Part shown: piece by piece, positions 1-64,000 of the stretch
Position numbering within the stretch: the first letter of the stretch is position 1
How the letters are laid out: each line of letters starts with the position of its first letter
DNA from: a virus
Strand: one strand, 5' to 3'
IMG/VR virus record: IMGVR_UViG_3300036770_004143
Span: 1 to 64,000 of that record
DNA: 64,000 nt
Made by a program: the position numbers and the translations under genes
Notes under the pieces: generated by a model
What the model saw: the letters and a program-made list of their open reading frames with translations, nothing else
Databases searched by the model: none
What the model was told of the DNA's origin: nothing

Positions 1-238
1 AACAACTAATAGGTAATCCTTTTTCTTTACCAAAATTAATCCAGACTGGTGTTGATAGGCTGTAAAAACCCCTTGCCATATAATCTTCAAACTTAATAGC
101 AAACCCATCAATTTTTAAATATTCTTCCGCTTTATTTGCAATATCTTTAATCCTTTGCTCGGGGGTTTCATTTATATACCCCCTTGATAAGAAAAGCCTA
201 CTCTCATCATTTAACCAATAATATTTTTCTTTATTCAT
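1..238 (-). CDS. nrdA: Ribonucleotide reductase large subunit, N-terminal part (partial)
   Basis: Reading the minus strand from an ATG at 236-238 gives 79 residues that run off the window edge. They include LSTPVWINFGKEKGLPISC, the class I RNR large-subunit region around the first active-site cysteine (the final C of LPISC). The enzyme reduces ribonucleoside diphosphates to deoxy forms for DNA synthesis. The ORF begins just after the nrdB-like gene's 3' end (11 bp gap), so the order on the minus strand is nrdB then nrdA, as a reductase operon. The N-terminus has no obvious ATP-cone, so allosteric activity control may be absent; that is an inference from the short stretch before the STP motif. 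The rest of the gene lies outside the window. Confidence 0.85.
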   Translation of the reverse strand, partial: MNKEKYYWLNDESRLFLSRGYINETPEQRIKDIANKAEEYLKIDGFAIKFEDYMARGFYSLSTPVWINFGKEKGLPISC

Positions 239-249
239 TTTTTTGTTTT

Positions 250-1956
250 TTAAAATAAATCATCTTCTGTTATGCTCTTGCTCTTTTTATTATAATCAAC
301 TGATTTCTTATAAAAAAAATCTCCCTCCTTTGTTGATAAAATCTCCACATCAAACCATAATGTCTTCTCAATCTCTGTAAAATCAACTTCAAATACTGAT
401 TTCATCCCAATTCTATTTAATGAATTATTAAATCTATTTTGAATGAAATGTTTAATTGTATCTTTTGATAAAAAACTTAATTCACCATTCTCAAATATCC
501 AATCCAATATTCCACATTCAGCTGCATATGCTTTATGACAAGCTGACACAATCAACGCTTCAAATTCTTCGTCAAACCATTCTGGATTTTCTTCTTTGAT
601 AATGTTGATAAGTTCTGATCCAAAATTACCATGGATTTCTTCCTCCTTTGAGGTAGCTTCAACCACATTTGAAATACCTTTGAATAGATTTTTCTCCTTG
701 TTGAAGGACATCATAATCAAGAACTGACTAAATAAACTTACATGTTCAATAAACAAGGAAAATAATAATACAGACTTTGTGTACATTTTATTCTCTTTAC
801 TCCTTGTCCCATCTAAATATTTTGCCAAATAACTGATTCTATTCTTTATAGCAGGAATTTCAATAACAGTCTGGAACTCATTCTCCAATCCAAGAATTCT
901 TAATAATTGAGCATAAGCATCCTTATGACGAACTTCCGAGTTTCCTGAAATTAAAACTTTGTCATTATATCTAGTCACAATACATCCAGTAGGAACTGTA
1001 ACACAATAGATGTTACCATCATAATCTTCAATGGTAGGTTTATCAGTTATAGAAGAAAAGGTGTTAGTTTTTACAAAACTTACATTGTATATATCTTTAT
1101 CATTAGTTATATCAACTACATACCCAGCAAAAATACCTATAACTTGCAAATTATCTGCAAACAATTTACTAATAGTTTGGTGTTTAATAACATAATCACC
1201 ATTCTGAGTGTCACTATCAAGTTTAGACCCCTCCAATTTTGTTAATTCATAAATAAAAGAATTGCACCACTTTTCAGATTTATCTGATAAATCAATACAA
1301 TCAAAGTTTCCAATATTAATTTTATCATCCAAACTCAACTCATCCACACCCTCATTAACAAATTTACCAGAAAAAGGCAATTTCATATCACTACTAAATT
1401 TACCAATATCTTTTATAGCCTTCTTTATAATATTACCACTCCTTGTTTTGTAGTAGATATTATGGTTGGGGGTTAGTAATGCATTATATGTTTGGTTCTC
1501 AATCCTATGCATCTTTCCCTTGTAAGGTTCATTGATAATATTACTTGGTAAAACAGATGTCATTGTATTGGTTTCTAAATCATATTGAATAACCTCTGTA
1601 TTATTATCAATATCCTTAAAGTTAACCCAACCTTTTGGTGTTAATATTTCAGTTCCCTCACCATGACATTCGGCAAAAGTCATACCAACATCACCAATTT
1701 CAGTTATTGGCATCCTCTTATACAAGTCAGCCCAGAATGTTTTTACATTTACCTCAATTTGAGCAATTGCCAACATTGACCTTTTAATAACCTCCCTCTC
1801 CTCATTTGATATCTTTGTTTTATAATCATCAATATCAGTTGTGAAATTGAATTCAGAGTGTATCCAGTATGAGTGTCTAATTGCATCCTTATATGCTAAT
1901 AAGGATGGATATTCATAAGGCAAAATGTTTATCCTCTTTTCAAAAATGTTCTTCAT
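250..1956 (-). CDS. nrdB: Ribonucleotide reductase small subunit containing an in-frame intein
   Basis: The 568-aa product is a 325-aa class I R2 subunit (residues 1-96 and 340-568) interrupted by a 243-aa intein at residues 97-339. R2 makes the tyrosyl radical used by NrdA. In the extein the first EXXH diiron motif is EVRH (341-344), followed four residues later by Y348, which aligns with the radical tyrosine. FIEHVSL carries another ligand and EEEIHGNF holds the second EXXH. The intein sits immediately before the first EXXH, so the unspliced protein cannot form the metal site. The 325-aa extein length is like the short R2 proteins of Bacteroidetes. The start ATG at 1956 gives MKNIFEKRIN; a partial ATATTTAT motif lies upstream. 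nrdA follows. Confidence 0.9.
   Translation of the reverse strand: MKNIFEKRINILPYEYPSLLAYKDAIRHSYWIHSEFNFTTDIDDYKTKISNEEREVIKRSMLAIAQIEVNVKTFWADLYKRMPITEIGDVGMTFAECHGEGTEILTPKGWVNFKDIDNNTEVIQYDLETNTMTSVLPSNIINEPYKGKMHRIENQTYNALLTPNHNIYYKTRSGNIIKKAIKDIGKFSSDMKLPFSGKFVNEGVDELSLDDKINIGNFDCIDLSDKSEKWCNSFIYELTKLEGSKLDSDTQNGDYVIKHQTISKLFADNLQVIGIFAGYVVDITNDKDIYNVSFVKTNTFSSITDKPTIEDYDGNIYCVTVPTGCIVTRYNDKVLISGNSEVRHKDAYAQLLRILGLENEFQTVIEIPAIKNRISYLAKYLDGTRSKENKMYTKSVLLFSLFIEHVSLFSQFLIMMSFNKEKNLFKGISNVVEATSKEEEIHGNFGSELINIIKEENPEWFDEEFEALIVSACHKAYAAECGILDWIFENGELSFLSKDTIKHFIQNRFNNSLNRIGMKSVFEVDFTEIEKTLWFDVEILSTKEGDFFYKKSVDYNKKSKSITEDDLF
940..1668 (-). other. NrdB intein (cis-splicing, 243 aa)
   Basis: The intein starts at Cys97 (TGT, 1666-1668) with block A-like CHGEGTEILTPKGW, has block B as TPNHNIYY, and ends VTVPTGCIVTRYNDKVLISGN before Ser340 (codon 937-939) of the C-extein. 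The terminal Asn is preceded by Gly, not the usual His, a variation known in other phage inteins. At 243 aa it is longer than the ~140-aa minimum splicing domain but shorter than inteins with a full LAGLIDADG endonuclease. I see no LAGLIDADG or HNH motif in the ~100-aa middle section, so this is probably a mini-intein with an eroded or unrelated insert. Confidence 0.9.
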
Positions 1957-2033
1957 ATATTTTTTTTTATTGGTTAAGATAAATATGAAACCAGGTTATA
2001 AAAGTATTCAATTTTGATTATAAAATCAAATTT

Positions 2034-2492
2034 TTATAAAAAATTGTCATTGCTATTTTTCTTAACCAATAACTCCTTAATCCTTTCTTTCTTACGTTCC
2101 ACTTGTTGTTCCTCAAACCCTAGGAATGTTGCTGTTGTATCGGTATCAATTTCAAGCATTTCATTATCAAACTTGCAATTCTCAAACACAATACCATCTT
2201 TACCAATCCTTGACTTGGTTATTGCCACAGTTGCCAAATTCATCTCTTTCTGTTGCAAACTCTTTGCAATACTAATAATAACATGGCCAACCTGGGCTTT
2301 CTTTATTGACCCCCCCATTTGGTCATTTGTTACCACATTTGCAGAAATAGATGAGTTGTGTGTGTAAATGTCATTGGCATAAAACATATGGGTGTCATCA
2401 ACAGTAATGTCAATTGTATCCTCTTCACCTACCAATTCAATTGATTCAATTTCATCTAAAATAAAATCATTCTTGTTTAAAATTTGTTCCAT
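2034..2492 (-). CDS. gp41-like replicative helicase, C-terminal half with C-intein
   Basis: The 152-aa product has a 46-aa split-intein C-fragment (residues 1-46, ending MFYANDIYTHN) followed by a 106-aa C-extein starting SSISAN. The extein continues as the end of a DnaB/gp41 RecA-like helicase domain (VGHVIISIAKSLQQKEMNLA, then TKSRIGKDG). It would be joined by protein trans-splicing to the N-terminal half encoded at 3757-5082, giving a 457-aa helicase, close to T4 gp41 (475 aa). The C-intein resembles the characterised gp41-8 split intein in pattern (DEIESIELVGEEDTIDI). The start codon lies inside the 3' end of the endonuclease gene (26-bp overlap in another frame), so translation is probably coupled. 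Confidence 0.9.
   Translation of the reverse strand: MEQILNKNDFILDEIESIELVGEEDTIDITVDDTHMFYANDIYTHNSSISANVVTNDQMGGSIKKAQVGHVIISIAKSLQQKEMNLATVAITKSRIGKDGIVFENCKFDNEMLEIDTDTTATFLGFEEQQVERKKERIKELLVKKNSNDNFL
2355..2492 (-). other. Split intein, C-terminal fragment (Int-C)
   Basis: Forty-six residues, with block F/G ending in His-Asn (AAC codon at 2355-2357) and Ser as the +1 extein residue. The fragment begins with its own ATG and is a free N-terminus, which distinguishes a natural split intein from a frameshifted contiguous one. Confidence 0.9.
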
Positions 2493-3699
2493 TTTTTAAA
2501 AAATTTAAGCAGTTATTTATTACAAAATCTTTATTACTCATATATTCAGATTCCTTGACCCTTTTAACAATATAACCTTTTTTAACCAAAAAATCATCTC
2601 TATTGCTATCTATCTTTTTTTGTTCATCTTTTGAATGCCAGTAATCCCCATCAAATTCTATTATTTTATTACCTAATTTAAAATCAACACTTATTATAGT
2701 CATATTATTCTCCCAAACATAAAAAACATACTCATTATTTAGTTCGTAAAAATAACAATTTAACCTATCATCATTTTCTAATTTAGAAAAAATACCCCAA
2801 AATAAATCTTGTGAAATTTTTGAATACTTATCTTTGAATACAGAGATTTTTGCCATCAAAAATTCTTTATACTTAATCTCCCCATCAAATTCCCCGTATT
2901 TTTCAATAAAAAATTCTTTGCTTTGTGAAAATTTTATCTTGGATATAAAGTCATCATATCTAATTTTACCATCAATATCACCATATCTATCTATAAATGA
3001 GTTTAAAGTTGTTTTAACCATACTAACACAATACTCATTCCAAAATTTCAACCCCTCTGTCTCCCCATGTTTATCAATATAATATGTCAAACTAAACCTA
3101 TATGATTGCCTTTGATTCCTATCATACCATTTCTTATAACCTAATTCAACACCATATCTATTTTGATATTCAGGTAATGTCCTCCCATTCCTATATGGTC
3201 TAATTTTTTTGTTTTTAGCCATAGTTGCAATTTTGGAATTTAATGTGTTTTCCCATCTTTTTCTACCCTCTTCTTCGCCATATCTCTCTATTGCTGGTTT
3301 TAAGCCATATGAAACAGCTTTTTTATTTCTTTGTTCCCATTTTTTTGTGCCAAGATCAATTCCATATTTTTTTATAAAGTTATTTTTATCCATCTTAACT
3401 TTATCTTTATATTCATCTTGTTTTATTTTCCAATTATCCCCGTATCTTATTTTACAAGCATACTCACTAATGGCATCATTTTTTAACTTTCTAACAATAA
3501 CACCTAACCTACCTAACCATTTAGATTCAACATTGTTTAATATGAAATCACTTATATTTAGTAATCTATTTTTTATAGAATTAGTATCATAATATTCTAT
3601 AATTTTATAAATTTCACAATATTGATTTTTAGTTATCAAATGTTTAACTTCTTTAATTTTCTTATAATTAAGAAATTGTTCAATAGTAATTACCCCCAT
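2467..3699 (-). CDS. Free-standing Vsr-like homing endonuclease in the fractured helicase gene
   Basis: The 410-aa protein has six degenerate repeats of the form (K/R)YGxxxGxxKWxxR between about residues 110 and 285 (for example KYGIDLGTKKWEQR and RYGVELGYKKWYDR), probably a repeated DNA-binding module. It ends in a nuclease core with VDFKLGNKIIEFDGDYWH, then RDDFLVKKGYIVKRVKESE. That core matches the EDxHD/Vsr-like nucleases known in fractured phage genes. It lies between the two half-genes of the helicase and is presumably the element that spread or fixed the split. Its ATG (3697-3699) is buried in one arm of an 11-bp inverted repeat. Its 3' end overlaps the C-half gene by 26 bp. Target specificity cannot be read from the sequence. 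Confidence 0.8.
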   Translation of the reverse strand: MGVITIEQFLNYKKIKEVKHLITKNQYCEIYKIIEYYDTNSIKNRLLNISDFILNNVESKWLGRLGVIVRKLKNDAISEYACKIRYGDNWKIKQDEYKDKVKMDKNNFIKKYGIDLGTKKWEQRNKKAVSYGLKPAIERYGEEEGRKRWENTLNSKIATMAKNKKIRPYRNGRTLPEYQNRYGVELGYKKWYDRNQRQSYRFSLTYYIDKHGETEGLKFWNEYCVSMVKTTLNSFIDRYGDIDGKIRYDDFISKIKFSQSKEFFIEKYGEFDGEIKYKEFLMAKISVFKDKYSKISQDLFWGIFSKLENDDRLNCYFYELNNEYVFYVWENNMTIISVDFKLGNKIIEFDGDYWHSKDEQKKIDSNRDDFLVKKGYIVKRVKESEYMSNKDFVINNCLNFLKNGTNFKQE

Positions 3700-3751
3700 C
3701 TAATTTTATTTTAATATAAATATCACAAATGTTAAATAAGTTAGATGGGGG
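3693..3751 (-). promoter_or_regulatory. Hairpin sequestering the endonuclease start codon
   Basis: An 11-bp perfect inverted repeat, CCCCCATCTAA at 3693-3703 and TTAGATGGGGG at 3741-3751, is separated by 37 nt. In minus-strand mRNA coming from the helicase half-gene, the 3' arm contains the endonuclease AUG and would be paired. The candidate phage promoter motif at 3714-3723 lies in the loop, so a transcript starting there would lack the 5' arm and leave the AUG free. Confidence 0.75.
3714..3723 (-). promoter_or_regulatory. Candidate phage late promoter motif (endonuclease)
   Basis: The minus strand reads ATATTTATAT, 14 nt before the endonuclease ATG and inside the loop of the start-codon hairpin. 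The same 10-mer, in the same orientation, precedes several other genes in the window. Confidence 0.5.
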
Positions 3752-3756
3752 CACAA

Positions 3757-5082
3757 TTATTTTTTAATAAAAAGTGTATTACCAACAGACAATCCACTGT
3801 CAATGGATAAGAAACCCCCACCTAATGTTGGAAATTTGTGTTTTGCTGACACTTTTATTTCCTTTCCATTTTTTGTCTTAATTCTATAAACAGGCTGTTT
3901 CTCAATAGGGAATACATAACTAATTTCTTTATATCCTTTATGTGTTAGAATATTATCTCCAACAACAACATCCTTTATTTGAATCAATCCTTTATTCTCA
4001 ATATCCACAATAGTATCTAAAGAAACACAGCGATTTCCTTGTGTACCTAACCATCCAGCAATATTTAATTCATGACACATAGCCTCAAAGTGTCTAATAA
4101 CTGATCCTTCATTCTTCCACTCATCATTACCTTGTCTATCTGGAACAACACAATCAATATAATCCAAAACAACCAAATCAAGTTTAATACCATCAGCAAT
4201 AATCTTTCTAATTTGATTCTTAATTTGATTCATTGTCAATGTGTCAGATGGCAATTTCTTTAAAATCAACTTATTTGTATGAGTTTCTTTTATATTATTA
4301 ACAGTTTCATAAACAACATCCTTATGATTTGGTAATTCATCTGGGGATATTTTTGTCCAAAGAGTAATGTGTTTTCTCTGAATAATTTTTGGATTATCTT
4401 CAAAAAAGATATGTAGAACATTATAATTGTTATTGAATGCTGTGTTTGCAACCAAGGTCAATAGAGTTGATTTACCAATACCTGGACCTGCAAATATAAT
4501 ACCAACCTCACCTTTGGCTAACCCCCCCTTTAAGAGAACGTCTATGCCCTTTACACCCATTGGTATGGGGTGTCTATAATCCTCATCCAATACACCCACC
4601 AAGTCATTAAAAACCTCAAAACCGTTTGATTCCTTAACACCAACTTGCAAGGCATATCTTAATAACTCCTCAAGTTGATCATAAGATTCAAAGTCACCCT
4701 CATTAATGACTTTCTGTGCCTTTTCCAAAACAATCTTAACTTCTTCTTGTTTGCAGAATTTAAGTGCTTTTTCTTGAACAAGTTCAACACCATCTAATGG
4801 CGCTGAACTTATTTTAGTTATAGTGTCAATCACAATCTTCAATGCCAATTCTTGTGATATTTCAGATTTGGCAATCATATTTAGTGTTTCAAAGTTTGGG
4901 GCTGCATCATATTTCTTATGATACTCCTTAATCATTTGTATGATTAACTTAAAATACTTATTCTCAAAATAAGATATTTTAATAAAATCTAATATGGCTC
5001 TTGCAAATTCCTTATCTAAAATAATCTGATTGATTAATTGCAACTGGAACGTCTGACCCAGGTAATCAAAATTCTTTGACAT
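3757..5082 (-). CDS. gp41-like replicative helicase, N-terminal half with N-intein
   Basis: The 441-aa product carries 351 aa of a DnaB/gp41-family helicase and a 90-aa split-intein N-fragment. The Walker A motif is GPGIGKST (around residue 197), Walker B is LVVLDYIDC, and the extein ends WLGTQGNR just before Cys352 (codon 4027-4029). This is the usual position for gp41 split inteins, in the motif H3/QxxR region. The intein N-part begins CVSLDTIVDI and contains VYRIKTKNGKEIKVSAKHKF (block B). It ends at SVGNTLFIKK followed by a stop, so no splicing is possible in cis. The ring helicase unwinds DNA at the fork; activity requires trans-splicing with the product of 2034-2492. Confidence 0.92.
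   Translation of the reverse strand: MSKNFDYLGQTFQLQLINQIILDKEFARAILDFIKISYFENKYFKLIIQMIKEYHKKYDAAPNFETLNMIAKSEISQELALKIVIDTITKISSAPLDGVELVQEKALKFCKQEEVKIVLEKAQKVINEGDFESYDQLEELLRYALQVGVKESNGFEVFNDLVGVLDEDYRHPIPMGVKGIDVLLKGGLAKGEVGIIFAGPGIGKSTLLTLVANTAFNNNYNVLHIFFEDNPKIIQRKHITLWTKISPDELPNHKDVVYETVNNIKETHTNKLILKKLPSDTLTMNQIKNQIRKIIADGIKLDLVVLDYIDCVVPDRQGNDEWKNEGSVIRHFEAMCHELNIAGWLGTQGNRCVSLDTIVDIENKGLIQIKDVVVGDNILTHKGYKEISYVFPIEKQPVYRIKTKNGKEIKVSAKHKFPTLGGGFLSIDSGLSVGNTLFIKK
3760..4029 (-). other. Split intein, N-terminal fragment (Int-N)
   Basis: Ninety residues starting with the nucleophilic Cys. The SAKHKFPT block B and the SGLSVGNTLF end closely parallel the known gp41-8 N-intein. A stop codon follows directly. 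Confidence 0.9.
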
Positions 5083-5093
5083 AAAAATAAAGA

Positions 5094-5552
5094 TTAATGG
5101 TTAGATAATAAATTTTTCTCTAAATACTGATGTGTTAAGTTTTGGTTGATTAGGATATTTGTCAAATCCTTCAATGAATCTTTAATGAAATGGCGAATAT
5201 CAACAGTATATCTAACCTTTGGTGGATATAACTTCCCATCAACTATTCTATGGGATACAACTTGGTCTCCAATTTTTACATAAATGTTGAATAATTCAGC
5301 TTCATCTGTTGATGAGGTCTCCATAATTGAAGGGTCATACAAAATACTCTCTTTGTTCTCAACAAGATACCCAATTGATTTCATCTTTAAGTATTGTGTC
5401 AAATCCTCTGAAAAATACTTGACAAACTCATAGAGTTCAAAAGAATCCTTAGCATCAGGATTGATACCCTTAATGTTTAAAAACCTCTGAACAATAATGT
5501 TGTTGTTCAATGTTAGCAAAAACTCCACCTTTGTTGTTTCACTCTGTCTCAT
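5094..5552 (-). CDS. Conserved replication-region protein of unknown function
   Basis: A 152-aa protein, not recognised. It is predicted soluble, of mixed charge, with no signal peptide or membrane segment. It lies in the replication operon, 11 bp before the helicase N-half and 17 bp after RNase H. The equivalent place in other T4-like genomes is variable. The reading frame is supported by its position in a tight same-strand operon and by normal amino-acid composition. The C-terminal part is rich in Ile, Leu and Asn and may form helices (HFIKDSLKDLTNILINQ). Confidence 0.6.
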   Translation of the reverse strand: MRQSETTKVEFLLTLNNNIIVQRFLNIKGINPDAKDSFELYEFVKYFSEDLTQYLKMKSIGYLVENKESILYDPSIMETSSTDEAELFNIYVKIGDQVVSHRIVDGKLYPPKVRYTVDIRHFIKDSLKDLTNILINQNLTHQYLEKNLLSNH

Positions 5553-5569
5553 AATAGTTTTTTTTGTTG

Positions 5570-6568
5570 TTAAAATTTTTTCTCTTTTCTACTTAATTTC
5601 ATAAATGGCTTAACAAAATCAACCCAAGCATCATCCCTTTTTGGTAAGAATTTAAAAAACCCATCATCCCTCATTAACTTCAATAAGTTTGTATAACTCC
5701 TATCAGTTGGGTCTAATCTCTCACTATAAATTTCATAAACCATTGTCTTGCCTTCATCTGTGATTAACGGATTTCTTAAATCAATTATTTTTCCTGTCTT
5801 CTCAAAAAACTCATCCCCAACCAAACCAGATTTGCTAATTCCAGATAATAGATTACTCAATGTCTTGCTCTTTGTTTTTTCAAACAATACTTTTGCCTCA
5901 TCTAAAACTTCTTGTAAGGTATAATCTCTCTTATCAAAATTAGGAAAAAATGTCTTTAATTTCTTCTCACCAAAATTTGTGATGCCATAAATGTTGTCAG
6001 ATGTATCACCAATCAATACTTTGTAAAGATAAACATTATTATGCGGAATATCAATGTTTTTGAAATGAATTAAATCCCCTTTTTTGGAATATGTTTTTGA
6101 TACAGGGGAAAATAACATAACATTCTCACCAATCAACTGGGTCAAATCCTTATCCCCAGAAAAAATAATCATATTCTCATCCTTTGCAATATGAGTGTAT
6201 TGTGCAATCAAATCATCTGCCTCATTTTGGTCAACTTGGCATTGTCTTACAAAAACTTCCTCAAGATATTCTTTAACCCTTTCCCTTTGGTATAGGTAAG
6301 ATTCATATTTATGATCATCCAAAGAAATTCTACGATTCTCTTTGTATCTTGGATAGATGTTTTTTCTTATTAGTGAGTTTTCATTCCCATCCCAGAATAC
6401 AACAACTTTATCATGATTATGTTTCTCAAGAAATAATCTAATTGTATTTAGAAAATGGAAAACCCCACCAATATGTTTGCCTTCAGAATAAAATTCACGA
6501 ACGCCATGAAAACCAATTGTAAATAAATTGTTTCCATCTATTAGTAGGGTTTTCTTCATATTATTCAA
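5570..6568 (-). CDS. rnh: RNase H / 5'-3' exonuclease of the FEN family
   Basis: The 332-aa protein is of T4 RNase H type and removes RNA primers and flaps during lagging-strand synthesis. It starts with the metal-site motif LLIDGNNLF, then VVVFWDGNENSLIRK. It has the acidic pair NEADDLIAQY, the third acidic motif IIFSGDKDLTQLI, and the helix-hairpin-helix entry KVLIGDTSDNIYGI. All core Asp/Glu positions of the PIN/FEN fold are present. Two starts are possible: ATG at 6568, overlapping uvsX by 8 bp, or ATG at 6559, giving MKKTLLIDGNN one base after the uvsX stop. The second begins closer to the conserved domain. It belongs to the uvsX-rnh-helicase operon. Confidence 0.88.
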   Translation of the reverse strand: MNNMKKTLLIDGNNLFTIGFHGVREFYSEGKHIGGVFHFLNTIRLFLEKHNHDKVVVFWDGNENSLIRKNIYPRYKENRRISLDDHKYESYLYQRERVKEYLEEVFVRQCQVDQNEADDLIAQYTHIAKDENMIIFSGDKDLTQLIGENVMLFSPVSKTYSKKGDLIHFKNIDIPHNNVYLYKVLIGDTSDNIYGITNFGEKKLKTFFPNFDKRDYTLQEVLDEAKVLFEKTKSKTLSNLLSGISKSGLVGDEFFEKTGKIIDLRNPLITDEGKTMVYEIYSERLDPTDRSYTNLLKLMRDDGFFKFLPKRDDAWVDFVKPFMKLSRKEKKF

Positions 6569-7565
6569 AAATTATAGTTTCCTCTTCTTCCTTTTCAGAA
6601 AAAGTAATATCCCCATCCCCAGATAAAATACCATTCCAGTATTGAGAATATTCTTTCTTATACTTTTCAATGGATTCCTTTGTATCTGGCAAATAACCTT
6701 GTGGAACCGCCAATATCTTTCCATCTTTATATGCTATACCAGTGACATGGTTCTTCAATATGGATACTTTTGTCCTAATTGCATAGGAAACAGTCCTTCC
6801 ATTCTTTGTTGCTGTTATATGGTTAATACCAGCATTCTTCTGATTTCCAAATAAGAATATTAATGAAGATGCCAACCATAAAGCCTCACCACCTTTTGCT
6901 TTGATTGTTGGTTGTCCAAATGGCGAATCTGGTAATTCTACCCAAGGTTGATTGATTACTACCATTGTGTTATGGTAGGGGTATTCTTCTTTCTTTGATT
7001 TTGAAATCCTTGAATGTAATCCCATTCCAACCTTATCTGCAAGAACTGCTGCATTATGCATTTTACCCCCCTTGCCATCATAAGTCATCTTGCAAGGTAT
7101 TGATCCAATACTATCAATTAAGAATAAAACAGAATATGGTAAATCCCCCTTTTCCTGGGCATCCAGAATCTCATTGATGAAATCTGTCATCTGTTCAATA
7201 TAATCAAATGAATCATTAAAGATAAAATCACCATCCCATTCACCCTCATCATTAAGTTCAGCATTCAATCCCAATTCAACAGCATGGGTCCAATTCCACT
7301 TCTTTTCTGTAATAATGAATATAGGTAAATGACCTTTCTTTTGGGCGTCGGCTGCTGCCAATATCATTGCTGTTGTCTTACTTGTATTGGAATGTCCTAA
7401 GAACATATTAATACCACCCATTACTGGACCAGGAACACCACAAGCATTATAAAAAGCATCACCACATGAATAATAATCCTCTGGTTTATATTTTGTTTTT
7501 GTAGAAAACTTTTCCTTGATAGCATCCACACTGGTTTTTGCTACCTTTTTCTTTATTCCTGCCAT
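6561..7565 (-). CDS. uvsX: UvsX-like RecA-family recombinase
   Basis: A 334-aa strand-exchange protein that coats ssDNA and drives recombination-dependent replication, working with gp32 and the helicase. The Walker A-like motif is GHSNTSKTT (around residue 57). The Walker B region is VLFLIDSIGSI, and MVVINQPWVE plus KAKGGEALWLASSLIF match the L1/L2 area of T4-like UvsX. The C-terminus is strongly acidic (SEKEEEETIIFE), as is common for regulatory tails of recombinases. The start ATG at 7565 follows a long intergenic hairpin; the gene stops 1-8 bp from rnh, suggesting one transcript. Confidence 0.9.
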   Translation of the reverse strand: MAGIKKKVAKTSVDAIKEKFSTKTKYKPEDYYSCGDAFYNACGVPGPVMGGINMFLGHSNTSKTTAMILAAADAQKKGHLPIFIITEKKWNWTHAVELGLNAELNDEGEWDGDFIFNDSFDYIEQMTDFINEILDAQEKGDLPYSVLFLIDSIGSIPCKMTYDGKGGKMHNAAVLADKVGMGLHSRISKSKKEEYPYHNTMVVINQPWVELPDSPFGQPTIKAKGGEALWLASSLIFLFGNQKNAGINHITATKNGRTVSYAIRTKVSILKNHVTGIAYKDGKILAVPQGYLPDTKESIEKYKKEYSQYWNGILSGDGDITFSEKEEEETIIFE

Positions 7566-7582
7566 ATATTTTTTTTGATTTT

Positions 7583-7643
7583 AAAAGAGAGATTTTTTGC
7601 TCAAAGTATTGTTTTATGGTACTTTTTGCAAAAAATCTCTTTT
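7583..7643 (-). promoter_or_regulatory. Long stem-loop between gp32 and uvsX
   Basis: GAGATTTTTTGC (7589-7600) pairs perfectly with GCAAAAAATCTC (7628-7639). The stem extends outwards by AAAAGA/TCTTTT after a 2-nt bulge, and an inner stem AAAGTA/TACTTT (7603-7608 with 7620-7625) closes an 11-nt loop. It lies between the gp32 stop and the uvsX start and could be a partial terminator or an mRNA-stabilising structure that sets gp32 above uvsX levels. Confidence 0.55.
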
Positions 7644-7650
7644 AGGTTAA

Positions 7651-8508
7651 TTAAAATGGTAATTCATCATCACTATACTCCTCTTCAACAACAACACTTG
7701 TTTGTTGAACTGTTGCATTTTTAGCAACAGTTGCCCCACCAAATGATGCCTCTGAATTTGAACTATTCAGATAAACATATTTACCTTGGGAATCATCCCA
7801 TCTTGGGGATTCACCTCTTGAAATTGCTTCAAGATATTCTAATGGTTTCCTGCTATAAACATCTCTCCATGTTGATTCATCATTTGCCCATTTCTTTGCA
7901 AGATTCACATCTGTTGATAATGGTGTTGGGTCATCATACATGATTGTTGAAACAGTTGTGTATTCCTTACCTTTTGGACTTTTTGATTTAACTAATTCAA
8001 TAATTAAATCTCTTCCTGTATCCATATCAGATATATCCCCCTTGTTTCTAAAGATTGGAATAATCTTATCAAGAATACCATCTTTCTTGTAATTGTGCTT
8101 GAACCTCCAATATTTTGGCCCATCTTGTTCATTGTCACGGTCAATTACCTTAACAACATAGAATAATTTGGCTTTATAATCTTTTGCCAATTCGTCATCA
8201 TCCTTTCTCTTTGTTGCTTTTAGTGCATTATACACATCAGCCAATGGAGATGCTTCATTGTCATTTCCTGCTGGGTCATAAATCTTTTGGTAGTAACCAC
8301 CAACTTGTAATTCATGAAACCAAGCCTCCTTAAAAACAGATGACCCATCTGTTGTAGGTAAAATCCTAATCCTTCTTTGCCCTGTACTTTCTTTGTCATT
8401 TAACAATAATGTAAAATAACGTTTCATTCTGTCTTCCTGTGATAATTTTTGGGAATCCCCTTTTTGGTTTTTTTCATACTGCGCCATTATGGCATCTAAA
8501 TTCGACAT
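7651..8508 (-). CDS. gp32-like single-stranded DNA-binding protein
   Basis: About 285 aa from the ATG at 8506-8508 (MSNLDAIMAQYEKN); an upstream in-frame ATG at 8538 would add ten atypical residues. The protein matches T4-like gp32 in layout. It has a basic N-terminal segment, then an OB-fold core with RRIRILPTTDGSS, FKEAWFHELQVGGYYQKIY and PKYWRFKHNYKKD. A Ser/Ala-rich linker follows, and it ends in an acidic tail EEEYSDDELPF that in gp32-type SSBs contacts partner proteins. I do not see the Zn-binding His/Cys cluster of T4 gp32. It binds replication ssDNA and is the first gene of a module followed by uvsX, rnh and the helicase. A terminator lies upstream, so it probably has its own promoter. 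Confidence 0.85.
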   Translation of the reverse strand: MSNLDAIMAQYEKNQKGDSQKLSQEDRMKRYFTLLLNDKESTGQRRIRILPTTDGSSVFKEAWFHELQVGGYYQKIYDPAGNDNEASPLADVYNALKATKRKDDDELAKDYKAKLFYVVKVIDRDNEQDGPKYWRFKHNYKKDGILDKIIPIFRNKGDISDMDTGRDLIIELVKSKSPKGKEYTTVSTIMYDDPTPLSTDVNLAKKWANDESTWRDVYSRKPLEYLEAISRGESPRWDDSQGKYVYLNSSNSEASFGGATVAKNATVQQTSVVVEEEYSDDELPF

Positions 8509-8569
8509 ATTATATAGTTTTTGTTTACAATGCTTCAACTCTACAATGATAGGTAAGTTTAAAGGAAAA

Positions 8570-8593
8570 AAAAAGGGGTGTTACCCCCTTTTT
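8570..8593 (-). terminator. Terminator between gene 8614-9342 and gp32
   Basis: The stem AAAAAGGGG (8570-8578) / CCCCTTTTT closes a short loop (8579-8584) and has T runs on both sides. In the minus direction it follows the stop at 8614 and separates baseplate-region transcription from gp32. Confidence 0.65.
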
Positions 8594-8613
8594 CTAAAAA
8601 AAATATTAATTAC

Positions 8614-9342
8614 TTAAAATCTATTTTTATACCCTTGATTACTATTAAAATCATCATCTTCACCTTCATCATCTGTTGGGAAAAAAGTATCTTTAATCTC
8701 ATTTGGATTAATATTTGTAACATCATCAGATGTCAAAACATATTCATTTTTTCCACTCTTTTCCATTTCAACTTGTTTATCATCAAAAAATTGGGATAAC
8801 TTTTGATTAAAAGGATAAGAATCATATGTCCTTAATTCAAGTTTTTCCTCTGGAGTTTTTTCTCTATATTTTTCCACTTTGGAATCTATGGCATTCAATT
8901 TATCAAAAATACCATCCATTGTTGCCAACTTCTGCTCCAATTTATCAATCTGGGCAAACAAATTATCAAAATATTCATTCTGTTTTGTTTCCATGTTCTT
9001 CTGGCTTGAAACCAAATCTGTAATATCCAATTCTTCTGAATCTTCATCACCTTCTTTACTATCACCCTCATCATCAATAACTGTAACATCATCATCAGCT
9101 TCAACATCTATTGGTTGGGGATTTGCAGCACTTAAAGGGTCTTCACCCCCACCTGGAGGTATTGGAGAAACTTCACCTGGGGGTGTCATAGGTGCATTAG
9201 GCATTGGTGCAGCATTGGGGTCTGACATAGGGTCACCTAAAGGTGGTGGGGGTGCATCCTGCTCTGTAATATACCTATTTATTTTGTGGTATCTATTAAT
9301 TTCATTTAATATTCTCTGATCTATTTTCATTTTATTAATCAT
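8614..9342 (-). CDS. Acidic, proline-rich protein with coiled coil, probably structural
   Basis: A 242-aa protein, not recognised by family. Residues 28-80 are Pro/Gly/Met-rich (APPPPLGDP, PPGEVSPIPPGGG). Residues 80-108 are very acidic. Residues about 110-165 form a likely coiled coil (NLFAQIDKLEQKLATMDGIFDKL), and the C-terminus is acidic again. The N-terminus (MKIDQRILNEINRYHKINRYIT) is a short amphipathic helix of the kind seen on several proteins here. It overlaps the upstream gene by 8 bp, at the end of the baseplate operon and just before a terminator. It could be a scaffold or virion protein; no function can be assigned. Confidence 0.6.
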   Translation of the reverse strand: MINKMKIDQRILNEINRYHKINRYITEQDAPPPPLGDPMSDPNAAPMPNAPMTPPGEVSPIPPGGGEDPLSAANPQPIDVEADDDVTVIDDEGDSKEGDEDSEELDITDLVSSQKNMETKQNEYFDNLFAQIDKLEQKLATMDGIFDKLNAIDSKVEKYREKTPEEKLELRTYDSYPFNQKLSQFFDDKQVEMEKSGKNEYVLTSDDVTNINPNEIKDTFFPTDDEGEDDDFNSNQGYKNRF

Positions 9343-9541
9343 TTAACAATTCTTTTATACCCCCATGAGTTTTAACCTTAACTTGTCTATTCACTGTTTT
9401 AGTTTCAGTTCTTTCTATTAAACCATCTTTCTCCTTAACAACATAGCATTCTCCTGTAATTAAGTCACATACTTCTTTTGACCCATCATCCAATGTTTGT
9501 TGTGTTGTTGATTTTAAGTAGTTATTCAAATTTTCAATCAT
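9335..9541 (-). CDS. Small protein of unknown function
   Basis: A 68-aa hydrophilic protein that I do not recognise. It contains two Cys spaced by eight residues (EVCDLITGECYVV). It has the candidate late promoter motif ATATTTATAT 15 nt upstream (9557-9566, minus strand) and overlaps the next gene by 8 bp, both of which support it being real. Confidence 0.55.
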   Translation of the reverse strand: MIENLNNYLKSTTQQTLDDGSKEVCDLITGECYVVKEKDGLIERTETKTVNRQVKVKTHGGIKELLND

Positions 9542-9556
9542 GTCAATTTATTTTAC

Positions 9557-9566
9557 ATATAAATAT
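9557..9566 (-). promoter_or_regulatory. Candidate phage late promoter motif
   Basis: The minus strand reads ATATTTATAT, 15 nt before the ATG at 9541. Confidence 0.45.
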
Positions 9567-9593
9567 ATCAATATTTTGAATTATCAAAATAAT

Positions 9594-12500
9594 TTACTCC
9601 AATTTTGGGTGTAAAATTAATTTTGTATAATTTGTCCACCAATATTTAATATTTAATAATTTGTTTTCATTTGAAACTATACCCCCAATTATATCATTCT
9701 CTTCAATTTTTTGATTTCCCTTGCTAAAATTGGAACTATTTTCAATTGAATCTCTAATAGTTTTTTCAGTTATTTTGTAAATATTTGCTTCTGTTTGCCC
9801 AGATTCTGCAATAAACTTAAAGCCAGTATAAGGAATTTTATTAGGGTTTCTATCTATCTTTAAACTCACAGCTATTGTATATGTATCTCCTGAATTAACC
9901 TTAACATCAAAAAATGAAATAACTGGTGCACTATCTAGTATATATAATCTCACCAAGGTATCTTCTATGGTTTTATTCATTGCATCCAAATATAATAATT
10001 CTTTTGGATTATTTGCCTCAAAAAACATATCAAGAACATATGGTAAAGTATATTCTGGTTCTGCTGGTGTTCTTACAATTTTAATATTATTATAGGTATA
10101 TTCACACACTCTATTTAATTTAGCACCCTCTGACTTATTCCTAGCACTAACATATAATTCCTTTTGGTCTTCTGTAAGTTTTGCTGGGGGTGTCAAAGCC
10201 TTTAATGATGCATTTGCATCTGCAAATTTTTTATCCAATTTGGCATAAAATTTATTCTTATATAATCTATCAAAATTTTGGGCAGCATCAAGGTTTGTAT
10301 TATTACTTAAAGCCTGATTATATAACCAATCTATAATATAAAATTTAACAAAACTTTCACTTTTGTCACCCTCCAAACTAGAAAATTTAGTCATAAAAGG
10401 AATTACATAAATACTCATAAATTGAATATATAATTCAATTGATTTGAAAATAGCAAAAGGTGTTTTTATCTTATCATTTTCATTACTAGTTGCACAAAAG
10501 TATAATGGTTGTCCTCCATTATAAGATGAAATTTCCCCCTTATTATAAGTTAACCACACATTTCCAAAATTATTATGATTTGCCTTAAAACCATCTTTTT
10601 CATAAGATGCCAAATAACTAATAAGGTATATATAGTCTGCCAATTTCTTATCTGGAACCAATGAATTTATCATTGTATGAATTTGTGTGGCTGATGAATA
10701 AACTATTAATTCTTCTGTAGTTTGTTCATATTCAGAATAACCTGAATATAAGTAGTTACTACACTCACTTGAATTTGTTTGTTTTGAACCTTGTGTTTGT
10801 GTGTTATTTGTTGCAGTAGCTTCTTCATTTTTATCATTAACAATAGATTTTGCAAAATTGCTTTCAATCTTTGTTAATAAGTTCTCATTAATACTTGTGA
10901 GGTATGTATCTGTGCTTGGAGGTGAATAAATACTTTGTCTAACACCTGTGAATGTTGTTTCAAATGAACCTGGTGCAATATTATGTGAAACTTCTGTAAT
11001 AAAATAAGGACCCCCAAACATAGGAACATGTTCCAAATTGAAATACATTGTTGGTTGTATCAATGCATTGCCCATACAGTTAATTGTTGACTTGTAACTC
11101 AAGTTCTTATACAAATTAAATAATGACACACTTTGTGTTGCCACCCCCCTATTTGATGATGAATTTCTTAAAGCCTCCTGTTGAATTAATGATTCAAGAG
11201 TTGCTGTACCACTATTCTGATCAACTTGTATGCCATAGAATATTGCTTGATTTCTAATCCCTGCATCTACCAAGAAACTAACACATTTATTTGATTGTGA
11301 CCAATCTTTCTTATTTGTCTGGTCCTCCAAGAAAGGTATCTTAGATGGTTTTAACATATCAATAGCATCATCACCATATCTAAAATCTTTTGGTCCAGCT
11401 GGGGTTGTTGACCCCCTACCAGAATATATACAAACAAGTTTTGGTCCTGATTTTCTATAATCAACATCAGAATAATTCCCCCAGACATCATTTGCTATTT
11501 CTGTTGCAGTACCAATAACTTCATTAATATCATCATTTGCTGATAATGCCCCATAAAAATTAACATAAGATGGCATTGGCAAAACATTAAAATTATTTTT
11601 AACCAAAATTCCACCAATAAAATTAAAGACAGGGGTTTTTAAGTTTGTTCTTGTTCCAATAAAAATCTTCTTTAAATCAAAAATATCAACATAATACAAA
11701 TCACCTATGTTCCTATTACCCCTATCCAAGAATATTACATCTTCAAATAATGTACGAGTTGTATATTCACTACCAGATATCCATTTATCATTTATGGCTT
11801 TAAATGTTTCATATAAATCATATTTTGAAAACTTGCTATCCAATCCTGAATTTATCTCATTAATTTCAACAATATCAATATTATTTATTTCCCTCTCCAA
11901 TAAGGATAATGTCTGATTCACATTGTCTTCCAAGAATGTATCCAATGCTTTTTGGTTATTATCCATCAGTATTAAGAATTGTTCCCTTGTAATGTTTGGA
12001 TTTTTTAATTTTTGTGTTGCATATATCTTTATTGGTTTTGCAAGTGCAATGATATTCTCTGATGAAAACTCAATATTATTATCAATAAAGAAATCTGTAA
12101 TATATGAACCAGTATTCTTATATGTCAAAGATTCAATGGTGGAGAATCCAACATGTAATCTTAATGTTTCCCAAGCAGGGGCATTTGTTAATTCTGATGA
12201 TTGAAGTGATATGTTATTTGGTAAAGTGTTTGCAACATATCCTTTGAACCTTTTCTGATTCTCTATGGTTGACCTCCCCCCTAAATGACTTATCAATGAA
12301 TTATATTCATATCTATCATATTGTGTTGGATTTCCATACTTAAACAAAACATCATAACTCAAAAACCCATCCAAAAATTCTCTAATATTTTGGAATTGAT
12401 AATCTGCTGTTTTATTGTAAAAATCAGTATCATTCAAATTACTATAATTAGATGGGACTTCCATCAAATTTCTATATAATAATTGGAAATTTCTATATGC

Positions 12501-15500
12501 TGCCACAGGATTTCCATATTCCAATCCAACCAAATTTATCTGATCTTTGTTTTCATTTATGTCATAAATTGATTTGCTAAAATCCAAAAACTCATTCTCA
12601 AATAAATTTAATGTGTCATAATCAAAAACAGAAAACATATCCTCAATTGAGGCATAATCCCCAGAACTTAAGATTGAAAATGAACTAATGTCTTTCTTTC
12701 TATTCAAATATTCTGTCGGTAAAGGCTTTTTCAAGTTTTTAAATGTAAATGAATTAAATGTATCTTGCATTGTGACATTAACAGCACCATTATGTGCAAC
12801 ATCCAATAATTCATCCAAAGAAGAATAATAAATATCTGAACTATTTTTTAAAAAATTATTATCAGTAATATTATTATTTGTTGATGGTAAAATATAATAT
12901 TTTGATGTTAAACTAAAGTTAACATCCTCACAATAATCACTAAATGTGGAACTATCATATATATTTTTTGGCACTAAAGTTGTATAACAATTAAATGTCA
13001 ATCCACTCTTTTCAAAACTAAATGATTTAAGCACTTTTAAACCCCTCTTTTCATTTACATTCAATTCATTATTTGTAAATCCAGAGAATAAATCATACCC
13101 ATTCAAGAATGCATTGTAATCATTCATCATAACTGGATAAAACCCAACATTCACATTATTATCAGATTTAAGGGATATAGTTTGATTTCCATTTATGATA
13201 TACTGGAAATTTTCATTTGCATTATAATTTGACTTATAATCAAAGTCTTTCCATACATCATCCAAAAAGTCATCCCCTGTCTTAACATAATTCTTATATC
13301 TATGCCAAATGGATCCATATTTCAATATCCAAGCATATGGTAACTTATGTAAAGCAGAGTACTTTATGAAGGTTGAAAAAACGTGTCCATTCTTCTCACT
13401 TTGCCCCCTGGTGATAAAAAAATCAGTAAGTGGGGATAAGGGTAGGCTATTCAAAAAAAGATAAGCAGAAGCAATATATGGATGTTTTTCACCTATCCTC
13501 CACTTGCTAACTCCAAGTTGGATTGCATTTGTAAAGATAGGTGTGTTAATTAATGCTCTAAATTGGTTTGATGAAAAATTATCCTGGAATATTTGCCCAT
13601 ATGTTGCCCCACCTTGTGATGCAAAAAACTTAAATGGTCTATTTGTTACAACCTGATTATATTCCTTAAAATTTGTAATCACATTCCTTTTTTGATTGAA
13701 AAGAATTGTATTCTTTGTATCAAATTTATTTGGAAATAAATTGATTAAATTATCATTAACCCATATTGGATCTGTAAAAGGATATGTGAAATTTATGCTA
13801 TTTTCAGTTGGTGCTTTCTGTATTACATCTGTAATTGTTTTGACATTACCCTCATTCAAATTATTTGAGAACTTATCTGTTGTTAATTTAAATTCACTTA
13901 TATCATATATCTTGCTTGGGGTATCTAATAAGTCACTTATATACCTTGAATTTGGTACTCCATCCAGATATTTATTATACCTTTCTGAAACACCTCCTGA
14001 CATTTCTTCCAGAAATTCCTTATAGTTATCATAATCCAACCCCCCTTCTGAAAATAATATATTCTTTAATTGTTGGATAAAAATTATGGAATTTGTCTTT
14101 AATGTATTACTTATATTCTTAAATTCATTTTCCTTTATCAATAAACCAATTCTTTTATCCTTTTCATAAATGGCTGAAAACCCTGAATGGTATGATGCTA
14201 AAACAAGTCTATCCCATAATTCATAAAAGAATTTAACATTTGTTGTTAACTCATATGGTAAAGTGGCAAAGGGGTATTCTATTGTATTTGGAACATAACT
14301 ATTCCTAATTGTCTTATCTAAATCAAGTGCATCCTTTGGGGAGGGGGTTTCCAAACGTTTGGAATAACCATTTATATATTCCTCAACAAATTCAACTTCA
14401 GGCCATTTACTATAATTAAATCCCTTTGTAGCATTAACAATAGATGGGTCTCCTGGATATATTAATTCATATTTATTTGCTTCCTTCTTATCATTTGTAT
14501 AAAACACAGAAGGCCAAGGAAATACAATTTTATCATTTTCATTATCATCACGTTGACTATTATCATCAACTGCAATTTTATCATTACCTAATACTGCATT
14601 TTTTCTATCAGTATCAAGTCTAACATTCCAGGCTGAACTATGAACATCTTCCATCAATCTAAGGAATCCTTCTGTTGTTGCCATAATTACTGCAACAACA
14701 TTTTTAATTGTTGGCTTAAACCCAATTCCTGTTTCCTTTTTCTCAATCTTTAATGCCAACTCCTCTGATAAGGCTTTTTCAAGTGCATTTAATTCATTAA
14801 TGAATTTTGATTCCATTATATTCCTTTCATTAATAAAATTTGTAATATTGAAAACTGGAGTGGTTTTTGATTCACCTGATAATGTATATTTGTAATATAT
14901 AGTACTTTCAATTCTACTACGGCAAATTTCTTCAGTTAAATTTTCAACTTCAATTGGCGAAATGGATTTGTTCTTTGATTTATAAGTCTCACACCAATTA
15001 ATATCAGGATTGGTAACATGAAACAAATCATAATTTATATTGTTAGCAATAGGTAATGTTCCATAAATTCCAAAAGTGGGATTATCATTTAATTCAGCTG
15101 TATATTTTGATATTATGGTTTTTAAATCACTTTCAACCAAAAATAACCTTCCATCCTTAATATTGTCAATCAATTCTTTTTTAACACCAAATATAACATC
15201 AGTTGCATTATTTAAAATAATTGGTCTTGTATCCAAGTATTTGTTAAACCAAGACCTAAGATTACCCCTAATTTCCTGGTAATAATTGGCAAGAAATTTC
15301 TTATACCTTTTCCCATCTGTTAACTTCTGAACATCAACCTTATTCAATGAGTTCAAGACATTCTGCTCAAACATCTCAAGTTTGTATGTTAATTCAGTTA
15401 ATGTTAATTCAGGAAAATTAGCATCAATTAAACCCTTTGATTTATAATCCTTATATACTTCTATTATCTTCTGATAACCAAGTTGGGTATTCACCTCAAA

Positions 15501-16367
15501 ATTAGTTGTATCCTCAAGTGAAACTTGAGTTTGATTATCTGTTTGAGTAATTATATTATTGACTTGAGATGCTGTTAAATTTGAAACGTTTGTAATATTT
15601 GATTGACTTATCTTATATTTTTTTGAATACATATTTGGACAAGCAATCAAATGCCCAACACTTATGTCAGATAACACATTATACTTAAATCCAAGAAACT
15701 CCAAAGTAACTGTATAATCTCCATTATTTGCATTATAAGATGCATTAAACTTCAATAAAACTAATTCATACCTAACAGCCTTTCCATAATATCCTTTAAT
15801 GGTCAAATAAAATGGGGGGTAAGGTAAATTGAAGAATGCTGCATATGGTGATTCATTTCCTAAACTAAACAATGCTCTCCCTTGAACATCTTCCATAATA
15901 ACTGTAACGGTTGGTACAAAAGATGAATTTGTCCTAATAGCAATACTCTTTATACCAAATAATGTATTATCTTCAATATTAGTAGCATAATTTAATGTAT
16001 AAGTTTCATTGTTCTCCTTTACTTGTTTGGAGTTCTGTTGATTTTTCCCTCCATTTTCAGTTAAAGAATCTTTTCCAGTAATTTCATCATAATATCCAGA
16101 TGTAAAATAATTATCTTTAGTATTTGGTTTCAAGAAATTTAATGTAGCAATATTCACATTCCTAACATTATCATTAACTGGACCCCCAACCAATAGTTTT
16201 GTTCTTGGAATCAACTTTGTTTCCAGATTGGCATACATAACAAAGTCTTCAGGTATTACTGCCCTGTCAATAACTTCCCCAGTATTTGTAATTACCTTGT
16301 TGGGGTCTATATATATAACATTCTGATAATCATATATAACATGTACATCACCTTGCTCATTTGCCAT
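9594..16367 (-). CDS. Giant baseplate/tail hub protein (2257 aa)
   Basis: The largest gene of the window. The N-terminal region (to about residue 260) contains a beta-rich segment ESPYAAFFNLPYPPFYLTIK and GDYTVTLEFLGFKYNV, typical of baseplate hub-type proteins. A second such segment near residues 1760-1815 (MYFNLEHVPMFGGPYFITEV, then SFETTFTGVRQSIYSPP) looks like the end of a tail hub domain. Residues about 1880-2000 (YLASYEKDGFKANHNNFGNV, then FAIFKSIELYIQFM) resemble a glucosaminidase-type fold and might cut peptidoglycan; this is tentative. It is a baseplate protein by content and by neighbours (LysM wedge, tape measure). The ATG at 16367 lies only a few bases from the right end of a TnpB element, so its normal leader was probably displaced by that insertion. 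Confidence 0.7.
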   Translation of the reverse strand: MANEQGDVHVIYDYQNVIYIDPNKVITNTGEVIDRAVIPEDFVMYANLETKLIPRTKLLVGGPVNDNVRNVNIATLNFLKPNTKDNYFTSGYYDEITGKDSLTENGGKNQQNSKQVKENNETYTLNYATNIEDNTLFGIKSIAIRTNSSFVPTVTVIMEDVQGRALFSLGNESPYAAFFNLPYPPFYLTIKGYYGKAVRYELVLLKFNASYNANNGDYTVTLEFLGFKYNVLSDISVGHLIACPNMYSKKYKISQSNITNVSNLTASQVNNIITQTDNQTQVSLEDTTNFEVNTQLGYQKIIEVYKDYKSKGLIDANFPELTLTELTYKLEMFEQNVLNSLNKVDVQKLTDGKRYKKFLANYYQEIRGNLRSWFNKYLDTRPIILNNATDVIFGVKKELIDNIKDGRLFLVESDLKTIISKYTAELNDNPTFGIYGTLPIANNINYDLFHVTNPDINWCETYKSKNKSISPIEVENLTEEICRSRIESTIYYKYTLSGESKTTPVFNITNFINERNIMESKFINELNALEKALSEELALKIEKKETGIGFKPTIKNVVAVIMATTEGFLRLMEDVHSSAWNVRLDTDRKNAVLGNDKIAVDDNSQRDDNENDKIVFPWPSVFYTNDKKEANKYELIYPGDPSIVNATKGFNYSKWPEVEFVEEYINGYSKRLETPSPKDALDLDKTIRNSYVPNTIEYPFATLPYELTTNVKFFYELWDRLVLASYHSGFSAIYEKDKRIGLLIKENEFKNISNTLKTNSIIFIQQLKNILFSEGGLDYDNYKEFLEEMSGGVSERYNKYLDGVPNSRYISDLLDTPSKIYDISEFKLTTDKFSNNLNEGNVKTITDVIQKAPTENSINFTYPFTDPIWVNDNLINLFPNKFDTKNTILFNQKRNVITNFKEYNQVVTNRPFKFFASQGGATYGQIFQDNFSSNQFRALINTPIFTNAIQLGVSKWRIGEKHPYIASAYLFLNSLPLSPLTDFFITRGQSEKNGHVFSTFIKYSALHKLPYAWILKYGSIWHRYKNYVKTGDDFLDDVWKDFDYKSNYNANENFQYIINGNQTISLKSDNNVNVGFYPVMMNDYNAFLNGYDLFSGFTNNELNVNEKRGLKVLKSFSFEKSGLTFNCYTTLVPKNIYDSSTFSDYCEDVNFSLTSKYYILPSTNNNITDNNFLKNSSDIYYSSLDELLDVAHNGAVNVTMQDTFNSFTFKNLKKPLPTEYLNRKKDISSFSILSSGDYASIEDMFSVFDYDTLNLFENEFLDFSKSIYDINENKDQINLVGLEYGNPVAAYRNFQLLYRNLMEVPSNYSNLNDTDFYNKTADYQFQNIREFLDGFLSYDVLFKYGNPTQYDRYEYNSLISHLGGRSTIENQKRFKGYVANTLPNNISLQSSELTNAPAWETLRLHVGFSTIESLTYKNTGSYITDFFIDNNIEFSSENIIALAKPIKIYATQKLKNPNITREQFLILMDNNQKALDTFLEDNVNQTLSLLEREINNIDIVEINEINSGLDSKFSKYDLYETFKAINDKWISGSEYTTRTLFEDVIFLDRGNRNIGDLYYVDIFDLKKIFIGTRTNLKTPVFNFIGGILVKNNFNVLPMPSYVNFYGALSANDDINEVIGTATEIANDVWGNYSDVDYRKSGPKLVCIYSGRGSTTPAGPKDFRYGDDAIDMLKPSKIPFLEDQTNKKDWSQSNKCVSFLVDAGIRNQAIFYGIQVDQNSGTATLESLIQQEALRNSSSNRGVATQSVSLFNLYKNLSYKSTINCMGNALIQPTMYFNLEHVPMFGGPYFITEVSHNIAPGSFETTFTGVRQSIYSPPSTDTYLTSINENLLTKIESNFAKSIVNDKNEEATATNNTQTQGSKQTNSSECSNYLYSGYSEYEQTTEELIVYSSATQIHTMINSLVPDKKLADYIYLISYLASYEKDGFKANHNNFGNVWLTYNKGEISSYNGGQPLYFCATSNENDKIKTPFAIFKSIELYIQFMSIYVIPFMTKFSSLEGDKSESFVKFYIIDWLYNQALSNNTNLDAAQNFDRLYKNKFYAKLDKKFADANASLKALTPPAKLTEDQKELYVSARNKSEGAKLNRVCEYTYNNIKIVRTPAEPEYTLPYVLDMFFEANNPKELLYLDAMNKTIEDTLVRLYILDSAPVISFFDVKVNSGDTYTIAVSLKIDRNPNKIPYTGFKFIAESGQTEANIYKITEKTIRDSIENSSNFSKGNQKIEENDIIGGIVSNENKLLNIKYWWTNYTKLILHPKLE

Positions 16368-16376
16368 ATTGAACTA

Positions 16377-16399
16377 CCCACAAACTATAGATTTGCGGG
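16377..16399 (-). ncRNA. Right-end hairpin, likely 3' part of the TnpB guide RNA (omega/reRNA)
   Basis: CCCGCAAA and TTTGTGGG on the minus strand pair over 8 bp (one G-T) with a 7-nt loop. It lies between the tnpB stop and the element end. In known systems the guide RNA overlaps the tnpB 3' end and continues into flanking DNA. Another inverted repeat, TCGTCAGGGACTGACGA on the minus strand, lies inside the 3' coding region near 16478-16494 and may be part of the same RNA. Confidence 0.5.
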
Positions 16400-16409
16400 A
16401 TTCTGAAAT

Positions 16410-17585
16410 TTAAGTATTCAGAATTTTGGAAGTTTCATTGGTTGTGCCAATTAAAGTTGGTCTTATTTCACCTCCACTTCTGTAATCGTCAGTCCCTGAC
16501 GATATAAGTTTATATCCTTCATTAAGGATGTTTTTACTAGCATTTAAATCTCTATCTAATTTTGTATGACAAGATGGACAAGTCCATTCCCTCATATCTA
16601 ATTTTAGATTTTGATTAATATATCCACAACAGTTGCAAGTTTTTGAACTAGGGAAGAACCTATCAATTTTGACAATCTGCTTATCATTCCATTCTGCTTT
16701 ATAGGTTAAAAGTTCTATGAACTTTGACCAACTAACATCAGAAATGTGTTTTGCAAGTTTATGATTCTTTATCATTCCTTTAATATTTAAATCTTCCAAT
16801 ATGATTGTATCATATTTTTTGATTAACTCTGTGGAAACTTTGTGCAAATTATCTAAACGAGAATTGGCTATCTTCTTATAAATAGTTGCAACTTTTAATT
16901 TTTGTTTTTGGTATCTATTACTACCTTTTATTTTTCTAGTTAAATGTTGTTGATTTTGTTTTAATTTTCTTGCATAAGTTTTAGTATATCTATTATTTTT
17001 ATATATAAACCCTTCAGATGTGACTAAAAAATCTTTAATACCTAAATCAATCCCAATTGTTTTTCCTGTTTTAGGTGTAGCAGTATGTGTTGTTTCTACC
17101 AAGATTGAAACAAAATATTCATTTGTTGGTGTTTTTGATATGGTGCATTGTTTAATTTTACCAGTGAAACTTTGGGATAAAATAAAATCAATAGGTTCTT
17201 TAAATTTTGGTATTCTTAATTTTCCATTTTCTATTTTAACAAATTGTGGAATTTTAAAACTATTTTTTACATGTTTGGACTTAAATCTTGGAAATTTGGT
17301 TCTTTTCTTAAAGAATCCATTATAAGCATCATCAAGATTTTTTAATGATGTTTGTAATGACTGTGAATTAATTTCATTTAACCAGGAATATTGTTCTTGT
17401 CTCTTTAATTCAGTTAATGATTTTGCATTGTCGTAGTAATTAATAGTTTGTTTGTTTGTCTCATATTCCTGTTTTCTTTCATTAAGAAAATAATTATAAA
17501 TAAACCTTATAGCACCAAAATGCTTATTTAAAAGCACTTTTTGGTCTTCATTAGGAATGATTTTATATTTGTATGTTTTTAACAT
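16410..17585 (-). CDS. tnpB: TnpB RNA-guided nuclease
   Basis: About 391 aa from the ATG at 17583-17585 (MLKTYKYKIIPNEDQK), a typical TnpB start; an upstream TTG would add only five residues. The RuvC-like catalytic residues are present: Asp in TIGIDLGIKDF, Glu in IILEDLNIKGM, Asp in LDRDLNASKNI. The zinc ribbon is CNCCGY (CxxC) and CPSCHTKLDRD (CxxC). The N-terminal helix-turn-helix (LNKHFGAIRFIYNYFL) is complete. The family makes guided cuts in empty donor sites next to a short TAM motif. No frameshift or lost catalytic residue is seen, so it is probably active. It is isolated within a structural operon on the same strand. Confidence 0.92.
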   Translation of the reverse strand: MLKTYKYKIIPNEDQKVLLNKHFGAIRFIYNYFLNERKQEYETNKQTINYYDNAKSLTELKRQEQYSWLNEINSQSLQTSLKNLDDAYNGFFKKRTKFPRFKSKHVKNSFKIPQFVKIENGKLRIPKFKEPIDFILSQSFTGKIKQCTISKTPTNEYFVSILVETTHTATPKTGKTIGIDLGIKDFLVTSEGFIYKNNRYTKTYARKLKQNQQHLTRKIKGSNRYQKQKLKVATIYKKIANSRLDNLHKVSTELIKKYDTIILEDLNIKGMIKNHKLAKHISDVSWSKFIELLTYKAEWNDKQIVKIDRFFPSSKTCNCCGYINQNLKLDMREWTCPSCHTKLDRDLNASKNILNEGYKLISSGTDDYRSGGEIRPTLIGTTNETSKILNT

Positions 17586-17605
17586 CTTTTTAAAATTCAA
17601 TATAT

Positions 17606-17929
17606 TTATTTTCCATAATAAAAGAAATAATTTTCTACTGCATTTTTATAATCTAATAAAGATGTCTCCAATGGAAAGGGTATTTTTAGCATAGCCCCAT
17701 CATATATGTTATTTTCAAGACCACCATGCTCTGGATTTGCTGCCAAAATAAGCCAGCCAAAGAAGGGGGTTTGATAATATTGCTGTGACACCTTATCCAA
17801 TCTGCTAACATTTTTCTTATAAAAGAAAACATTATCACTTGACTTGGATGGTATCTTGACAAAAGGTACAACTTTCTGCTCACCATTAAATGTGAATTGT
17901 GAATATCTATTATAATATTTTAAACTCAT
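17606..17929 (-). CDS. gp53-like baseplate wedge protein with LysM fold
   Basis: A 107-aa protein. Residues about 40-90 match the LysM-type fold of T4 gp53 and tail protein X families: YYQTPFFGWLILAANPEHG followed by IYDGAMLKIPFPL. In T4, gp53 links wedges in the baseplate. It overlaps the upstream 1558-aa baseplate gene by 4 bp (ATGA type), showing translational coupling. The TnpB element begins directly after its stop codon. Confidence 0.75.
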   Translation of the reverse strand: MSLKYYNRYSQFTFNGEQKVVPFVKIPSKSSDNVFFYKKNVSRLDKVSQQYYQTPFFGWLILAANPEHGGLENNIYDGAMLKIPFPLETSLLDYKNAVENYFFYYGK

Positions 17930-20900
17930 CTCATTAATTTATTTTTAACTAGAATAAATCCATCACTATTTTTATTCCATGTAGTTTTATTGCTATCATA
18001 ATTATTAACACCATTCAAAGTTAATATTGCATTTTTAGTGTCATTATCAGGAGATTCAACTATCTCATATTGACTTATATAACCTACTGTACCATTTGGC
18101 TTAATCTCTTTTAACTCAACAAGCATATCATTTATATATTTAGTTAAGTTTGTTAAGAACTTAATAGTAACTTCTTTATGTTTATTATTATATCTAATCA
18201 ACTTCTCACCCCAATAACTCTTAAATATCTTTGATATCTTTTCATTGTTTGAAATGAAGTTTTTATCAGGATTAATTGATTTTAAAAGAATTTGTTTTTC
18301 AAAATTTTCTAAACCATTTTTATCTCTAAATGCTCCATATAATAATAAATAGAGTAAACTATCTTGATCACTTGAAAATATATCCTTTGGATTATCTATA
18401 TTTATTTTTAAATACGGCAAGAAATTTGTTTCAATACGTTGTGCAATTCCAGATAATACATCCTGTATTCCAGTTAATGAATTAAGTAATTTATAAACAA
18501 AGAAATTTCCAGTTTTATCAACATACCCATCATAACCAAAATATGAATTGTGAGTTGAAATCACAAATAATGCTTTACTTAAAACCTTTTGATATTTCTC
18601 CTGAGCATCAAGAATTGCTTTTGTTAGAATGTTAATATTGTTATTAACCTTAACCATTTCATTATCAATATATAACTGATAATTATTTGACACATCAAAC
18701 TTTATAGTCTTTTCAGAACTAAATTCTTCATTTATTTGTTCAATAAATCCATCAGAATTAGTCTTTATATTATCTTTAATTATTTTTACATAATCATCTA
18801 TTGTTTTTTGATAATCTGTTGGAACACCCAATAACTTAAATTCACCTCCTGTTGTTGGGTTGTAAACCCCATTAACATTATTCAATGATTTTAATATCAA
18901 AGAAACCAATTCAATATTATATGCTTTTGAATTTTCTTGAATAACTGAATTAATTGTATTAACATAAGCAGTGGAGGCTTCAACTAGTTCTGTTGCCAAA
19001 GTAATATAATTCAATGTGGTTGCTGTAGTGTTAATTTCACCTATTGTCTTATATGCATTTACAACTTTAATATCATCAAAATTCTCAGTCTTACCTTTTT
19101 CCTTTTCTCTTATAAAATCCAATATTTTCTCATCCATATCATCCAAACTATTGTCAGTCTTATCAGCCCTTGCATCATAAACCTCTGTGTTTGCATAATA
19201 ATTAAATGACAAAGCATTTTGTAATTTATCAACAGCATTACTCAATCCACTTGCACCAACAAACTTGAAACTCAAAGTAACCTTTGCAATCATAGGTTGA
19301 AATCCAATCCCTTCAGGATTTATATCCCAATGTAATGGATCATAACTAATAGCTAAATTATCAGGTATAATCTTTGTATGAAAGAAATCCCCTACCCTCA
19401 ATACCAAAACTGGAGGTACGCCAAATGCTGTGTTTCTTGCATCCTTAAACTCCCTCACACCACCTTCCCTTATGGTAGGTATGGTATCCCCAGGTCTAAC
19501 ACATTGTTGAAGAAATGTCAATCTACCATTCAAACCTTCTGGGGTTGTGGAATGGAAAGCTGGACTAAAATATTTTAATTTTTCCTTTATGTTATTATAT
19601 ATGAATGGGTTTGTTTCCTCTATGGTCTCAAAATAATCACATTCTGTTAAAAGTTTTTGTAAAACCCTTTTTGATACATTCTTATATAATTTATTTTCTG
19701 TTGTTGTAATTTCTTTTTCAATCTTTTGTTTTGTTACCTTAACTTCAGATTCATTTGTTACCAATGTTGGTTCAACCTTTGGTGCAACACTTTTTTGAAT
19801 GGCATTAACATCTTTTATGGCAACTCTTCTACAAGCCATAGCTTGAACACTTGTTATAGCATTTTCTGTAAAAGCACTACAATTTGCAACAGAAATAGAT
19901 GATTTACCAGTTGTTGAATTGGCAACAACTCCTGTTTCCTCACCAAGAATATTTGTCTTTATGGTAAAGTTTTTTGACTTTATATTGTTTGTTAAATAAG
20001 TTGTAACACTACTACTACGTCTTTGACTTAATGCTTTGTTATAACTAATAGATGCTGGTTTTGATGCAGATGAGTTAAGTGTTAATTCAATAGTATTCCC
20101 CTCATTCTGTGCAAGAAACTCATTACATTCAGTTATGAAGTTATTAAGATATGCAAAATTATCTTTTACATGTAAATCCATAAAACTTTTTAATTGTGCT
20201 TGAGTATATAATGTTGATGCAGTATATGAATTAAATGCACTAACATAATCAGCATTACTTGATTTTGGAACATCATTATCAAAATAAAATGCATACTCCT
20301 TATACTTGTCAAATCTTGTATCTTTTTTATCTGGGGGTGTATCAACTTGTGATGGATTTATTGGGTCAACATTTGTAACCACTGTTCTCTTGATATAACT
20401 AACATCATCTTTAATAGATGTGCTTTCCTTAACAATTTTTTGAATTTCCTCAAGTTCAGATAATGTCATTGTGTTATATATCTTTGCTAAATCATATATG
20501 TCATATTTCAAACATCCAGCAAAAAAAGATGATAATATACCATTAATAACCTCTGAATTATTCTCTTTCTCTAAAATCCTATTTGTAATTAAATTTAACA
20601 CAGATGGATGATCCACAACAATTGAAAACTCCAATGACCCTGTTCTTGTTGTATTTTTATAGGTGAAAACAGGCTCTGGTCTTCCCAAAAACTCATTTGA
20701 ATTCCAAGTGGATGATGATGAATCTGTAACCTTTAAATCATATGGTGGAAACCACATTAACCTTCCCCCATTTGGACCTTTCTCACATTCTGGCAAATCC
20801 AAAAACTTATTTGTTGTTCTCCATGCCAAATTCTCAATTGATAACATATATTTCTTTGAATCATTTCCCTTCCTTGGGGCAATGCTCAAATCATATGTTT

Positions 20901-22602
20901 TATTGATAACTGAACCTTTTAATCTCCTTCCTTCATTTGTAATACCACTTGTCTTTTGCAAACGGTCATATGACATATAAGGTGAATCCTTTGTAAATAA
21001 TCTACAATATTCTTGGAATGAACCCCCAACCAAATTCTGTGGGTCTTGATATTTATATGCCTTAACTCTTGAACCTTTTGTTATTTCCTTATACCCATCA
21101 TTAAAAACCTTGCTAACTTGATCCATAGCATTACCCACATGTTTTAACCTATTTGCCCCATTTGGCTGTGAGTTAATTATCCTTTGTGTATCATCCAATA
21201 TCGAACCATCCTTAAAATCATAATTGGTTGATTCTGTTCCATCAAAAGTGGTTTGTTTTGTTCCATTATCCCCAAATATCTCACCACCTTTCCCTGCACT
21301 CTTTCCTGCATTATTCTTATATTTTGGTGAAACCCATGTTAAACCCCCTTCAATACCACCACCATCAATATCACTTTTTCCATTAAATCCAATGGCTGGA
21401 TTGAAGTTTTCACCCTCATATACCTTTGAAACCTCTGTTGAACTATATACACTCTTTTGAATGCGCCTTCCAAATTGGTCAATTGGTAAATCATCTTCTG
21501 GTGAAAGAATGTCAATAATGTCCAAATTATCATTTCCTACATAATAGGTACTCTTGTTATTTGTGAATAAATCCAAAAATGAACCTATTATGCCACTTCT
21601 TTCATAATTTGGCTTGTATAAATTCTTATTAATATTTTTATATAAGACTGACCGTTGACCAGCTCCCATATTATCATAAAATAATTGTGAACCTGTTTTC
21701 TTCTGTTGGAATAATCCACCAAGAAAACCCTTATCTCCTTTACCATTTAAACTTATTGATTCATCAAAATAACTTCCAATAATAGTTGGAAATGGTAATT
21801 CACCACCAACAAACTCCAATGCCAATTGTGCTGCACCAACAAGCAAATTATTTGGCTTTGTTATACTCCAGTTTGGTTGAATAATTGGATTTGGTCCTAT
21901 TATGAGATTATATACATCAAAGGGGTCATTCAAACTTGCAATAGTCTGGTCAAACTTCTTTATGATGTCATATCTTGTTGTTAACTTTGCAACCCTTTCA
22001 TTAAAATAATTTGTTAAAGTCTTTGCACCCAATCTTGTAATATAAGAATCCGCAGATAAATTCGATTTGGTTTCAGCAGTATCCGTAAGTATGCCAAATG
22101 CTGTATATTTAGAGGGTTTGAAACTATTAACACCTACACCCCAATAATATAATATCCCCTTCTTTGCTAAATTTGCATCAAACCACTCATCATCATTCTC
22201 AATATAAATTGCTGAATCGGTTAAATCATCTTTTGTTGTGTAAAAATTCTCAAACAAATTTTTATTTAAACTTTCTCTATTAATCTTTAATGCAACAGAA
22301 TTTTTTATACTATATTCACCATAATTTGTTTTTTTATTATTTAATACATTTACATCTTGTGTTTGAATATAACCACCAACTCTACCATATTGGTTTTTGC
22401 CATATAACTCATTTGCATATATTGGCTGGTCAATTAATTTGTCAGGAGAATCCACAACATTTAATATCTTTGAAAAAGGTGATACCTCATAGTTAAATGG
22501 GGGACTATTACCAAGAGGAGTTTTCTTGTATGGAACTAAATTTTTTGTTATTAAAAACTTCCTAAAATTCTCACTATTTCCAAAATCTAAGGGACTTCTC
22601 AT
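17926..22602 (-). CDS. Large baseplate protein with an OmpA-like module (1558 aa)
   Basis: A large structural protein between the tape measure and the LysM wedge genes. Around residues 765-890 it holds an OmpA-C-like module: YAFYFDNDVPKSSN, then IELTLNSSASKP and NKALSQRRSSSVTTYL, the pattern of peptidoglycan-binding OmpA domains (LxxRRAxxVxxYL). Around residues 1060-1125 the segment PPVLVLRVGDFFHTKIIPDN and PLHWDINPEGIGFQPMIAKV looks like the baseplate hub domain found in related phages. A coiled-coil-rich region follows to the C-terminus. Its T4 equivalent is not certain. The start at ATG 22602 lies 10 nt after the motif ATATTTATAT. Confidence 0.65.
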   Translation of the reverse strand: MRSPLDFGNSENFRKFLITKNLVPYKKTPLGNSPPFNYEVSPFSKILNVVDSPDKLIDQPIYANELYGKNQYGRVGGYIQTQDVNVLNNKKTNYGEYSIKNSVALKINRESLNKNLFENFYTTKDDLTDSAIYIENDDEWFDANLAKKGILYYWGVGVNSFKPSKYTAFGILTDTAETKSNLSADSYITRLGAKTLTNYFNERVAKLTTRYDIIKKFDQTIASLNDPFDVYNLIIGPNPIIQPNWSITKPNNLLVGAAQLALEFVGGELPFPTIIGSYFDESISLNGKGDKGFLGGLFQQKKTGSQLFYDNMGAGQRSVLYKNINKNLYKPNYERSGIIGSFLDLFTNNKSTYYVGNDNLDIIDILSPEDDLPIDQFGRRIQKSVYSSTEVSKVYEGENFNPAIGFNGKSDIDGGGIEGGLTWVSPKYKNNAGKSAGKGGEIFGDNGTKQTTFDGTESTNYDFKDGSILDDTQRIINSQPNGANRLKHVGNAMDQVSKVFNDGYKEITKGSRVKAYKYQDPQNLVGGSFQEYCRLFTKDSPYMSYDRLQKTSGITNEGRRLKGSVINKTYDLSIAPRKGNDSKKYMLSIENLAWRTTNKFLDLPECEKGPNGGRLMWFPPYDLKVTDSSSSTWNSNEFLGRPEPVFTYKNTTRTGSLEFSIVVDHPSVLNLITNRILEKENNSEVINGILSSFFAGCLKYDIYDLAKIYNTMTLSELEEIQKIVKESTSIKDDVSYIKRTVVTNVDPINPSQVDTPPDKKDTRFDKYKEYAFYFDNDVPKSSNADYVSAFNSYTASTLYTQAQLKSFMDLHVKDNFAYLNNFITECNEFLAQNEGNTIELTLNSSASKPASISYNKALSQRRSSSVTTYLTNNIKSKNFTIKTNILGEETGVVANSTTGKSSISVANCSAFTENAITSVQAMACRRVAIKDVNAIQKSVAPKVEPTLVTNESEVKVTKQKIEKEITTTENKLYKNVSKRVLQKLLTECDYFETIEETNPFIYNNIKEKLKYFSPAFHSTTPEGLNGRLTFLQQCVRPGDTIPTIREGGVREFKDARNTAFGVPPVLVLRVGDFFHTKIIPDNLAISYDPLHWDINPEGIGFQPMIAKVTLSFKFVGASGLSNAVDKLQNALSFNYYANTEVYDARADKTDNSLDDMDEKILDFIREKEKGKTENFDDIKVVNAYKTIGEINTTATTLNYITLATELVEASTAYVNTINSVIQENSKAYNIELVSLILKSLNNVNGVYNPTTGGEFKLLGVPTDYQKTIDDYVKIIKDNIKTNSDGFIEQINEEFSSEKTIKFDVSNNYQLYIDNEMVKVNNNINILTKAILDAQEKYQKVLSKALFVISTHNSYFGYDGYVDKTGNFFVYKLLNSLTGIQDVLSGIAQRIETNFLPYLKINIDNPKDIFSSDQDSLLYLLLYGAFRDKNGLENFEKQILLKSINPDKNFISNNEKISKIFKSYWGEKLIRYNNKHKEVTIKFLTNLTKYINDMLVELKEIKPNGTVGYISQYEIVESPDNDTKNAILTLNGVNNYDSNKTTWNKNSDGFILVKNKLMR

Positions 22603-22612
22603 TATCTTTTAT

Positions 22613-22622
22613 ATATAAATAT
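22613..22622 (-). promoter_or_regulatory. Candidate phage late promoter motif
   Basis: ATATTTATAT on the minus strand, 10 nt before the start codon of the 1558-aa baseplate gene. Confidence 0.45.
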
Positions 22623-22645
22623 AATTAGTTGGGGTTTTAATGTTA

Positions 22646-24445
22646 TTATTTATTTGGTTCACTAATAGTTATTAGACTACCAAAATAATTATCTTTTGAA
22701 TTTAATATAACTTTATCTACTTGACCCATTGGTTTAACCACACCAGTTGCATCCATCATCTTATGAATAACATCTATTTTAAGGTTGAACTCTGTATTGT
22801 TAATCTTTGTAGTTTCTTTCTCCTTCATATATGTCAAAATCTGGTTATTCTTATCATAATCTGCCCCACCAGTTCCACCTGTACTTGTTGGTGCAATTGC
22901 TCCAACACCAGTTGTAACCATATTTTTGCTAAAATTTGAAAGATTATCCAAACCACTTTTAATCCAACTATCATTAAACCCACCTTTTTCAGCTGCTTTT
23001 GAAAAATGCTCCACAATCTTATCCATACTTGGTATAAAGTTTGTTATTAATTTTTCCATTCCTGTTGTAAAGTTTGTTGTATTTTTAAACAAATCAGTAA
23101 AATCTGTGTAAGTATTTTTCAAGAAAGACCTCATATCTTTCATCTCTGGAACTAATTCATACAAAGTATCATAAACTGGCTCAACAAATTTTCCTCTTGT
23201 TTCTTCTTGAAATTCAGCAATACCAGGTGTTCCAACTGCGCCAAACAAAATCTTATATTTTATTGCTTGAACATCATTCTTTATAATATCTGTAATACTC
23301 ATTGATTCTCTTGCAAGGTCTTCCATTGTCTTTGGTTTTTCATTTGACAAGTCTTGCAATTTACTTATTTGTTTATCTGTTAATTCTGAAACTTTTTTTG
23401 CAATTGACTCCCCTGTTTTTTCATCCTTAACATTAATAACATATTCACCCTTATCATTCAAATAAGATAAATTGGCAATAAACATTTTCTGATCATCTGT
23501 AATATCAAATTTAAAATCTATCTCTGCTGCTCTCTCATTAAATTCTCTAAGTGCAATTGCCATCTTCTTAACCTTATCTGCACCAAGACCTGTGGCATCA
23601 CCAAGTTCCTTGAACATTCCCATTGCAGATGGATTTATTTCAATTCTACCTGTTTCTGCATTTAACTCTGTGAACATCTCACCAGCCTTTGCAATACTAT
23701 TTATAAGACCTTGTGGATTATTTAATGAACTATTCATCAATGCAAATGGATCAGCCAAATCACCCATAAAAACTCCCAACCTTTGAAATGCTGCTGCTGT
23801 ATCAACAGCACCTTGAATATCAAAAACCTTATCAGCAAATGATTGAATAGATTGCATATCAACTTTAAGCATTGCAGCAGTTGCAGCCATCTTTGAAAAA
23901 CCAAGAACACCCTCCTTAAAATTAAATCTATTTAATAAATCAACATTAGTAACAACCTCTTTCATCACAACTTTTGCATTCATGCCAATACTATTGACAT
24001 AACTTATTGATTTTTCAACCTCCCCACCAACTTTAGCAATTGATATACCTACATCAGAAAAATTCTTAGTAAGCGTACCAAAACTTTCCCCCAATAAATC
24101 TGATGTAGCATATAATTTTTCATAAACATCAGGTGAGAAAATAACAGTTCTTGCAAGAGCTGTACTTGTTTGCTCAACCATTTGAACAATATCACCAATA
24201 TCACCACCCAATCTTCTAACAAGTGGTGCTGCATCTGCAATAACTCCCTTAAACTCATTAACCCTTGACCTGCCAAGAAGAAAACTTTTACTTAAATTAG
24301 AAGATTCAACATCTAAAGCAACCAAAGCACCAGTAAAGTTTGTCATCTCTTTTATTTGTTCCTTTAGGAAATTAGGATCAAGACCAAAAAGTTTCTGTTG
24401 TACCCCATCTACACCACCTAATATTGCATCATAAAGTCCTGCCAT
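22646..24445 (-). CDS. Tail tape measure protein
   Basis: A 599-aa, largely alpha-helical protein, close in length to T4 gp29 (590 aa), placed between the assembly-chaperone gene and the baseplate genes as tape measures usually are. It has long Ala/Leu/Val-rich helices with few Pro, for example SFADKVFDIQGAVDTAAAFQ and GLGADKVKKMAIALREFNER. It sets tail length and may pass into the host envelope during infection. By the usual 1.5 angstrom per residue rule the tail would be near 90 nm, about T4 size. No membrane segment or peptidase domain was seen. Confidence 0.75.
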   Translation of the reverse strand: MAGLYDAILGGVDGVQQKLFGLDPNFLKEQIKEMTNFTGALVALDVESSNLSKSFLLGRSRVNEFKGVIADAAPLVRRLGGDIGDIVQMVEQTSTALARTVIFSPDVYEKLYATSDLLGESFGTLTKNFSDVGISIAKVGGEVEKSISYVNSIGMNAKVVMKEVVTNVDLLNRFNFKEGVLGFSKMAATAAMLKVDMQSIQSFADKVFDIQGAVDTAAAFQRLGVFMGDLADPFALMNSSLNNPQGLINSIAKAGEMFTELNAETGRIEINPSAMGMFKELGDATGLGADKVKKMAIALREFNERAAEIDFKFDITDDQKMFIANLSYLNDKGEYVINVKDEKTGESIAKKVSELTDKQISKLQDLSNEKPKTMEDLARESMSITDIIKNDVQAIKYKILFGAVGTPGIAEFQEETRGKFVEPVYDTLYELVPEMKDMRSFLKNTYTDFTDLFKNTTNFTTGMEKLITNFIPSMDKIVEHFSKAAEKGGFNDSWIKSGLDNLSNFSKNMVTTGVGAIAPTSTGGTGGADYDKNNQILTYMKEKETTKINNTEFNLKIDVIHKMMDATGVVKPMGQVDKVILNSKDNYFGSLITISEPNK

Positions 24446-24461
24446 AAAATATAATTTATAT

Positions 24462-24471
24462 ATATAAATAG
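24462..24471 (-). promoter_or_regulatory. Candidate phage late promoter motif (9/10 match)
   Basis: CTATTTATAT on the minus strand, 16 nt before the tape-measure start. Confidence 0.4.
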
Positions 24472-24492
24472 AATAAGGGATGATTTTTTACA

Positions 24493-24684
24493 TCATCCCT
24501 TATTATTATTGTTGTTAACATCCTCTGTCCATTTGCTTATCAAAAATTTCCGAAGAAATATTGGCATAATCAAGAACTCAGAATATGAAACATGTAAAAG
24601 TTTTTTTAAATAATAAAATTCTGTTGATTGTGATAACCTATAATCCGAAGAAAGGGCGAAAGAACTCCACCCCAAACCCAGCAT
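24493..24684 (-). CDS. Small tail-assembly protein overlapping the chaperone gene (possible frameshift product)
   Basis: A 63-aa frame that begins inside the last 47 bp of the upstream chaperone gene, shifted +1 (equivalently -2), and ends 47 bp before the tape-measure gene. The non-overlapping part (YYLKKLLHVSYSEFLIMPIF, then FLISKWTED) has the look of the short C-terminal tail-assembly proteins that precede tape-measure genes in many phages. It might start at its own ATG (24684) or be made by ribosomal frameshifting, as in lambda G/GT or with other offsets elsewhere. The C-terminus NNNNN is unusual. Which mode is used cannot be decided from the sequence. Confidence 0.5.
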   Translation of the reverse strand: MLGLGWSSFALSSDYRLSQSTEFYYLKKLLHVSYSEFLIMPIFLRKFLISKWTEDVNNNNNKG

Positions 24685-25387
24685 TCACTGTGGTCACATC
24701 TCCTGATGGGGTCTTGATGTCTTTTTTCATATTAAGTTTAGGTTCATTTTCAACCAAATATCTACGAACAAATTTTGAATCAGCAATTGGCATATTCTCC
24801 ACATATTTAACAATATTTGTCTTATCAACATCACCATTAATTTCAACAATCTCCCTGGATAACCTTAATGTAACTCTTGGTGCTACCCTAGTAGGGGGAT
24901 AATTATCAATTATTTCATTTACCTCCAATATTTCACCATATGTCAAAGGTTTTAGTTTAACCACATCACCACTCTTAGGTAATGTAACAGTATATGTTCC
25001 ATCATCATTTGGTTTATTGCCAGGTTCAATACTTAACTCACTCAAATCAACAGTTGCTTTAAAAGATTTCCCTGTTTTTGGGTCAGTAACTGAAAGTTCA
25101 ATATCCGAACCAAAAGAAGTATTTCTCAAAAAGATTAAAATTGCTTCTATATCACTTTCAATCATATCCTCTGGTCTTATATCATATTCATATATTTTGT
25201 TCTTTAAAAGTTGTAATGTAAAATTCTTGCTATTACCTAACAATAGATTCTCATCAGCTGCTGTTAAATAACCAACCTTAACTGCTTTCTTCTTGTTTTT
25301 GTAAAATATGCCACCAGAAGGTAATTGAACCACATCGTGGGGTAAATCAAAATTTGATTGCCCATATTCTTTAGATTTATCTTCCAT
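24638..25387 (-). CDS. Baseplate/tail assembly chaperone, T4 gp26-like family
   Basis: A 249-aa protein with the opening HDVVQLPSGGIFYKNKKKAV, resembling the LPSGGxFY start of T4-type baseplate proteins (gp26 group). It continues with LTYGEILEVNEIIDNYPP and ends GVEFFRPFFGL. It precedes the tape-measure gene, the usual place for tail assembly chaperones. An in-frame stop at 24638 is overlapped by a small ORF in another frame. A terminator lies upstream, after the tube gene, so it likely starts its own transcript. Confidence 0.6.
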   Translation of the reverse strand: MEDKSKEYGQSNFDLPHDVVQLPSGGIFYKNKKKAVKVGYLTAADENLLLGNSKNFTLQLLKNKIYEYDIRPEDMIESDIEAILIFLRNTSFGSDIELSVTDPKTGKSFKATVDLSELSIEPGNKPNDDGTYTVTLPKSGDVVKLKPLTYGEILEVNEIIDNYPPTRVAPRVTLRLSREIVEINGDVDKTNIVKYVENMPIADSKFVRRYLVENEPKLNMKKDIKTPSGDVTTVNAGFGVEFFRPFFGL

Positions 25388-25435
25388 ATATTTTATTTTA
25401 AAAATAGATTTAAATTGAATAAAAGAAAATAGTTA

Positions 25436-25481
25436 AATAAAAAATCCATATGTAAATGTTAATACATAAACATATGGATTT
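25436..25481 (-). terminator. Terminator after the tail tube gene
   Basis: A 12-bp perfect stem, AAATCCATATGT (25442-25453) / ACATATGGATTT (25470-25481), with a 16-nt loop. In the minus direction it is followed by a T-rich tract (TTTTTTATTT). It lies 24 nt after the tube stop codon, as expected for a highly expressed gene. Confidence 0.7.
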
Positions 25482-25504
25482 AATCCTAAATATACTTAAT
25501 AATC

Positions 25505-25993
25505 TTAATAAACTAATATACACCTATCTGGTTGAATACTAACACTAATACCTGCAATATTGTCTGAACTATAGCTTAAACTTCCAAAGTCAACACTAGT
25601 CAATATACAACCTTCAAGTAACCATTTTTCAATAACAACCCCTGTTGGGTCAAGCATTTCCAATGTTAAATTCTGTTTATAACCACTTGCATAACCCATC
25701 CTGCCTGTAACTGATTCAGCATGTAATCTAACCCATTCCATTAAGGCTTGTGAAGCTGATGGACCAATTGGATCCCTAAACTTAACACTAATAGGATCCC
25801 ATTTAAATCTTCCTGACACAAATGTTGATGTATTCAAGAACTGTATTTCTGTTGAACCTATGCTAATCTTGGGTCTTGCTGCTGTTTCAACAAACCATTC
25901 ATTTATACCCATACTTGCTGGAAACCTCAAGATGAACCTATTTTCCCTTTTTGGTTCGTAAGGTAACGGCATTTTCATTAATAAGTCCGCCAT
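25505..25993 (-). CDS. Tail tube protein, gp19-like
   Basis: A 162-aa protein, the same length class as T4 gp19 (163 aa). It shows the tube-family pattern: NRFILRFPASMGINEWFVET near the N-terminus, KISIGSTEIQFLNTSTFVSG, then PISVKFRDPIGPSASQALME and the C-terminal WLLEGCILTSVDFGSLSYSS, followed by SIQPDRCILVY. It polymerises into the inner tube of the contractile tail. It is a single-gene unit with a strong terminator behind it. About 215 bp of very AT-rich DNA upstream (25994-26208) contains no gene and presumably its promoter. Confidence 0.85.
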   Translation of the reverse strand: MADLLMKMPLPYEPKRENRFILRFPASMGINEWFVETAARPKISIGSTEIQFLNTSTFVSGRFKWDPISVKFRDPIGPSASQALMEWVRLHAESVTGRMGYASGYKQNLTLEMLDPTGVVIEKWLLEGCILTSVDFGSLSYSSDNIAGISVSIQPDRCILVY

Positions 25994-26208
25994 ATTTTAT
26001 TTTTTTAATTTTTATTATTTTTATTTATTGTTTTTATATAACAAATATAATTACTTATAATAAATATAGGAAATATAAAAATATATTAAAATATTTCAAC
26101 TTTTTGAAAAAATAGTTCAAAAAACACTATTTACTTTTTTTATTGAGTGGTTTAATTTTGTATTATTATATTACTATTATTAATAATAATATTATATATT
26201 ATATGTAA

Positions 26209-27030
26209 TTATTTATCTTGATTAACTCTTTCTTTTTCTCCTTTATTAGTTGAATATATTGTTAATCCTTTTCTTTTAACTTTATCTCTCATAACTTCAA
26301 TGTTTTTAGGATCATCATCAGAAAATCCTATTGTAAAATTAAGTATATCACCTTTTTCTCCAAACATATCATTTTTAAAGTAAAATGCTTTTTTAACTTT
26401 CTCTGAAATTGATTCACAATAATCATAAAATTCATTTAATGCTTTTACTTTCTCAATTTCAGGATTTGCTGCGCTACCAGATCCAAATGATACTGGATAA
26501 AACCTACACATATCAAGATATTCATCAATGATATCATCATATTCTGTTTCTGATGAAACCAAATCTCTATATTTTTGTAGATTTTTAATTAATTTTTGTT
26601 CATCAATTCCATGAAAACCATTTGTTATATATTTCTTAACACCTTTTTTTAAGGTTTCTGGATTATGTCCCCTTGCTGTAATAATGGAAAAAATTGAACC
26701 ATTATTAATTGCTTCCTCAAAATCATCAAATGCTGGTCCTTTCTTTGCTATAAGCACATCAGATAAGAAACCTTCATCTCCTTCAACTCTAAATTGTCTA
26801 AATGGATTTTCAGCATACCCAACAATAGTTGTTCCTCTATACTTAAAGTCATTCTTCCCAACTTCTGATCTATATTTGGCAAAATCATGGGTTGACATAC
26901 CAACTTCATCACCAACATCATCAATTAAGATGATTTCAGTTGGCATAAAAACAATATTGTCATCCCAATCAAATGCATAATATTTCATATCAGGTGTACC
27001 TTTTTCATAAAAATCTTCAAGTAAATTCAT
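26209..27030 (-). CDS. HAD-superfamily hydrolase-like protein
   Basis: A 273-aa protein with the HAD motifs. Motif I is KYYAFDWDDNIVFMP (DWD, the nucleophile and general acid). Motif II is FSIITARGHNPET (Thr). The C-terminal acidic motif is IGFSDDDPKNIEVM. It probably acts as a phosphatase; the substrate is unknown. Similar HAD proteins in T4-like phages are sometimes linked to 3'-end repair, but no kinase domain is present here. It lies between the tail tube and a lysis-type gene and has its own candidate promoter motif 13 nt upstream. Confidence 0.7.
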   Translation of the reverse strand: MNLLEDFYEKGTPDMKYYAFDWDDNIVFMPTEIILIDDVGDEVGMSTHDFAKYRSEVGKNDFKYRGTTIVGYAENPFRQFRVEGDEGFLSDVLIAKKGPAFDDFEEAINNGSIFSIITARGHNPETLKKGVKKYITNGFHGIDEQKLIKNLQKYRDLVSSETEYDDIIDEYLDMCRFYPVSFGSGSAANPEIEKVKALNEFYDYCESISEKVKKAFYFKNDMFGEKGDILNFTIGFSDDDPKNIEVMRDKVKRKGLTIYSTNKGEKERVNQDK

Positions 27031-27043
27031 AATAATTTTTTTA

Positions 27044-27053
27044 ATATAAATAT
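27044..27053 (-). promoter_or_regulatory. Candidate phage late promoter motif
   Basis: ATATTTATAT on the minus strand, 13 nt before the HAD gene start. Confidence 0.45.
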
Positions 27054-27068
27054 CATTAATTAATTAAA

Positions 27069-27956
27069 TTAAAATTCTTCAATAATAATTGGAAGGTTTT
27101 CTGATTTAAATTTCCAAAACTCTGCCATAAATTGTGCTCTAAACTTATATTTTGGGTCTGTATGATACCCAGATTCATAAACACATTTACATATGCTTTC
27201 ATATAACTGTTTCTTTGGTAATTTATAATTTGCTTTCTTACATTCATAATATCTTCCAGAATTTAATACTTTTGCCCAAGCCTCTATTCCTTCCTTAGTA
27301 GTTTTTGCACTCATAAACTTTGCTTTCATAGTTACATTTTTTCCTCTAATCACTTCATAGGTTCTATATGTGACAGAACCATACCCCTTAAATGCCTTCA
27401 TTCCCCCCGCATTTGCGTGCAGTCGCCATAAGTTGGTCTCAATGCCATTAGTGGTTGCCTCAATGATAAAGAATGAATAGAGCATAGATATGGGGAATTC
27501 AGTCAATAGATGTAAATTCATTAACATACTCTCATAATGAAATGCCATCCACATTCTTCTCATCTGAACTAATGTTGCATTTTCCAAATTTCTAAAACCA
27601 TTAGTTTTTAGATGTTTTCTTAAAGCAGTCTTGTCCATATTCCGGATGTCATAGACATATGACCTTTTCCCATAAGAATCCTCATTAATTATTGTAACAC
27701 CTTCAAGTGCATCATTCTCTGGCACAATTTTTTCTGCCGTATCAACTTTCACTTTAATAGGCTCAATAACCTTTTCAATAAAAACGGTTTCAATTTTTGT
27801 TTGTGCTGGTTCAATATTTGGAATGATTGATTGGGTTGTGTATCTAAATTTGTTTGGAGAATTAACTAACCCCAAGAAAAATGAAAAAAGTAAACCAAAT
27901 ACAATATAGATTGGTAGATTATTTCTTTCTTTTGTTTTTTTAATATTTGTTTTCAT
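27069..27956 (-). CDS. Membrane-anchored glucosaminidase (peptidoglycan hydrolase)
   Basis: A 295-aa protein with a basic N-terminus and one membrane segment (IYIVFGLLFSFFLGLV, residues about 16-31), then a Pro/Val/Ile-rich stalk to about residue 90. The C-terminal half matches glucosaminidase-type hydrolases: FPISMLYSFFIIEATTNGIE (catalytic Glu), NLWRLHANAGGMKAFKG, then FMSAKTTKEGIEAWAKVLNS and GRYYECKK. The segment could be a signal-anchor that holds the enzyme at the inner membrane with the active domain in the periplasm, so a lysis role is likely; a tail role cannot be excluded from its location among tail genes. Confidence 0.7.
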   Translation of the reverse strand: MKTNIKKTKERNNLPIYIVFGLLFSFFLGLVNSPNKFRYTTQSIIPNIEPAQTKIETVFIEKVIEPIKVKVDTAEKIVPENDALEGVTIINEDSYGKRSYVYDIRNMDKTALRKHLKTNGFRNLENATLVQMRRMWMAFHYESMLMNLHLLTEFPISMLYSFFIIEATTNGIETNLWRLHANAGGMKAFKGYGSVTYRTYEVIRGKNVTMKAKFMSAKTTKEGIEAWAKVLNSGRYYECKKANYKLPKKQLYESICKCVYESGYHTDPKYKFRAQFMAEFWKFKSENLPIIIEEF

Positions 27957-28020
27957 CTGTTGATTTTTATATATTAAAAAAATAAAAATATGTAAACAAT
28001 AAGTAAATGAATGTATAATA

Positions 28021-28058
28021 AAAAACCCCCAAATCTAATTAAAGAAATGGGGGTTTTT
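28021..28058 (-). terminator. Terminator after the tail sheath gene
   Basis: An 11-bp stem AAAAACCCCCA (28021-28031) / TGGGGGTTTTT (28048-28058) with a 16-nt loop, starting 15 nt after the sheath stop. The A/T tracts make it work in both directions. Confidence 0.75.
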
Positions 28059-28073
28059 ATTAAAACTTATTCA

Positions 28074-31000
28074 TTATATATCTTCAAATGAAGCACCAGT
28101 AGGTGTTATCACAAATTCAAGACTTATGAATTCTAATGACCTTGTAGGTTTAATATAAATTTTACCACTCATTGTATTCCTATCAATATCCTCTGGGTCA
28201 TTTGAAACTGTAACACGGAAATCGGTAAGACCCCTATCCCTTCTAATACCATCTAGGATTGGATTTACTGTATCCAAAAACTGTTGGCGGACTATCTGGT
28301 CATTTTGTTCAAAAAGTAGCCTCACAGCAACCGCAGAGATTAATTTACGTGCTTGTAGTAATAACCTACGAACATTAATTCTATTTAATGCTGATTCTCT
28401 AACTTGCAAGGTTTTATTTCCCCAAATTACAGTATTCACATCAGAGAATGTTGCAATTGGATTTATTCTTCCTTGATATAAAGTATCTCTATCATCTTGA
28501 GTTAATTTTAATCTTGCTTTAACTGAATTAACTAAACCCCTATTATAACCTGCTGATGCAAACCAAGGGAAAGCCACATTGTCAGTTAATGCCAAGTTTC
28601 TACAAACTTCTGCTGTTGGTGGAATATATACTTGTGTATTATTCACTTGGTCTCTAACCAAAATCCAAGGATAATAAGTTGCTGTATAATTTGAATCAAT
28701 GTTTGTTTCCTCCAATGATACAATGGATTCTTGGGGGTAAATAACATCATTCACATTTGTTGTTAAAAGATTTGCATCAGGTGTTGTAACAATATAAATG
28801 GAGTCTGCTCTATCTGATTCAACCATATCAATCGCATTTTCAACCAAGTTGCTATTATTTACATAATCTATGCCTGGGGTAACAAACACATTTATGTTTG
28901 TTGATTCTGGATTTTGGAATGTTAAAATTCCTTTATAATATGCATAATAATCTGTTGTTGCAAAATCAATAGTACCATCACCTTCTGTTATCTCCTTAAA
29001 CGTTCCTTGACCAGTTGCAGCAGCATATTTGCCAGGAATAGATAATGCTCCCCTCATATAGTCTGTTCCACCAATTTGATAAGAATCCCCATTTGTTCTT
29101 TTTTCAGAATAAACATCCCAACCATCAAATCCACCTTCAAACATCAATGTGAACTTTCTTGAATATAGGTAATAGTATGGGCTTGTATTGTCCTCTGGTT
29201 CAACATTAAAACTTCCTGTACCAACCTCAAAAGCCGTTTGACCACTTGTTGTGTAAGCATTTGCAATGGTAACAACTGTTGCACCTGAATCCATATGGAA
29301 ACCTTTTGTAACCACATTCCATTCTGATCCATCTGCAATAATGCTATTTGGATTTTGTTTTCCCTTATAATTTAATAATGAATTATCATATCCATAACTT
29401 GTTGAGAAACCAAGATATGTCCTTTTAACATTGTCAGCAGGAACAGCATTTGATGATGCAAACGGTTCATTATATACCACCTCATTATTGAAATAATATT
29501 TTGTCTTATATAAAACAGTAGGTGATAATTTTGTTCCATACTTTCTGTGGGGATAACCCATAAAACCACATGGGATTGCATCAGATGGGAATTCATCTCC
29601 CATTTCAAGCATAATATATTTTGAAATTAGATTATATTTACCATCACTTGTTCCAATCTTCTTACCAATGAAAGAATTTTGTGTTTCATCCAATGTGCAA
29701 TTTGTGTATTTTTCTAATACAACTGGTGCAGTATCTGAGTCATAAAAACTTCTAACCAATACATCAAATGTTCTATTTTTGAATGACATATTAATGATTG
29801 AAATCTTCACTTCTGTATTTGCATTATTTCCATCAGAAATTGAAATAAATTTGAATAAATTATAAACCTTATTTCCTCTCAATTCAGAAACCACAAATGG
29901 TGTCTTTGGTGATTGATATTTTTCAAGATACCATCCAATTGAGGTTGAAGGGTTTGTTGTTGTTCTTGCTGATGGTAGATAGGTTAAATTGGTTTTCAAT
30001 CCTCTAATATACCCAAGTTTATATGCTTGGTTCAATAAGGTTGGATAATGCTCTTCAACAAAAATTGGAACATCATTTCTATCTTTTCCAAAATTATCTG
30101 TTCCCAACACATTTGTTAAGTAATTTGAATTTGTTGGTCTTAATGAAACATTAAATGTAAAGTTTGAATTGCCTGTTGTATTCCCACTTAAAACAAAGTT
30201 TCCAAATGGATCACCACTCATTGTTGTGCTATTTGCTCCATCAATTGTTAAAGTATTACCTGTTAAGGAATAAATTTGACCATGATTGGTGGATGAATAA
30301 CTTGTGATACCTCTTGACCTAATGGTTGCAACAACCATATCACTATAACCTGTATAGGCTGTTCCAGAGAATACATAAGTGTTTCCTGTAACTGTTCCTG
30401 TAAATGACCCAGCAACTTGATTCCAAGCAGATGTGTTATAATAGAATGAAAATCCATTATAAATATTAGTGTCTGGTTCATTTGTGAATGTTGCATAATT
30501 CCAAACATCATTTTCATCAACTGGTGTTCCATTTGAATTTAATGCAACTGGCGTTCCAAAGTAGTTATAACTTGTTAATCCTGATTGTGTTGAACCTGTG
30601 ATTGTGTTATATGCTGATACTGGGATTGAACCATAAGTTGATGTCTGACCTGTTAAGGTGTTTGAACTTGCCACATTATTTGCAAATGCTTTTAAATCAT
30701 CATAGAAAGTTGATACTACGCCTGTGCTATTTGTATAAGTGTCAGATGAGAATGTTGCAAGAGTCATTCCATTTGGATAGCTTCCTGAAATACTAAATGT
30801 CCCAGTTGTACCTGTTGTTCCTGTAAATGAAATGGAAAATGTTGAACTACTACCACTTAAACCAATAGTTGAATTATTTACATTTGCAATGGTTGTTATT
30901 GACCATGATGGACCAGCATCATAACCAGATAATCCAAGAACTCTTGTAACATACATTTGATTTGATTGCTGTAAATATGATTTTGCAATATATGCAGATT

Positions 31001-31223
31001 CATATTTTGGTATTTGTGTGTTAATATACTTTTCAGGTGATGTGCCACCAAAAAAAGTTTGAAATTCATCATAACTTGTGATAAAGATAGGCTCAAATGC
31101 GGGGCCTTTGATTGTCTCACCAACCATTCCTAATGTAGTAACACCAATACTCTGTGAAACAAAACTTAAATCTGTTTCAGAGGTATATACACCAGGAGAT
31201 ACGAATACTTTTTGATTTGCCAT
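28074..31223 (-). CDS. Tail sheath protein, gp18-like
   Basis: A 1049-aa contractile sheath protein; T4 gp18 has 659 aa. The N-terminus (VFVSPGVYTSETDLSFVSQS, then TTLGMVGETIKGPAFEPIFI) and the C-terminal half (the segment with QESIVSLEE, the ARKLISAVAVRLLFEQNDQI region and GLTDFRVTVSNDPEDIDRNT) carry the family pattern. Residues about 105-370 are Ser/Thr/Gly-rich and look like added surface domains. The sheath contracts to drive the tube through the outer membrane. It is preceded by the candidate late motif (31243-31252) and followed by a strong terminator. Confidence 0.9.
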   Translation of the reverse strand: MANQKVFVSPGVYTSETDLSFVSQSIGVTTLGMVGETIKGPAFEPIFITSYDEFQTFFGGTSPEKYINTQIPKYESAYIAKSYLQQSNQMYVTRVLGLSGYDAGPSWSITTIANVNNSTIGLSGSSSTFSISFTGTTGTTGTFSISGSYPNGMTLATFSSDTYTNSTGVVSTFYDDLKAFANNVASSNTLTGQTSTYGSIPVSAYNTITGSTQSGLTSYNYFGTPVALNSNGTPVDENDVWNYATFTNEPDTNIYNGFSFYYNTSAWNQVAGSFTGTVTGNTYVFSGTAYTGYSDMVVATIRSRGITSYSSTNHGQIYSLTGNTLTIDGANSTTMSGDPFGNFVLSGNTTGNSNFTFNVSLRPTNSNYLTNVLGTDNFGKDRNDVPIFVEEHYPTLLNQAYKLGYIRGLKTNLTYLPSARTTTNPSTSIGWYLEKYQSPKTPFVVSELRGNKVYNLFKFISISDGNNANTEVKISIINMSFKNRTFDVLVRSFYDSDTAPVVLEKYTNCTLDETQNSFIGKKIGTSDGKYNLISKYIMLEMGDEFPSDAIPCGFMGYPHRKYGTKLSPTVLYKTKYYFNNEVVYNEPFASSNAVPADNVKRTYLGFSTSYGYDNSLLNYKGKQNPNSIIADGSEWNVVTKGFHMDSGATVVTIANAYTTSGQTAFEVGTGSFNVEPEDNTSPYYYLYSRKFTLMFEGGFDGWDVYSEKRTNGDSYQIGGTDYMRGALSIPGKYAAATGQGTFKEITEGDGTIDFATTDYYAYYKGILTFQNPESTNINVFVTPGIDYVNNSNLVENAIDMVESDRADSIYIVTTPDANLLTTNVNDVIYPQESIVSLEETNIDSNYTATYYPWILVRDQVNNTQVYIPPTAEVCRNLALTDNVAFPWFASAGYNRGLVNSVKARLKLTQDDRDTLYQGRINPIATFSDVNTVIWGNKTLQVRESALNRINVRRLLLQARKLISAVAVRLLFEQNDQIVRQQFLDTVNPILDGIRRDRGLTDFRVTVSNDPEDIDRNTMSGKIYIKPTRSLEFISLEFVITPTGASFEDI

Positions 31224-31242
31224 TATTATTTTTTATTTATTC

Positions 31243-31252
31243 ATATAAATAT
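31243..31252 (-). promoter_or_regulatory. Candidate phage late promoter motif (sheath)
   Basis: ATATTTATAT on the minus strand, 19 nt before the sheath start codon. Confidence 0.5.
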
Positions 31253-31274
31253 CTAAAAAATAATCAAAAAACTA

Positions 31275-31838
31275 TCACTCCTTTATTAATCTAATGGGGA
31301 AACCATCTTTTTTCCACATGCCGCCTTTCCCAAATTCATATCCAGAAAACAAAAACACATATTTGCACAAATTTTCATCAATGGATTCTTGTGTGAAATA
31401 TGGTGATAATAAATCTGTTGCAAAGTTTCCATCCATATGCCTAAACCCTGTTGGCTTTGCATTAAAACCAAATTCATCCGTTCCGCCAACATTAATGGTT
31501 GTTTCAATCCCTTCCATATTCTGCGTGATTGCTGTCCATCCATTAATTGATTTTAATTTATGCCCTGCAACATCATTACCATTGGCAAAATTAATTAATA
31601 CATTCCAATCATTATCATTTGGAACTCTCCACCCAGTAGGGGCAATATTTCTATTATCTGTAATAACCCAATAATTATAAAGATAATCATTGTTTTCATT
31701 GATGCAGTATGCCGGGGATGTTAATTCATTCCATTCACTAATATTTGGTACAAATGGAATATCATCACCATTTTTAAATTTTGTTATTGTTGCATTTTCT
31801 GTGGACCAAATTTGAGTTCCAATTTGAATTTCATTCAT
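31275..31838 (-). CDS. Tail-tip/adhesin protein with Fibrobacter-Bacteroidetes major paralogous domain
   Basis: About 187 aa from the ATG at 31838 (MNEIQIGTQIW); an ATG at 31862 would overlap the upstream gene by 19 bp. The whole protein matches the FISUMP domain: IGTQIWSTENATITKFKNGD, then YNYWVITDNRNIAPTGWRVP and NDNDWNVLINF, and a C-terminal GMWKKDGFPIRLI. The domain is abundant in surface proteins of Bacteroidetes and Fibrobacteres. In a phage it is likely a receptor-binding tip. The gene lies among fibre genes, upstream of the sheath gene. Confidence 0.75.
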   Translation of the reverse strand: MNEIQIGTQIWSTENATITKFKNGDDIPFVPNISEWNELTSPAYCINENNDYLYNYWVITDNRNIAPTGWRVPNDNDWNVLINFANGNDVAGHKLKSINGWTAITQNMEGIETTINVGGTDEFGFNAKPTGFRHMDGNFATDLLSPYFTQESIDENLCKYVFLFSGYEFGKGGMWKKDGFPIRLIKE

Positions 31839-31843
31839 ATAAA

Positions 31844-32230
31844 TTAAATTATTAATTCCCAATTTAATGCTTCTTCATTCCAATAATAATTATTTCCATC
31901 AGTTGGATAAGGTATTGGTGGATCCCACAAGCAACTAAACTCATCTAATATCCAGCTTGGATATGGTTTTGGTGGAATGAACGCGTCCCTTTGTTCATCA
32001 TAGGTGTATCCAATTCCTGCATAGTTTTTTCTAAATGCTTTGGTTTGGTCTTCTGATGGTGTATTATTATCAGACCTATAATGAACACCACCTCTTGTAT
32101 TGTATGACGTTCTTCTATATTTATCACCTGTTTGTTGGCTAATTTCAAGTTCTCTATCATCATCTTCATCCCTTGAGACAGTAACAAAGACTACAATATT
32201 TTCACTATTTAATAAAGCAAAATGTCCCAT
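31844..32230 (-). CDS. Putative virion structural protein (conserved in marine-type phages)
   Basis: A 128-aa protein. The C-terminal half, with RDAFIPPKPYPSWILDEFSC and WDPPIPYPTDGNNYYWNEEA, belongs to a pattern I recognise from small conserved proteins of T4-like environmental phages, whose role is not established. It lacks a signal peptide and lies within the fibre operon, so it is probably a fibre-associated or tail structural protein. Confidence 0.55.
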   Translation of the reverse strand: MGHFALLNSENIVVFVTVSRDEDDDRELEISQQTGDKYRRTSYNTRGGVHYRSDNNTPSEDQTKAFRKNYAGIGYTYDEQRDAFIPPKPYPSWILDEFSCLWDPPIPYPTDGNNYYWNEEALNWELII

Positions 32231-32266
32231 GATTATGTATTTTTTTATAAAAAATTAATACTATTT

Positions 32267-32506
32267 TTAGTTGGTTTTTAGGTTGGGTTCAACAACTTCA
32301 AATGTTTCAGGTGTGCCAAGTATTTGACTTTCGTCGCAAAAGGTAATATACCAAAAGGGAGGTACATTTAAAGACGCAAATTGCACGTCAACTGCTTGTA
32401 ATGTTGTTCCACCTGGCTTTGGTAAGCCTTCGTTTATTCGGCAAATGTCCTGTGCGTGCAAAACATTAGCCTCATTGGTGTATTTATATCCGTTAATAAA
32501 TGCCAT
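32267..32506 (-). CDS. Small protein in the fibre operon
   Basis: A 79-aa protein that I do not recognise. It overlaps the end of the big fibre gene by 14 bp and lies 36 bp before the next gene, on the same strand. The composition is ordinary ([20 protein letters not shown]). The coupling supports it being translated. Confidence 0.5.
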
Positions 32507-35500
32507 AATAAGTATTTACGTTGCTTTGAATATTTGTTCTATTTAAGGATTGGTCTATTGACCAAAAAATACTTTCTTGTAAATTTCCATCCATGCCACC
32601 ACCGCCATCACCATAACTACCTAATTGAAAGTTCTGTGAAGCATTTCCTGTTGAAGGTGTTCCAGTTGATGTATTTCCTTGATTTACAGAACCATTATTA
32701 AAATATACTTTTGCCCTATTTGCAACAGTAGCGTTACTTGCATCTAATTCAATAGACAATAGTGTTTGAGTATTTGTAGTTATTGTTTGTGATGTTTGAA
32801 AAGATATAGGCGAAGTAGATGGTAAGCCAGAGGAATTAGTCATAAAAACATTAATAGTATTGTTAGCTAATTTATAAACAGATAAACCTGTCTGAGCTGA
32901 TGTTCCGCCATTATTACCAAACAATGGTTTTTGTCCAGAATTGTTGTACTTTAAAACATTTAAAACAAATGATTTTGTACCATTATGTAAAAAATTAAAT
33001 GAAGCCGTAGATGTTGGGACTGTTAAAATATCATTAGTAGAATCAAAACTTAAAGCAGGTTTATTATTAATCATGATAATTGTACCACTACTTACTATTT
33101 GCGGCTGATTTGCAGCAGTTGTTTGCATTGCATTCCTTGCATTCCCACTTTGGTCATACCACGTTGTCACAAATACATTTTGATTACTACCACCTGTATT
33201 CCAAAAAGTACTAAATGTAACTTGTTGTCCAAGGCTAAGCCCACTTGTTCCAACAGCAGTAACTATAACTGTACTGCTTGCACTTATTGTATTATTCACA
33301 TCAAAAAATACATCACCTTCTGCACCACTTGTACTTGCTCTTACCTTTATTGCACTTCCATTGTATGTTACTCTTAATTTGCGCAAAGAATATGCTACAG
33401 CTGCACTTGGATATGAATCAAGTAATAATGGAGTGTAATCCAATAATGTTACAGTCTCACCTGTTGTTGTTGTTGTTGTTACATTATATGTATTAAAATT
33501 TGCTGCTGAACCTGATAAACTTGTTGGTATAAATGGTCCACTTGCTGTTTGCCCATTGACAGTACAACCTGATGAGAATTGCGCAACATAGGTGTTTGGT
33601 ATTTTAATTACAACAACACCTGACCCACCATTACCACCTACATTTTGGACACCACCACCAGCACTTGTATATGAACCACCACCACCACCACCACCAGTAA
33701 AGTTAGTGCCTGGCAATCCAGCAGCAACCGTATTACCAGAACCATCACCACCACCACCTATTCCTCCTGTTCCTCCAGCACCAACGTATCCACCACCACC
33801 ACCGCCACCACCTCGTGGTGTTAATATTCCAGTAATAGAATTATATAATCCAGCTCCACCATTACCACCGACATTTTGTGTACCAGTTCCACCTGCAGCA
33901 CTTGCGCCTCCGCCTCCACCTCCACCAAAAGTGGCATCTCCACCACCAGGGAATCCCTCAACAGGAGTATATCCACCAATATTTCCAGCTGCACCAGCAG
34001 AATCAAAACCACCACCTCCACCAGATCCACCTGGGCTTGCTGATTGTTGAAACCTTGAACCACCACCACCACCACCTGATGAATTTATGATAAAACTAGA
34101 AGTTGAACCACTAGTACCTCTTAAACTTGATGATGTTGCACCATTACCACCACCACCAACAATTATGGAATATGGTGTTCCTTTTGATAATGTTTGCAAT
34201 GTTAATGATCTGTGGCCTCCAGCTCCGCCACCACCTCCATGACCACTACCACCGCCACCACCACCAGCAACTACAAGGTAATCAACAGATACTGTTGTTG
34301 GAATTGGTGAGGTTGTTGGTGTAACTGTATTTGTTGGTGTTATGGTGTTAGTTGGTGTTATAGTTTGAGTTGGAGTTTCTGTTGGTGTGATTGTGTTGGT
34401 AGGCGTAACTGTATTTGTTGGTGTTATGGTGTTAGTTGGAGTTTCTGTTGGTGTGATTGTGTTGGTAGGCGTAACTGTATTTGTTGGTGTTATGGTGTTA
34501 GTTGGAGTTTCTGTTGGTGTGATTGTGTTGGTAGGCGTAACTGTATTTGTTGGTGTTATGGTGTTAGTTGGAGTTTCTGTTGGTGTGATTGTGTTGGTAG
34601 GTGTAACTGTATTTGTTGGTGTTTCTGTTGGTGTGATTGTGTTGGTAGGCGTAACTGTATTTGTTGGTGTTATGGTGTTAGTTGGAGTTTCTGTTGGTGT
34701 GATTGTGTTGGTAGGCGTAACTGTATTTGTTGGAGTTTCTGTTGGTGTAACTGTATTTGTTGGTGTTATGGTGTTAGTTGGTGTTATGGTGTTAGTAGGT
34801 GTTATGGTGTTAGTTGGAGTTTCTGTTGGTGTGATTGTGTTGGTAGGAGTGATTGTGTTGGTAGGCGTAATAGTTTGGGTTGGAGTTTCTGTTGGTGTGA
34901 TTGTGTTAGTTGGTGTAACTGTATTGGTTGGAGTTTCTGTTGGTGTGATTGTGTTGGTAGGCGTAACTGTATTTGTTGGTGTTATGGTGTTAGTAGGTGT
35001 TATGGTGTTAGTTGGAGTTTCTGTTGGTGTGATTGTGTTGGTAGGAGTGATTGTGTTGGTAGGCGTAATAGTTTGGGTTGGAGTTTCTGTTGGTGTGATT
35101 GTGTTAGTTGGTGTAACTGTATTGGTTGGTGTTTCTGTTGGTGTTATGGTGTTAGTTGGAGTTTCTGTTGGTGTGATTGTGTTGGTAGGCGTAACTGTAT
35201 TTGTTGGTGTTATGGTGTTAGTTGGTGTTATAGTTTGAGTTGGAGTTTCTGTTGGTGTGATTGTGTTGGTAGGCGTAACTGTATTTGTTGGTGTTATGGT
35301 GTTAGTTGGTGTTATAGTTTGAGTTGGAGTTTCTGTTGATGTAACTGTATTGGTAGGTGTAACTGTATTAGTTGGTGTTATAGTTTGAGTTGCATCCGGA
35401 GATGCTCCTGGTGTTTTTGTGGTTGAAGGTGTAATTGTATTTGTTGGAGTTATGGTGTTAGTTGGTGTTATAGTTTGAGTTGGAGTTTCTGTTGGTGTGA

Positions 35501-36485
35501 TTGTATTAGTAGGCGTAACTGTATTTGTTGGAGTTTCTGTTGGTGTGATTGTATTAGTAGGCGTAACTGTATTTGTTGGAGTTTCTGTTGGTGTGATTGT
35601 GTTAGTTGGTGTTTCTGTTGGCTTAAATGTATTGGTAGGTGTTACCGTATTTGTTGGAGTTTCTGTTGGTGTAAATGTATTGGTAGGTGTTACCGTATTT
35701 GTTGTAGTTTCTGTTGGTGTGATTGTGTTGGTAGGCGTAACTGTATTAGTTGGTGTTATAGTTTGAGTTGCATCCGGAGAAGCTCCTGGTGTTTTTGTGG
35801 TTGAAGGTGTAATTGTATTTGTTGGAGTTTCTGTTGGTGTGATTGTGTTGGTAGGTGTCATAGTTTGAGTTGCATCTGGAGACGCTCCTGGTGTTTTTGT
35901 AGTTGAAGGTGTAATTGTATTAGTTGGTGTGATTGTGTTTGTAGGAGTTATAGTAGGTGTTGCTGTTACATCTAAACCACTTGTAATACTAGGTGTTGGT
36001 GTATTAGTAATACTTGGTGTAATTGTTTGAGTTGGTGTTATAGTTTGAGTTGGCGTTTCTGTGCTTGTTGGCGTTATAGTGTTTGAAGGTGTAATAGTTA
36101 CTGTTATTGTTGGAGTTATAGTTTGAGTTGGTGTAACTGTGTTTGTTGGTGTATTTGTAGTAGTAATTGATGGTGTTATAGTATTTGAAGGTGTTATTGA
36201 TGGGGTTACAGTTATTGTTGGAGTAATTGAAGGTGTAACTGTATTTGTTGGCGTATTTGTTGGAGTTGCATCAACTACTTCTGGAACAATTATTTCATAA
36301 TTTGTAAGATATTTTGGAACATATAATGTATATAAACCACTTAATTTACCTGTTTCGGGTCTTGAATAAACATCAAAAGGAATAACATTTTCACCAATAT
36401 TATAAGTGATATTGTTTTGCAATAACGTTACAAAAACAATCTCACCATTTAAATTTACACTTGTTATCCTTAATGCTGATGCCAT
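32493..36485 (-). CDS. Long tail fibre/adhesin with Thr-Pro repeats and Gly-rich domain
   Basis: A 1330-aa protein in four parts. Residues 1-72 form a beta-rich N-terminal domain, probably for attachment. Residues 73 to about 730 are low-complexity repeats of [18 protein letters not shown] and variants, likely an extended, rigid stalk. Residues about 735-985 are a Gly-rich domain ([16 protein letters not shown] at its start and [14 protein letters not shown] at its end), a class found in phage adhesins. Residues about 1010-1330 look like a concanavalin-type or arabinofuranosidase-B-like domain ([19 protein letters not shown], then [16 protein letters not shown]). It is presumably a receptor-binding fibre. 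It overlaps the next small gene by 14 bp and starts one base after the gp15-like gene. Confidence 0.75.
34295..36269 (-). repeat. Thr/Pro-coding tandem repeat tract in the fibre gene
   Basis: About 2 kb of degenerate 18-nt units (six codons) with higher-order 48- to 60-nt blocks, all in one reading frame ([12 protein letters not shown] and similar). A [10 protein letters not shown] interruption recurs near 35390, 35770 and 35870. Many blocks are identical over 60 bp or more, so recombination could change the length. Confidence 0.9.
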
Positions 36486-36486
36486 A

Positions 36487-37305
36487 TTAAATTATTTCAT
36501 AAGTCAAATCGTTTATTGGAATTGTTTCAGTTATCTGTACGCTTGGCACTTGGCTTCCTAATTCTGTTTCAAAGACTTGGCTAATTCTATTTATTGCTGG
36601 TTTAACTTCAAATTCTTCTTCATCAATCAAAAACCCCAACATTGTAAAATCATAAGATTGAATATAAAATTTTCTACTATCTGTATTGATTTGAGATTCA
36701 TCTTGAATATTGGTCAATATTATTGGTATATAATGCCCATTTATGGTTGCATATGATTGTCTGGATGAGAACTTTTGCAATACTTTTGTGTTGAATTTAT
36801 TCAAATCTCTAATCCTATTTGTTATTATCTTAACACTAAAATTTATATCAATTGGGACTGGCTGTGGAATTGAATAAATATCCATTCCATTTCTTTGTCC
36901 ATCCCATGTTGGAACGCTTGCAAAATAAAATGGTTTTCTATTTGGTATGGTATAAAGTGTTGCTGGGTTTGATCCGTATTTTGTATCATTCATTCGCACC
37001 AATGTAACAAATGGTGGAAGAGGATTATTATCTTCATCAATAAATGTCCATGTTTCTGTATATTGCGACCAATTCTGTGTGCTAACTATTCTATCTAATG
37101 TTTGTATTATTTTTCCTTGTGAAGTTATTTGCAAATCATTTTTAACAAAATCAAGCATTCCCCTATCCAAATCATCGTGTAATAATGATTTGGGTAAATA
37201 AGTTCCATTTTTGGTTATATTGTCCAATAATTCCTCTCTTCTTTCAAGGAGGGTTTTATCATAAGTTATATCCAAATCTGTTTTTATCTTTTTGGGTAAT
37301 GGCAT
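36487..37305 (-). CDS. gp15-like tail terminator (tail completion protein)
   Basis: A 272-aa protein, exactly the length of T4 gp15. The second half follows the T4 gp15 order of features: [20 protein letters not shown] (T4 has a similar PSPIKMIYELSIFTRY stretch), [26 protein letters not shown], then [20 protein letters not shown]. Gp15 caps the tail tube and sheath and joins the neck. The similarity is by pattern only and needs a profile search. It starts one base after the zinc-ribbon gene stop and runs directly into the fibre gene. Confidence 0.5.
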
Positions 37306-37306
37306 A

Positions 37307-37480
37307 TTATTTATTTAAATTACTTTCATTATTATGCCAACATTTGTGGCATATATAAGGGTCATCACCACCTTCTGATAATTTCCAAGACCAACCACAA
37401 TTGTCACAAATAACTTTATTTTTTGTTACAATTTCAATAATTCTATTTAATTGTGCTTCTGTTATATGTAGTTTTCTCAT
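37307..37480 (-). CDS. Small zinc-ribbon protein (57 aa)
   Basis: Starts at ATG 37478-37480, overlapping the upstream gene stop as ATGA, and stops at 37307-37309, one base before the next ATG. This tight coupling supports translation. The product has KVICDNCGWSWKLSEGGDDP and YICHKCWHNN, a CxxC pair set 20 or so residues apart, as in the zinc-ribbon domains common in phage proteins of unknown function. The N-terminus (MRKLHITEAQLNRIIEIV) is an amphipathic helix resembling the short N-terminal segments on other proteins here. Role unknown. Confidence 0.7.
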   Translation of the reverse strand: MRKLHITEAQLNRIIEIVTKNKVICDNCGWSWKLSEGGDDPYICHKCWHNNESNLNK

Positions 37481-37989
37481 AATCCTCTAAATTCATCTTT
37501 ATTCACAAATGTTGCAACAACTGACCTATAAAACGGTTTATAACCTCCATAAGTATGTTTATTATCCATATTTACAATTCCATCATCAATAACAGAATAA
37601 TATCTAACCTTATCTTCTGTAACATAATATCCCAAATAATCACCTTTCAATAGTTCAACATTAAGGTCATCAAGTTGTTTTTGGTAAAATGAGAATTTCA
37701 TATTCCCAGGTTCTTTCTGTTCAACTTTGGAATTTCCAAGTTGTTTTAATGTTGATTCTGTAATTTGAACAACTCCTTTTACTTCAATGGGTGGCATAAA
37801 GACAATTCCATCTTTTGGCGCTTCACCATATATATCATCTTTCTTTGTCTTCTTTCGGTCTATTCTATATAATACGACACTCATGTTCAAGTCACCGCCC
37901 AAATATTCCATTCCCATCTCAATATCCAGATTAAAATCTTCTTCCCCAAAAAACTTACCAATCCTTGATATTGGAACTAATTTTGCCAT
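37477..37989 (-). CDS. Putative neck / head-tail connector protein
   Basis: A 170-aa protein, not securely identified. The beta-rich C-terminal half (LLKGDYLGYYVTEDKVRYYS, then FYRSVVATFVNKDEF) and the position at the head of the operon containing a gp15-like gene suggest a neck protein comparable to T4 gp14, but no motif proves this. Its start codon is preceded by the late-type motif at 17 nt. It ends in an ATGA overlap with the zinc-ribbon gene. Confidence 0.45.
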   Translation of the reverse strand: MAKLVPISRIGKFFGEEDFNLDIEMGMEYLGGDLNMSVVLYRIDRKKTKKDDIYGEAPKDGIVFMPPIEVKGVVQITESTLKQLGNSKVEQKEPGNMKFSFYQKQLDDLNVELLKGDYLGYYVTEDKVRYYSVIDDGIVNMDNKHTYGGYKPFYRSVVATFVNKDEFRGL

Positions 37990-38006
37990 GTTTTTAACTT
38001 ATATTA

Positions 38007-38016
38007 ATATAAATAT
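38007..38016 (-). promoter_or_regulatory. Candidate phage late promoter motif (neck-fibre operon)
   Basis: ATATTTATAT on the minus strand, 17 nt before the ATG at 37989; it would drive the whole neck and fibre operon. Confidence 0.5.
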
Positions 38017-38080
38017 ATAGTAGTTAATAAATTGATAATTTGTTTGATTTTTATTATAATTAAAATTATGTAAATTACTT

Positions 38081-39838
38081 ATGGTAAAAAAGAAAATAAC
38101 AAAAGATGATGCTTTAGAAATATTGAAAAATTATAATGGTGATAATAATTATTTAATTAACATCCGTAATTTATCATTTGATAATCCAAATTTCTATTTG
38201 ACAGATAGTCAGATTGAGTATATATCATTATTTAATGAAACAAAACCAAAGGTTGCAAGAAAGTGGGTTGAATTGGATCCTTATTATGCAAAAATGATTG
38301 CTGATGATAAGTTATTGGTTAGAATCCCAGAGAAAATGTGGGTTGAAAAATTATTGGTTGAGAAGGAAAAATCATATCATATTTTTGGTAGATTTTTTGA
38401 AAATGATAGATTAAATCTTTATTGGATTCCAAAGGATGCAATTGTTGTTGATAAAACAAATAAGGATGTTGTGGTTGATTTTGAAAAGTATTCTCATAGA
38501 ATGCCATTTGAACACCAGAAGGAGGCAATTATAAAGTTGCTTGAGAATGATAAATTCATATTGGCAGATGACATGGGTTTGGGTAAGACAAGTTCTGCCA
38601 TTGTGGCTTCAATTGAAGCAAAACCAACTAAAATATTAATAATATGTCCAGCAAGTTTGAAGCAGAATTGGGAAAGAGAAATTAGGAATTACACAGATAA
38701 GCCCATTTATATTTGCGAAGGTAAAAAATATGATGATAATGCTAATTTTGTTATTATTAATTATGATATTTTAAAGAACTTTCATTCATTGAAATCAAAA
38801 GAGGAATCAATTATTCAAAAATCAAAATTTGATTTAATCATATTGGATGAATGTCATCTTGTTAAAAATCCACAAGCATCAAGAACCAAATTAATAAATG
38901 ATATTTGCAAAGATATAAAGAAAATTTGGCTATTAACTGGAACACCATTAACATCACGACCAATTGATTATTTCAATTTATTATCATTGGTTGATAGTCC
39001 TGTTGCAAGAAACTGGATGGCATATGTTAAAAGATATTGTGCTGGGTATCAATTTACTGTTGGGTTTAATAAGGTATGGAATGTGAATGGTGCATCAAAT
39101 CTGGATGAATTAAGGGAGAGAACAGCACCATTATTATTAAGGCGTTTAAAAGAGAATGTGTTAGATTTGCCAGAAAAGATAATAACACCAGTTTATTTAA
39201 CATTAAAATCAAAAGAATATGAGAATGTGATGGGTGAATATTTTGATTGGGTAAAGAACAATCCAAAGGAATCAAAATCATTGAGTGTTCAATTTACTAA
39301 ACTTATGAAAGTTAGGCAAATAATTGCTGATGAAAAGATTAAGAACACCATAGAATTGATTGAGAATACCTTGGAACAAGAAAGGAAGGTGATTGTGTTT
39401 TCAAATTTCACAAACTCATTAGATAAGATATATGAGCATTTTAAGAAAATTGCAGTAAAATTGGATGGAAGTTCAACAATGAAACAAAGACAAGATAGTG
39501 TGGATAAATTTCAAAATGAAGATAATATTAAAGTTTTTGTTGGGAATATAAAGGCTGCAGGTGTTGGTTTAACATTAACACGTGGTGATGTTGTTATCTT
39601 TAATGATTTATCTTTTGTTCCAGCCGATCATAGTCAGGCAGAAGATAGAGCATATAGAATTGGTCAGAAAAATTCTGTATCTGTATTATATCCAATATTT
39701 GAGAATACCATTGAGGGAATTATATATGATATGTTGGATAGGAAGAAAAAGATTATATCAACAGTATTGGGTGATAACTTAATTGAAGGGGATGTTAGTG
39801 AAGATATTTTAACACAAATATTAAATTTTGGAAAATAA
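38081..39838 (+). CDS. SNF2-family DEAD-box-like DNA translocase/helicase
   Basis: A 585-aa protein of the SNF2 type. The motifs in order are: Q-like (HQKEAIIKLLE), Walker A LADDMGLGKTSSAI, Ia ILIICPASLKQNW, II LIILDECHLVKNP (DECH), III WLLTGTPLTSRP, then the C-terminal domain with VIVFSNFTNSLD, VGNIKAAGVGLTLTRGDVVI and AEDRAYRIGQKNSV. The last stretch is the classic SNF2 motif VI. It resembles the single-subunit annealing helicases, which rewind or remodel forks, rather than T4 UvsW. A phage role in recombination or fork restart is likely. It is divergent from the neck operon. Confidence 0.85.
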   Translation: MVKKKITKDDALEILKNYNGDNNYLINIRNLSFDNPNFYLTDSQIEYISLFNETKPKVARKWVELDPYYAKMIADDKLLVRIPEKMWVEKLLVEKEKSYHIFGRFFENDRLNLYWIPKDAIVVDKTNKDVVVDFEKYSHRMPFEHQKEAIIKLLENDKFILADDMGLGKTSSAIVASIEAKPTKILIICPASLKQNWEREIRNYTDKPIYICEGKKYDDNANFVIINYDILKNFHSLKSKEESIIQKSKFDLIILDECHLVKNPQASRTKLINDICKDIKKIWLLTGTPLTSRPIDYFNLLSLVDSPVARNWMAYVKRYCAGYQFTVGFNKVWNVNGASNLDELRERTAPLLLRRLKENVLDLPEKIITPVYLTLKSKEYENVMGEYFDWVKNNPKESKSLSVQFTKLMKVRQIIADEKIKNTIELIENTLEQERKVIVFSNFTNSLDKIYEHFKKIAVKLDGSSTMKQRQDSVDKFQNEDNIKVFVGNIKAAGVGLTLTRGDVVIFNDLSFVPADHSQAEDRAYRIGQKNSVSVLYPIFENTIEGIIYDMLDRKKKIISTVLGDNLIEGDVSEDILTQILNFGK

Positions 39839-39840
39839 TA

Positions 39841-39871
39841 TTTGTTTTTTGGGATTTAAATTATACCTTTG
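39841..39871 (+). promoter_or_regulatory. Bacteroidetes-type promoter
   Basis: -33 TTTG at 39841-39844, a 19-nt spacer, then -7 TACCTTTG at 39864-39871 (TAnnTTTG). This suits the small gene starting at 39902 and suggests use by the host primary sigma factor, hence early expression. Confidence 0.65.
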
Positions 39872-39901
39872 CAAAATATTTATAACAAAAACCAAAGCAA
39901 A

Positions 39902-40135
39902 ATGAAAGAAAGTATTATTAAAACATCAGACTTATTTAATTGGATTTCTGAAAAGGAACAACTTATAAATGCTGAAATGGGTGCATTTGAAAAAACAGAT
40001 GCCATTATGGTTCAGAAACTTACATCTTTGCAAAAAGAGTTGGAGTTGTTGAGAGAGTTGAATGCTTTTATTGACCACAATTACCAAGAAGAAACATTCA
40101 TATTTGAAAATGAACTCTTTGAAGTTAATGCCTAA
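39902..40135 (+). CDS. Small protein of unknown function (coiled coil)
   Basis: 77 aa from ATG 39902 (MKESIIKTSDLFNWIS), rather than the upstream non-ATG extension. The middle is a likely coiled coil (MVQKLTSLQKELELLRELNA), and the end is acidic. Not recognised. It has a host-type promoter directly upstream and a terminator directly after its stop, so it forms a single-gene early-type unit. Confidence 0.6.
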   Translation: MKESIIKTSDLFNWISEKEQLINAEMGAFEKTDAIMVQKLTSLQKELELLRELNAFIDHNYQEETFIFENELFEVNA

Positions 40136-40138
40136 CTT

Positions 40139-40170
40139 AAAACCCCCAACCATAAAGATTGGGGGTTTTT
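40139..40170. terminator. Bidirectional terminator between convergent units
   Basis: The stem AAAACCCCCAA (40139-40149) / TTGGGGGTTTT closes a 9-nt loop and has T tracts on both strands. It serves the small plus-strand gene and the minus-strand LRR operon. Confidence 0.8.
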
Positions 40171-40172
40171 CA

Positions 40173-40757
40173 TTATACTATTATTTGACCTTTTATAACT
40201 CCAGGCTTAATCATATCTCTTAATTCATTAAATGAATATTGTTCTAATTCTGTATATCTTATATATAAATTCTCACCAACTTCTAAGCCTTCTGGTAATG
40301 AAGTTATTTTTGTTCCACTTATATTCAAATCACCCCCAACTTTCAACCCTTTTGGTAATGAGGTAATTTCTAATCCTTCTAAATTTAAATACCCTTTAAC
40401 ATTTAATCCTTCCGGTATTGATGTTATTTTTGATTGAAAAAGGGTTAAACTATTCCCAACTTTTAAGCCTTGTGGTAATGATTTTATTTTTGAATAATGT
40501 AAATACAAATCATCACCAACTTCCAATCCTTCTGGTAATGATATTATTTTTGAATATGATAAATCTAAAGTACCACTAACTTTTAATCCTTTTGGTAATG
40601 ATTTTATTTTTGAATCAAATAAATCCAAATCACCTTTAACATTTAAATCTTTTTCTGTTAATTGAATTTTACTCTTCACTTTCCACAAGAATGGAGGGTT
40701 ACAATTTTCCTTTCCTTGAAGGAAATCAAATATTCTTTTTAGTACTTCTTTTTCCAT
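40173..40757 (-). CDS. LRR-like repeat protein, family copy 8 of 8
   Basis: A 194-aa protein, last of an eight-gene operon. It has the family layout: an N-terminal helix (KEVLKRIFDFLQGKENCNPP), a central solenoid of about six 20-residue units of the type LxLxxSxIxSLPxGLxVxGx, and a C-terminal cap with YSFNELRDMIKPGVIKGQII. The repeat is leucine-rich-repeat-like with Ser/Thr and Ile on one face. No signal peptide, so probably cytoplasmic. Its ATG shares its A with the stop of the preceding gene (TAATG), implying termination-reinitiation. Function unknown. Confidence 0.75.
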   Translation of the reverse strand: MEKEVLKRIFDFLQGKENCNPPFLWKVKSKIQLTEKDLNVKGDLDLFDSKIKSLPKGLKVSGTLDLSYSKIISLPEGLEVGDDLYLHYSKIKSLPQGLKVGNSLTLFQSKITSIPEGLNVKGYLNLEGLEITSLPKGLKVGGDLNISGTKITSLPEGLEVGENLYIRYTELEQYSFNELRDMIKPGVIKGQIIV

Positions 40758-41239
40758 TATCTAATTATTTCTCCTTTTATAAATCCAGGTTTAATCATTT
40801 CCCTTAATTCTTCATCTGAATATTTTATTAATGGTGTGTACTTTATATACAAAATCTTACCAACTTCCAATCCTTTTGGTAATGAGGTTATGGCATCACA
40901 ACCAATTATGTTTAATTCACCACCAACTTTTAAATTATCTGGCAATGAGGTTATTTTTTTTTGGGCTCTTAAATCCAAACTACCCCCAACTTCTAATCCT
41001 TCTGGTAATGATGTTATTTTTGTTTTATATAAATGCAAATAACCACTAATTTTCAATCCTTTTGGTAGTGATTTTATTTTTGATTTATACAAATCCAAAT
41101 TACCTTTGAAATTTAAATCTTCTTCTGTTAATGGGTAATTAAGCATAATTTTCCATGTTAGAGTTCTTTTATATTTTGGTATTTTATTTTCCTTCTCTTC
41201 AAGAAAATCAAATATTCTTTTTAGTGCTTGTTTTTCCAT
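40757..41239 (-). CDS. LRR-like repeat protein, family copy 7
   Basis: A 160-aa paralogue with the same N-terminal helix, about four SLPxGL units and the C-terminal cap (YSDEELREMIKPGFIKGEII). The third unit is disturbed (LRAQKKITSLPDNLKVGGEL), with an extra two residues, and the N-terminal linker is longer (KENKIPKYKRTLTW), so copies have drifted individually. Its start lies three nt after the stop of copy 6. Confidence 0.75.
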   Translation of the reverse strand: MEKQALKRIFDFLEEKENKIPKYKRTLTWKIMLNYPLTEEDLNFKGNLDLYKSKIKSLPKGLKISGYLHLYKTKITSLPEGLEVGGSLDLRAQKKITSLPDNLKVGGELNIIGCDAITSLPKGLEVGKILYIKYTPLIKYSDEELREMIKPGFIKGEIIR

Positions 41240-41242
41240 TAT

Positions 41243-41644
41243 CTAATATATATTTCCATTTATATAACCAGGTTTTATCATTTCTCTTAATTCATCATCT
41301 GAAAGTTTTTCTAATTTTGATCCTCTAGTAAATAAATCACCCTCTAATTTCAAACCTTTTGGCAATAATGTTATTGATGTGTATCTTAAATACAAATCGC
41401 CACCAATTTTCAATCCTTCTGGTAATGAGGTTATTGCTGATCCAAATAATAACAAATTTCCCATAACTTTTAACCCTTCTGGTAGTGAAGTTATATTTGA
41501 ATTATGTAAATCTAAATCACCTTCAATATTTAAATCATCTTCTATTAATGGTATATCATGCCTCAATTTCCATAATAATGGTGGATTACAATTTTCCTTC
41601 TCTTCAAGAAAATCAAATATTCTTTTTAGTTGTTCTTTTTTCAT
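41243..41644 (-). CDS. LRR-like repeat protein, family copy 6
   Basis: A 133-aa paralogue with three SLPxGL-type units, one of which reads ITLLPKGLKL, and the cap LSDDELREMIKPGYINGNIY. Among the shortest of the set, so unit number varies between three and six across copies. Its start shares a base with the stop of copy 5 (TAATG). Confidence 0.75.
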   Translation of the reverse strand: MKKEQLKRIFDFLEEKENCNPPLLWKLRHDIPLIEDDLNIEGDLDLHNSNITSLPEGLKVMGNLLLFGSAITSLPEGLKIGGDLYLRYTSITLLPKGLKLEGDLFTRGSKLEKLSDDELREMIKPGYINGNIY

Positions 41645-42126
41645 TATATTAATATTTCTCCATGTATAAATCCAGGATAAACCATTTCTCTTAATTCATC
41701 CTCATAATCATCATTATAATCATAGTCATCAGCTAATGGAGTTCCAATTAAGTCCAAATCACCGCCAACTTCCAATCCTTTTGGTAATGATTTTATATCT
41801 GTATATACTATATTCAAATCACCGCCAACTTCTAATCCTTCTGGTAGTGATGTTATTTTTGTATTAGCCAAAGACAAATCACCCCCAACTTTCAACCCTT
41901 TTGGTAATAACATTATCTTTGAAATGGATAAATCTAAATCACCTTCAACTTTCAACCCTTCTGGCAATGAAGTTATATTTGATTGAAACAAATTCAAATT
42001 GCCTTTAACATTTAAATCTTCTTCTATTAATGGTTCATTATTTTTAAATTTCCATAAAAATGGTGCTCTATGCTCTCCCTTCTCTTCAAGGAAATCAAAT
42101 ATTCTTTTTAGTGCTTCTTTTTCCAT
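41644..42126 (-). CDS. LRR-like repeat protein, family copy 5
   Basis: A 160-aa paralogue with four repeat units and a cap that carries an acidic insertion (DDYDYNDDYEDELREMVYPG) not seen in the others. The N-terminus reads MEKEALKRIFDFLEEKGEHR. TAATG overlaps at both ends show strong coupling in the operon. Confidence 0.75.
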   Translation of the reverse strand: MEKEALKRIFDFLEEKGEHRAPFLWKFKNNEPLIEEDLNVKGNLNLFQSNITSLPEGLKVEGDLDLSISKIMLLPKGLKVGGDLSLANTKITSLPEGLEVGGDLNIVYTDIKSLPKGLEVGGDLDLIGTPLADDYDYNDDYEDELREMVYPGFIHGEILI

Positions 42127-42653
42127 TATCTAATTATTTTTCCTTTTATAAATCCAGGTTTAATCATTTCTCTTAATTCCTCTTCAGTGTATTTAGTTAA
42201 ACTTGTGAGTTTTACATTTACACCACCATCAACTTTCAATCCTTTTGGTAATGATGTCAAATTTTTACACATTATTAAAAATAAATTCTTGCCAACATAT
42301 AATCCTTCTGGTAATGATGTTATATTTGTATAATCTAAATGCAAATCCTTCCCAACTTTCAATCCTTCTGGTAATGATTTAATATTTGAATGTTCTAAAT
42401 CCAAATCACCGCCAACTTCTAAACCTTTTGGCAATGATTCTATTTTTGAACCATATAAATCCAAATTACCACCAACTACTAGTCCTTCTGGCAATGAGGT
42501 TATATCTGAATTTAAGAGACTCAAAGTCCCTTCAACATTTAATTCTTCTTTGGTTAATGGTATATCATTTTTCAACTTCCACATAAATGGTGCAATATGT
42601 TCTCCCTTTGCTTCAAGGAAATCAAATATTCTTTTTAGTGCTTCTTTTTTCAT
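42126..42653 (-). CDS. LRR-like repeat protein, family copy 4
   Basis: A 175-aa paralogue with five repeat units; the fifth (LIMCKNLTSLPKGLKVDGGV) has a one-residue expansion and is the most divergent. N-terminal helix and cap (YTEEELREMIKPGFIKGKII) as in the family. Overlaps copy 3 by ATGA and copy 5 by TAATG. Confidence 0.75.
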   Translation of the reverse strand: MKKEALKRIFDFLEAKGEHIAPFMWKLKNDIPLTKEELNVEGTLSLLNSDITSLPEGLVVGGNLDLYGSKIESLPKGLEVGGDLDLEHSNIKSLPEGLKVGKDLHLDYTNITSLPEGLYVGKNLFLIMCKNLTSLPKGLKVDGGVNVKLTSLTKYTEEELREMIKPGFIKGKIIR

Positions 42654-43237
42654 GTCCTATATATCTTTCCTTTTATAACTCCAGGTTTTATCATTTCTCT
42701 TAATTGTTTATTTGTGTATTTTTTTAATGGTGTGTTATATATATGTAAATTACCACCAACTTTCAAGTCTTCTGGTAATGAGGTTATATTTGAATATGCT
42801 AAATTCAAATAACCACCAACTTTCAAACCTTTTGGTAATGAGGTTATATTTGAATATGATAAATACAAATTACCTCTAACTATTAACCCTTCTGGTAATG
42901 ATTTTATTTTTGAATAATGTAAATACAAATCATCACCAACTTCCAATCCTTCTGGTAATGATATTATTTCTGAATATGATAAATCCAAATAACCAAAAAC
43001 TTTCAAGCCTTCTGGTAATGAGGTTATGTTTGAATCATTTAAATTTAAATTCCCCTCAACCTCTAATCCTTCTGGCAATGAGGTTAGAATTGTTCTTCTT
43101 AAATCCAAAGTACCACTAACTTTCAAATCTTCTTTTGTTAATGGTATATTATTAATTAATTTCCATTTAACTGGTGCATTTTGCTCTCCTTTCTCTTCAA
43201 GGAAATCAAATATTCTTTTTAGTGCTTCTTTTTTCAT
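42650..43237 (-). CDS. LRR-like repeat protein, family copy 3
   Basis: A 195-aa paralogue and the longest, with six regular 20-residue units, each of the pattern NITSLPEGLKVxGYLxLxYS. Units 3-4 (SYSEIISLPEGLEVGDDLYL, then HYSKIKSLP) are almost identical to units 2-3 in copy 8 at both protein and DNA level, suggesting duplication or gene conversion between copies. ATGA overlaps on both sides. Confidence 0.75.
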   Translation of the reverse strand: MKKEALKRIFDFLEEKGEQNAPVKWKLINNIPLTKEDLKVSGTLDLRRTILTSLPEGLEVEGNLNLNDSNITSLPEGLKVFGYLDLSYSEIISLPEGLEVGDDLYLHYSKIKSLPEGLIVRGNLYLSYSNITSLPKGLKVGGYLNLAYSNITSLPEDLKVGGNLHIYNTPLKKYTNKQLREMIKPGVIKGKIYRT

Positions 43238-43641
43238 CTCCTATATATCTTTCCTTTTATAACTCCAGGTTTTATCATTTCTATTAATTGTTTATTTGTG
43301 TATTTTTTTAATGGTGTGTTATTTATATGTAAATTCCCACCAACTTTCAATCCTTCTGGTAGTGAGGTTATTTTTGAACCCATTAAAAATAAAGCACCTT
43401 CAACTGTTAAATCATTTGGTAATGAGGTTATGTCTGTTAAATATAAATTCAAATAACCACCAACTTTCAATCCTCTTGGTAATGAGGTTATTTTTGAGTA
43501 ATGTAAATTCAAATCACCTTTAACATTTAAATCTTCTTCTATTAATGGTTCATTATTTTTAAATTTCCATAAAAATGGTGCTCTATGCTCTTCCTTCTCT
43601 TCAAGGAAATCAAATATTCTTTTTAGTGCTTGTTTTTCCAT
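43234..43641 (-). CDS. LRR-like repeat protein, family copy 2
   Basis: A 135-aa paralogue with three units. The C-terminal cap (TPLKKYTNKQLIEMIKPGVI) is nearly the same as in copy 3, and its N-terminal segment (RAPFLWKFKNNEPLIEEDLN) is nearly the same as in copy 5, so the gene looks like a mosaic of its neighbours. Confidence 0.75.
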   Translation of the reverse strand: MEKQALKRIFDFLEEKEEHRAPFLWKFKNNEPLIEEDLNVKGDLNLHYSKITSLPRGLKVGGYLNLYLTDITSLPNDLTVEGALFLMGSKITSLPEGLKVGGNLHINNTPLKKYTNKQLIEMIKPGVIKGKIYRR

Positions 43642-44045
43642 TATCTAACTATATCATATTTTATAAATCCAGGTTTAATCATTTCCCTTAATTCTTCACC
43701 TGAATATTTTGTTAATGGTGTTCCATAAATATACAAATCACCCCCAACTTCCAATCCTTTTGGTAATGTTTGTATTGGCAAAAAAGCTAATAGTAAATTA
43801 TTCCCAACTTTCAATCCTTCTGGTAATGTTTCTATATTTAATTGTATTAAATCTAATGTCCCCCCAACTTTCAATCCTTTTGGTAATGAAGTTATGTTTG
43901 TTCCTGATAAATCCAAATTGCCTTTAACATTTAATTCTTCTTCTCTTAATGGTATATCATGCATCAATTTCCATAATAATGGTGGATTACAATTTTCCTT
44001 CTCTTCAAGAAAATCAAATATTATTTTTAGTACAGTATTATCCAT
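43641..44045 (-). CDS. LRR-like repeat protein, family copy 1 (first gene of operon)
   Basis: A 134-aa paralogue from the ATG at 44045 (MDNTVLKIIFDFLEEK), which matches the family start; an upstream ATG at 44102 would run through the divergent promoter. Three repeat units, two of which use TLP in place of SLP. This is the most divergent copy. A candidate late promoter motif lies 17 nt before the start, so it probably heads the 3.9-kb operon. Confidence 0.75.
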   Translation of the reverse strand: MDNTVLKIIFDFLEEKENCNPPLLWKLMHDIPLREEELNVKGNLDLSGTNITSLPKGLKVGGTLDLIQLNIETLPEGLKVGNNLLLAFLPIQTLPKGLEVGGDLYIYGTPLTKYSGEELREMIKPGFIKYDIVR

Positions 44046-44052
44046 TATCTTA

Positions 44053-44071
44053 ATATTTATATTATAAATAT
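44053..44071. promoter_or_regulatory. Divergent pair of candidate phage late promoter motifs
   Basis: The plus strand reads ATATTTATAT at 44053-44062 (17 nt before the SOD ATG at 44080). The minus strand reads ATATTTATA at 44071-44063 (17 nt before the LRR ATG at 44045). The two are back to back in a 34-nt gap, which shows that motif orientation follows gene direction. Confidence 0.6.
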
Positions 44072-44079
44072 AATCTTTT

Positions 44080-44769
44080 ATGAAAATACTGGAAACAATC
44101 AAAGAAGAAATAATATCAAGAATACATAAAGATAATGTTGATTTCTTAATTCAAGAAATGAAAAAAGTTGGCATTGAAAAACTTCCTTATTCATATGCTT
44201 CATTAAAACCTTTTGTTGATGAAAAGACAATGAATATTCATTATAATAAACATTATATTGGTTATGTGGATAAATTGAATAAAGCATTAAAGAACACAAA
44301 ATCAAATGGTGATTTAAAGCAAATCATATCAAATATAAGCAAATATGATGATAAGATTAGGAATAATGCTGGTGGTGCATTTAATCATGCTTTATTCTGG
44401 AATATGTTAACCCCCACCAAAAAGAATGTTCCAAGTGAATTAAAAACAAAAATAAATGCAAGTTTTGGGACATTTAATGCTTTCAAGAAAAAGTTTGAGG
44501 AGGTTGCAAAAGACCATTTTGGATCCGGATGGGTCTGGCTTGTTGCAACCAAAAATAATAGATTAAAAGTAATAAGCACACCAAACCAGGATAATCCCCT
44601 TATGAATGTGATTAAGGATGGGGGTTTTCCAATATTGGGATTGGATTTATGGGAACATGCTTATTATCTAAAATATCAAAACAAAAGGGATGAATATATT
44701 CATAACTTTTGGGATTATGTAAATTGGGATTTTGTTCTTGAATTATATCAAAATGCAAATGATAAGTAG
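44080..44769 (+). CDS. Fe/Mn superoxide dismutase with N-terminal helix extension
   Basis: A 229-aa protein whose residues from about 33 are a complete Fe/Mn SOD: LPYSYASLKPFVDEKTMNIH (first His), NHALFWNM (second His), then FGSGWVWLVATKNNR, and LGLDLWEHAYYLKYQN (Asp and third His). All four metal ligands are present. Family members have about 190-205 aa; the extra N-terminal helix (MKILETIKEEIISRIHKDNV) resembles the short amphipathic segments on other phage proteins here and may target the protein to the virion or scaffold. It may detoxify superoxide in infected cells or after entry. First gene of a plus-strand unit with a neck-type gene. Confidence 0.88.
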   Translation: MKILETIKEEIISRIHKDNVDFLIQEMKKVGIEKLPYSYASLKPFVDEKTMNIHYNKHYIGYVDKLNKALKNTKSNGDLKQIISNISKYDDKIRNNAGGAFNHALFWNMLTPTKKNVPSELKTKINASFGTFNAFKKKFEEVAKDHFGSGWVWLVATKNNRLKVISTPNQDNPLMNVIKDGGFPILGLDLWEHAYYLKYQNKRDEYIHNFWDYVNWDFVLELYQNANDK

Positions 44770-44787
44770 CCAAAAGAATAGTTTCTT

Positions 44788-44797
44788 ATATTTATAT
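44788..44797 (+). promoter_or_regulatory. Candidate phage late promoter motif (plus strand)
   Basis: ATATTTATAT, 11 nt before the ATG at 44809. Confidence 0.5.
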
Positions 44798-44808
44798 ATA
44801 AAAGAAAT

Positions 44809-45927
44809 ATGTCAGTAATAGCCGAGCCGGAAAGAACACAAATTTATACAAGAATTCGTCATTTACTTGGTGCTCCATTAAGGGGTGTTGAAATAACTGA
44901 TGAAATGATGGATTCATTAATGGAACTTTCTGTTCAAGATTATGAACAGTATGTTTTGGATTGGTTGACAGAAAGCCAATGGGTTAATCTTGTCAATCTT
45001 AATATGAGTGAAAAATCTGTTGCAAATGCTTTAATTACAAGAACAATGGATTTTGAAAAACAATATGAATATTCCTATTCAAAGATTGTTGGATTGCAAT
45101 CTGGGGGTCCTTGGGTTTTACAAAAGGATTATTTTACATTGGAAAAAAACCAACAAGTTTATGAAATTCCAGCAGGAAGAGAAATAAATGAATTATTATG
45201 GTTTAGCAATCAGCCTTGGACAGCATTTGGTTTAGGTGGTGCTGGTGGCTTTGGATTTGGTGGGATTGGTCTTGGTGCATCAGATGCAGGTTTTGCCCAA
45301 ATGGGAAATCAAGGATCATATTTTATGATGTCAGGTTTTGACTACCTTGTTAGGATGCAAAGTGCAAATGTATTAACAAGGATATTAGGGGGTTCATTAA
45401 CTTATAGAATTACAGGTTTGCCAGATGGCAAAAAAGCAATACATATCTATAATACACCTGGCGGCAAATTTAATTGGGGAAATTACTCCTCATATGTTGG
45501 AAAACAAGTTTGGTATTGGTATTATGATGTGGATGGTGATAGCCGTGGGAAATGTTTGGAAGATAATCCAGATATTATAAAATTACCATCTGATGTTCCA
45601 TTGGCAGAACTAACTTGGGATAAGTTAAACCAACCAGCAAAACATTGGGTAAGAAGGTGGTTTACAGCCTATGTGAAGGAGAGTTTGGGTAGAGTTAGGG
45701 GAAAGTATAGTGGAGCAATAAAAGCCCCAGATTCAGAACTTAAATTGGATTATGAATCATTAATTAGTGAAGGTAAAGATGAAAAATCAAAACTTGAAGA
45801 AGAATTGAAACTAAGATTAGAAAGGTTAAGACCTGAAAAACAAATGGAAAAAGAAGCATTACTTGCAGAAAATTTAAACAAACAATTAAAGTTTACTGCA
45901 ATGCCAAGACAAATATATGTGATTTAA
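44809..45927 (+). CDS. Putative gp13-like neck/head completion protein
   Basis: A 372-aa virion-type protein. The N-terminus (GVEITDEMMDSLMELSVQDY), then QWVNLVNLNMSEKSVANALI and the C-terminal section (HWVRRWFTAYVKESLGRVRG, KYSGAIKAPDSELKLDYESL and a charged coiled coil SKLEEELKLRLERLRPEKQM) follow a pattern I know from neck proteins annotated in T4-like environmental phages. A Gly/Phe-rich middle (FGLGGAGGFGFGGIGLG) is odd. The assignment to gp13 is tentative. It has a late-type motif in front. Confidence 0.5.
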   Translation: MSVIAEPERTQIYTRIRHLLGAPLRGVEITDEMMDSLMELSVQDYEQYVLDWLTESQWVNLVNLNMSEKSVANALITRTMDFEKQYEYSYSKIVGLQSGGPWVLQKDYFTLEKNQQVYEIPAGREINELLWFSNQPWTAFGLGGAGGFGFGGIGLGASDAGFAQMGNQGSYFMMSGFDYLVRMQSANVLTRILGGSLTYRITGLPDGKKAIHIYNTPGGKFNWGNYSSYVGKQVWYWYYDVDGDSRGKCLEDNPDIIKLPSDVPLAELTWDKLNQPAKHWVRRWFTAYVKESLGRVRGKYSGAIKAPDSELKLDYESLISEGKDEKSKLEEELKLRLERLRPEKQMEKEALLAENLNKQLKFTAMPRQIYVI

Positions 45928-45959
45928 TTTTGATTATTTAAAATTTTAATTTATCTTTG
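45928..45959 (+). promoter_or_regulatory. Bacteroidetes-type promoter
   Basis: -33 TTTTG at 45928-45932, a 19-nt spacer, then -7 TATCTTTG at 45952-45959, 12 nt before the ATG at 45972. This is a near-perfect match to the host consensus. Confidence 0.7.
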
Positions 45960-45971
45960 AAATAAAAAACA

Positions 45972-46304
45972 ATGGCAATAATAAAAACAATCCCAATTCA
46001 GAAGGTCATAAATGGTGCATTTGTCAATACATCAGATATGTCCATTGTATCAGAAACAGAATATTCCACATCTGGTGAGAGTTTTATTATTGTTAGGGCA
46101 ATACCCCAATGTAAATTATTCCTGCATTCAAAGAATACAGATAATGTAACTGTAAAAGCAATGACCACTGTTATTGTTGTTCCAGACAATAATAAAATTG
46201 ATGAGGAATATGATGAAATAACATTAGAGAAAGGTGCATGTGTTGAGTTCAAGCATTGTTCAGGAACTTGGTATATTGTAAGTTCTGATGGGTTAAAAGG
46301 TTAA
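45972..46304 (+). CDS. Small beta-rich protein of unknown function
   Basis: A 110-aa protein, not recognised. It is rich in beta-forming residues (SFIIVRAIPQCKLFLHSKNT and VKAMTTVIVVPDNN). It could be a small virion decoration protein, but the host-type promoter in front suggests early expression instead. Followed by another small gene on the same strand. Confidence 0.6.
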   Translation: MAIIKTIPIQKVINGAFVNTSDMSIVSETEYSTSGESFIIVRAIPQCKLFLHSKNTDNVTVKAMTTVIVVPDNNKIDEEYDEITLEKGACVEFKHCSGTWYIVSSDGLKG

Positions 46305-46325
46305 TTAAATAACAAAATAGTAAAT

Positions 46326-46637
46326 ATGATATCAACAATTAAAACAATCAAAAACCGTTTGACCAAAATATTTTGGAGAAATTTTGGTAAAAGAAAGCCA
46401 ACCCTCAATCAAGGGCATCAACCTCCATATATGTTAAATCCAATCACTAGAACCTGGTATGATGCTAATGATAGAGAGGTTAATGAACCAAAACATTACA
46501 CAGATGAAAGAACATTTGGTACTAATGACTATGAAGATTTTATAAAATATTTAGGGGATAGCAAAACAAACTGGAATTTAAAAAGTAAAGGTTTCTATGA
46601 CTTATATGCTAAATATGGTCTTAAAATGAGAAAGTAA
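46326..46637 (+). CDS. Small basic protein of unknown function
   Basis: A 103-aa protein with a very basic N-terminus (IKTIKNRLTKIFWRNFGKRK) and an aromatic C-terminus. Not recognised. It lies 21 bp after the previous gene and ends just before a bidirectional terminator, so it is the last gene of a short plus-strand unit. Confidence 0.55.
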   Translation: MISTIKTIKNRLTKIFWRNFGKRKPTLNQGHQPPYMLNPITRTWYDANDREVNEPKHYTDERTFGTNDYEDFIKYLGDSKTNWNLKSKGFYDLYAKYGLKMRK

Positions 46638-46640
46638 AAG

Positions 46641-46674
46641 AAAACCCCCAACCTTGATTAGATTGGGGGTTTTT
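46641..46674. terminator. Bidirectional terminator between convergent genes
   Basis: AAAACCCCCAA (46641-46651) / TTGGGGGTTTTT with an 11-nt loop. Ends both the plus-strand small genes and the minus-strand DNA polymerase gene. Nearly the same sequence as the terminator at 40139. Confidence 0.8.
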
Positions 46675-46678
46675 AATT

Positions 46679-49357
46679 TTAAACATTATCATATATTAAG
46701 TTTGGGTTCACATCTATTTTTTCCCAAAACTTAACCTCATCTTCGGATATAAGCATAACCTCATTTAAATCATCTTGATTCTTCTCCTCATAAGGAATAC
46801 CATTAATCAATGTGCATTCTTCTTTTGTGAAGAATTGTCTATCTGCTGGGTCTTTTATTAAAATTCTATCCCTAATCTCTGGGCTAAAAGCAACCAATAA
46901 TGGAGTTATCCTTTTATTAAAAGTTACAACAGCCCGTGGCACATTATATTCACCAGTCAAGTCAGGGGTTTTTTCAAACACATTCTGATCAATATAATAG
47001 CAATTTAATTTAATACCATCCTTTGTCTTTGACACATCACCATGTGATTGTTTTGTCCCATTATTTACATAGTAAATTATATCCCCAAGATTAACATGTA
47101 GTTTCTCCTTTATGATTAATTCCATATGCGCCATCTTACTTGTAGTACTCCCAGCCTTATTTAAGGTTTTTGATTTCTTTATATAATCTTGGACACTTTG
47201 CCTAACCCTTGCTTTGTTTGCAATTTCAATTAGGGGAATTTCTTTATTATAAATCTTTTCAAAATAATTATAATATTCCTCAATAAATTCTTTTCCTTTC
47301 CCTTCAAGTAATAACTTAACCCCAACGTCAATAAACCTTTCAATGTATTGTGGAAGTTTCTTTGATTTGATTGAATTACCTGTCAACTTTATTTTGCCAT
47401 CATTTTTCATAATAGCATAGTTTTTTCTTGCAAAATTTACACAAGATGCCCAATGACCATCTAAATCCAGAGCCATCTCTTTTTTCATATATAAGTCATT
47501 GTATTCTGCAACATCAGCATATATACCTTTATAAACCTTATCTAGTTTAACTTTCCAGTTATTACCCTTACCAACATATTCCCTATTCTCAAAATCATCT
47601 GGTGCTGAAAAGTTGACACCATCTGTATCACAAACTAATGGAACATAACCCCTATCCATAAAGAATTTAATCATATGTCTTAAATATAGTCTCCCTGTGC
47701 AAGTTATCTCTTCACCCTTATCCATTTCAGCCCAGGGGAAAACTAATGGTGCAGATAATGAACCAAACAAAGAGTTGATGAAAATCTTTATTGGTAATTG
47801 CTTATTATCATAAGTTGCTGAAATTTTCTTGTCTTTGTCCTTCCACTCTTCTGCCAAATTCTTATAATCTATCCTTGCATTTCTAAAAAACTTTAACATA
47901 CCTTTCAAAACACCAGTTATATCACAAGAGGGGAATACGTCATGTGCCAATTGTATGGATGGATATAGGGATGAAAAGTCAAGTTTTATAATATTCTTTG
48001 AATACCCCACTTTAACTAACCTAGATAATCCCCCAACAAAGTTTCTCTTACCCTCACTTTGGGGTATGGCTAACTGATTATTATATGACCAAGCCAACAT
48101 CAACACCTTCCATAAACCTGCTGTACCCATTGTATAAATCCTTTCAAAAGGTAATGGGACCATTTTTGCCAATAAAAATGATGCTTGACTAAATTCTGAA
48201 TCAACTCTCATTGTTTCTTCCAAGTCATCATCAAGATATGCTTCAACAAGTTTATCACCTGTAATTCTTTTATATACTTTTGGAAATCTAATATCAAGAT
48301 CAGGATAATCTGATGCTAATTTATATTTACCATTATTAACATTTAAGAAATATTCTTCTTTATCTTGATACATTTTACCAATCTTTGTGTGTTCAATATA
48401 CACACGATCTTCATCTTCTGCATTTATATATTTTGTAATATATTTAAGACCAGCAGATTTTATATCACTATTAATTGCTTGTGCCCTTCTTACAGAGTGA
48501 ATTACATCAATAACATTATAACCCCAAATAGAGGTCTGTGTGTAATTCTCAACATCACCACCTAATTTCAACATAGAATCCCTTCTTGTATAGGATTTTG
48601 TTGGATTCAATGACTTACAAGCAGTTGGTGCATGTATCTTTAATATCTCACATCTTTTGAAAATCCACTCCCAGTCAAACGTTGATGAATTATAACCTGA
48701 TATAATTGTTGGTTTTATTTCATCAATAACTTTAAAGAACTCAATAATACCATTTGCCTCATCCTCTGGATTGATACATTCTATAATCTTAGAATAACCT
48801 TTATTGGTTTTAATACCAATCATAAATATTCTACCATCTGTAGGCTCTAATGCTGTGGTTTCTAAGTCAAATACAAGTCTTGTTATATCATCATAAGATT
48901 CAAAACCTTTAAATAATCTTTTACCTTTGGATATGAGATATTGGTCAACTGGGGGCAACATAATCATTTTAGTTCTCCCAATTTCACTCTTTGGATCCAA
49001 TCCACCCTCTTTAAAGAACGCATTTAAATGTCTATAACCCTTTAATGATTGAACCAAGAACTTCATTCCATTTTCCAATCTTGGATGGTCATCTGTTCTT
49101 AATTTTGTTATCATAATTCCATGTTTAGTCATAGCTTCCTTTTGTAAAGCCTTTGACTTATTATAGAAATTTAATGAATTTAAATTCCCAACCCAACAGA
49201 ATGCTGTGAAAGTATCTCTTGAAATTTGTTTACCTTTATTTGGGACTTCCTTTATTTTATATATGTCATTTGACATAAAATCATATTCCAAAGCAACAAT
49301 ATGCTCCTCTGGATCTGTTCCATTAAGGAATTCCTCAATATCTTGAGTTGATATCAT
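46679..49357 (-). CDS. DNA polymerase, family B (gp43-like)
   Basis: An 892-aa replicative polymerase, close to T4 gp43 (898 aa). The 3'-5' exonuclease has Exo I LVFDLETTALEPTDGRIFMI, Exo II ISGYNSSTFDWEWIF and an Exo III-like VEAYLDDDLEETM. The polymerase domain has motif A IKLDFSSLYPSIQL, motif B KIFINSLFGSLSAP and motif C LVCDTDGVNFS. All catalytic acids are present, so it proofreads and polymerises. No intein is inserted. It works with the helicase and gp32 in the window. It ends at a bidirectional terminator. Confidence 0.95.
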   Translation of the reverse strand: MISTQDIEEFLNGTDPEEHIVALEYDFMSNDIYKIKEVPNKGKQISRDTFTAFCWVGNLNSLNFYNKSKALQKEAMTKHGIMITKLRTDDHPRLENGMKFLVQSLKGYRHLNAFFKEGGLDPKSEIGRTKMIMLPPVDQYLISKGKRLFKGFESYDDITRLVFDLETTALEPTDGRIFMIGIKTNKGYSKIIECINPEDEANGIIEFFKVIDEIKPTIISGYNSSTFDWEWIFKRCEILKIHAPTACKSLNPTKSYTRRDSMLKLGGDVENYTQTSIWGYNVIDVIHSVRRAQAINSDIKSAGLKYITKYINAEDEDRVYIEHTKIGKMYQDKEEYFLNVNNGKYKLASDYPDLDIRFPKVYKRITGDKLVEAYLDDDLEETMRVDSEFSQASFLLAKMVPLPFERIYTMGTAGLWKVLMLAWSYNNQLAIPQSEGKRNFVGGLSRLVKVGYSKNIIKLDFSSLYPSIQLAHDVFPSCDITGVLKGMLKFFRNARIDYKNLAEEWKDKDKKISATYDNKQLPIKIFINSLFGSLSAPLVFPWAEMDKGEEITCTGRLYLRHMIKFFMDRGYVPLVCDTDGVNFSAPDDFENREYVGKGNNWKVKLDKVYKGIYADVAEYNDLYMKKEMALDLDGHWASCVNFARKNYAIMKNDGKIKLTGNSIKSKKLPQYIERFIDVGVKLLLEGKGKEFIEEYYNYFEKIYNKEIPLIEIANKARVRQSVQDYIKKSKTLNKAGSTTSKMAHMELIIKEKLHVNLGDIIYYVNNGTKQSHGDVSKTKDGIKLNCYYIDQNVFEKTPDLTGEYNVPRAVVTFNKRITPLLVAFSPEIRDRILIKDPADRQFFTKEECTLINGIPYEEKNQDDLNEVMLISEDEVKFWEKIDVNPNLIYDNV

Positions 49358-49389
49358 AAGTATGTAATTTAAGGTTAAAGATTAAACTA

Positions 49390-49764
49390 TTAATTGAACT
49401 TCTTAATAAATGAGTCCAAAATAATAATAGTTAATTCTTCCCTTAAAGGCAATATGAGGTCTCCATCTTCATTTCTAATTAAGAATTCTCCTTTATATAT
49501 ACCTGGTGTGTTGGTCTCTCTTTTTTTGAATTGATAATATATATAATACTCTATGGTGGGGGTTGGTTCTGTTGTTTCTTTTGCAACTAAATAAGCCTCT
49601 GCATTTGTGATTTTATATGAATTATTCTTTGTATCAATCATAGAAAATAATATGGATGAAGATTCCAAATCTTCCATAAATTTCTTATAATCTGATCTAC
49701 CATCTTTTATAGGTTCAACTTTTAATATAGGTAAATCTGCATTTTTTTTTATATAAAAATTCAT
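49390..49764 (-). CDS. Protein of unknown function, possibly virion-associated
   Basis: A 124-aa protein with YIYYQFKKRETNTPGIYKGE followed by IRNEDGDLILPLREELTIII. The second part resembles the end of small beta-sandwich proteins found at baseplates or fibre tips, but I cannot assign a family. It lies 32 bp upstream of the polymerase gene and is preceded by a partial late-type motif (ATATTTATTA). Confidence 0.5.
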   Translation of the reverse strand: MNFYIKKNADLPILKVEPIKDGRSDYKKFMEDLESSSILFSMIDTKNNSYKITNAEAYLVAKETTEPTPTIEYYIYYQFKKRETNTPGIYKGEFLIRNEDGDLILPLREELTIIILDSFIKKFN

Positions 49765-49811
49765 ATTATCTTTATTAATAAATATATGAAAAATATAAAT
49801 TCAAAAAAACG

Positions 49812-49842
49812 TTGCCTAAAATATTTTGTTTGGTTATACTTG
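49812..49842 (+). promoter_or_regulatory. Possible Bacteroidetes-type promoter of the receptor gene
   Basis: TTG at 49812-49814, a 20-nt spacer, then TATACTTG (one mismatch to TAnnTTTG) at 49835-49842, 50 nt before the ATG. The untranslated leader is A/T-rich. Confidence 0.45.
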
Positions 49843-49891
49843 TAAAGTCTTATTTAAAATAAATTAATTTTTTTCACAAAACAATTTTACT

Positions 49892-52800
49892 ATGAAAAAC
49901 ATTTTTAAAACGTTGCTATTCACATTTGCAACGTTAACAATTAGTTATGGCCAAGTAACAACTTCAGCCATATCAGGAACAATCAAAGATGCAAGTAATG
50001 AGGTGCTTATTGGTGCAACAATTGAAGCAGTTCATTTACCATCTGGAACAAGTTATGGTACATCCACAGATGTTGATGGTACATATAGGATTTCAGGAAT
50101 GCGCATTGGTGGTCCTTATAGCATCACAGTTAGCTATGTAGGTTATGCCACAAAAACCCAATCAAATGTCATTTTGAACTTGGGGTCAACAGCAAATCTA
50201 AGTTATTCACTTGATGTGGTTGAATATGGTTTGACTGAAGTTACTATTAATGCAAACAAAAGTGGTATTTTTTCATCTAATAGAACAGGTGCTGCCACAC
50301 AGTTTAATTCAACTATGATTAATAGTTTACCAACAATTGGAAGAACAATTGATGATATCACAAAATATAATGCTTATGGAAATGGGCGTTCATTTGGTGG
50401 TCAAGATAGCCGTTTTAACAACTTCACAATTGATGGTTCTGTATTCAACAATGGCTTTGGTCTTGGGTCTTCTGCTGCTGCTGGTGGTAGAACAGGAACA
50501 ACAGCAATCTCCATTGATGCACTTGAAGAAGTGCAATTGAATATTGCCCCCTTTGATGTTAGACAATCAGGGTTTGTTGGTGCTGGTGTAAATGCTGTAA
50601 CCCGCTCTGGAACAAATGATATTGAAGGATCATTCTATCGTTTGTTTAGGTCAAGTGATTTAGTTGGTAAAATAGTAAATGGTGTTAAACTACCTACAAT
50701 CTTTGTTGATGAAAAAACAACAGGGTTTAGGATTGGTGCACCAATTATTAAGAACAAGTTGTTTATCTTTGCAAATGCTGAACAATTTGTTGGGTCAACT
50801 CCAGCATTAAGTTGGCAAACAAACAAGCCTGGTGCAACAGGCAATGTATCAAGAGTAACTGAAAGTGATTTGAAGGATTTGGCTTCATTTATGAAAACAA
50901 ACTTTAATTATGAGTTGGGACAACTTGATAATTTTAACAATGATGTAAAGAGTACAAAAGGGCTTATTCGTTTGGATTATAACATTAATCAAAAACATAA
51001 AGCGTCTTTAAGGTATTCTCATCATAATTCTGAATCTGAACAACTTATTAGTTCATCAAATAGTTCTAATACTGCAGGTAATGGAAATAGACAAAACTCT
51101 GCCTTTGCAATTTCAGGGGAAAACACAGGTTATCTTATTCAAGATAATACAAGGTCAGTAGCATTTGAATTGAATTCAGTTCTAACATCAAAAATATCAA
51201 ACAATTTTATTGCAACTTACAATAAGCAAATTGAAGATAGAAAATATAGAACAGATTTATTCCCAACTGTGGACATTTTAAAAGATGGTACAACTTATAC
51301 AACAGTTGGTTTTGACCCCTTTACACCAAATAATAAATTGAATTATAGTACATTGAATTTGACAAACAATTTTAATTTACTATCTGGAAAACATTATTTC
51401 ACTTTTGGTGTAGGTTATGAGTATTTCCAATCAAATAATGTGTTCTTCCCAGCATCAAATGGTGTCTATGTATATAACTCTATTGATGACTTCAAGAAAG
51501 CAGCATTACAATTCAAAAATGACCCAAACAATCCACTTTCACCAGTTACTGTTAATCGTTACAATTTAAGATATTCATTACTACCAGGGGGTATTGAGCC
51601 AATGCAAACCTTAAAAGTTTCAACATTAAGTGCTTATGTTCAAGATGAATATACATTAACTGAAAAGTTAAAAATAACTGCAGGTTTAAGAGGCGATGTT
51701 GTTATGTATGACAATTCAACAGCAGCAGATTTCTATAATCCAGTTGTTGGTGGTTTGACATTCACAGATAAAAATGGCCAACCTACTAAGATTAACACAA
51801 ATAAATTCCCAAGCAGAGCATTATTGTTATCCCCAAGATTAGGATTCAACTATGATGTGGATGGTGAGAGAACAACCCAAGTTAGGGGTGGAACAGGAAT
51901 ATTTGTTTCTCGTATTCCACAAGTATTAGTTTCAAATCAATTAGGTAATAATGGTGTAAATACAGCTGTAATCAATGTAACAAATACAACAGCATACCCA
52001 TTCACAACTGACCCAAGCAGATTTGCACCAACAACAACAGATATTACAAGTTTACGTCCTTATGTTATTAATGCGTCAAGTCAGGATTTGAAATACCCAT
52101 CAGTATGGAAATCAAATATTGCTGTTGACCACAAATTACCTTTTGGGTTAGTTGCTACATTAGAAGGTGTATATGGTAAGACATTATCTGGTTTAAGATA
52201 TATTGATGCTAACTTAAAAGCACCAGATAGATATTTGGCAGATGAAAGACCACGTTTCCCAGCATCAGGTGTAACAAGTTCAGGTTCTGGTGCAACAAAT
52301 ACAGTTGCTGTTGCAAGATTCTTAAACCCAACCATTGCAAATGCGTTTGTTCTTACAAATACAGATAGAGGTTATTCTTATGCTTTAACTGCAAAGATTG
52401 AAAAACCAGCAGTTAATGGTTTAGGTGGTATGATTGGTTATACCAATGCAAAATCCACTGACCTCCAATCAGTTGGTAGCACAGTTCAAGCAAATGCCCC
52501 TACTGTTGGCGGACAAAACTTCTTAACGCCTTCCTTTACAGATAATGATTTACGTCATAGATTTGTTGGATATGTTAACTATAGAATAAATTATGGTGGC
52601 AAGTTTGGAGGTTCAACAGAAGTTACATTAGGTGCAACATCTGCAAGTGGAAGCAAATTAAGTTATATTTATGGAAATGATTTAAATGGTGATGGTCAGA
52701 TTAATGATTTGATTTATATACCACAAAATGCCACAGAATTGACATTTGCAACACTTACAGCAGGTGGTAAGACTTTCACCCCAGAACAACAACAAGTAGC

Positions 52801-53215
52801 ATTAGATGCTCTTATTTCAAGCGATGAATACCTTAACTCACGTAGAGGAACATATGCACAAAGAAATGGTGGATTTTTTCCTTGGTTAACAAGAGTTGAT
52901 TTATCAGCAGTTCAAGAAGTTTATGTTAATGTTAATGGTAAGTTAAATAGATTACAATTTAGAGCAGATATTCTTAACTTTGGAAATATGTTAAACAATG
53001 CTTGGGGTGTAGGGTATTCCACAACATCTGGTAGTTTTGGCACAGCAAGTCCTTTGACAGTTGCATCAGTTTCAGCAGCAGGTGTGCCAACATATAGAAT
53101 GGCAACAAGAGTTGTTGATGGTGCTACACAATTACTTGACAAGACATTTGTTAAGACAATTAGTGTTGGAAATGCTTGGCAGGCTCAATTAGGGTTAAGG
53201 TATTTCTTTAATTAA
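49892..53215 (+). CDS. Phage-encoded TonB-dependent outer-membrane receptor (Oar-like)
   Basis: A 1107-aa protein. Residues 1-20 are a Sec signal peptide ([13 protein letters not shown] before Gln21). Residues 22-115 are a carboxypeptidase regulatory-like domain ([20 protein letters not shown], then [20 protein letters not shown]), which marks Bacteroidetes receptors. Residues about 125-240 form the plug ([15 protein letters not shown], then [20 protein letters not shown]). The rest is a beta-barrel with repeated amphipathic strands and ends in QLGLRYFFN, the typical terminal aromatic strand. It would sit in the host outer membrane as a receptor or transporter; its ligand is unknown. Such genes are very rare in phages. 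Flanked by phage polymerase and phage metK. Confidence 0.88.
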
Positions 53216-53224
53216 TAAACAAGT

Positions 53225-53257
53225 GGTGTCCTCAATATAAGGTTGGGGGCATCTTTT
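53225..53257 (+). terminator. Possible terminator after the receptor gene
   Basis: GGTGTCCTC (53225-53233) pairs with GGGGGCATC (53245-53253), including G-U pairs, followed by TTTT. Confidence 0.5.
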
Positions 53258-53363
53258 AAAATTTTTAGATTATTTAAAATACAATAAAATATTTAAATCT
53301 TGCCAAAACAAAAAATAAAATAGAGATTTGGCAACTTATAAAAAATTCAAGAATTAGGGGAAA

Positions 53364-53388
53364 GGGGTAGAATACTACCCCTTTTTTT
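53364..53388 (+). terminator. Strong intrinsic terminator
   Basis: A perfect 7-bp stem GGGGTAG / CTACCCC with a 4-nt loop and seven T's. It lies about 150 bp downstream of the receptor gene, just before the metK promoter. Between 53216 and 53428 no gene is seen. Confidence 0.8.
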
Positions 53389-53390
53389 AT

Positions 53391-53398
53391 TATATTTG
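53391..53398 (+). promoter_or_regulatory. Bacteroidetes-type -7 element before metK
   Basis: TATATTTG matches TAnnTTTG, 30 nt before the ATG at 53429. A -33 box is not clear because the terminator stem occupies that place. Confidence 0.5.
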
Positions 53399-53428
53399 TA
53401 TTCATTACATAACTTAAAACAAAAAAAT

Positions 53429-54562
53429 ATGAGATTAATAACATCAGAGAGTGTTTCTTGTGGGCATCCAGATAAGGTTGCTGATCAGATTTCAGATGCC
53501 ATTTTGGATGCTTACCTTACATTAGACCCCAATGCAAAGGTTGCAGTTGAAACAATGGTAAAAGACAATTGTGTGGTATTAGGGGGTGAAATTACTAGCA
53601 CTCATACAATTAATTATGAGAACATTATCAAAGCTGTGATTGAAGATATTGGCTACCATGATGCTAATCATGGGTTTTATTTCAATAATATCACTATAAT
53701 TAATTTGATTGGAAAACAAAGTCCTGAAATTAATTCTGCTGTTTTACAGAATGGTGAAGAATCTTTGGGGGCAGGCGATCAAGGTTTTATGACAGGATTT
53801 GCAACAAATGAAACAGAAACATATATGCCAATTGGTATGTATGTTGCAAAGAAATTGGCAGATTATGTTTATAGTCTTGATTTAGGTCCAGATATTAAAA
53901 CACAAGTGACAATTGAAGAATGGCCTGATTTTAAAAGAATCCATACCATTTTGGTTTCTACAATGCATAGGACATTTACCTTGGAAGAGTTGAGGACAAA
54001 ACTCACTAAATTCATCTATGATAATAATATGGAACTTCAAGATGATATATTTGCACTTATTGACAAGGAAACAAAAATTGTTATAAATCCAGCTGGTTCT
54101 TGGCATGTTGGTGGTCCAGTTGCAGATTGTGGTGTTACAGGAAGAAAGATTGTGGTTGACCAATATGGACCATATAACCCTGTTGGTGGGGGTGCATTTA
54201 GTGGAAAAGACCCAAGCAAGGTAGATAGAAGTGGTGCTTATTTAGCAAGGTATATTGCAAAAAACATTGTAGCAGCAGGGTTTGCAGATAAATGTGCTGT
54301 TGAAATTGCTTATATGATTGGCGTTGCTAAACCAGCATCACTAAACATAAACACATTTGGGCAATATTCTAATGAATGGTTAGAGGATATTGTTAGTAGG
54401 ATATTCCCAATGACACCATCTAGCATTATTGATCATTTTAATTTGAAAAGACCAATCTATCTTGATTCATCAAGAGGTCATTTTGGAAATGATATAATGC
54501 CTTGGGAAAAATTGGATATGGTTTATGAGTTAAAGCAATTAGCGGCTATTCATAAGGTTTAG
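53429..54562 (+). CDS. metK: S-adenosylmethionine synthetase
   Basis: 377 aa from the ATG at 53429 (MRLITSESVSCGHPDKVADQ); an upstream non-ATG extension is less likely. It makes SAM from methionine and ATP. The signature regions are present: GHPDKVADQISDAILD, GAGDQGFMTGFATNE (ATP site), then WHVGGPVADCGVTGRKIVVD and GGGAFSGKDPSKVDRSGAYL. The length is close to bacterial MetK (about 384-400). In a phage it may keep SAM high for the several methyltransferases encoded nearby. It is convergent with the next gene and overlaps its 3' end by 24 bp. Confidence 0.93.
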   Translation: MRLITSESVSCGHPDKVADQISDAILDAYLTLDPNAKVAVETMVKDNCVVLGGEITSTHTINYENIIKAVIEDIGYHDANHGFYFNNITIINLIGKQSPEINSAVLQNGEESLGAGDQGFMTGFATNETETYMPIGMYVAKKLADYVYSLDLGPDIKTQVTIEEWPDFKRIHTILVSTMHRTFTLEELRTKLTKFIYDNNMELQDDIFALIDKETKIVINPAGSWHVGGPVADCGVTGRKIVVDQYGPYNPVGGGAFSGKDPSKVDRSGAYLARYIAKNIVAAGFADKCAVEIAYMIGVAKPASLNINTFGQYSNEWLEDIVSRIFPMTPSSIIDHFNLKRPIYLDSSRGHFGNDIMPWEKLDMVYELKQLAAIHKV

Positions 54563-55702
54563 ATAATTGTCAATAAAATCCTGGGGGTAGTTAGACTTTT
54601 TCATAGTTCTAACTACCTCATTTATTTTATCTTCATCTGATAACCTTGGATTTGAACTAACACCATCCTCTATTGGCCAACCATTTAAATCTGATACTGG
54701 TAATTTATATTCTTTATTGTCTTTCTTTGATGTGATGTTTTTGACCTTCTCCCAAATTACAGCCAACAAAGTACTATCATGCCACTTGTATATCATACCT
54801 TTATAACCCATTTTCTCCAACATATTTGACATATATATCACCTGCATTTGGTATGGTACATTATCACTCCCATACATTTTAGCAGCAATATCATATAAGT
54901 TTAATGGATCTTTATTGAAGGGATATAAATCTTTCAAATCAACTTTTGCTGTATATAATGTACCAGAAACAATCCTTTCTTTTTGATTTAAATTTGTATA
55001 AAAGAATAATCTATTTTTCCCCCACCATTGCTCTGAACTTGTGTATGAATGTTTTCCAAAATGAGATGGATCTAAGTATTCCAAATCTGGTTCACCAAAA
55101 TGATATAACTTAACATAATCACCTTCTGTTTCCAATTGGGAAAGCCAAAAGTCATTAAATAATACTTTATTTGGTTTTTCTGGCAAATTATTTACATCTC
55201 CCTTTATAGTTGATTCTAATAATTGCTTCACCTCTGGATGAGATAAAAATAAATCAATATCTTTTTTTATTCTTTTTGAATCACAAATTGTTGCTTTTTT
55301 AAGAAAACGTTTTGGTATTTTATTGTATTCCTTATGCCAAATTTCTATTCTATAATCTTCTGGTAAATCTAGTAATTTTTTATCATACCAATCTTGCATT
55401 CTTTGATTTACATCTTCCTCTGTTGATAGTCCATTTGAATCTAAATATAGATTGTCTATTTTAACATAGGCATGGACAATAGTTGAATCCTCCAATTCAC
55501 CCTCATCATAATCATAAATTAAATCAGCCAATATTAAATAATATCTAATATTTCTATCTGGGTATTGTTTTTTTAATTTAACAATAAGATTATCCGCAAA
55601 ATAATTACAGAACCCATCTTGATAATTATATTCATTACTTGTGTTCCACTTTGGTTCAAGTTCTTCCCTTAATATTTCTTTTATTGATTGGATTAGTTTC
55701 AT
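54539..55702 (-). CDS. Putative two-domain effector: papain-like and ADP-ribosyltransferase-like
   Basis: 387 aa from ATG 55702 (MKLIQSIKEILREELEPKWN); an ATG two codons earlier also exists. Residues about 30-110 have the Cys-His-Asp layout of papain-like domains: DGFCNYFADNL, then IVHAYVKIDNLYLDSNG. Residues about 190-330 look like an ADP-ribosyltransferase fold: DYVKLYHFGEPDLEYLDPSH, NRLFFYTNLNQKER, then MLEKMGYKGMIYKWHDSTLL. Both calls are by pattern and need profile searches. The N-terminal helix (IKE, LREE) resembles the head-targeting peptides of T4 internal proteins such as Alt, a head-packaged ADP-ribosyltransferase. It overlaps metK, tail to tail. Confidence 0.45.
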   Translation of the reverse strand: MKLIQSIKEILREELEPKWNTSNEYNYQDGFCNYFADNLIVKLKKQYPDRNIRYYLILADLIYDYDEGELEDSTIVHAYVKIDNLYLDSNGLSTEEDVNQRMQDWYDKKLLDLPEDYRIEIWHKEYNKIPKRFLKKATICDSKRIKKDIDLFLSHPEVKQLLESTIKGDVNNLPEKPNKVLFNDFWLSQLETEGDYVKLYHFGEPDLEYLDPSHFGKHSYTSSEQWWGKNRLFFYTNLNQKERIVSGTLYTAKVDLKDLYPFNKDPLNLYDIAAKMYGSDNVPYQMQVIYMSNMLEKMGYKGMIYKWHDSTLLAVIWEKVKNITSKKDNKEYKLPVSDLNGWPIEDGVSSNPRLSDEDKINEVVRTMKKSNYPQDFIDNYLNLMNSR

Positions 55703-55728
55703 ATACATAAATATATCATAATCACATT

Positions 55729-56985
55729 TTAACCAATATTAAGTTGCCCTGTAATTCTATCACACCAACCTTTTGATGTTGAATATGGCCAAACAACCCA
55801 ATATTTTGGCTGTTTTGTTGTTTGAAAATCTCTCCATATCTTGCAATATTTATCTGGGTCGTTCATCATTGAATTAATCTCATTCTTATCAGCATCCCTT
55901 CTATATAATGTTTCATCATTCTCATCATGGAATGCAACCACCCAATATTCATAATCTTTTTCTGGAACTGAACTATATTGGACATCAATGCAATGCCGGA
56001 ATATAATGGAAAAACTATTCTCCCATTCTTCTTCTGTCTTATATTCCTCCTTAACTGGGGGATTTTTCTTATCTATTGTCCATTGTTGAACTGCACGTTT
56101 TGCAAAATGAATTCCAGCATATTTTTCATAATCCCTTAATGTTCTAACTGGACCAAACCCATATAATCCATCATGACCCTCTTGTTCCACACCATCCACA
56201 CCAAACAATCTCTTATTTAAATAATGTGCCCTATCATTACGTTTAACCCATTCCTTATCATCATCCCATTGTTTAACCTTTCCCTTTCTTGTATATTCAT
56301 GATATATGATTGGAAAGTGGGGGTGAAACAAATCATAACCCCAAGTATAAGCCCTAACTGCAATGGATATCTCCTCACCATGAAAATAATATTCTGGATT
56401 ATGTTGAACCTCCTTTGCAAATTGCCCCAATGTGAAACAATAATGTGCTGAATAAAATCTTGCTGGAATTGGTTTTTGTAATGTCTTCCATTCATCAATT
56501 GTTTCCGGCATAAAAAATACATTCCCCTCTGGTGCAAACCTATCAAAAACCATCCTCCAAGGGTCTTGCACCCTCCCTGCTGGATCATTTGTTGGTTCAT
56601 AAGAACAAGCATAGGAAGTTAATAAAGGCTTCTTATAGCCATCTTTCTGTAACCCCTTAATTATTTTTATTAATGTGTCATCCCAATCTTGATTGAAACG
56701 CATATGTGAATCAAGTTGAAGGGTATATTCCTCATTATTATACAATTGCTGAAGTTTATTCCTTGCCCAACAAGCACCTTTTGATTCAGCATAAGGAATA
56801 TCCAATATTTTAAATCTTTTATCTTTTCTCCACTTATCAAGATTATCAAAACCATCCTCATCAGCATATTGTCTTGCAATGGCAAAAACAAGGTTCTTTG
56901 GTTTTTTTGCTTTATCCAGAATATCTTCAATGGTTTTAACTAGTTCAGGGTCACGATAACTTGCAATTTGAACAAATATTTTCAT
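55729..56985 (-). CDS. Glycosyltransferase, GlcNAc-transferase-like (GT-A)
   Basis: A 418-aa protein. Its start (MKIFVQIASYRDPELVKTIE) is the hallmark of the Skp1-type GlcNAc-transferase family. It is followed by ESKGACWARNKLQQLYNNEE, the metal-binding QLDSHMRF (DSH in place of DxD, usual in this family) and a later FHGEEISIAVRAYTWGYDLF. The acceptor is unknown. Cytoplasmic by sequence. It is the first of the run of glycan genes; the longer C-terminal part (after residue 300) is specific to phage homologues as far as I can see. Confidence 0.75.
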   Translation of the reverse strand: MKIFVQIASYRDPELVKTIEDILDKAKKPKNLVFAIARQYADEDGFDNLDKWRKDKRFKILDIPYAESKGACWARNKLQQLYNNEEYTLQLDSHMRFNQDWDDTLIKIIKGLQKDGYKKPLLTSYACSYEPTNDPAGRVQDPWRMVFDRFAPEGNVFFMPETIDEWKTLQKPIPARFYSAHYCFTLGQFAKEVQHNPEYYFHGEEISIAVRAYTWGYDLFHPHFPIIYHEYTRKGKVKQWDDDKEWVKRNDRAHYLNKRLFGVDGVEQEGHDGLYGFGPVRTLRDYEKYAGIHFAKRAVQQWTIDKKNPPVKEEYKTEEEWENSFSIIFRHCIDVQYSSVPEKDYEYWVVAFHDENDETLYRRDADKNEINSMMNDPDKYCKIWRDFQTTKQPKYWVVWPYSTSKGWCDRITGQLNIG

Positions 56986-57031
56986 ATATATTTTTAATAA
57001 AATAATAAGCGTTTATACAAAAAATTAAACC

Positions 57032-59389
57032 TTAATTCTCCCTTCTTAAATCACCAGCATAATGGTCAAATCTATGATGTTCAACAGGGGTTAATAACAA
57101 TATGCTAGGCTTGATAACATTCTTAATTGTTTCTTGATACATAAAAGACATCCATGTATTTTCAAAAGGGTGGGCAAATTTTGTATCAATAAACATTTTT
57201 TTATTCCCAGCCTTTGTTATAAAATGCGTCCAGTTGCAATAATAAATCTCACCATCAGCATAAGGCAAACCATCAAGAGATTTTATATTATTGAATTTTG
57301 TTCTTGGTGCATTTGGATCCAATCCATGTACTGGAAGATTTGGTTTCTCTGGCCAATTCTTAATTCTAAAGTCTTGGGGAACATTATACCAACTCCATTG
57401 TGTTGAATTATCCCCATAGAATTCACTAAAATTAATCTTTAAAAAATCATAACTTTCCTTCTGGATGATATTCAAACATTTATCATATAAGTTGGGGGAA
57501 TATCTATTGAACCCATTTCTACATACCTCATTTGGCTTGTTATAGAAATTCATATCATCCTCGGAGAATATCATAACATCCAAATCACTTGCATCAAAAT
57601 GCTCCGCAATAAACTGCCTTCCACCACATATCCCCAGATTATCTTTCTTTATATGCTCAAATCCATATTCCTCACATAATTCAATATATCTTGGTGTTGT
57701 TGTTAAATCTGTTGAATTATCCAATAAAAACTTGCTTGTCTTATGGATAAAATTGGCATCATAGTCCAACATAGATTTTATCAACGTTTCAAACTGGTTG
57801 GGTGAATTAAACCCAATAACATATAAGCCAACTTTTGAAGTATCCAAAGGCGTGCTACTTATCATCTTATTTTCTGATTTTATCTCTAATGTGTTATTCT
57901 TTAAATCCTCAAAAAACTTTCCAAACAACCCATCACCCCCAATTTCAAAATAATTAATCAAATCAGAATGTTTATAACACATAATGCTAAATATGGATTC
58001 CTCTGTCCCCATATAACCCTCTTGCAAAGTGGATGTCAATATATTATAATATATTGAATTAATATCACTTATGGTATTCTTTGGTCCACCAAAAAATCCA
58101 CCCCTTGCCACCTTATTAACCTTATCACCAACAAGTGAAACCATTTTGTTATATTCAAACCCATGTATTTCTGTTGTTGTTTCATAAGGAAAACACACAA
58201 AGCTAAATTTTGATATATATTTTGACAAATTATTCAAAACCTTATCATGAGTGAAATACCCTGGATGAACCGTATTTGTTAAACCAGCATCAATCCAAAA
58301 CATATATTCTGAATCAAATGGATCCATAATCTTTGCATCATGCAACAAGAACATCTTGGACATAACTAGGGGGTTATAGTATTCTAATTTTGCTTGTGTG
58401 GATTCTTCTAACCATCCAGCTTGTTGATACCAGTGGGGGTTTGTTCTTATTTTTTGGATTAAATTAAAGTAATTATTATTTTTGAACCAATCTAAATCTT
58501 TTTCAATAAAAAAAGTATTTTCTTCATTTCTATGTGTAAAAACAAACTCTTTTAATTTAGCATCACCAAATATAATTAGGTTATTTTCAACATCTAATAA
58601 TTGTTTAAATTTATCCAAATAATGATTATAAGAACGATTCCAACCATCACCCAATGAATCTCTTTTTATATCCCATAATCCAGTTACTAGTGTAACATTC
58701 CTTTTTTCTTGAGTAAAATCCATTATATTATTTCTAATTTTATCTAAATCCCAAAAAGCTAATGTTTTTCTATTCCCATTGTCAAAATTATCCACTATAA
58801 CATCTTCCTCTAAATAAATCTCAGGATTAGGTAAATTAAATGGATTAGACATTAAATTAACAGGATAAAACCTGCCGTATTCAACACCTTCATTTTCTCT
58901 ATGAATATCATCTTTTTTACAAGGAAACCATTTTTCACCTATTTTTTTAGCCCAAGTTGTACTTAAAAGATATTTACATTTTGAGTTCAAAATGTTTTTT
59001 ATGATTTTAACCCCATCTTCAATTGGCATATGACCAATAACGTCTCTAACAATTAGCAAATCACCATTAGGTATTTTATCATTTATTATGTCAAATTCTA
59101 TAAATTTTATTCTATTATTAGAATATCTTTCATTATTATAATCAATTGCTTTTTTTACAATGTCACCACCAGTATAACTTTCAAAATTAAAAACAATCTC
59201 CTTCATCCAGTTAAAGTCACCACAAGGGATGTCAACAACTGACTTTATGTTTTTATCTTTTATTAGTCTTTTTATATTTTCTCTAAGTTTTTGAGTTTCT
59301 AATAAAGTACTACCTGGTCCTGATTTACTTTCAGTGCTACCAAAACCATTATTATCATATATATTATTAAAAATATCTTTATAATTCAT
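57032..59389 (-). CDS. Three-domain methyltransferase-glycosyltransferase fusion
   Basis: A 785-aa protein. Residues 1-200: SAM methyltransferase (SVVDIPCGDFNWMKEIV, then GDLLIVRDVIGHMP). Residues about 235-500: HtrL/YibB-type transferase (VTLVTGLWDIKRDSLGDGWN, then SKMFLLHDAKIMDPFDSEYM followed by FWIDAGLTNTV). Residues about 520-785: a GT-A-like domain (VGLYVIGFNSPNQFETLIKS, then NLGICGGRQFIAEHF and VMIFSEDDMNFYNKPN). The order suggests that one polypeptide methylates and extends the same glycan. The reading frame is open throughout, so this is a true fusion in this genome. It starts 3 bp after the next upstream gene. Confidence 0.75.
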   Translation of the reverse strand: MNYKDIFNNIYDNNGFGSTESKSGPGSTLLETQKLRENIKRLIKDKNIKSVVDIPCGDFNWMKEIVFNFESYTGGDIVKKAIDYNNERYSNNRIKFIEFDIINDKIPNGDLLIVRDVIGHMPIEDGVKIIKNILNSKCKYLLSTTWAKKIGEKWFPCKKDDIHRENEGVEYGRFYPVNLMSNPFNLPNPEIYLEEDVIVDNFDNGNRKTLAFWDLDKIRNNIMDFTQEKRNVTLVTGLWDIKRDSLGDGWNRSYNHYLDKFKQLLDVENNLIIFGDAKLKEFVFTHRNEENTFFIEKDLDWFKNNNYFNLIQKIRTNPHWYQQAGWLEESTQAKLEYYNPLVMSKMFLLHDAKIMDPFDSEYMFWIDAGLTNTVHPGYFTHDKVLNNLSKYISKFSFVCFPYETTTEIHGFEYNKMVSLVGDKVNKVARGGFFGGPKNTISDINSIYYNILTSTLQEGYMGTEESIFSIMCYKHSDLINYFEIGGDGLFGKFFEDLKNNTLEIKSENKMISSTPLDTSKVGLYVIGFNSPNQFETLIKSMLDYDANFIHKTSKFLLDNSTDLTTTPRYIELCEEYGFEHIKKDNLGICGGRQFIAEHFDASDLDVMIFSEDDMNFYNKPNEVCRNGFNRYSPNLYDKCLNIIQKESYDFLKINFSEFYGDNSTQWSWYNVPQDFRIKNWPEKPNLPVHGLDPNAPRTKFNNIKSLDGLPYADGEIYYCNWTHFITKAGNKKMFIDTKFAHPFENTWMSFMYQETIKNVIKPSILLLTPVEHHRFDHYAGDLRREN

Positions 59390-59392
59390 ATC

Positions 59393-60022
59393 CTATTTTT
59401 TTATTTTACAAACCCATACAGCATTAGAAAACTCATTTGGTTTGTAAGATTCTAAATTATTTTCAAGTACAGATTCATTAATATCTTCTTCGGTTATTTC
59501 GCACCAATTCCAAATTTTATCTTTAATTTCAGTTTCATACACTTCTTTATTAACTGAATAGTCGTGCGCTAAAATATAATCACCTGATTTTATTTTTTTT
59601 GATAAAACTTTAAATTCCCCTATTTTCCAACCACCATCACACAATACAATAGTAACACCATCTTTTTGAATAAAATCTACAACTTCTTGTTTTACACTTG
59701 ACCAATCATCACTAAAAATATTTTCAACTCTCACATCAATACCTTTTTCAATTATTTGATTATACCAGGGTCTTTCAGAAATATCATAAGACAATATTTT
59801 TGTATCCAAATTTAATTCATCTGAAATTATTTTTAAAAACTCTGTAAAACCCCCCAAAGCTGTACCTATTTCTAAAATCCTACTTGGTTTAACGTCATTT
59901 AAAAAATTATAAAATAGTTGATAGGCATGATGGCTTTGTTGTGCTGTACACCCCATAAATGCAGATAAACTATCACCATCAATCAAGTTTGTAAATCTAG
60001 TTATTCTTTCTTGTATATTCAT
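59393..60022 (-). CDS. SAM-dependent methyltransferase (class I)
   Basis: A 209-aa protein with SAM motif I RILEIGTALGGFTEFL, an acidic loop (KILSYDISERPWYNQ) and motif KSGDYILAHDYSVNKEVYET. The pattern is close to the CmcI/cephalosporin hydroxylase-like group of methyltransferases, common in phage and surface-polysaccharide clusters. The substrate is probably a sugar or glycan, by context. Short intergenic spacing on both sides (2 and 3 bp) puts it in the glycan operon. Confidence 0.7.
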   Translation of the reverse strand: MNIQERITRFTNLIDGDSLSAFMGCTAQQSHHAYQLFYNFLNDVKPSRILEIGTALGGFTEFLKIISDELNLDTKILSYDISERPWYNQIIEKGIDVRVENIFSDDWSSVKQEVVDFIQKDGVTIVLCDGGWKIGEFKVLSKKIKSGDYILAHDYSVNKEVYETEIKDKIWNWCEITEEDINESVLENNLESYKPNEFSNAVWVCKIKK

Positions 60023-60024
60023 AA

Positions 60025-60738
60025 TTAAAATCTTCTATGTAATTTATTTGTTTTATCATGGAATTCAAAACAATCTGGCAAATAATGTCTAAAACTATCC
60101 CAATCCCATTTCATATTAGCTTCTAACGCTGAAACCCCAATGTCAAAACCATCAGGGTAATTCCTAATGTTATTGTGTACTGAATACCATAAAAATTCTT
60201 CCCATCGTCTAACAAAATATCTAAATTTCCAATTATTCCTAAAAACCAAAAATTGTTCATTAACTACATGAGCTTCATCCCACTTATCATGTTCAAATAC
60301 ATTATAGTCATACATTTTTCGATCAAAAAAACAATTACTCATATCTTTTTTATAATCACCAATTTTAGATGGTCTTTCAAATAAAAAATCTAAATCATTT
60401 TTTTCCATATGATTAAATAAATTAAACAATTTATCTTCGGAAAAATTTTCAGTCATTCTCCAATCAGCATCATTATATATAATATAATCATATCCTTTAT
60501 CTAAACAATATTTTAAAGATAAAACTTTTAAATTTAAAAAAAATGAAAATCCTGGATTACCATCATCATACTTGTCTAACTCAAATAAATCTAAATTGAC
60601 TTTGGGTCCAACAATGCAATTTTCATTTGTTGTTATATTAAAAGATGCTGTACAAGATTCACTATATTTACTATAACTCTCTGTAGCATTATCCAAGTAT
60701 GGTTGGCCAACTGCTAATGTTGTAAAAATATATTTCAT
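60025..60738 (-). CDS. Putative glycosyltransferase (GT-A type)
   Basis: A 237-aa protein. The segment LKYCLDKGYDYIIYNDADWR carries a DxD-like metal site (NDAD) after a hydrophobic strand, as in GT-A transferases. It then has FLFERPSKIGDY and a C-terminal DCFEFHDKTNKLHRRF. The family is not certain. The start shares a base with the stop of the GT10-like gene (TAATG), implying coupling. Confidence 0.6.
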   Translation of the reverse strand: MKYIFTTLAVGQPYLDNATESYSKYSESCTASFNITTNENCIVGPKVNLDLFELDKYDDGNPGFSFFLNLKVLSLKYCLDKGYDYIIYNDADWRMTENFSEDKLFNLFNHMEKNDLDFLFERPSKIGDYKKDMSNCFFDRKMYDYNVFEHDKWDEAHVVNEQFLVFRNNWKFRYFVRRWEEFLWYSVHNNIRNYPDGFDIGVSALEANMKWDWDSFRHYLPDCFEFHDKTNKLHRRF

Positions 60739-61721
60739 TAGGCTTCAACAATTTTTTCTAAAAAACTAAGTGTATAATCAAAATCATAATACTCAGGTAG
60801 TTTATTATCAACAAAGATAGGGGTTTCAATATATTGTCTATATAGTGACTCATTATTATCAATTTCTTTTACCAAGGCTAAAAAATCATTCAAATCTGTA
60901 AAATTATGCAAATTAATGAAACTTTCAGGATTGAAACCTTCTTCTAAAATATATTTATTACCAAAGAATATAGGTATTGCTCCACTAAAAAACGCATGAT
61001 ATATTTTTTCTTGTAAAATGTAATCAGTGTTGGTATAATGTATTGAGATATTAAATTTATATTTTTCAAAAAATCCAATTTTTTCCCTATACGTTAACCC
61101 ATCTATACGACCATTATATATTGAATTTTGCCATTGGTATTTATTTAATGCGCCATTACCATGTAAATTTTGCCTCCATGGTCCAGAGGAGGTAACTTCT
61201 TTGTATTCAGATAATTTGTCAAAAACTTGCCCTCTAAATTCATTATTTGATGCTTGAGTGATTGAGCAAAACCCAATGTTTCTTTTAGATATTAAATCAA
61301 AATTTCTTTTTTTAGTTAACCAGCTATGTGGGCTATCAACCAATCTTGATTCATCAAATAAAGTCCAAACATCAAGAACACCAGAAGGTTGTCTCAAATA
61401 TCTTTCATGTTCAAATTTATTATAACCTAATGCCCATTGATTATTATGTAAAAGTAATGGTTGGTTAAAATCGGCAACTTCACCTGAAATATATACAAAT
61501 TTTTTGTTTTCATCAGATTGATGGTGTTTTGTTGGTAGCTGGCCTGTGTAGGTATCAATTTGGTTTTCATTATAATTCAAATCAGATTGTATAATAATAT
61601 CAGGATTTATTGGGTCAATAATTATATTATATTTTTTTGATAAAATAAATTTAATATAATTCATCCAACTATGTTGCCCTATATTTGGAAACCCTTGTCT
61701 AGTAATTCTAATTGTTTTCAT
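60738..61721 (-). CDS. Fucosyltransferase-like protein (GT10 family)
   Basis: A 327-aa protein with the GT10 order: NIGFCSITQASNNEFRGQVF followed by DKLSEYKEVTSSGPWRQN, then KFNISIHYTNTDYILQEKIY and HAFFSGAIPIFFGNKYILEE (the donor-binding region: E-K-I, A, G-x-I-P-I, G). The family transfers fucose or a related deoxysugar. The phage might decorate its own glycan or a host surface. It overlaps the upstream gene by 14 bp. Confidence 0.75.
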   Translation of the reverse strand: MKTIRITRQGFPNIGQHSWMNYIKFILSKKYNIIIDPINPDIIIQSDLNYNENQIDTYTGQLPTKHHQSDENKKFVYISGEVADFNQPLLLHNNQWALGYNKFEHERYLRQPSGVLDVWTLFDESRLVDSPHSWLTKKRNFDLISKRNIGFCSITQASNNEFRGQVFDKLSEYKEVTSSGPWRQNLHGNGALNKYQWQNSIYNGRIDGLTYREKIGFFEKYKFNISIHYTNTDYILQEKIYHAFFSGAIPIFFGNKYILEEGFNPESFINLHNFTDLNDFLALVKEIDNNESLYRQYIETPIFVDNKLPEYYDFDYTLSFLEKIVEA

Positions 61722-62412
61722 TTAATAAGTTTGTTAGTTTAATTGTATTTTCAGTATATGGCCCATTATCATGTATAATGCAGGCATTTAAATTTAATAA
61801 TGAAATTTTATTATCTTCAATAATTATACTATCTTTTGTATCCAAAGTACTAAAGAAGAAATCACACTCTTGGTCAATAATAATATCGTCATTTAATAAA
61901 TATTGAATTGTCCATCTTCCTTGGTCATCAATCCCAGTTTGATATTCTTTTTCAATAATGTCTTTAAGGTGGTAAACAATCTTATCTGTGTACCCAAAAT
62001 AAGTGCCTGAGTTCAAATATTTAGAATCGTTTATGGATCTTTTATTGTCATATAAATGCGTATAATTTGTTGGAGGCCATAAACCTTTTTCTGCACCCAT
62101 AATAATATTGCAATTTAATAGTGTAAATTTATCAATAATATCATTTGGTGGTTTGATAAAGTTTGTATCTGTCGCATCTAAAAATAAAATATATTCATAT
62201 TTGCCAATAATATTTAATTCTATATATTCTAAAACCTTTACTGTTTTATAGTAAAATAATTTATCATAGTAAGACCCATTAGTTATTAATCCTGAGTTTC
62301 TAACAATATGAATGTTATCAATAGGAAAATATTTTATGGCGTTTTTGTAAAATGTTGGCTCATAATAATCAGGATAATCAAATAGTGCTGTGATTAATGC
62401 TATTTTATTCAT
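61708..62412 (-). CDS. Procollagen-galactosyltransferase-like glycosyltransferase (PLOD-type GT)
   Basis: 234 aa from the ATG at 62412 (MNKIALITALFDYPDYYEPT), one base after the stop of the upstream gene; an ATG at 62445 would overlap that gene by 32 bp. The motifs fit the LH3/PLOD glycosyltransferase group: YILFLDATDTNFIKPP (DxxD), IIMGAEKGLWPPTNY, then YLNSGTYFGYTDKIVYHLKD, DDQGRWTIQYL and CIIHDNGPYTENT (His). Some giant viruses and phages carry this family to glycosylate collagen-like or surface proteins. Acceptor unknown. Confidence 0.7.
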   Translation of the reverse strand: MNKIALITALFDYPDYYEPTFYKNAIKYFPIDNIHIVRNSGLITNGSYYDKLFYYKTVKVLEYIELNIIGKYEYILFLDATDTNFIKPPNDIIDKFTLLNCNIIMGAEKGLWPPTNYTHLYDNKRSINDSKYLNSGTYFGYTDKIVYHLKDIIEKEYQTGIDDQGRWTIQYLLNDDIIIDQECDFFFSTLDTKDSIIIEDNKISLLNLNACIIHDNGPYTENTIKLTNLLNENN

Positions 62413-62413
62413 G

Positions 62414-63052
62414 TTAATTATTATTAATTTGTTTATAAAATTCATTTATAAGATTCTCATCACTCATATATATTTTGTCTTCACCAAAAAACTTAAATGG
62501 TATTTCATTTTCCCAAAAAAATATCAATTCGTTTCCTTTTGAATTTTCAATAATTTTATTTGAATCATCATAAACTTCAATAAATGAAAATTTGGGATAA
62601 ATACAAACCATATTATTACTAATATCAATAATTTGTTTATGATGAGCATTTCCTCTATATTTATTACCCCATAAAAAAGAAAATTCATTAAATTTTGATG
62701 GTACTGCAACATATCCTTTATGTGATATTTTGGGTAATAGTTCTAACAAATCTGTTGGAGTTATTATATCTTCCAAAGTATGAGAACAAATGCTATAATC
62801 AAATTTACCATACTTGTTAACGTACTCTAATAATTCAATCCAAGTAGTTTTATCTTGTATGTTAAAGTTAAAAAATTTTACATCATCTTTTTTTATTTCA
62901 ACAATATCCGCAACAAATTTACATTCAGGATATGACCAAAATTGTAATGATGCGCCAATATCAATAGTTTTTAAATTATTATCAGATATTATTTTTTTAA
63001 CTTCATCTATTAATTGTTTAACGGATTTGTTGTATTGCCAATGTGTTATCAT
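62414..63052 (-). CDS. SAM-dependent methyltransferase-like protein
   Basis: A 212-aa protein. KTIDIGASLQFWSYPECKFV resembles motif I, and FDYSICSHTLEDIITPTDLL followed by LPKISHKGYVAVPSKFNEFS resembles the later motifs of class I methyltransferases. The substrate is likely a glycan by context. Its start overlaps the FkbM gene's end by 35 bp. Confidence 0.6.
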   Translation of the reverse strand: MITHWQYNKSVKQLIDEVKKIISDNNLKTIDIGASLQFWSYPECKFVADIVEIKKDDVKFFNFNIQDKTTWIELLEYVNKYGKFDYSICSHTLEDIITPTDLLELLPKISHKGYVAVPSKFNEFSFLWGNKYRGNAHHKQIIDISNNMVCIYPKFSFIEVYDDSNKIIENSKGNELIFFWENEIPFKFFGEDKIYMSDENLINEFYKQINNN

Positions 63053-63659
63053 AATTTTTATTTAAGAAAAATATATCTTGTTGAATTAACTCATATGTTA
63101 TTGGGTGATTTATATTACCAATAAGTTCCACAGGTTTAAACCCCAAATTATCCATATATTCGTAAACAAATTCTTTTGCTGGTGAATTTTTATTATATTC
63201 AACCAAAGAGATTTCCATTAAAATACCCTTAGCTTTTTTGAATATATCTATTCCCCCATTTATAATATCAATCTCAGACCCTTGGACATCAATTTTTATT
63301 AAATCAAATGTTTTATTTAAAAATATATTAGAAATTGTTTTAGTTTGTTTTTTTTTAATAATGATTTGATCATCATCATAAAAAGATGTGTTCTCTCGAT
63401 AAATTGAATTACCTGTACACCTTGGTTCGTTTTTTCTAATGTAAAAATCAACTTGTTTTGCAACGTCACTTAATAAATCTATTGAGTAGTCAACCCCCAA
63501 AGTACGCAATACATCTTCACAAGTTTCATTACCCTCAATCAAATAATAATAAGCATTTGGAAATACAATCATACTTTCTTTATAAAACTGACCAACATTA
63601 GCACCTATATCTAAAATTGATTTAGGTTCAAAATAATCTTTAATTTTTTCTAAACCCAT
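63018..63659 (-). CDS. FkbM-family methyltransferase
   Basis: A 213-aa protein of the FkbM group. Motif I is SILDIGANVGQFYKESMIVF, the second strand YYYLIEGNETCEDVL, and FDLIKIDVQGSEIDIINGG is the diagnostic FkbM motif (the KxDxQGxE pattern). The family methylates hydroxyl groups on sugars and other small molecules. It overlaps the next gene and lies 6 bp after the one at the window edge. Confidence 0.8.
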   Translation of the reverse strand: MGLEKIKDYFEPKSILDIGANVGQFYKESMIVFPNAYYYLIEGNETCEDVLRTLGVDYSIDLLSDVAKQVDFYIRKNEPRCTGNSIYRENTSFYDDDQIIIKKKQTKTISNIFLNKTFDLIKIDVQGSEIDIINGGIDIFKKAKGILMEISLVEYNKNSPAKEFVYEYMDNLGFKPVELIGNINHPITYELIQQDIFFLNKNYDNTLAIQQIR

Positions 63660-63665
63660 AATGAA

Positions 63666-64000
63666 TTAAAAAATTACTACCCCAGTTCCGGTTAAATGAC
63701 CTAAATGTGAAATATCTATTTTATTAATATCAATAAACTTCCAAAAAGTAATCATTTCTTCATTTAATTTTATGTCATCTAGTAAAAGATAACCTTTGTA
63801 ATTTATTTCCTTTAAATAATTGAAAAAAGTTTTCTCAAATGTTCCATCATGGAAAGTATCAAGCAAAATATATCTTGAACTTAATATTAAATCTAAATAT
63901 TCTGGTTTTAATATGTCATCAATATATACATTAATATTTGTAGGGGTAACTGTTAAAGTTAATTGATTATGTAAATTAAATGTATTAATTTTATTACTTG
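63666..64000 (-). CDS. Methyltransferase-like protein, C-terminal part (partial)
   Basis: The frame is open from the window edge to the stop at 63666, giving 110 residues; the start lies outside. The segment ILLDTFHDGTFEKTFFNYLK, then NYKGYLLLDDIKLNEEMITF and the end SHLGHLTGTGVVIF match the C-terminal half of a methyltransferase-like group found in environmental phages and algal viruses (LDDIxLN...GHxTGTGxVxF). It continues the glycan operon upstream of the FkbM gene. Confidence 0.55.
   Translation of the reverse strand, partial: SNKINTFNLHNQLTLTVTPTNINVYIDDILKPEYLDLILSSRYILLDTFHDGTFEKTFFNYLKEINYKGYLLLDDIKLNEEMITFWKFIDINKIDISHLGHLTGTGVVIF

Follow-up and report, generated by a model that had tools for sequence, protein, structure and literature searches.

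The locus lies in the window, as we call the whole 64,000-nt stretch analysed here, which belongs to an IMG/VR virus record of 270,075 bp from a T4-like 270-kb phage. Three minus-strand ORFs span 3757..5082 (441 aa), 2467..3699 (410 aa) and 2034..2492 (152 aa). The first encodes residues 1-351 of a gp41/DnaB-like replicative helicase, the N-extein (4030..5082, on the minus strand like all parts of the locus; phrog_19, 2e-47; PF03796, 1e-12), followed by a 90-aa N-intein running from Cys1 to Lys90 and a stop codon (3757..4029). The last opens with a 46-aa C-intein with a His-Asn end (2355..2492) and continues as the C-extein, helicase residues 352-457 and a stop codon, with a Ser-Ser-Ile start (2034..2354). 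This C-extein is joined to the N-extein in empty alleles, for example in L094. The two helicase halves sit in different frames, and the predicted spliced helicase is 351+106 = 457 aa long. Between them lies a free-standing homing endonuclease gene (2467..3699), which overlaps the ORF of the C-terminal half by 26 bp, the first 26 bp of the C-intein.

An original prediction, made from the DNA letters, had described a gp41-like helicase in two genes with an endonuclease between them. The ORFs and intein models bear out this fractured-gene layout, and the coordinates, lengths and residue numbers given for the three parts are right. It did not extend to the features of the spacer, to the fused and endonuclease-less alleles or to the signs of recent horizontal transfer that are described below. 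The error that it feared, an assembly artefact splitting one gene, is excluded by contigs from independent metagenomes that have the same gene order (L002, L003, L004/L005, L006 and L007). Known RNAs, such as group I introns, had no Rfam match in window positions 1-9000.

Intein halves and endonuclease

Both intein halves were recognised by profile models. The TIGR01445 N-terminal model scored 26.0 bits on the N-intein and the TIGR01443 C-terminal model 27.5 bits on the C-intein, each above its cut-off, while PF14890 matched both halves below its cut-off. These matches and the ORFs confirm the predicted N-intein starting at Cys352 and the C-intein ending in His-Asn before Ser. Among solved structures, gp41-1 (6qaz) comes nearest to the N-intein, with E = 6e-13 across its residues 12-89, in agreement with the proposed gp41-type split intein. 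The N-intein is homologous to that of gp41-1 and interrupts the same kind of gene, at moderate identity, and here it is seen in its natural genomic context.

The endonuclease gene is intact and, as predicted, encodes a Vsr-like EDxHD nuclease, with DUF559 matching above its cut-off and MTES_1575 below its cut-off, both weakly and on the last 110 residues. The protein consists of a helical N-terminal domain, six helix-YG-helix repeats (residues ~105-286) and the EDxHD nuclease domain (~294-402). Its E-D-x-H-D residues are E323, D339, E348, H355 and D364, with E323, D339, H355 and D364 invariant across 27 homologues, and the gene is under purifying selection (w about 0.2). An AlphaFold model reached a pLDDT of 86 but a pTM of 0.37, so the packing of the domains is uncertain. 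The predicted fold of the C-terminal domain resembles the catalytic domain of I-Bth0305I (3r3p; Foldseek probability 1.00, TM 0.67 by target, E = 0.043), with an E-value of 0.14 by sequence alone. The two share the nuclease fold and EDxHD residues, whereas the six repeats and the split-intein partner set the present protein apart. The repeats matched no Pfam model and had no solved-structure counterpart at E ≤ 0.001. One or two of them are missing from some homologues, and they presumably form the DNA-binding part.

Relatives of the endonuclease also occur in fractured nrdA genes, in the terminase large subunit (short N-intein type), in other P-loop ATPases and in PolB genes. Among cultured phages, only distant relatives were found, the best at about 30% identity, and no close gp41 intein.

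Allele states, mobility and the direction of fusion

To survey allele states, we queried the fetched loci with parts of the locus by tblastn. Five states were found: empty, split with endonuclease, split with an endonuclease remnant, split without endonuclease, and fused into a one-piece mini-intein of 129-132 aa. The uninterrupted helicase allele that the original prediction had proposed to search for exists in dozens of cases, including 26 unique empty alleles at the same codon with over 90% identity; empty alleles are 91-98% identical to the window N-extein at the protein level. Among helicases over 90% identical in protein, empty, split-with-endonuclease and fused states (the latter of 129 aa) stand side by side, and split alleles with a deleted or decayed endonuclease occur among more distant relatives. 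Different states also share samples, with split L006 and empty L120 in 3300009164, and fused L091 and empty L097 in 3300027734.

By synonymous divergence, the element is much younger than the gene that it occupies. Between the window and L006, dS is 0.77 in the N-extein, 0.097 in the endonuclease and 0.091 in the N-intein, an approximately eight-fold difference (0.10 versus 0.77); for L007 the values are 0.91 in the N-extein and 0.12 in the endonuclease, and for the fused L085 the N-extein stands at 0.75, the intein core at 0.13. L009 is reversed, with a 98% identical extein protein and a 67% identical endonuclease, and represents a second lineage at the same site. To the right of the junction, TCATCTAT is present in 12/12 unique occupied alleles and 0/26 empty alleles, and the excess similarity of occupied alleles on this side is limited to the first 30 nt. 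We read this as the mark of homing with short co-conversion, which would place the cut at the junction or slightly to its right. Because the element is younger than its host gene and TCATCTAT occurs in all occupied but no empty alleles, the sequence comparisons support homing.

Loss of the endonuclease can be followed in closely related pairs. L207 matches L208 at 98.5-98.8% identity over 7 kb but for an endonuclease deletion of about 1.19 kb in L207. Similarly, L047 and L015 are 98-99% identical, and L047 lacks about 0.94 kb of the endonuclease gene. In L188 and L191, the N-intein stop overlaps the C-intein start (TAATG and ATGA), so that, judging by these junctions, the genes stand one indel short of fusion.

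In an intein tree, which is unrooted, all deep lineages are split and fused alleles appear in three places. A single origin of the fused alleles was rejected on the close-group DNA set (AU p = 0.0007) but not on the wide protein set (AU p = 0.27). The three fused types have different linkers, KDKNNIF, KNTNIIL and KNNTTTYDYLEDLV. Since fused forms nest inside split ones, split inteins can apparently heal back to cis, and the best reading of the sequences is that split-to-cis fusion occurred at least twice, subject to the placement of the tree root and to gene conversion between alleles, which could disturb the trees.

In the opposite direction, the mini-inteins would have been one-piece at first, and the endonuclease cassette would have broken them up on several independent occasions. 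This scenario agrees with the usual view of cis-to-split evolution and with the presence of both forms at high identity, and neither the unrooted trees nor the protein AU test is decisive against it. We nevertheless consider it unlikely. The deep lineages are all split, the linkers differ among fused types and endonuclease deletions are seen directly. The distances for endonuclease and intein are correlated at 0.92, which fits inheritance as a single unit, and repeated insertion at the same codon with the same regulatory spacer is improbable.

Proposed regulatory features of the spacer

The spacer before the endonuclease gene holds an octamer, TATTTATA (3722..3715), of which the window has 18 copies, 11 of them 11-20 nt upstream of an ORF start in DNA that is 96% coding. 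The test of this octamer drew on the window itself and presupposed no E. coli-type consensus. Genes behind TATTTATA include those for the tail sheath and head-tail adaptor. By analogy with T4 TATAAATA, we regard it as a late-type phage promoter.

This promoter lies in the loop of a predicted hairpin, in which the 5' arm CCCCCATCTAA (3751..3741) pairs with the 3' arm TTAGATGGGGG (3703..3693), which includes the endonuclease ATG. The read-through RNA folds at -22.1 kcal/mol and a transcript starting 5-8 nt past the promoter at -1.6 kcal/mol. Across 22 lineages, the 5' arms paired with their own start regions at -12.55 kcal/mol versus -8.52 kcal/mol when permuted (0/20000), although self-pairing ranked first in only about half of the lineages. 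Hairpin sequences vary widely between lineages, for example between L018 and L021, and no clear hairpin was found in L009-L012, L022, L184, L206 and L211. Both the window fold and the 22-lineage permutation thus show the T4-style combination of a hairpin over the translation start with a late promoter in its loop. A role of the hairpin as an intrinsic terminator is unlikely, as no U-run follows the stem.

Next to the promoter, at the beginning of the spacer, lies a sequence similar to the reverse complement of extein positions -24..-10, counted from the splice junction (TGG ACN GCN ACN CAA). In the window, this extein stretch is TGGTTAGGTACACAA (4039..4053), the putative left half of the homing site, and its operator-like copy is TTGTGCCCCCATCTAAC (3740..3756). 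We assessed such copies at the helicase and nrdA loci; the TerL-type loci, being too few and too varied, were left out. Pooled over 26 helicase lineages, the best identity was 247/390, while dinucleotide-shuffled spacers gave 185.6 (sd 4.2; 0/1000). At other in-frame offsets in the extein, the score was also above the shuffles, at 186-229 compared to 247. The copies match the extein of their own lineage more closely than those of other lineages (p = 0.0007), and the best copies are those of L074, L017 and L018. By extein codon position, 83/70/34% of the copy matches, figures obtained with a consensus anchor derived from the extein. Significance came from the pooled tests, as spacer-extein similarity at single loci was mostly not significant, and the copy overlaps the 5' hairpin arm, which means that the copy and hairpin tests are not fully independent. 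At five fractured nrdA loci, the spacer sequence ACN ATT AAR CCT is a direct copy of extein -18..-7 (0/5000), with offset 18/19 tied for best of 288.

The site copy beside the promoter is probably an operator through which the endonuclease could repress its own gene. This reading rests on the family, because the window's own copy is weak and matches at only 10/15 positions. Alternatively, the element might be an antisense RNA site pairing with the helicase mRNA, or a decoy. Its reverse-complement orientation to the extein at the helicase loci would allow the two to pair within one transcript. Such a role seems improbable to us, as RNA pairing would not easily accommodate the mismatches at third codon positions (34% identity), and the nrdA copies are in direct orientation and could not pair. 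A protein operator remains our preferred interpretation.

The locus could also be an ordinary fractured gene and nothing else, with spacer features that arose by chance or as by-products of low GC and the conserved start of the endonuclease. The window GC of 30.5% is in keeping with this, as are the mostly non-significant single-locus matches and the lineages that have no clear hairpin. However, the family-wide shuffles, permutations and own-extein comparison speak against it, the pattern is repeated at nrdA, a different gene, and TATTTATA precedes structural genes. We therefore hold this explanation to be doubtful, and favour a regulated element.

A probable mobile fractured gene and its known relatives

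Taken together, we consider it likely that the helicase gene carries a mobile element of the fractured-gene type, with a timed endonuclease and with later decay and fusion. The helicase halves would be made separately and joined by split-intein trans-splicing, by which the essential helicase would survive. Such rejoining is what the complete set of intein catalytic residues predicts (Cys1, block B His, terminal His-Asn and Ser+1), which is retained in homologues with the exception of L093, whose Tyr1 predicts an inactive intein. That the halves do not splice, with another helicase in use or the halves assembling unspliced, is very improbable given these residues, the purifying selection to which the N-intein and the C-intein are subject (w 0.00-0.37) and the fact that the split gene is the sole DnaB-family match in the 270-kb record.

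Under the favoured model of a mobile, timed element, the endonuclease would act when a phage with an empty helicase gene co-infects the cell. It would cut that gene at the extein junction, and repair after the cut would copy the whole block of N-intein, endonuclease and C-intein. Early in infection, during helicase transcription, the endonuclease would be off, with its start codon buried in the hairpin of the read-through mRNA. Late in infection, the loop promoter would yield a message that lacks the 5' arm, from which the endonuclease could be translated. The promoter-adjacent element, as a copy of the putative homing site's extein half, would probably allow self-repression. Over time, deletion of the endonuclease would yield split mini-inteins, whose halves would have joined into a one-piece mini-intein in some lineages.

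The arrangement itself is of a known kind. Dassa et al. in 2009 reportedly described fractured genes with split inteins and an EDxHD endonuclease, in which an essential phage gene is said to lie in two ORFs with a canonical split intein and a free-standing Vsr-like endonuclease between them. The present locus has the same layout of two ORFs, split intein and endonuclease. Beyond it are the coexisting allele states (empty, fused, split and decayed) with their evidence of homing, the spacer with promoter, hairpin and site copy, and the 270-kb record; we did not find this regulatory anatomy or allele series described. The literature that we searched held no paper joining fractured genes with T4-type control and no description of natural split-to-cis fusion, which is weak evidence, as most subscription journals were outside its coverage. 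In Aeromonas phages Aes508/Aes123, a homologous VSR endonuclease lies between the intein halves of a split PolB. There, the endonuclease start overlaps the N-intein end, which leaves no regulatory spacer and hence no spacer operator in Aes508.

The closest parallels in control are endonucleases of T4 and its relatives. I-TevI, II and III, segB and Aeh1 mobE have a late promoter within a hairpin, by which the translation start is concealed in early read-through mRNA, and T4 I-TevI, II and III have promoter-adjacent operators resembling the homing site (PMC2988022). The present locus is alike in its promoter-in-hairpin and, as in I-TevI, II and III, its putative homing-site-like operator. Unlike this set, its nuclease is EDxHD rather than GIY-YIG or HNH, it is paired with a split intein rather than a group I intron, and the putative operator at the helicase loci is in reverse orientation. 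In the collaborative homing of cyanophage S-PM2 (PMC6083498), the endonuclease F-CphI is likewise free-standing, with a self-splicing partner at its target, but that partner is a group I intron in psbA and the nuclease is of Endo VII type and located outside the gene.

On balance, we lean towards a broader view of phage split-intein elements. At more than one target gene, they would surround an unrelated EDxHD nuclease with three controls like those of I-TevI, namely a late promoter, a start-codon hairpin and an operator copied from the homing site. Repeated loss of the endonuclease would be followed by fusion to cis mini-inteins, the reverse of the usual cis-to-split route. For this nuclease family, which is uncharacterised and has modular helical repeats, the site-copy operator would predict the recognition sequence. 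It also suggests that unrelated nucleases arrived at, or have in common, one means of remaining harmless until infection is late. Matched alleles from nature (empty, split with or without endonuclease, and one-piece) make fractured-gene homing directly testable, and also open the origin and reversal of split inteins and the endonuclease target to direct test. Closely related cis and split mini-inteins should further be useful for intein engineering. Elsewhere in the window, the second intein that had been proposed in nrdB is real, with a length of 243 aa (940..1668).

Helicase alleles and an additional intein site

In seven of the comparison loci (L013, L017, L020, L022, L028, L178 and L190), the helicase gene carries an additional insertion of approximately 1 kb (0.8-1.1 kb) at residue ~205, directly past the P-loop. 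This is an intein site distinct from that of the split intein. In the one-piece fused intein at L093:3590, Cys1 is replaced by Tyr, a substitution with which normal splicing is predicted not to be possible. The endonuclease frame is disrupted in L032 and L034, where the longest ORFs span 148 and 244 aa, respectively, reflecting either early decay or sequencing error.

The endonuclease family in other fractured genes

A homologous endonuclease accompanies fractured nrdA genes in L038, L042, L045, L046 and L224. In the L045 spacer, a 19-bp stem sequesters GGAGG, and TATATTTATA lies within the loop. The terminase large subunit gene is fractured in L070, L076, L078 and L081, with an endonuclease of the same family, a very short N-intein and a long C-intein. 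Desulfovibrio phage 7757, Klebsiella phage KP13-7 and Vibrio phage VPALA (L213, L214 and L216) also appear to contain fractured genes and related endonucleases; their records carry no fractured-gene annotation.

NrdB intein and promoter motif in the window

The 243-aa NrdB intein (940-1668, minus strand) lies inside nrdB (250-1956), flanked by FAE before and SEVRH after, and its C-terminal end is SGN in place of HN. Elsewhere in the window, two copies of the late-type promoter motif TATTTATA are arranged back-to-back at 44045-44080, separating divergent ORFs (43641..44045, minus strand; 44080..44769, plus strand).

What the first reader, a model, noticed from the sequence alone, without database searches (positions are those of the whole stretch)
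16369..17604. TnpB element inserted precisely between two baseplate genes, with a guide that would match the empty site
The right end lies 1-2 nt before the baseplate ATG, so the guide part of the RNA would be the first bases of that gene (TATGGCAAATGAG...). TnpB would then cut phages lacking the insertion at this locus, acting as a homing nuclease. With no tnpA and almost no left-end DNA before the tnpB start, it may now depend wholly on this homing mode. A TTGAA at the left flank is a candidate TAM.
Basis: partly seen in the sequence, partly recalled or inferred. Interest (0 to 1): 0.75.

Follow-up and report, generated by a model that had tools for sequence, protein, structure and literature searches.

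The report
Phage TnpB guided to empty site
A large uncultured phage carries an RNA-guided DNA-cutting gene squeezed between two tail-baseplate genes, and its built-in guide matches exactly the same spot in related phages that lack the gene, so it probably spreads by cutting those phages and being copied in, although cutting has not been tested.

Summary
A 391-aa TnpB with intact catalytic motifs lies on the minus strand (16413-17585) between a baseplate-wedge-like gene and a 2,257-aa gene. Its covarying RNA scaffold ends in GTAGTTCAA at 16369, 1 nt before the next ATG, so the guide would read TATGGCAAATGAGCAAGG.

Relatives without tnpB show the empty site, TTTAT|TATGGCAAATGARCAAGG, exact in 15 contigs. 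Corrections: the TAM is TTTAT, not TTGAA (nine of nine tnpB relatives with a left-end hairpin have TTTAT at the same place), and the left boundary is 17617/17618, not 17604.

The element has lost its left-end hairpin, and no tnpA was found in the 270-kb record. Its left junction carries a 10/12 copy of the target, differing by two changes synonymous in the upstream gene. Canonical IS200/IS605 insertion makes no such duplication; repair of a TnpB cut could. A close relative (L020) has a leftover scar, no tnpB and no TAM: probably an immune loss product.

Best reading: a tnpA-less TnpB homing element in phages. The principle is published; this natural case with occupied, empty and apparently resistant alleles is a new variant. 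All occupied copies are one genotype; cleavage and transfer are untested.

The parts
17606..17929 (-). Upstream gene, 107 aa, baseplate-wedge-like; last codons TAT TAT GGA AAA TAA (YYGK*)
   Evidence: ORF; phrog_7145 baseplate wedge subunit E 0.0013; in empty relatives the same gene ends TAT TAT GGC AAA TGA
17618..17622 (-). TTTAT, the TAM, left of the insert
   Evidence: Directly adjacent to the target in empty relatives; present 23-26 nt before the left-end hairpin loop in 9 of 9 tnpB relatives
17606..17617 (-). TATGGAAAATAA: imperfect (10/12) copy of the target's first 12 nt at the left junction; both differences are synonymous for the upstream gene
   Evidence: Comparison with empty sites TATGGCAAATGA; the only TTTAT site of 633 in the window followed by a 10/12 or better match
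17586..17605 (-). Remaining left-end DNA (20 nt) before tnpB; no left-end hairpin
   Evidence: relatives have a hairpin 108-129 nt upstream of ATG (L004-L007, L009, L010, L015, L016)
16410..17585 (-). tnpB, 391 aa, RuvC motifs GIDLG (178), ILEDL (262), DRDLNAS (344) and zinc ribbon intact
   Evidence: dN/dS 0.15-0.19 against the four closest full-length relatives
16369..16508 (-). Guide-RNA scaffold (omegaRNA/reRNA) overlapping the 3' end of tnpB and the right end
   Evidence: 36-pair structure, 93.5% of cells paired, 18 pairs with changes on both sides, 0/500 shuffles reach it
16377..16399 (-). Right-end hairpin (9 bp, 5-nt loop)
   Evidence: Helix 5: 100% of cells paired, 7 of 9 pairs with compensatory change
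16369..16373 (-). TTCAA, terminal pentamer of the right end (TTCAN in relatives)
16349..16368 (-). Predicted guide TATGGCAAATGAGCAAGGTG, from 1 nt before to 19 nt into the downstream gene
   Evidence: Identical to empty sites L021-L029 next to TTTAT
9594..16367 (-). Downstream gene (2,257 aa, presumed baseplate/tail protein) whose first bases are the guide and target
   Evidence: no family match

Best explanation
This is a tnpA-less, left-end-deleted TnpB element of the IS200/IS605 kind that now behaves as an RNA-guided homing (drive) element of phages. SHOWN from sequence: an intact nuclease gene of a family under purifying selection; a covarying guide-RNA scaffold; a guide whose letters equal the TTTAT-flanked target in tnpB-less relatives; loss of the TAM-target junction in the occupied allele; no tnpA found; no terminator-like site between tnpB and the guide, so the guide can come from the mRNA running into the next gene. 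INFERRED: TnpB processes this mRNA, cuts TTTAT+TATGGCAAATGAGC in a co-infecting sister phage, and recombination copies tnpB in. The 12-nt imperfect target copy at the left junction would be the trace of such an event, in which the right side was joined by homology and the cut left side was joined end to end inside the element. That joining would remove the transposase-recognised left end and keep the upstream gene's C-terminus. L020 would be a later deletion of tnpB, immune because its TAM is lost.
For: Empty site TTTTAT|TATGGCAAATGAGC in relatives, exact in 15 contigs. TTTAT is the left-flank motif of 9/9 relatives with a left-end hairpin; background is 0.0044 per position. Right end TTCAN| defined by six copies of a bacterial relative. 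RNA covariation, 0/500 shuffles. dN/dS 0.15-0.19. No Y1 transposase in 270 kb or in seven records with relatives. No terminator between tnpB and guide. No other TTTAT+target in the own genome. Scar allele L020 without tnpB. These phages recombine at this locus: window and L020 are identical for 223 nt from the site, then diverge in a mosaic pattern. Homing into transposon-less alleles by TnpB was proposed in PMC8612924; TnpB drive in plasmids was shown in PMC11870625; TnpB makes its guide from its own mRNA (PMC10278001).
Against: Any freshly inserted IS200/IS605 element has a guide matching its empty site, so the match alone does not show homing. The three occupied contigs are identical over 8-13 kb, so there is a single occupied genotype and no example of spread into a second lineage. 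The 223-nt identity tract is not unique in the mosaic (another shared block lies at about 577-640). The dN/dS values average over the whole family, not this copy after left-end loss. No promoter or expression evidence.
Confidence: 0.58

Rival explanations
1. A stranded IS200/IS605 remnant: the element landed here by ordinary transposition (TnpA supplied in trans), lost its left end, and now sits passively, its guide match a fossil of insertion.
For: The guide match and TTTAT TAM follow automatically from canonical insertion. Relatives in other phages keep left-end hairpins and also lack tnpA. An Algoriphagus genome carries tnpA beside a 61% identical tnpB. Only one occupied genotype is seen.
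Against: The reading frame, RuvC motifs and RNA pairing are all intact. The 10/12 target copy at the left junction is not expected from transposition without target duplication.
Confidence: 0.25
2. A phage-versus-phage weapon: TnpB destroys genomes of co-infecting sister phages at this gene, and is kept for exclusion rather than for copying itself.
For: The target is the start of a conserved structural gene, present with TAM in 15 related contigs and absent from the own genome. L020 looks like a resistant allele.
Against: More distant relatives carry mismatches in the target (L034-L055), so the range is narrow. Not separable from homing by sequence.
Confidence: 0.12
3. The order of events is reversed: the 22-nt spacer seen in L020 arose first, and tnpB entered it later by another route.
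For: L020 and the occupied allele share TATGGAAAATAAATATAT.
Against: The spacer in L020 has no TTTAT next to the entry point, whereas the ancestral site gives TTTAT|element|TATGGC without further assumptions. L020 follows from the occupied allele by one deletion at TT/TT plus one substitution (read from the sequences).
Confidence: 0.12
4. Co-opted regulator or RNA processor acting on the downstream gene rather than a DNA cutter.
For: The guide RNA's 3' part is the downstream gene's mRNA, so guide formation would cut that message. TldR repressors show that phage TnpBs can be domesticated (PMC13418256).
Against: The nuclease motifs are intact, unlike nuclease-dead TldRs. The own genome has no second target.
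Confidence: 0.05

Closest known systems
ISDra2 TnpB (Deinococcus radiodurans), 'peel, paste and copy' homing model (PMC8612924)
   Same: Homologous nuclease (E 8e-77 to 8bf8), guide from the right end plus flank, TAM at left flank, cuts the transposon-less allele; homing proposed there
   Different: ISDra2 has tnpA and a full left end, with TAM TTGAT. Here there is no tnpA, no left-end hairpin, the TAM is TTTAT and the setting is a phage structural-gene cluster
Solo tnpB elements of Sulfolobus islandicus with TTTAT TAM (PMC10640517)
   Same: tnpB without tnpA, predicted TAM TTTAT; the S. islandicus enzyme tested (SisTnpB1) has TAM TTTAA and seed +1 to +10
   Different: Archaeal chromosomes, conserved left elements; not shown to sit at one phage site with empty and scarred alleles
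TnpB gene drive of insertion sequences in plasmids (PMC11870625)
   Same: TnpB biases inheritance by cutting copies without the insert
   Different: tnpA/tnpB elements in plasmids, shown experimentally; here phages, sequence evidence only
Phage homing endonucleases (group I intron and free-standing types; established knowledge)
   Same: Recognises the insert-free allele, insertion destroys the site, spread by co-infection recombination
   Different: Recognition is by a guide RNA copied from the flank, not by protein-DNA contacts
TldR RNA-guided repressors in prophages (PMC13418256)
   Same: TnpB-derived, phage-encoded, guide RNA
   Different: TldRs are nuclease-dead and act as repressors; here the RuvC motifs are intact

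Membership tests
TnpB / OMEGA RNA-guided nuclease | TnpB domains with intact RuvC motifs and zinc ribbon | tested here: met
TnpB / OMEGA RNA-guided nuclease | Structured guide RNA overlapping the tnpB 3' end and right end | tested here: met
   Covariation in 5 helices, 0/500 shuffles; no Rfam family matched
TnpB / OMEGA RNA-guided nuclease | Guide complementary to a TAM-flanked target | tested here: met
   TTTAT + exact target in empty relatives
TnpB / OMEGA RNA-guided nuclease | RNA-guided DNA cleavage | not testable with these tools
   Needs a cleavage assay
IS200/IS605 element (mobile) | Y1 transposase TnpA in the element or genome | tested here: not met
   PF01797 absent from the 270-kb record; the record may be incomplete
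IS200/IS605 element (mobile) | Subterminal hairpins at both ends | tested here: not met
   Right hairpin present, left one absent, while 9 relatives have it
IS200/IS605 element (mobile) | Insertion 3' of a fixed pentamer without target duplication | tested here: inconclusive
   TTTAT is present at the left boundary, but a 10/12 copy of 12 target bases lies next to it inside the insert
Homing endonuclease element | Site present in empty alleles and destroyed by insertion | tested here: met
Homing endonuclease element | Co-conversion of flanks / transfer between lineages | tested here: inconclusive
   223-nt identity tract next to the site shared with L020 within a mosaic region; one occupied genotype only
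Homing endonuclease element | Super-Mendelian inheritance in co-infection | not testable with these tools
   No isolate; needs phage crosses
TldR (nuclease-dead repressor) | Loss of RuvC catalytic residues | tested here: not met
   All three RuvC motifs intact

The most novel reading that the evidence does not exclude
A TnpB that has given up transposition and lives purely as an RNA-guided homing drive in phages. The left junction would be a fossil of its own cut (a trimmed protospacer joined to the element), the target copy would have been altered by synonymous changes that weaken self-targeting, and a drive-resistant allele (L020) would already segregate in nature.
Probability: 0.3. Interest if true: 0.75.

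Novelty: new variant of a known kind. Interest (0 to 1): 0.55.

Why it matters
TnpB homing has been proposed and shown as a drive in laboratory plasmids, but natural loci with the occupied, empty and scarred alleles side by side are valuable. Here all three alleles of one phage site are in public data, with the TAM and guide defined to the base. That makes two questions directly testable: whether tnpB without tnpA can persist by homing alone, and whether phages evolve resistance to an RNA-guided drive by losing the TAM. It could also help explain why solo tnpB genes occur in many phages.

Tried and rejected
TTGAA as TAM: rejected, it lies inside the insert and is not in the empty site. Left end at 17604: rejected by empty-site alignment. 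Finding an empty site for a second element (L004) through its downstream gene: relatives were too distant to show a junction. Near-identical cultured phages: none by megablast, and none for the downstream protein by tblastn. Clean co-conversion tract as proof of homing: rejected as proof, because the region is mosaic with more than one shared block. TldR-type repressor: rejected, catalytic motifs intact. tRNA or Rfam RNA elements: none. Early searches failed because of a wrong reading frame.

Full report
WHAT WAS CHECKED. The window is part of a 270,075-base virus record. On the minus strand, gene order is: 107-aa baseplate-wedge-like gene (17606-17929), tnpB (16410-17585), 2,257-aa gene (9594-16367). 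The tnpB product is a full-length TnpB: HTH, OrfB and TNB zinc-ribbon domains are all above cut-off, and it aligns to ISDra2 TnpB (8bf8, E 8e-77). The RuvC motifs GIDLG, ILEDL and DRDLNAS are intact.

RIGHT END AND GUIDE. The RNA-coding 3' region folds into five helices. Across the window and five relatives, 93.5% of pair cells are standard pairs and 18 of 36 pairs show changes on both sides; none of 500 shuffles reaches that, and sliding the partner by 1-3 columns destroys it. Some of these helices lie inside the tnpB coding region. The right end terminates in GTAGTTCAA. In an Oceanirhabdus genome, six copies of a 46%-identical relative diverge immediately after GGTAGTTCAC, which fixes the boundary after TTCAN. 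The guide is therefore TATGGCAAATGAGCAAGGTG, from 1 nt before the ATG into the downstream gene. No terminator-like site lies between tnpB and the guide, so read-through mRNA can supply the guide. TnpB is known to process its own mRNA to make it (PMC10278001).

EMPTY SITE AND TAM. Using the upstream gene as bait, 39 loci were retrieved. In tnpB-less relatives the two genes overlap...TTCTTTTAT|TATGGCAAATGAGCAAGG, with the upstream stop (TGA) inside the downstream gene's first codons. TTTAT followed by TATGGCAAATGARCAAGG is found exactly in 15 contigs; L021-L029 match the guide perfectly and L030-L033 and L056 have one mismatch at position 13. In the occupied allele, TTTAT is left of the insert and TATGGC right of it. 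In nine tnpB relatives that carry a left-end hairpin, TTTAT stands 23-26 nt before the hairpin loop in every one, against a background of 0.0044 per position. The TAM is thus TTTAT, not TTGAA. Solo tnpB elements of Sulfolobus islandicus have the same predicted TAM (PMC10640517). The own genome has no TTTAT+target within three mismatches except the occupied junction with TTCAA in the TAM position.

LEFT END. Relatives L004-L007, L009, L010, L015 and L016 have about 140-160 nt from TAM to start codon, including a hairpin; L017 has a hairpin nearer the start. Here only 32 nt remain: TATGGAAAATAA-ATATATTGAATTTTAAAAAG. The first 12 match the target's first 12 (TATGGCAAATGA) at 10 positions. The differences are GGC to GGA (still Gly) and TGA to TAA (still stop), so the upstream protein keeps its C-terminus YYGK. 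Of 633 TTTAT sites in the window, this is the only one followed by a 10/12 or better match. Ordinary IS200/IS605 insertion makes no target duplication (established knowledge). TnpB cuts 15-21 nt from the TAM (PMC8612924), so a cut end trimmed to about 12 nt and joined to the element's interior would give this junction. This step is inference. The changes at positions 6 and 11 could weaken targeting of the left copy (seed +1 to +10 for the S. islandicus enzyme), also inference.

THE SCAR ALLELE. L020 (contig 3300028557_000302) has TTTTAT|TATGGAAAATAAATATATCCAA|TATGGCAAATGAGC and no tnpB (no PF07282 match in that contig). In IMG/VR, the left-junction sequence occurs only in this contig and the two other occupied contigs. 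One deletion between TT dinucleotides plus one T-to-C substitution turns the occupied allele into it (read directly from the sequences). In it the intact target is preceded by TCCAA and the TTTAT stands before the altered copy, so it should escape cutting. It is identical to the window for 223 nt from the target and then differs by 2-20 per 100 nt. However, a second shared block near 577-640 shows that the region is a general mosaic, so this is suggestive of recombination at the site, not proof of co-conversion.

SELECTION, TRANSPOSASE, RELATIVES. dN/dS between this tnpB and its four closest full-length relatives is 0.15-0.19, so the family is under purifying selection. No Y1 transposase is found in the 270-kb record or in the seven other tnpB-bearing records searched. 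An Algoriphagus genome carries tnpA next to a 61%-identical tnpB, so an autonomous relative exists in Bacteroidota. The other two occupied contigs are identical to the window over 8-13 kb and count as one genotype.

VERDICT. Membership as a TnpB nuclease system is well supported. Membership as a mobile IS200/IS605 element fails two defining features (tnpA, left hairpin). 'Works like a homing element' is the best-supported reading (0.58), with a passive remnant as main rival (0.25). The principle is published (PMC8612924, PMC11870625). What is new is a natural phage locus with occupied, empty and apparently resistant alleles and a non-canonical left junction; the literature search covered open-licence papers only, so an earlier report elsewhere cannot be excluded.

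Noticed in passing
L005:6212-6219 and L004:6212-6222: The two closest relative elements, in other phages, also end 1 nt (L005, a 210-aa gene in a tail-gene cluster) and 4 nt (L004) before a start codon, so their guides too would begin at a gene start.
   Followed up: partly
L167:2480-4092: Algoriphagus resistens carries a Y1-like tnpA (136 aa) divergent from a tnpB 61% identical to the window's: a possible bacterial source of the family.
   Followed up: partly
window 26032-26115 against L112:8616-10299 and L118:9948-11568: About 1.6 kb is present in two tnpB-less relatives and missing from the window near 26.05-26.1 kb: another presence/absence site in the same structural region.
   Followed up: no
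window 17929-22602: 1,558-aa structural-region protein with a weak OmpA-like match at residues 829-899 (E 5.8e-5, below the curated cut-off).
   Followed up: no
L013 element flanks (left of 5001 and right of 6248): The flanks of this 50%-identical tnpB carry an imperfect direct duplication (AACCAGCCATTT...), another possible non-canonical junction.
   Followed up: no
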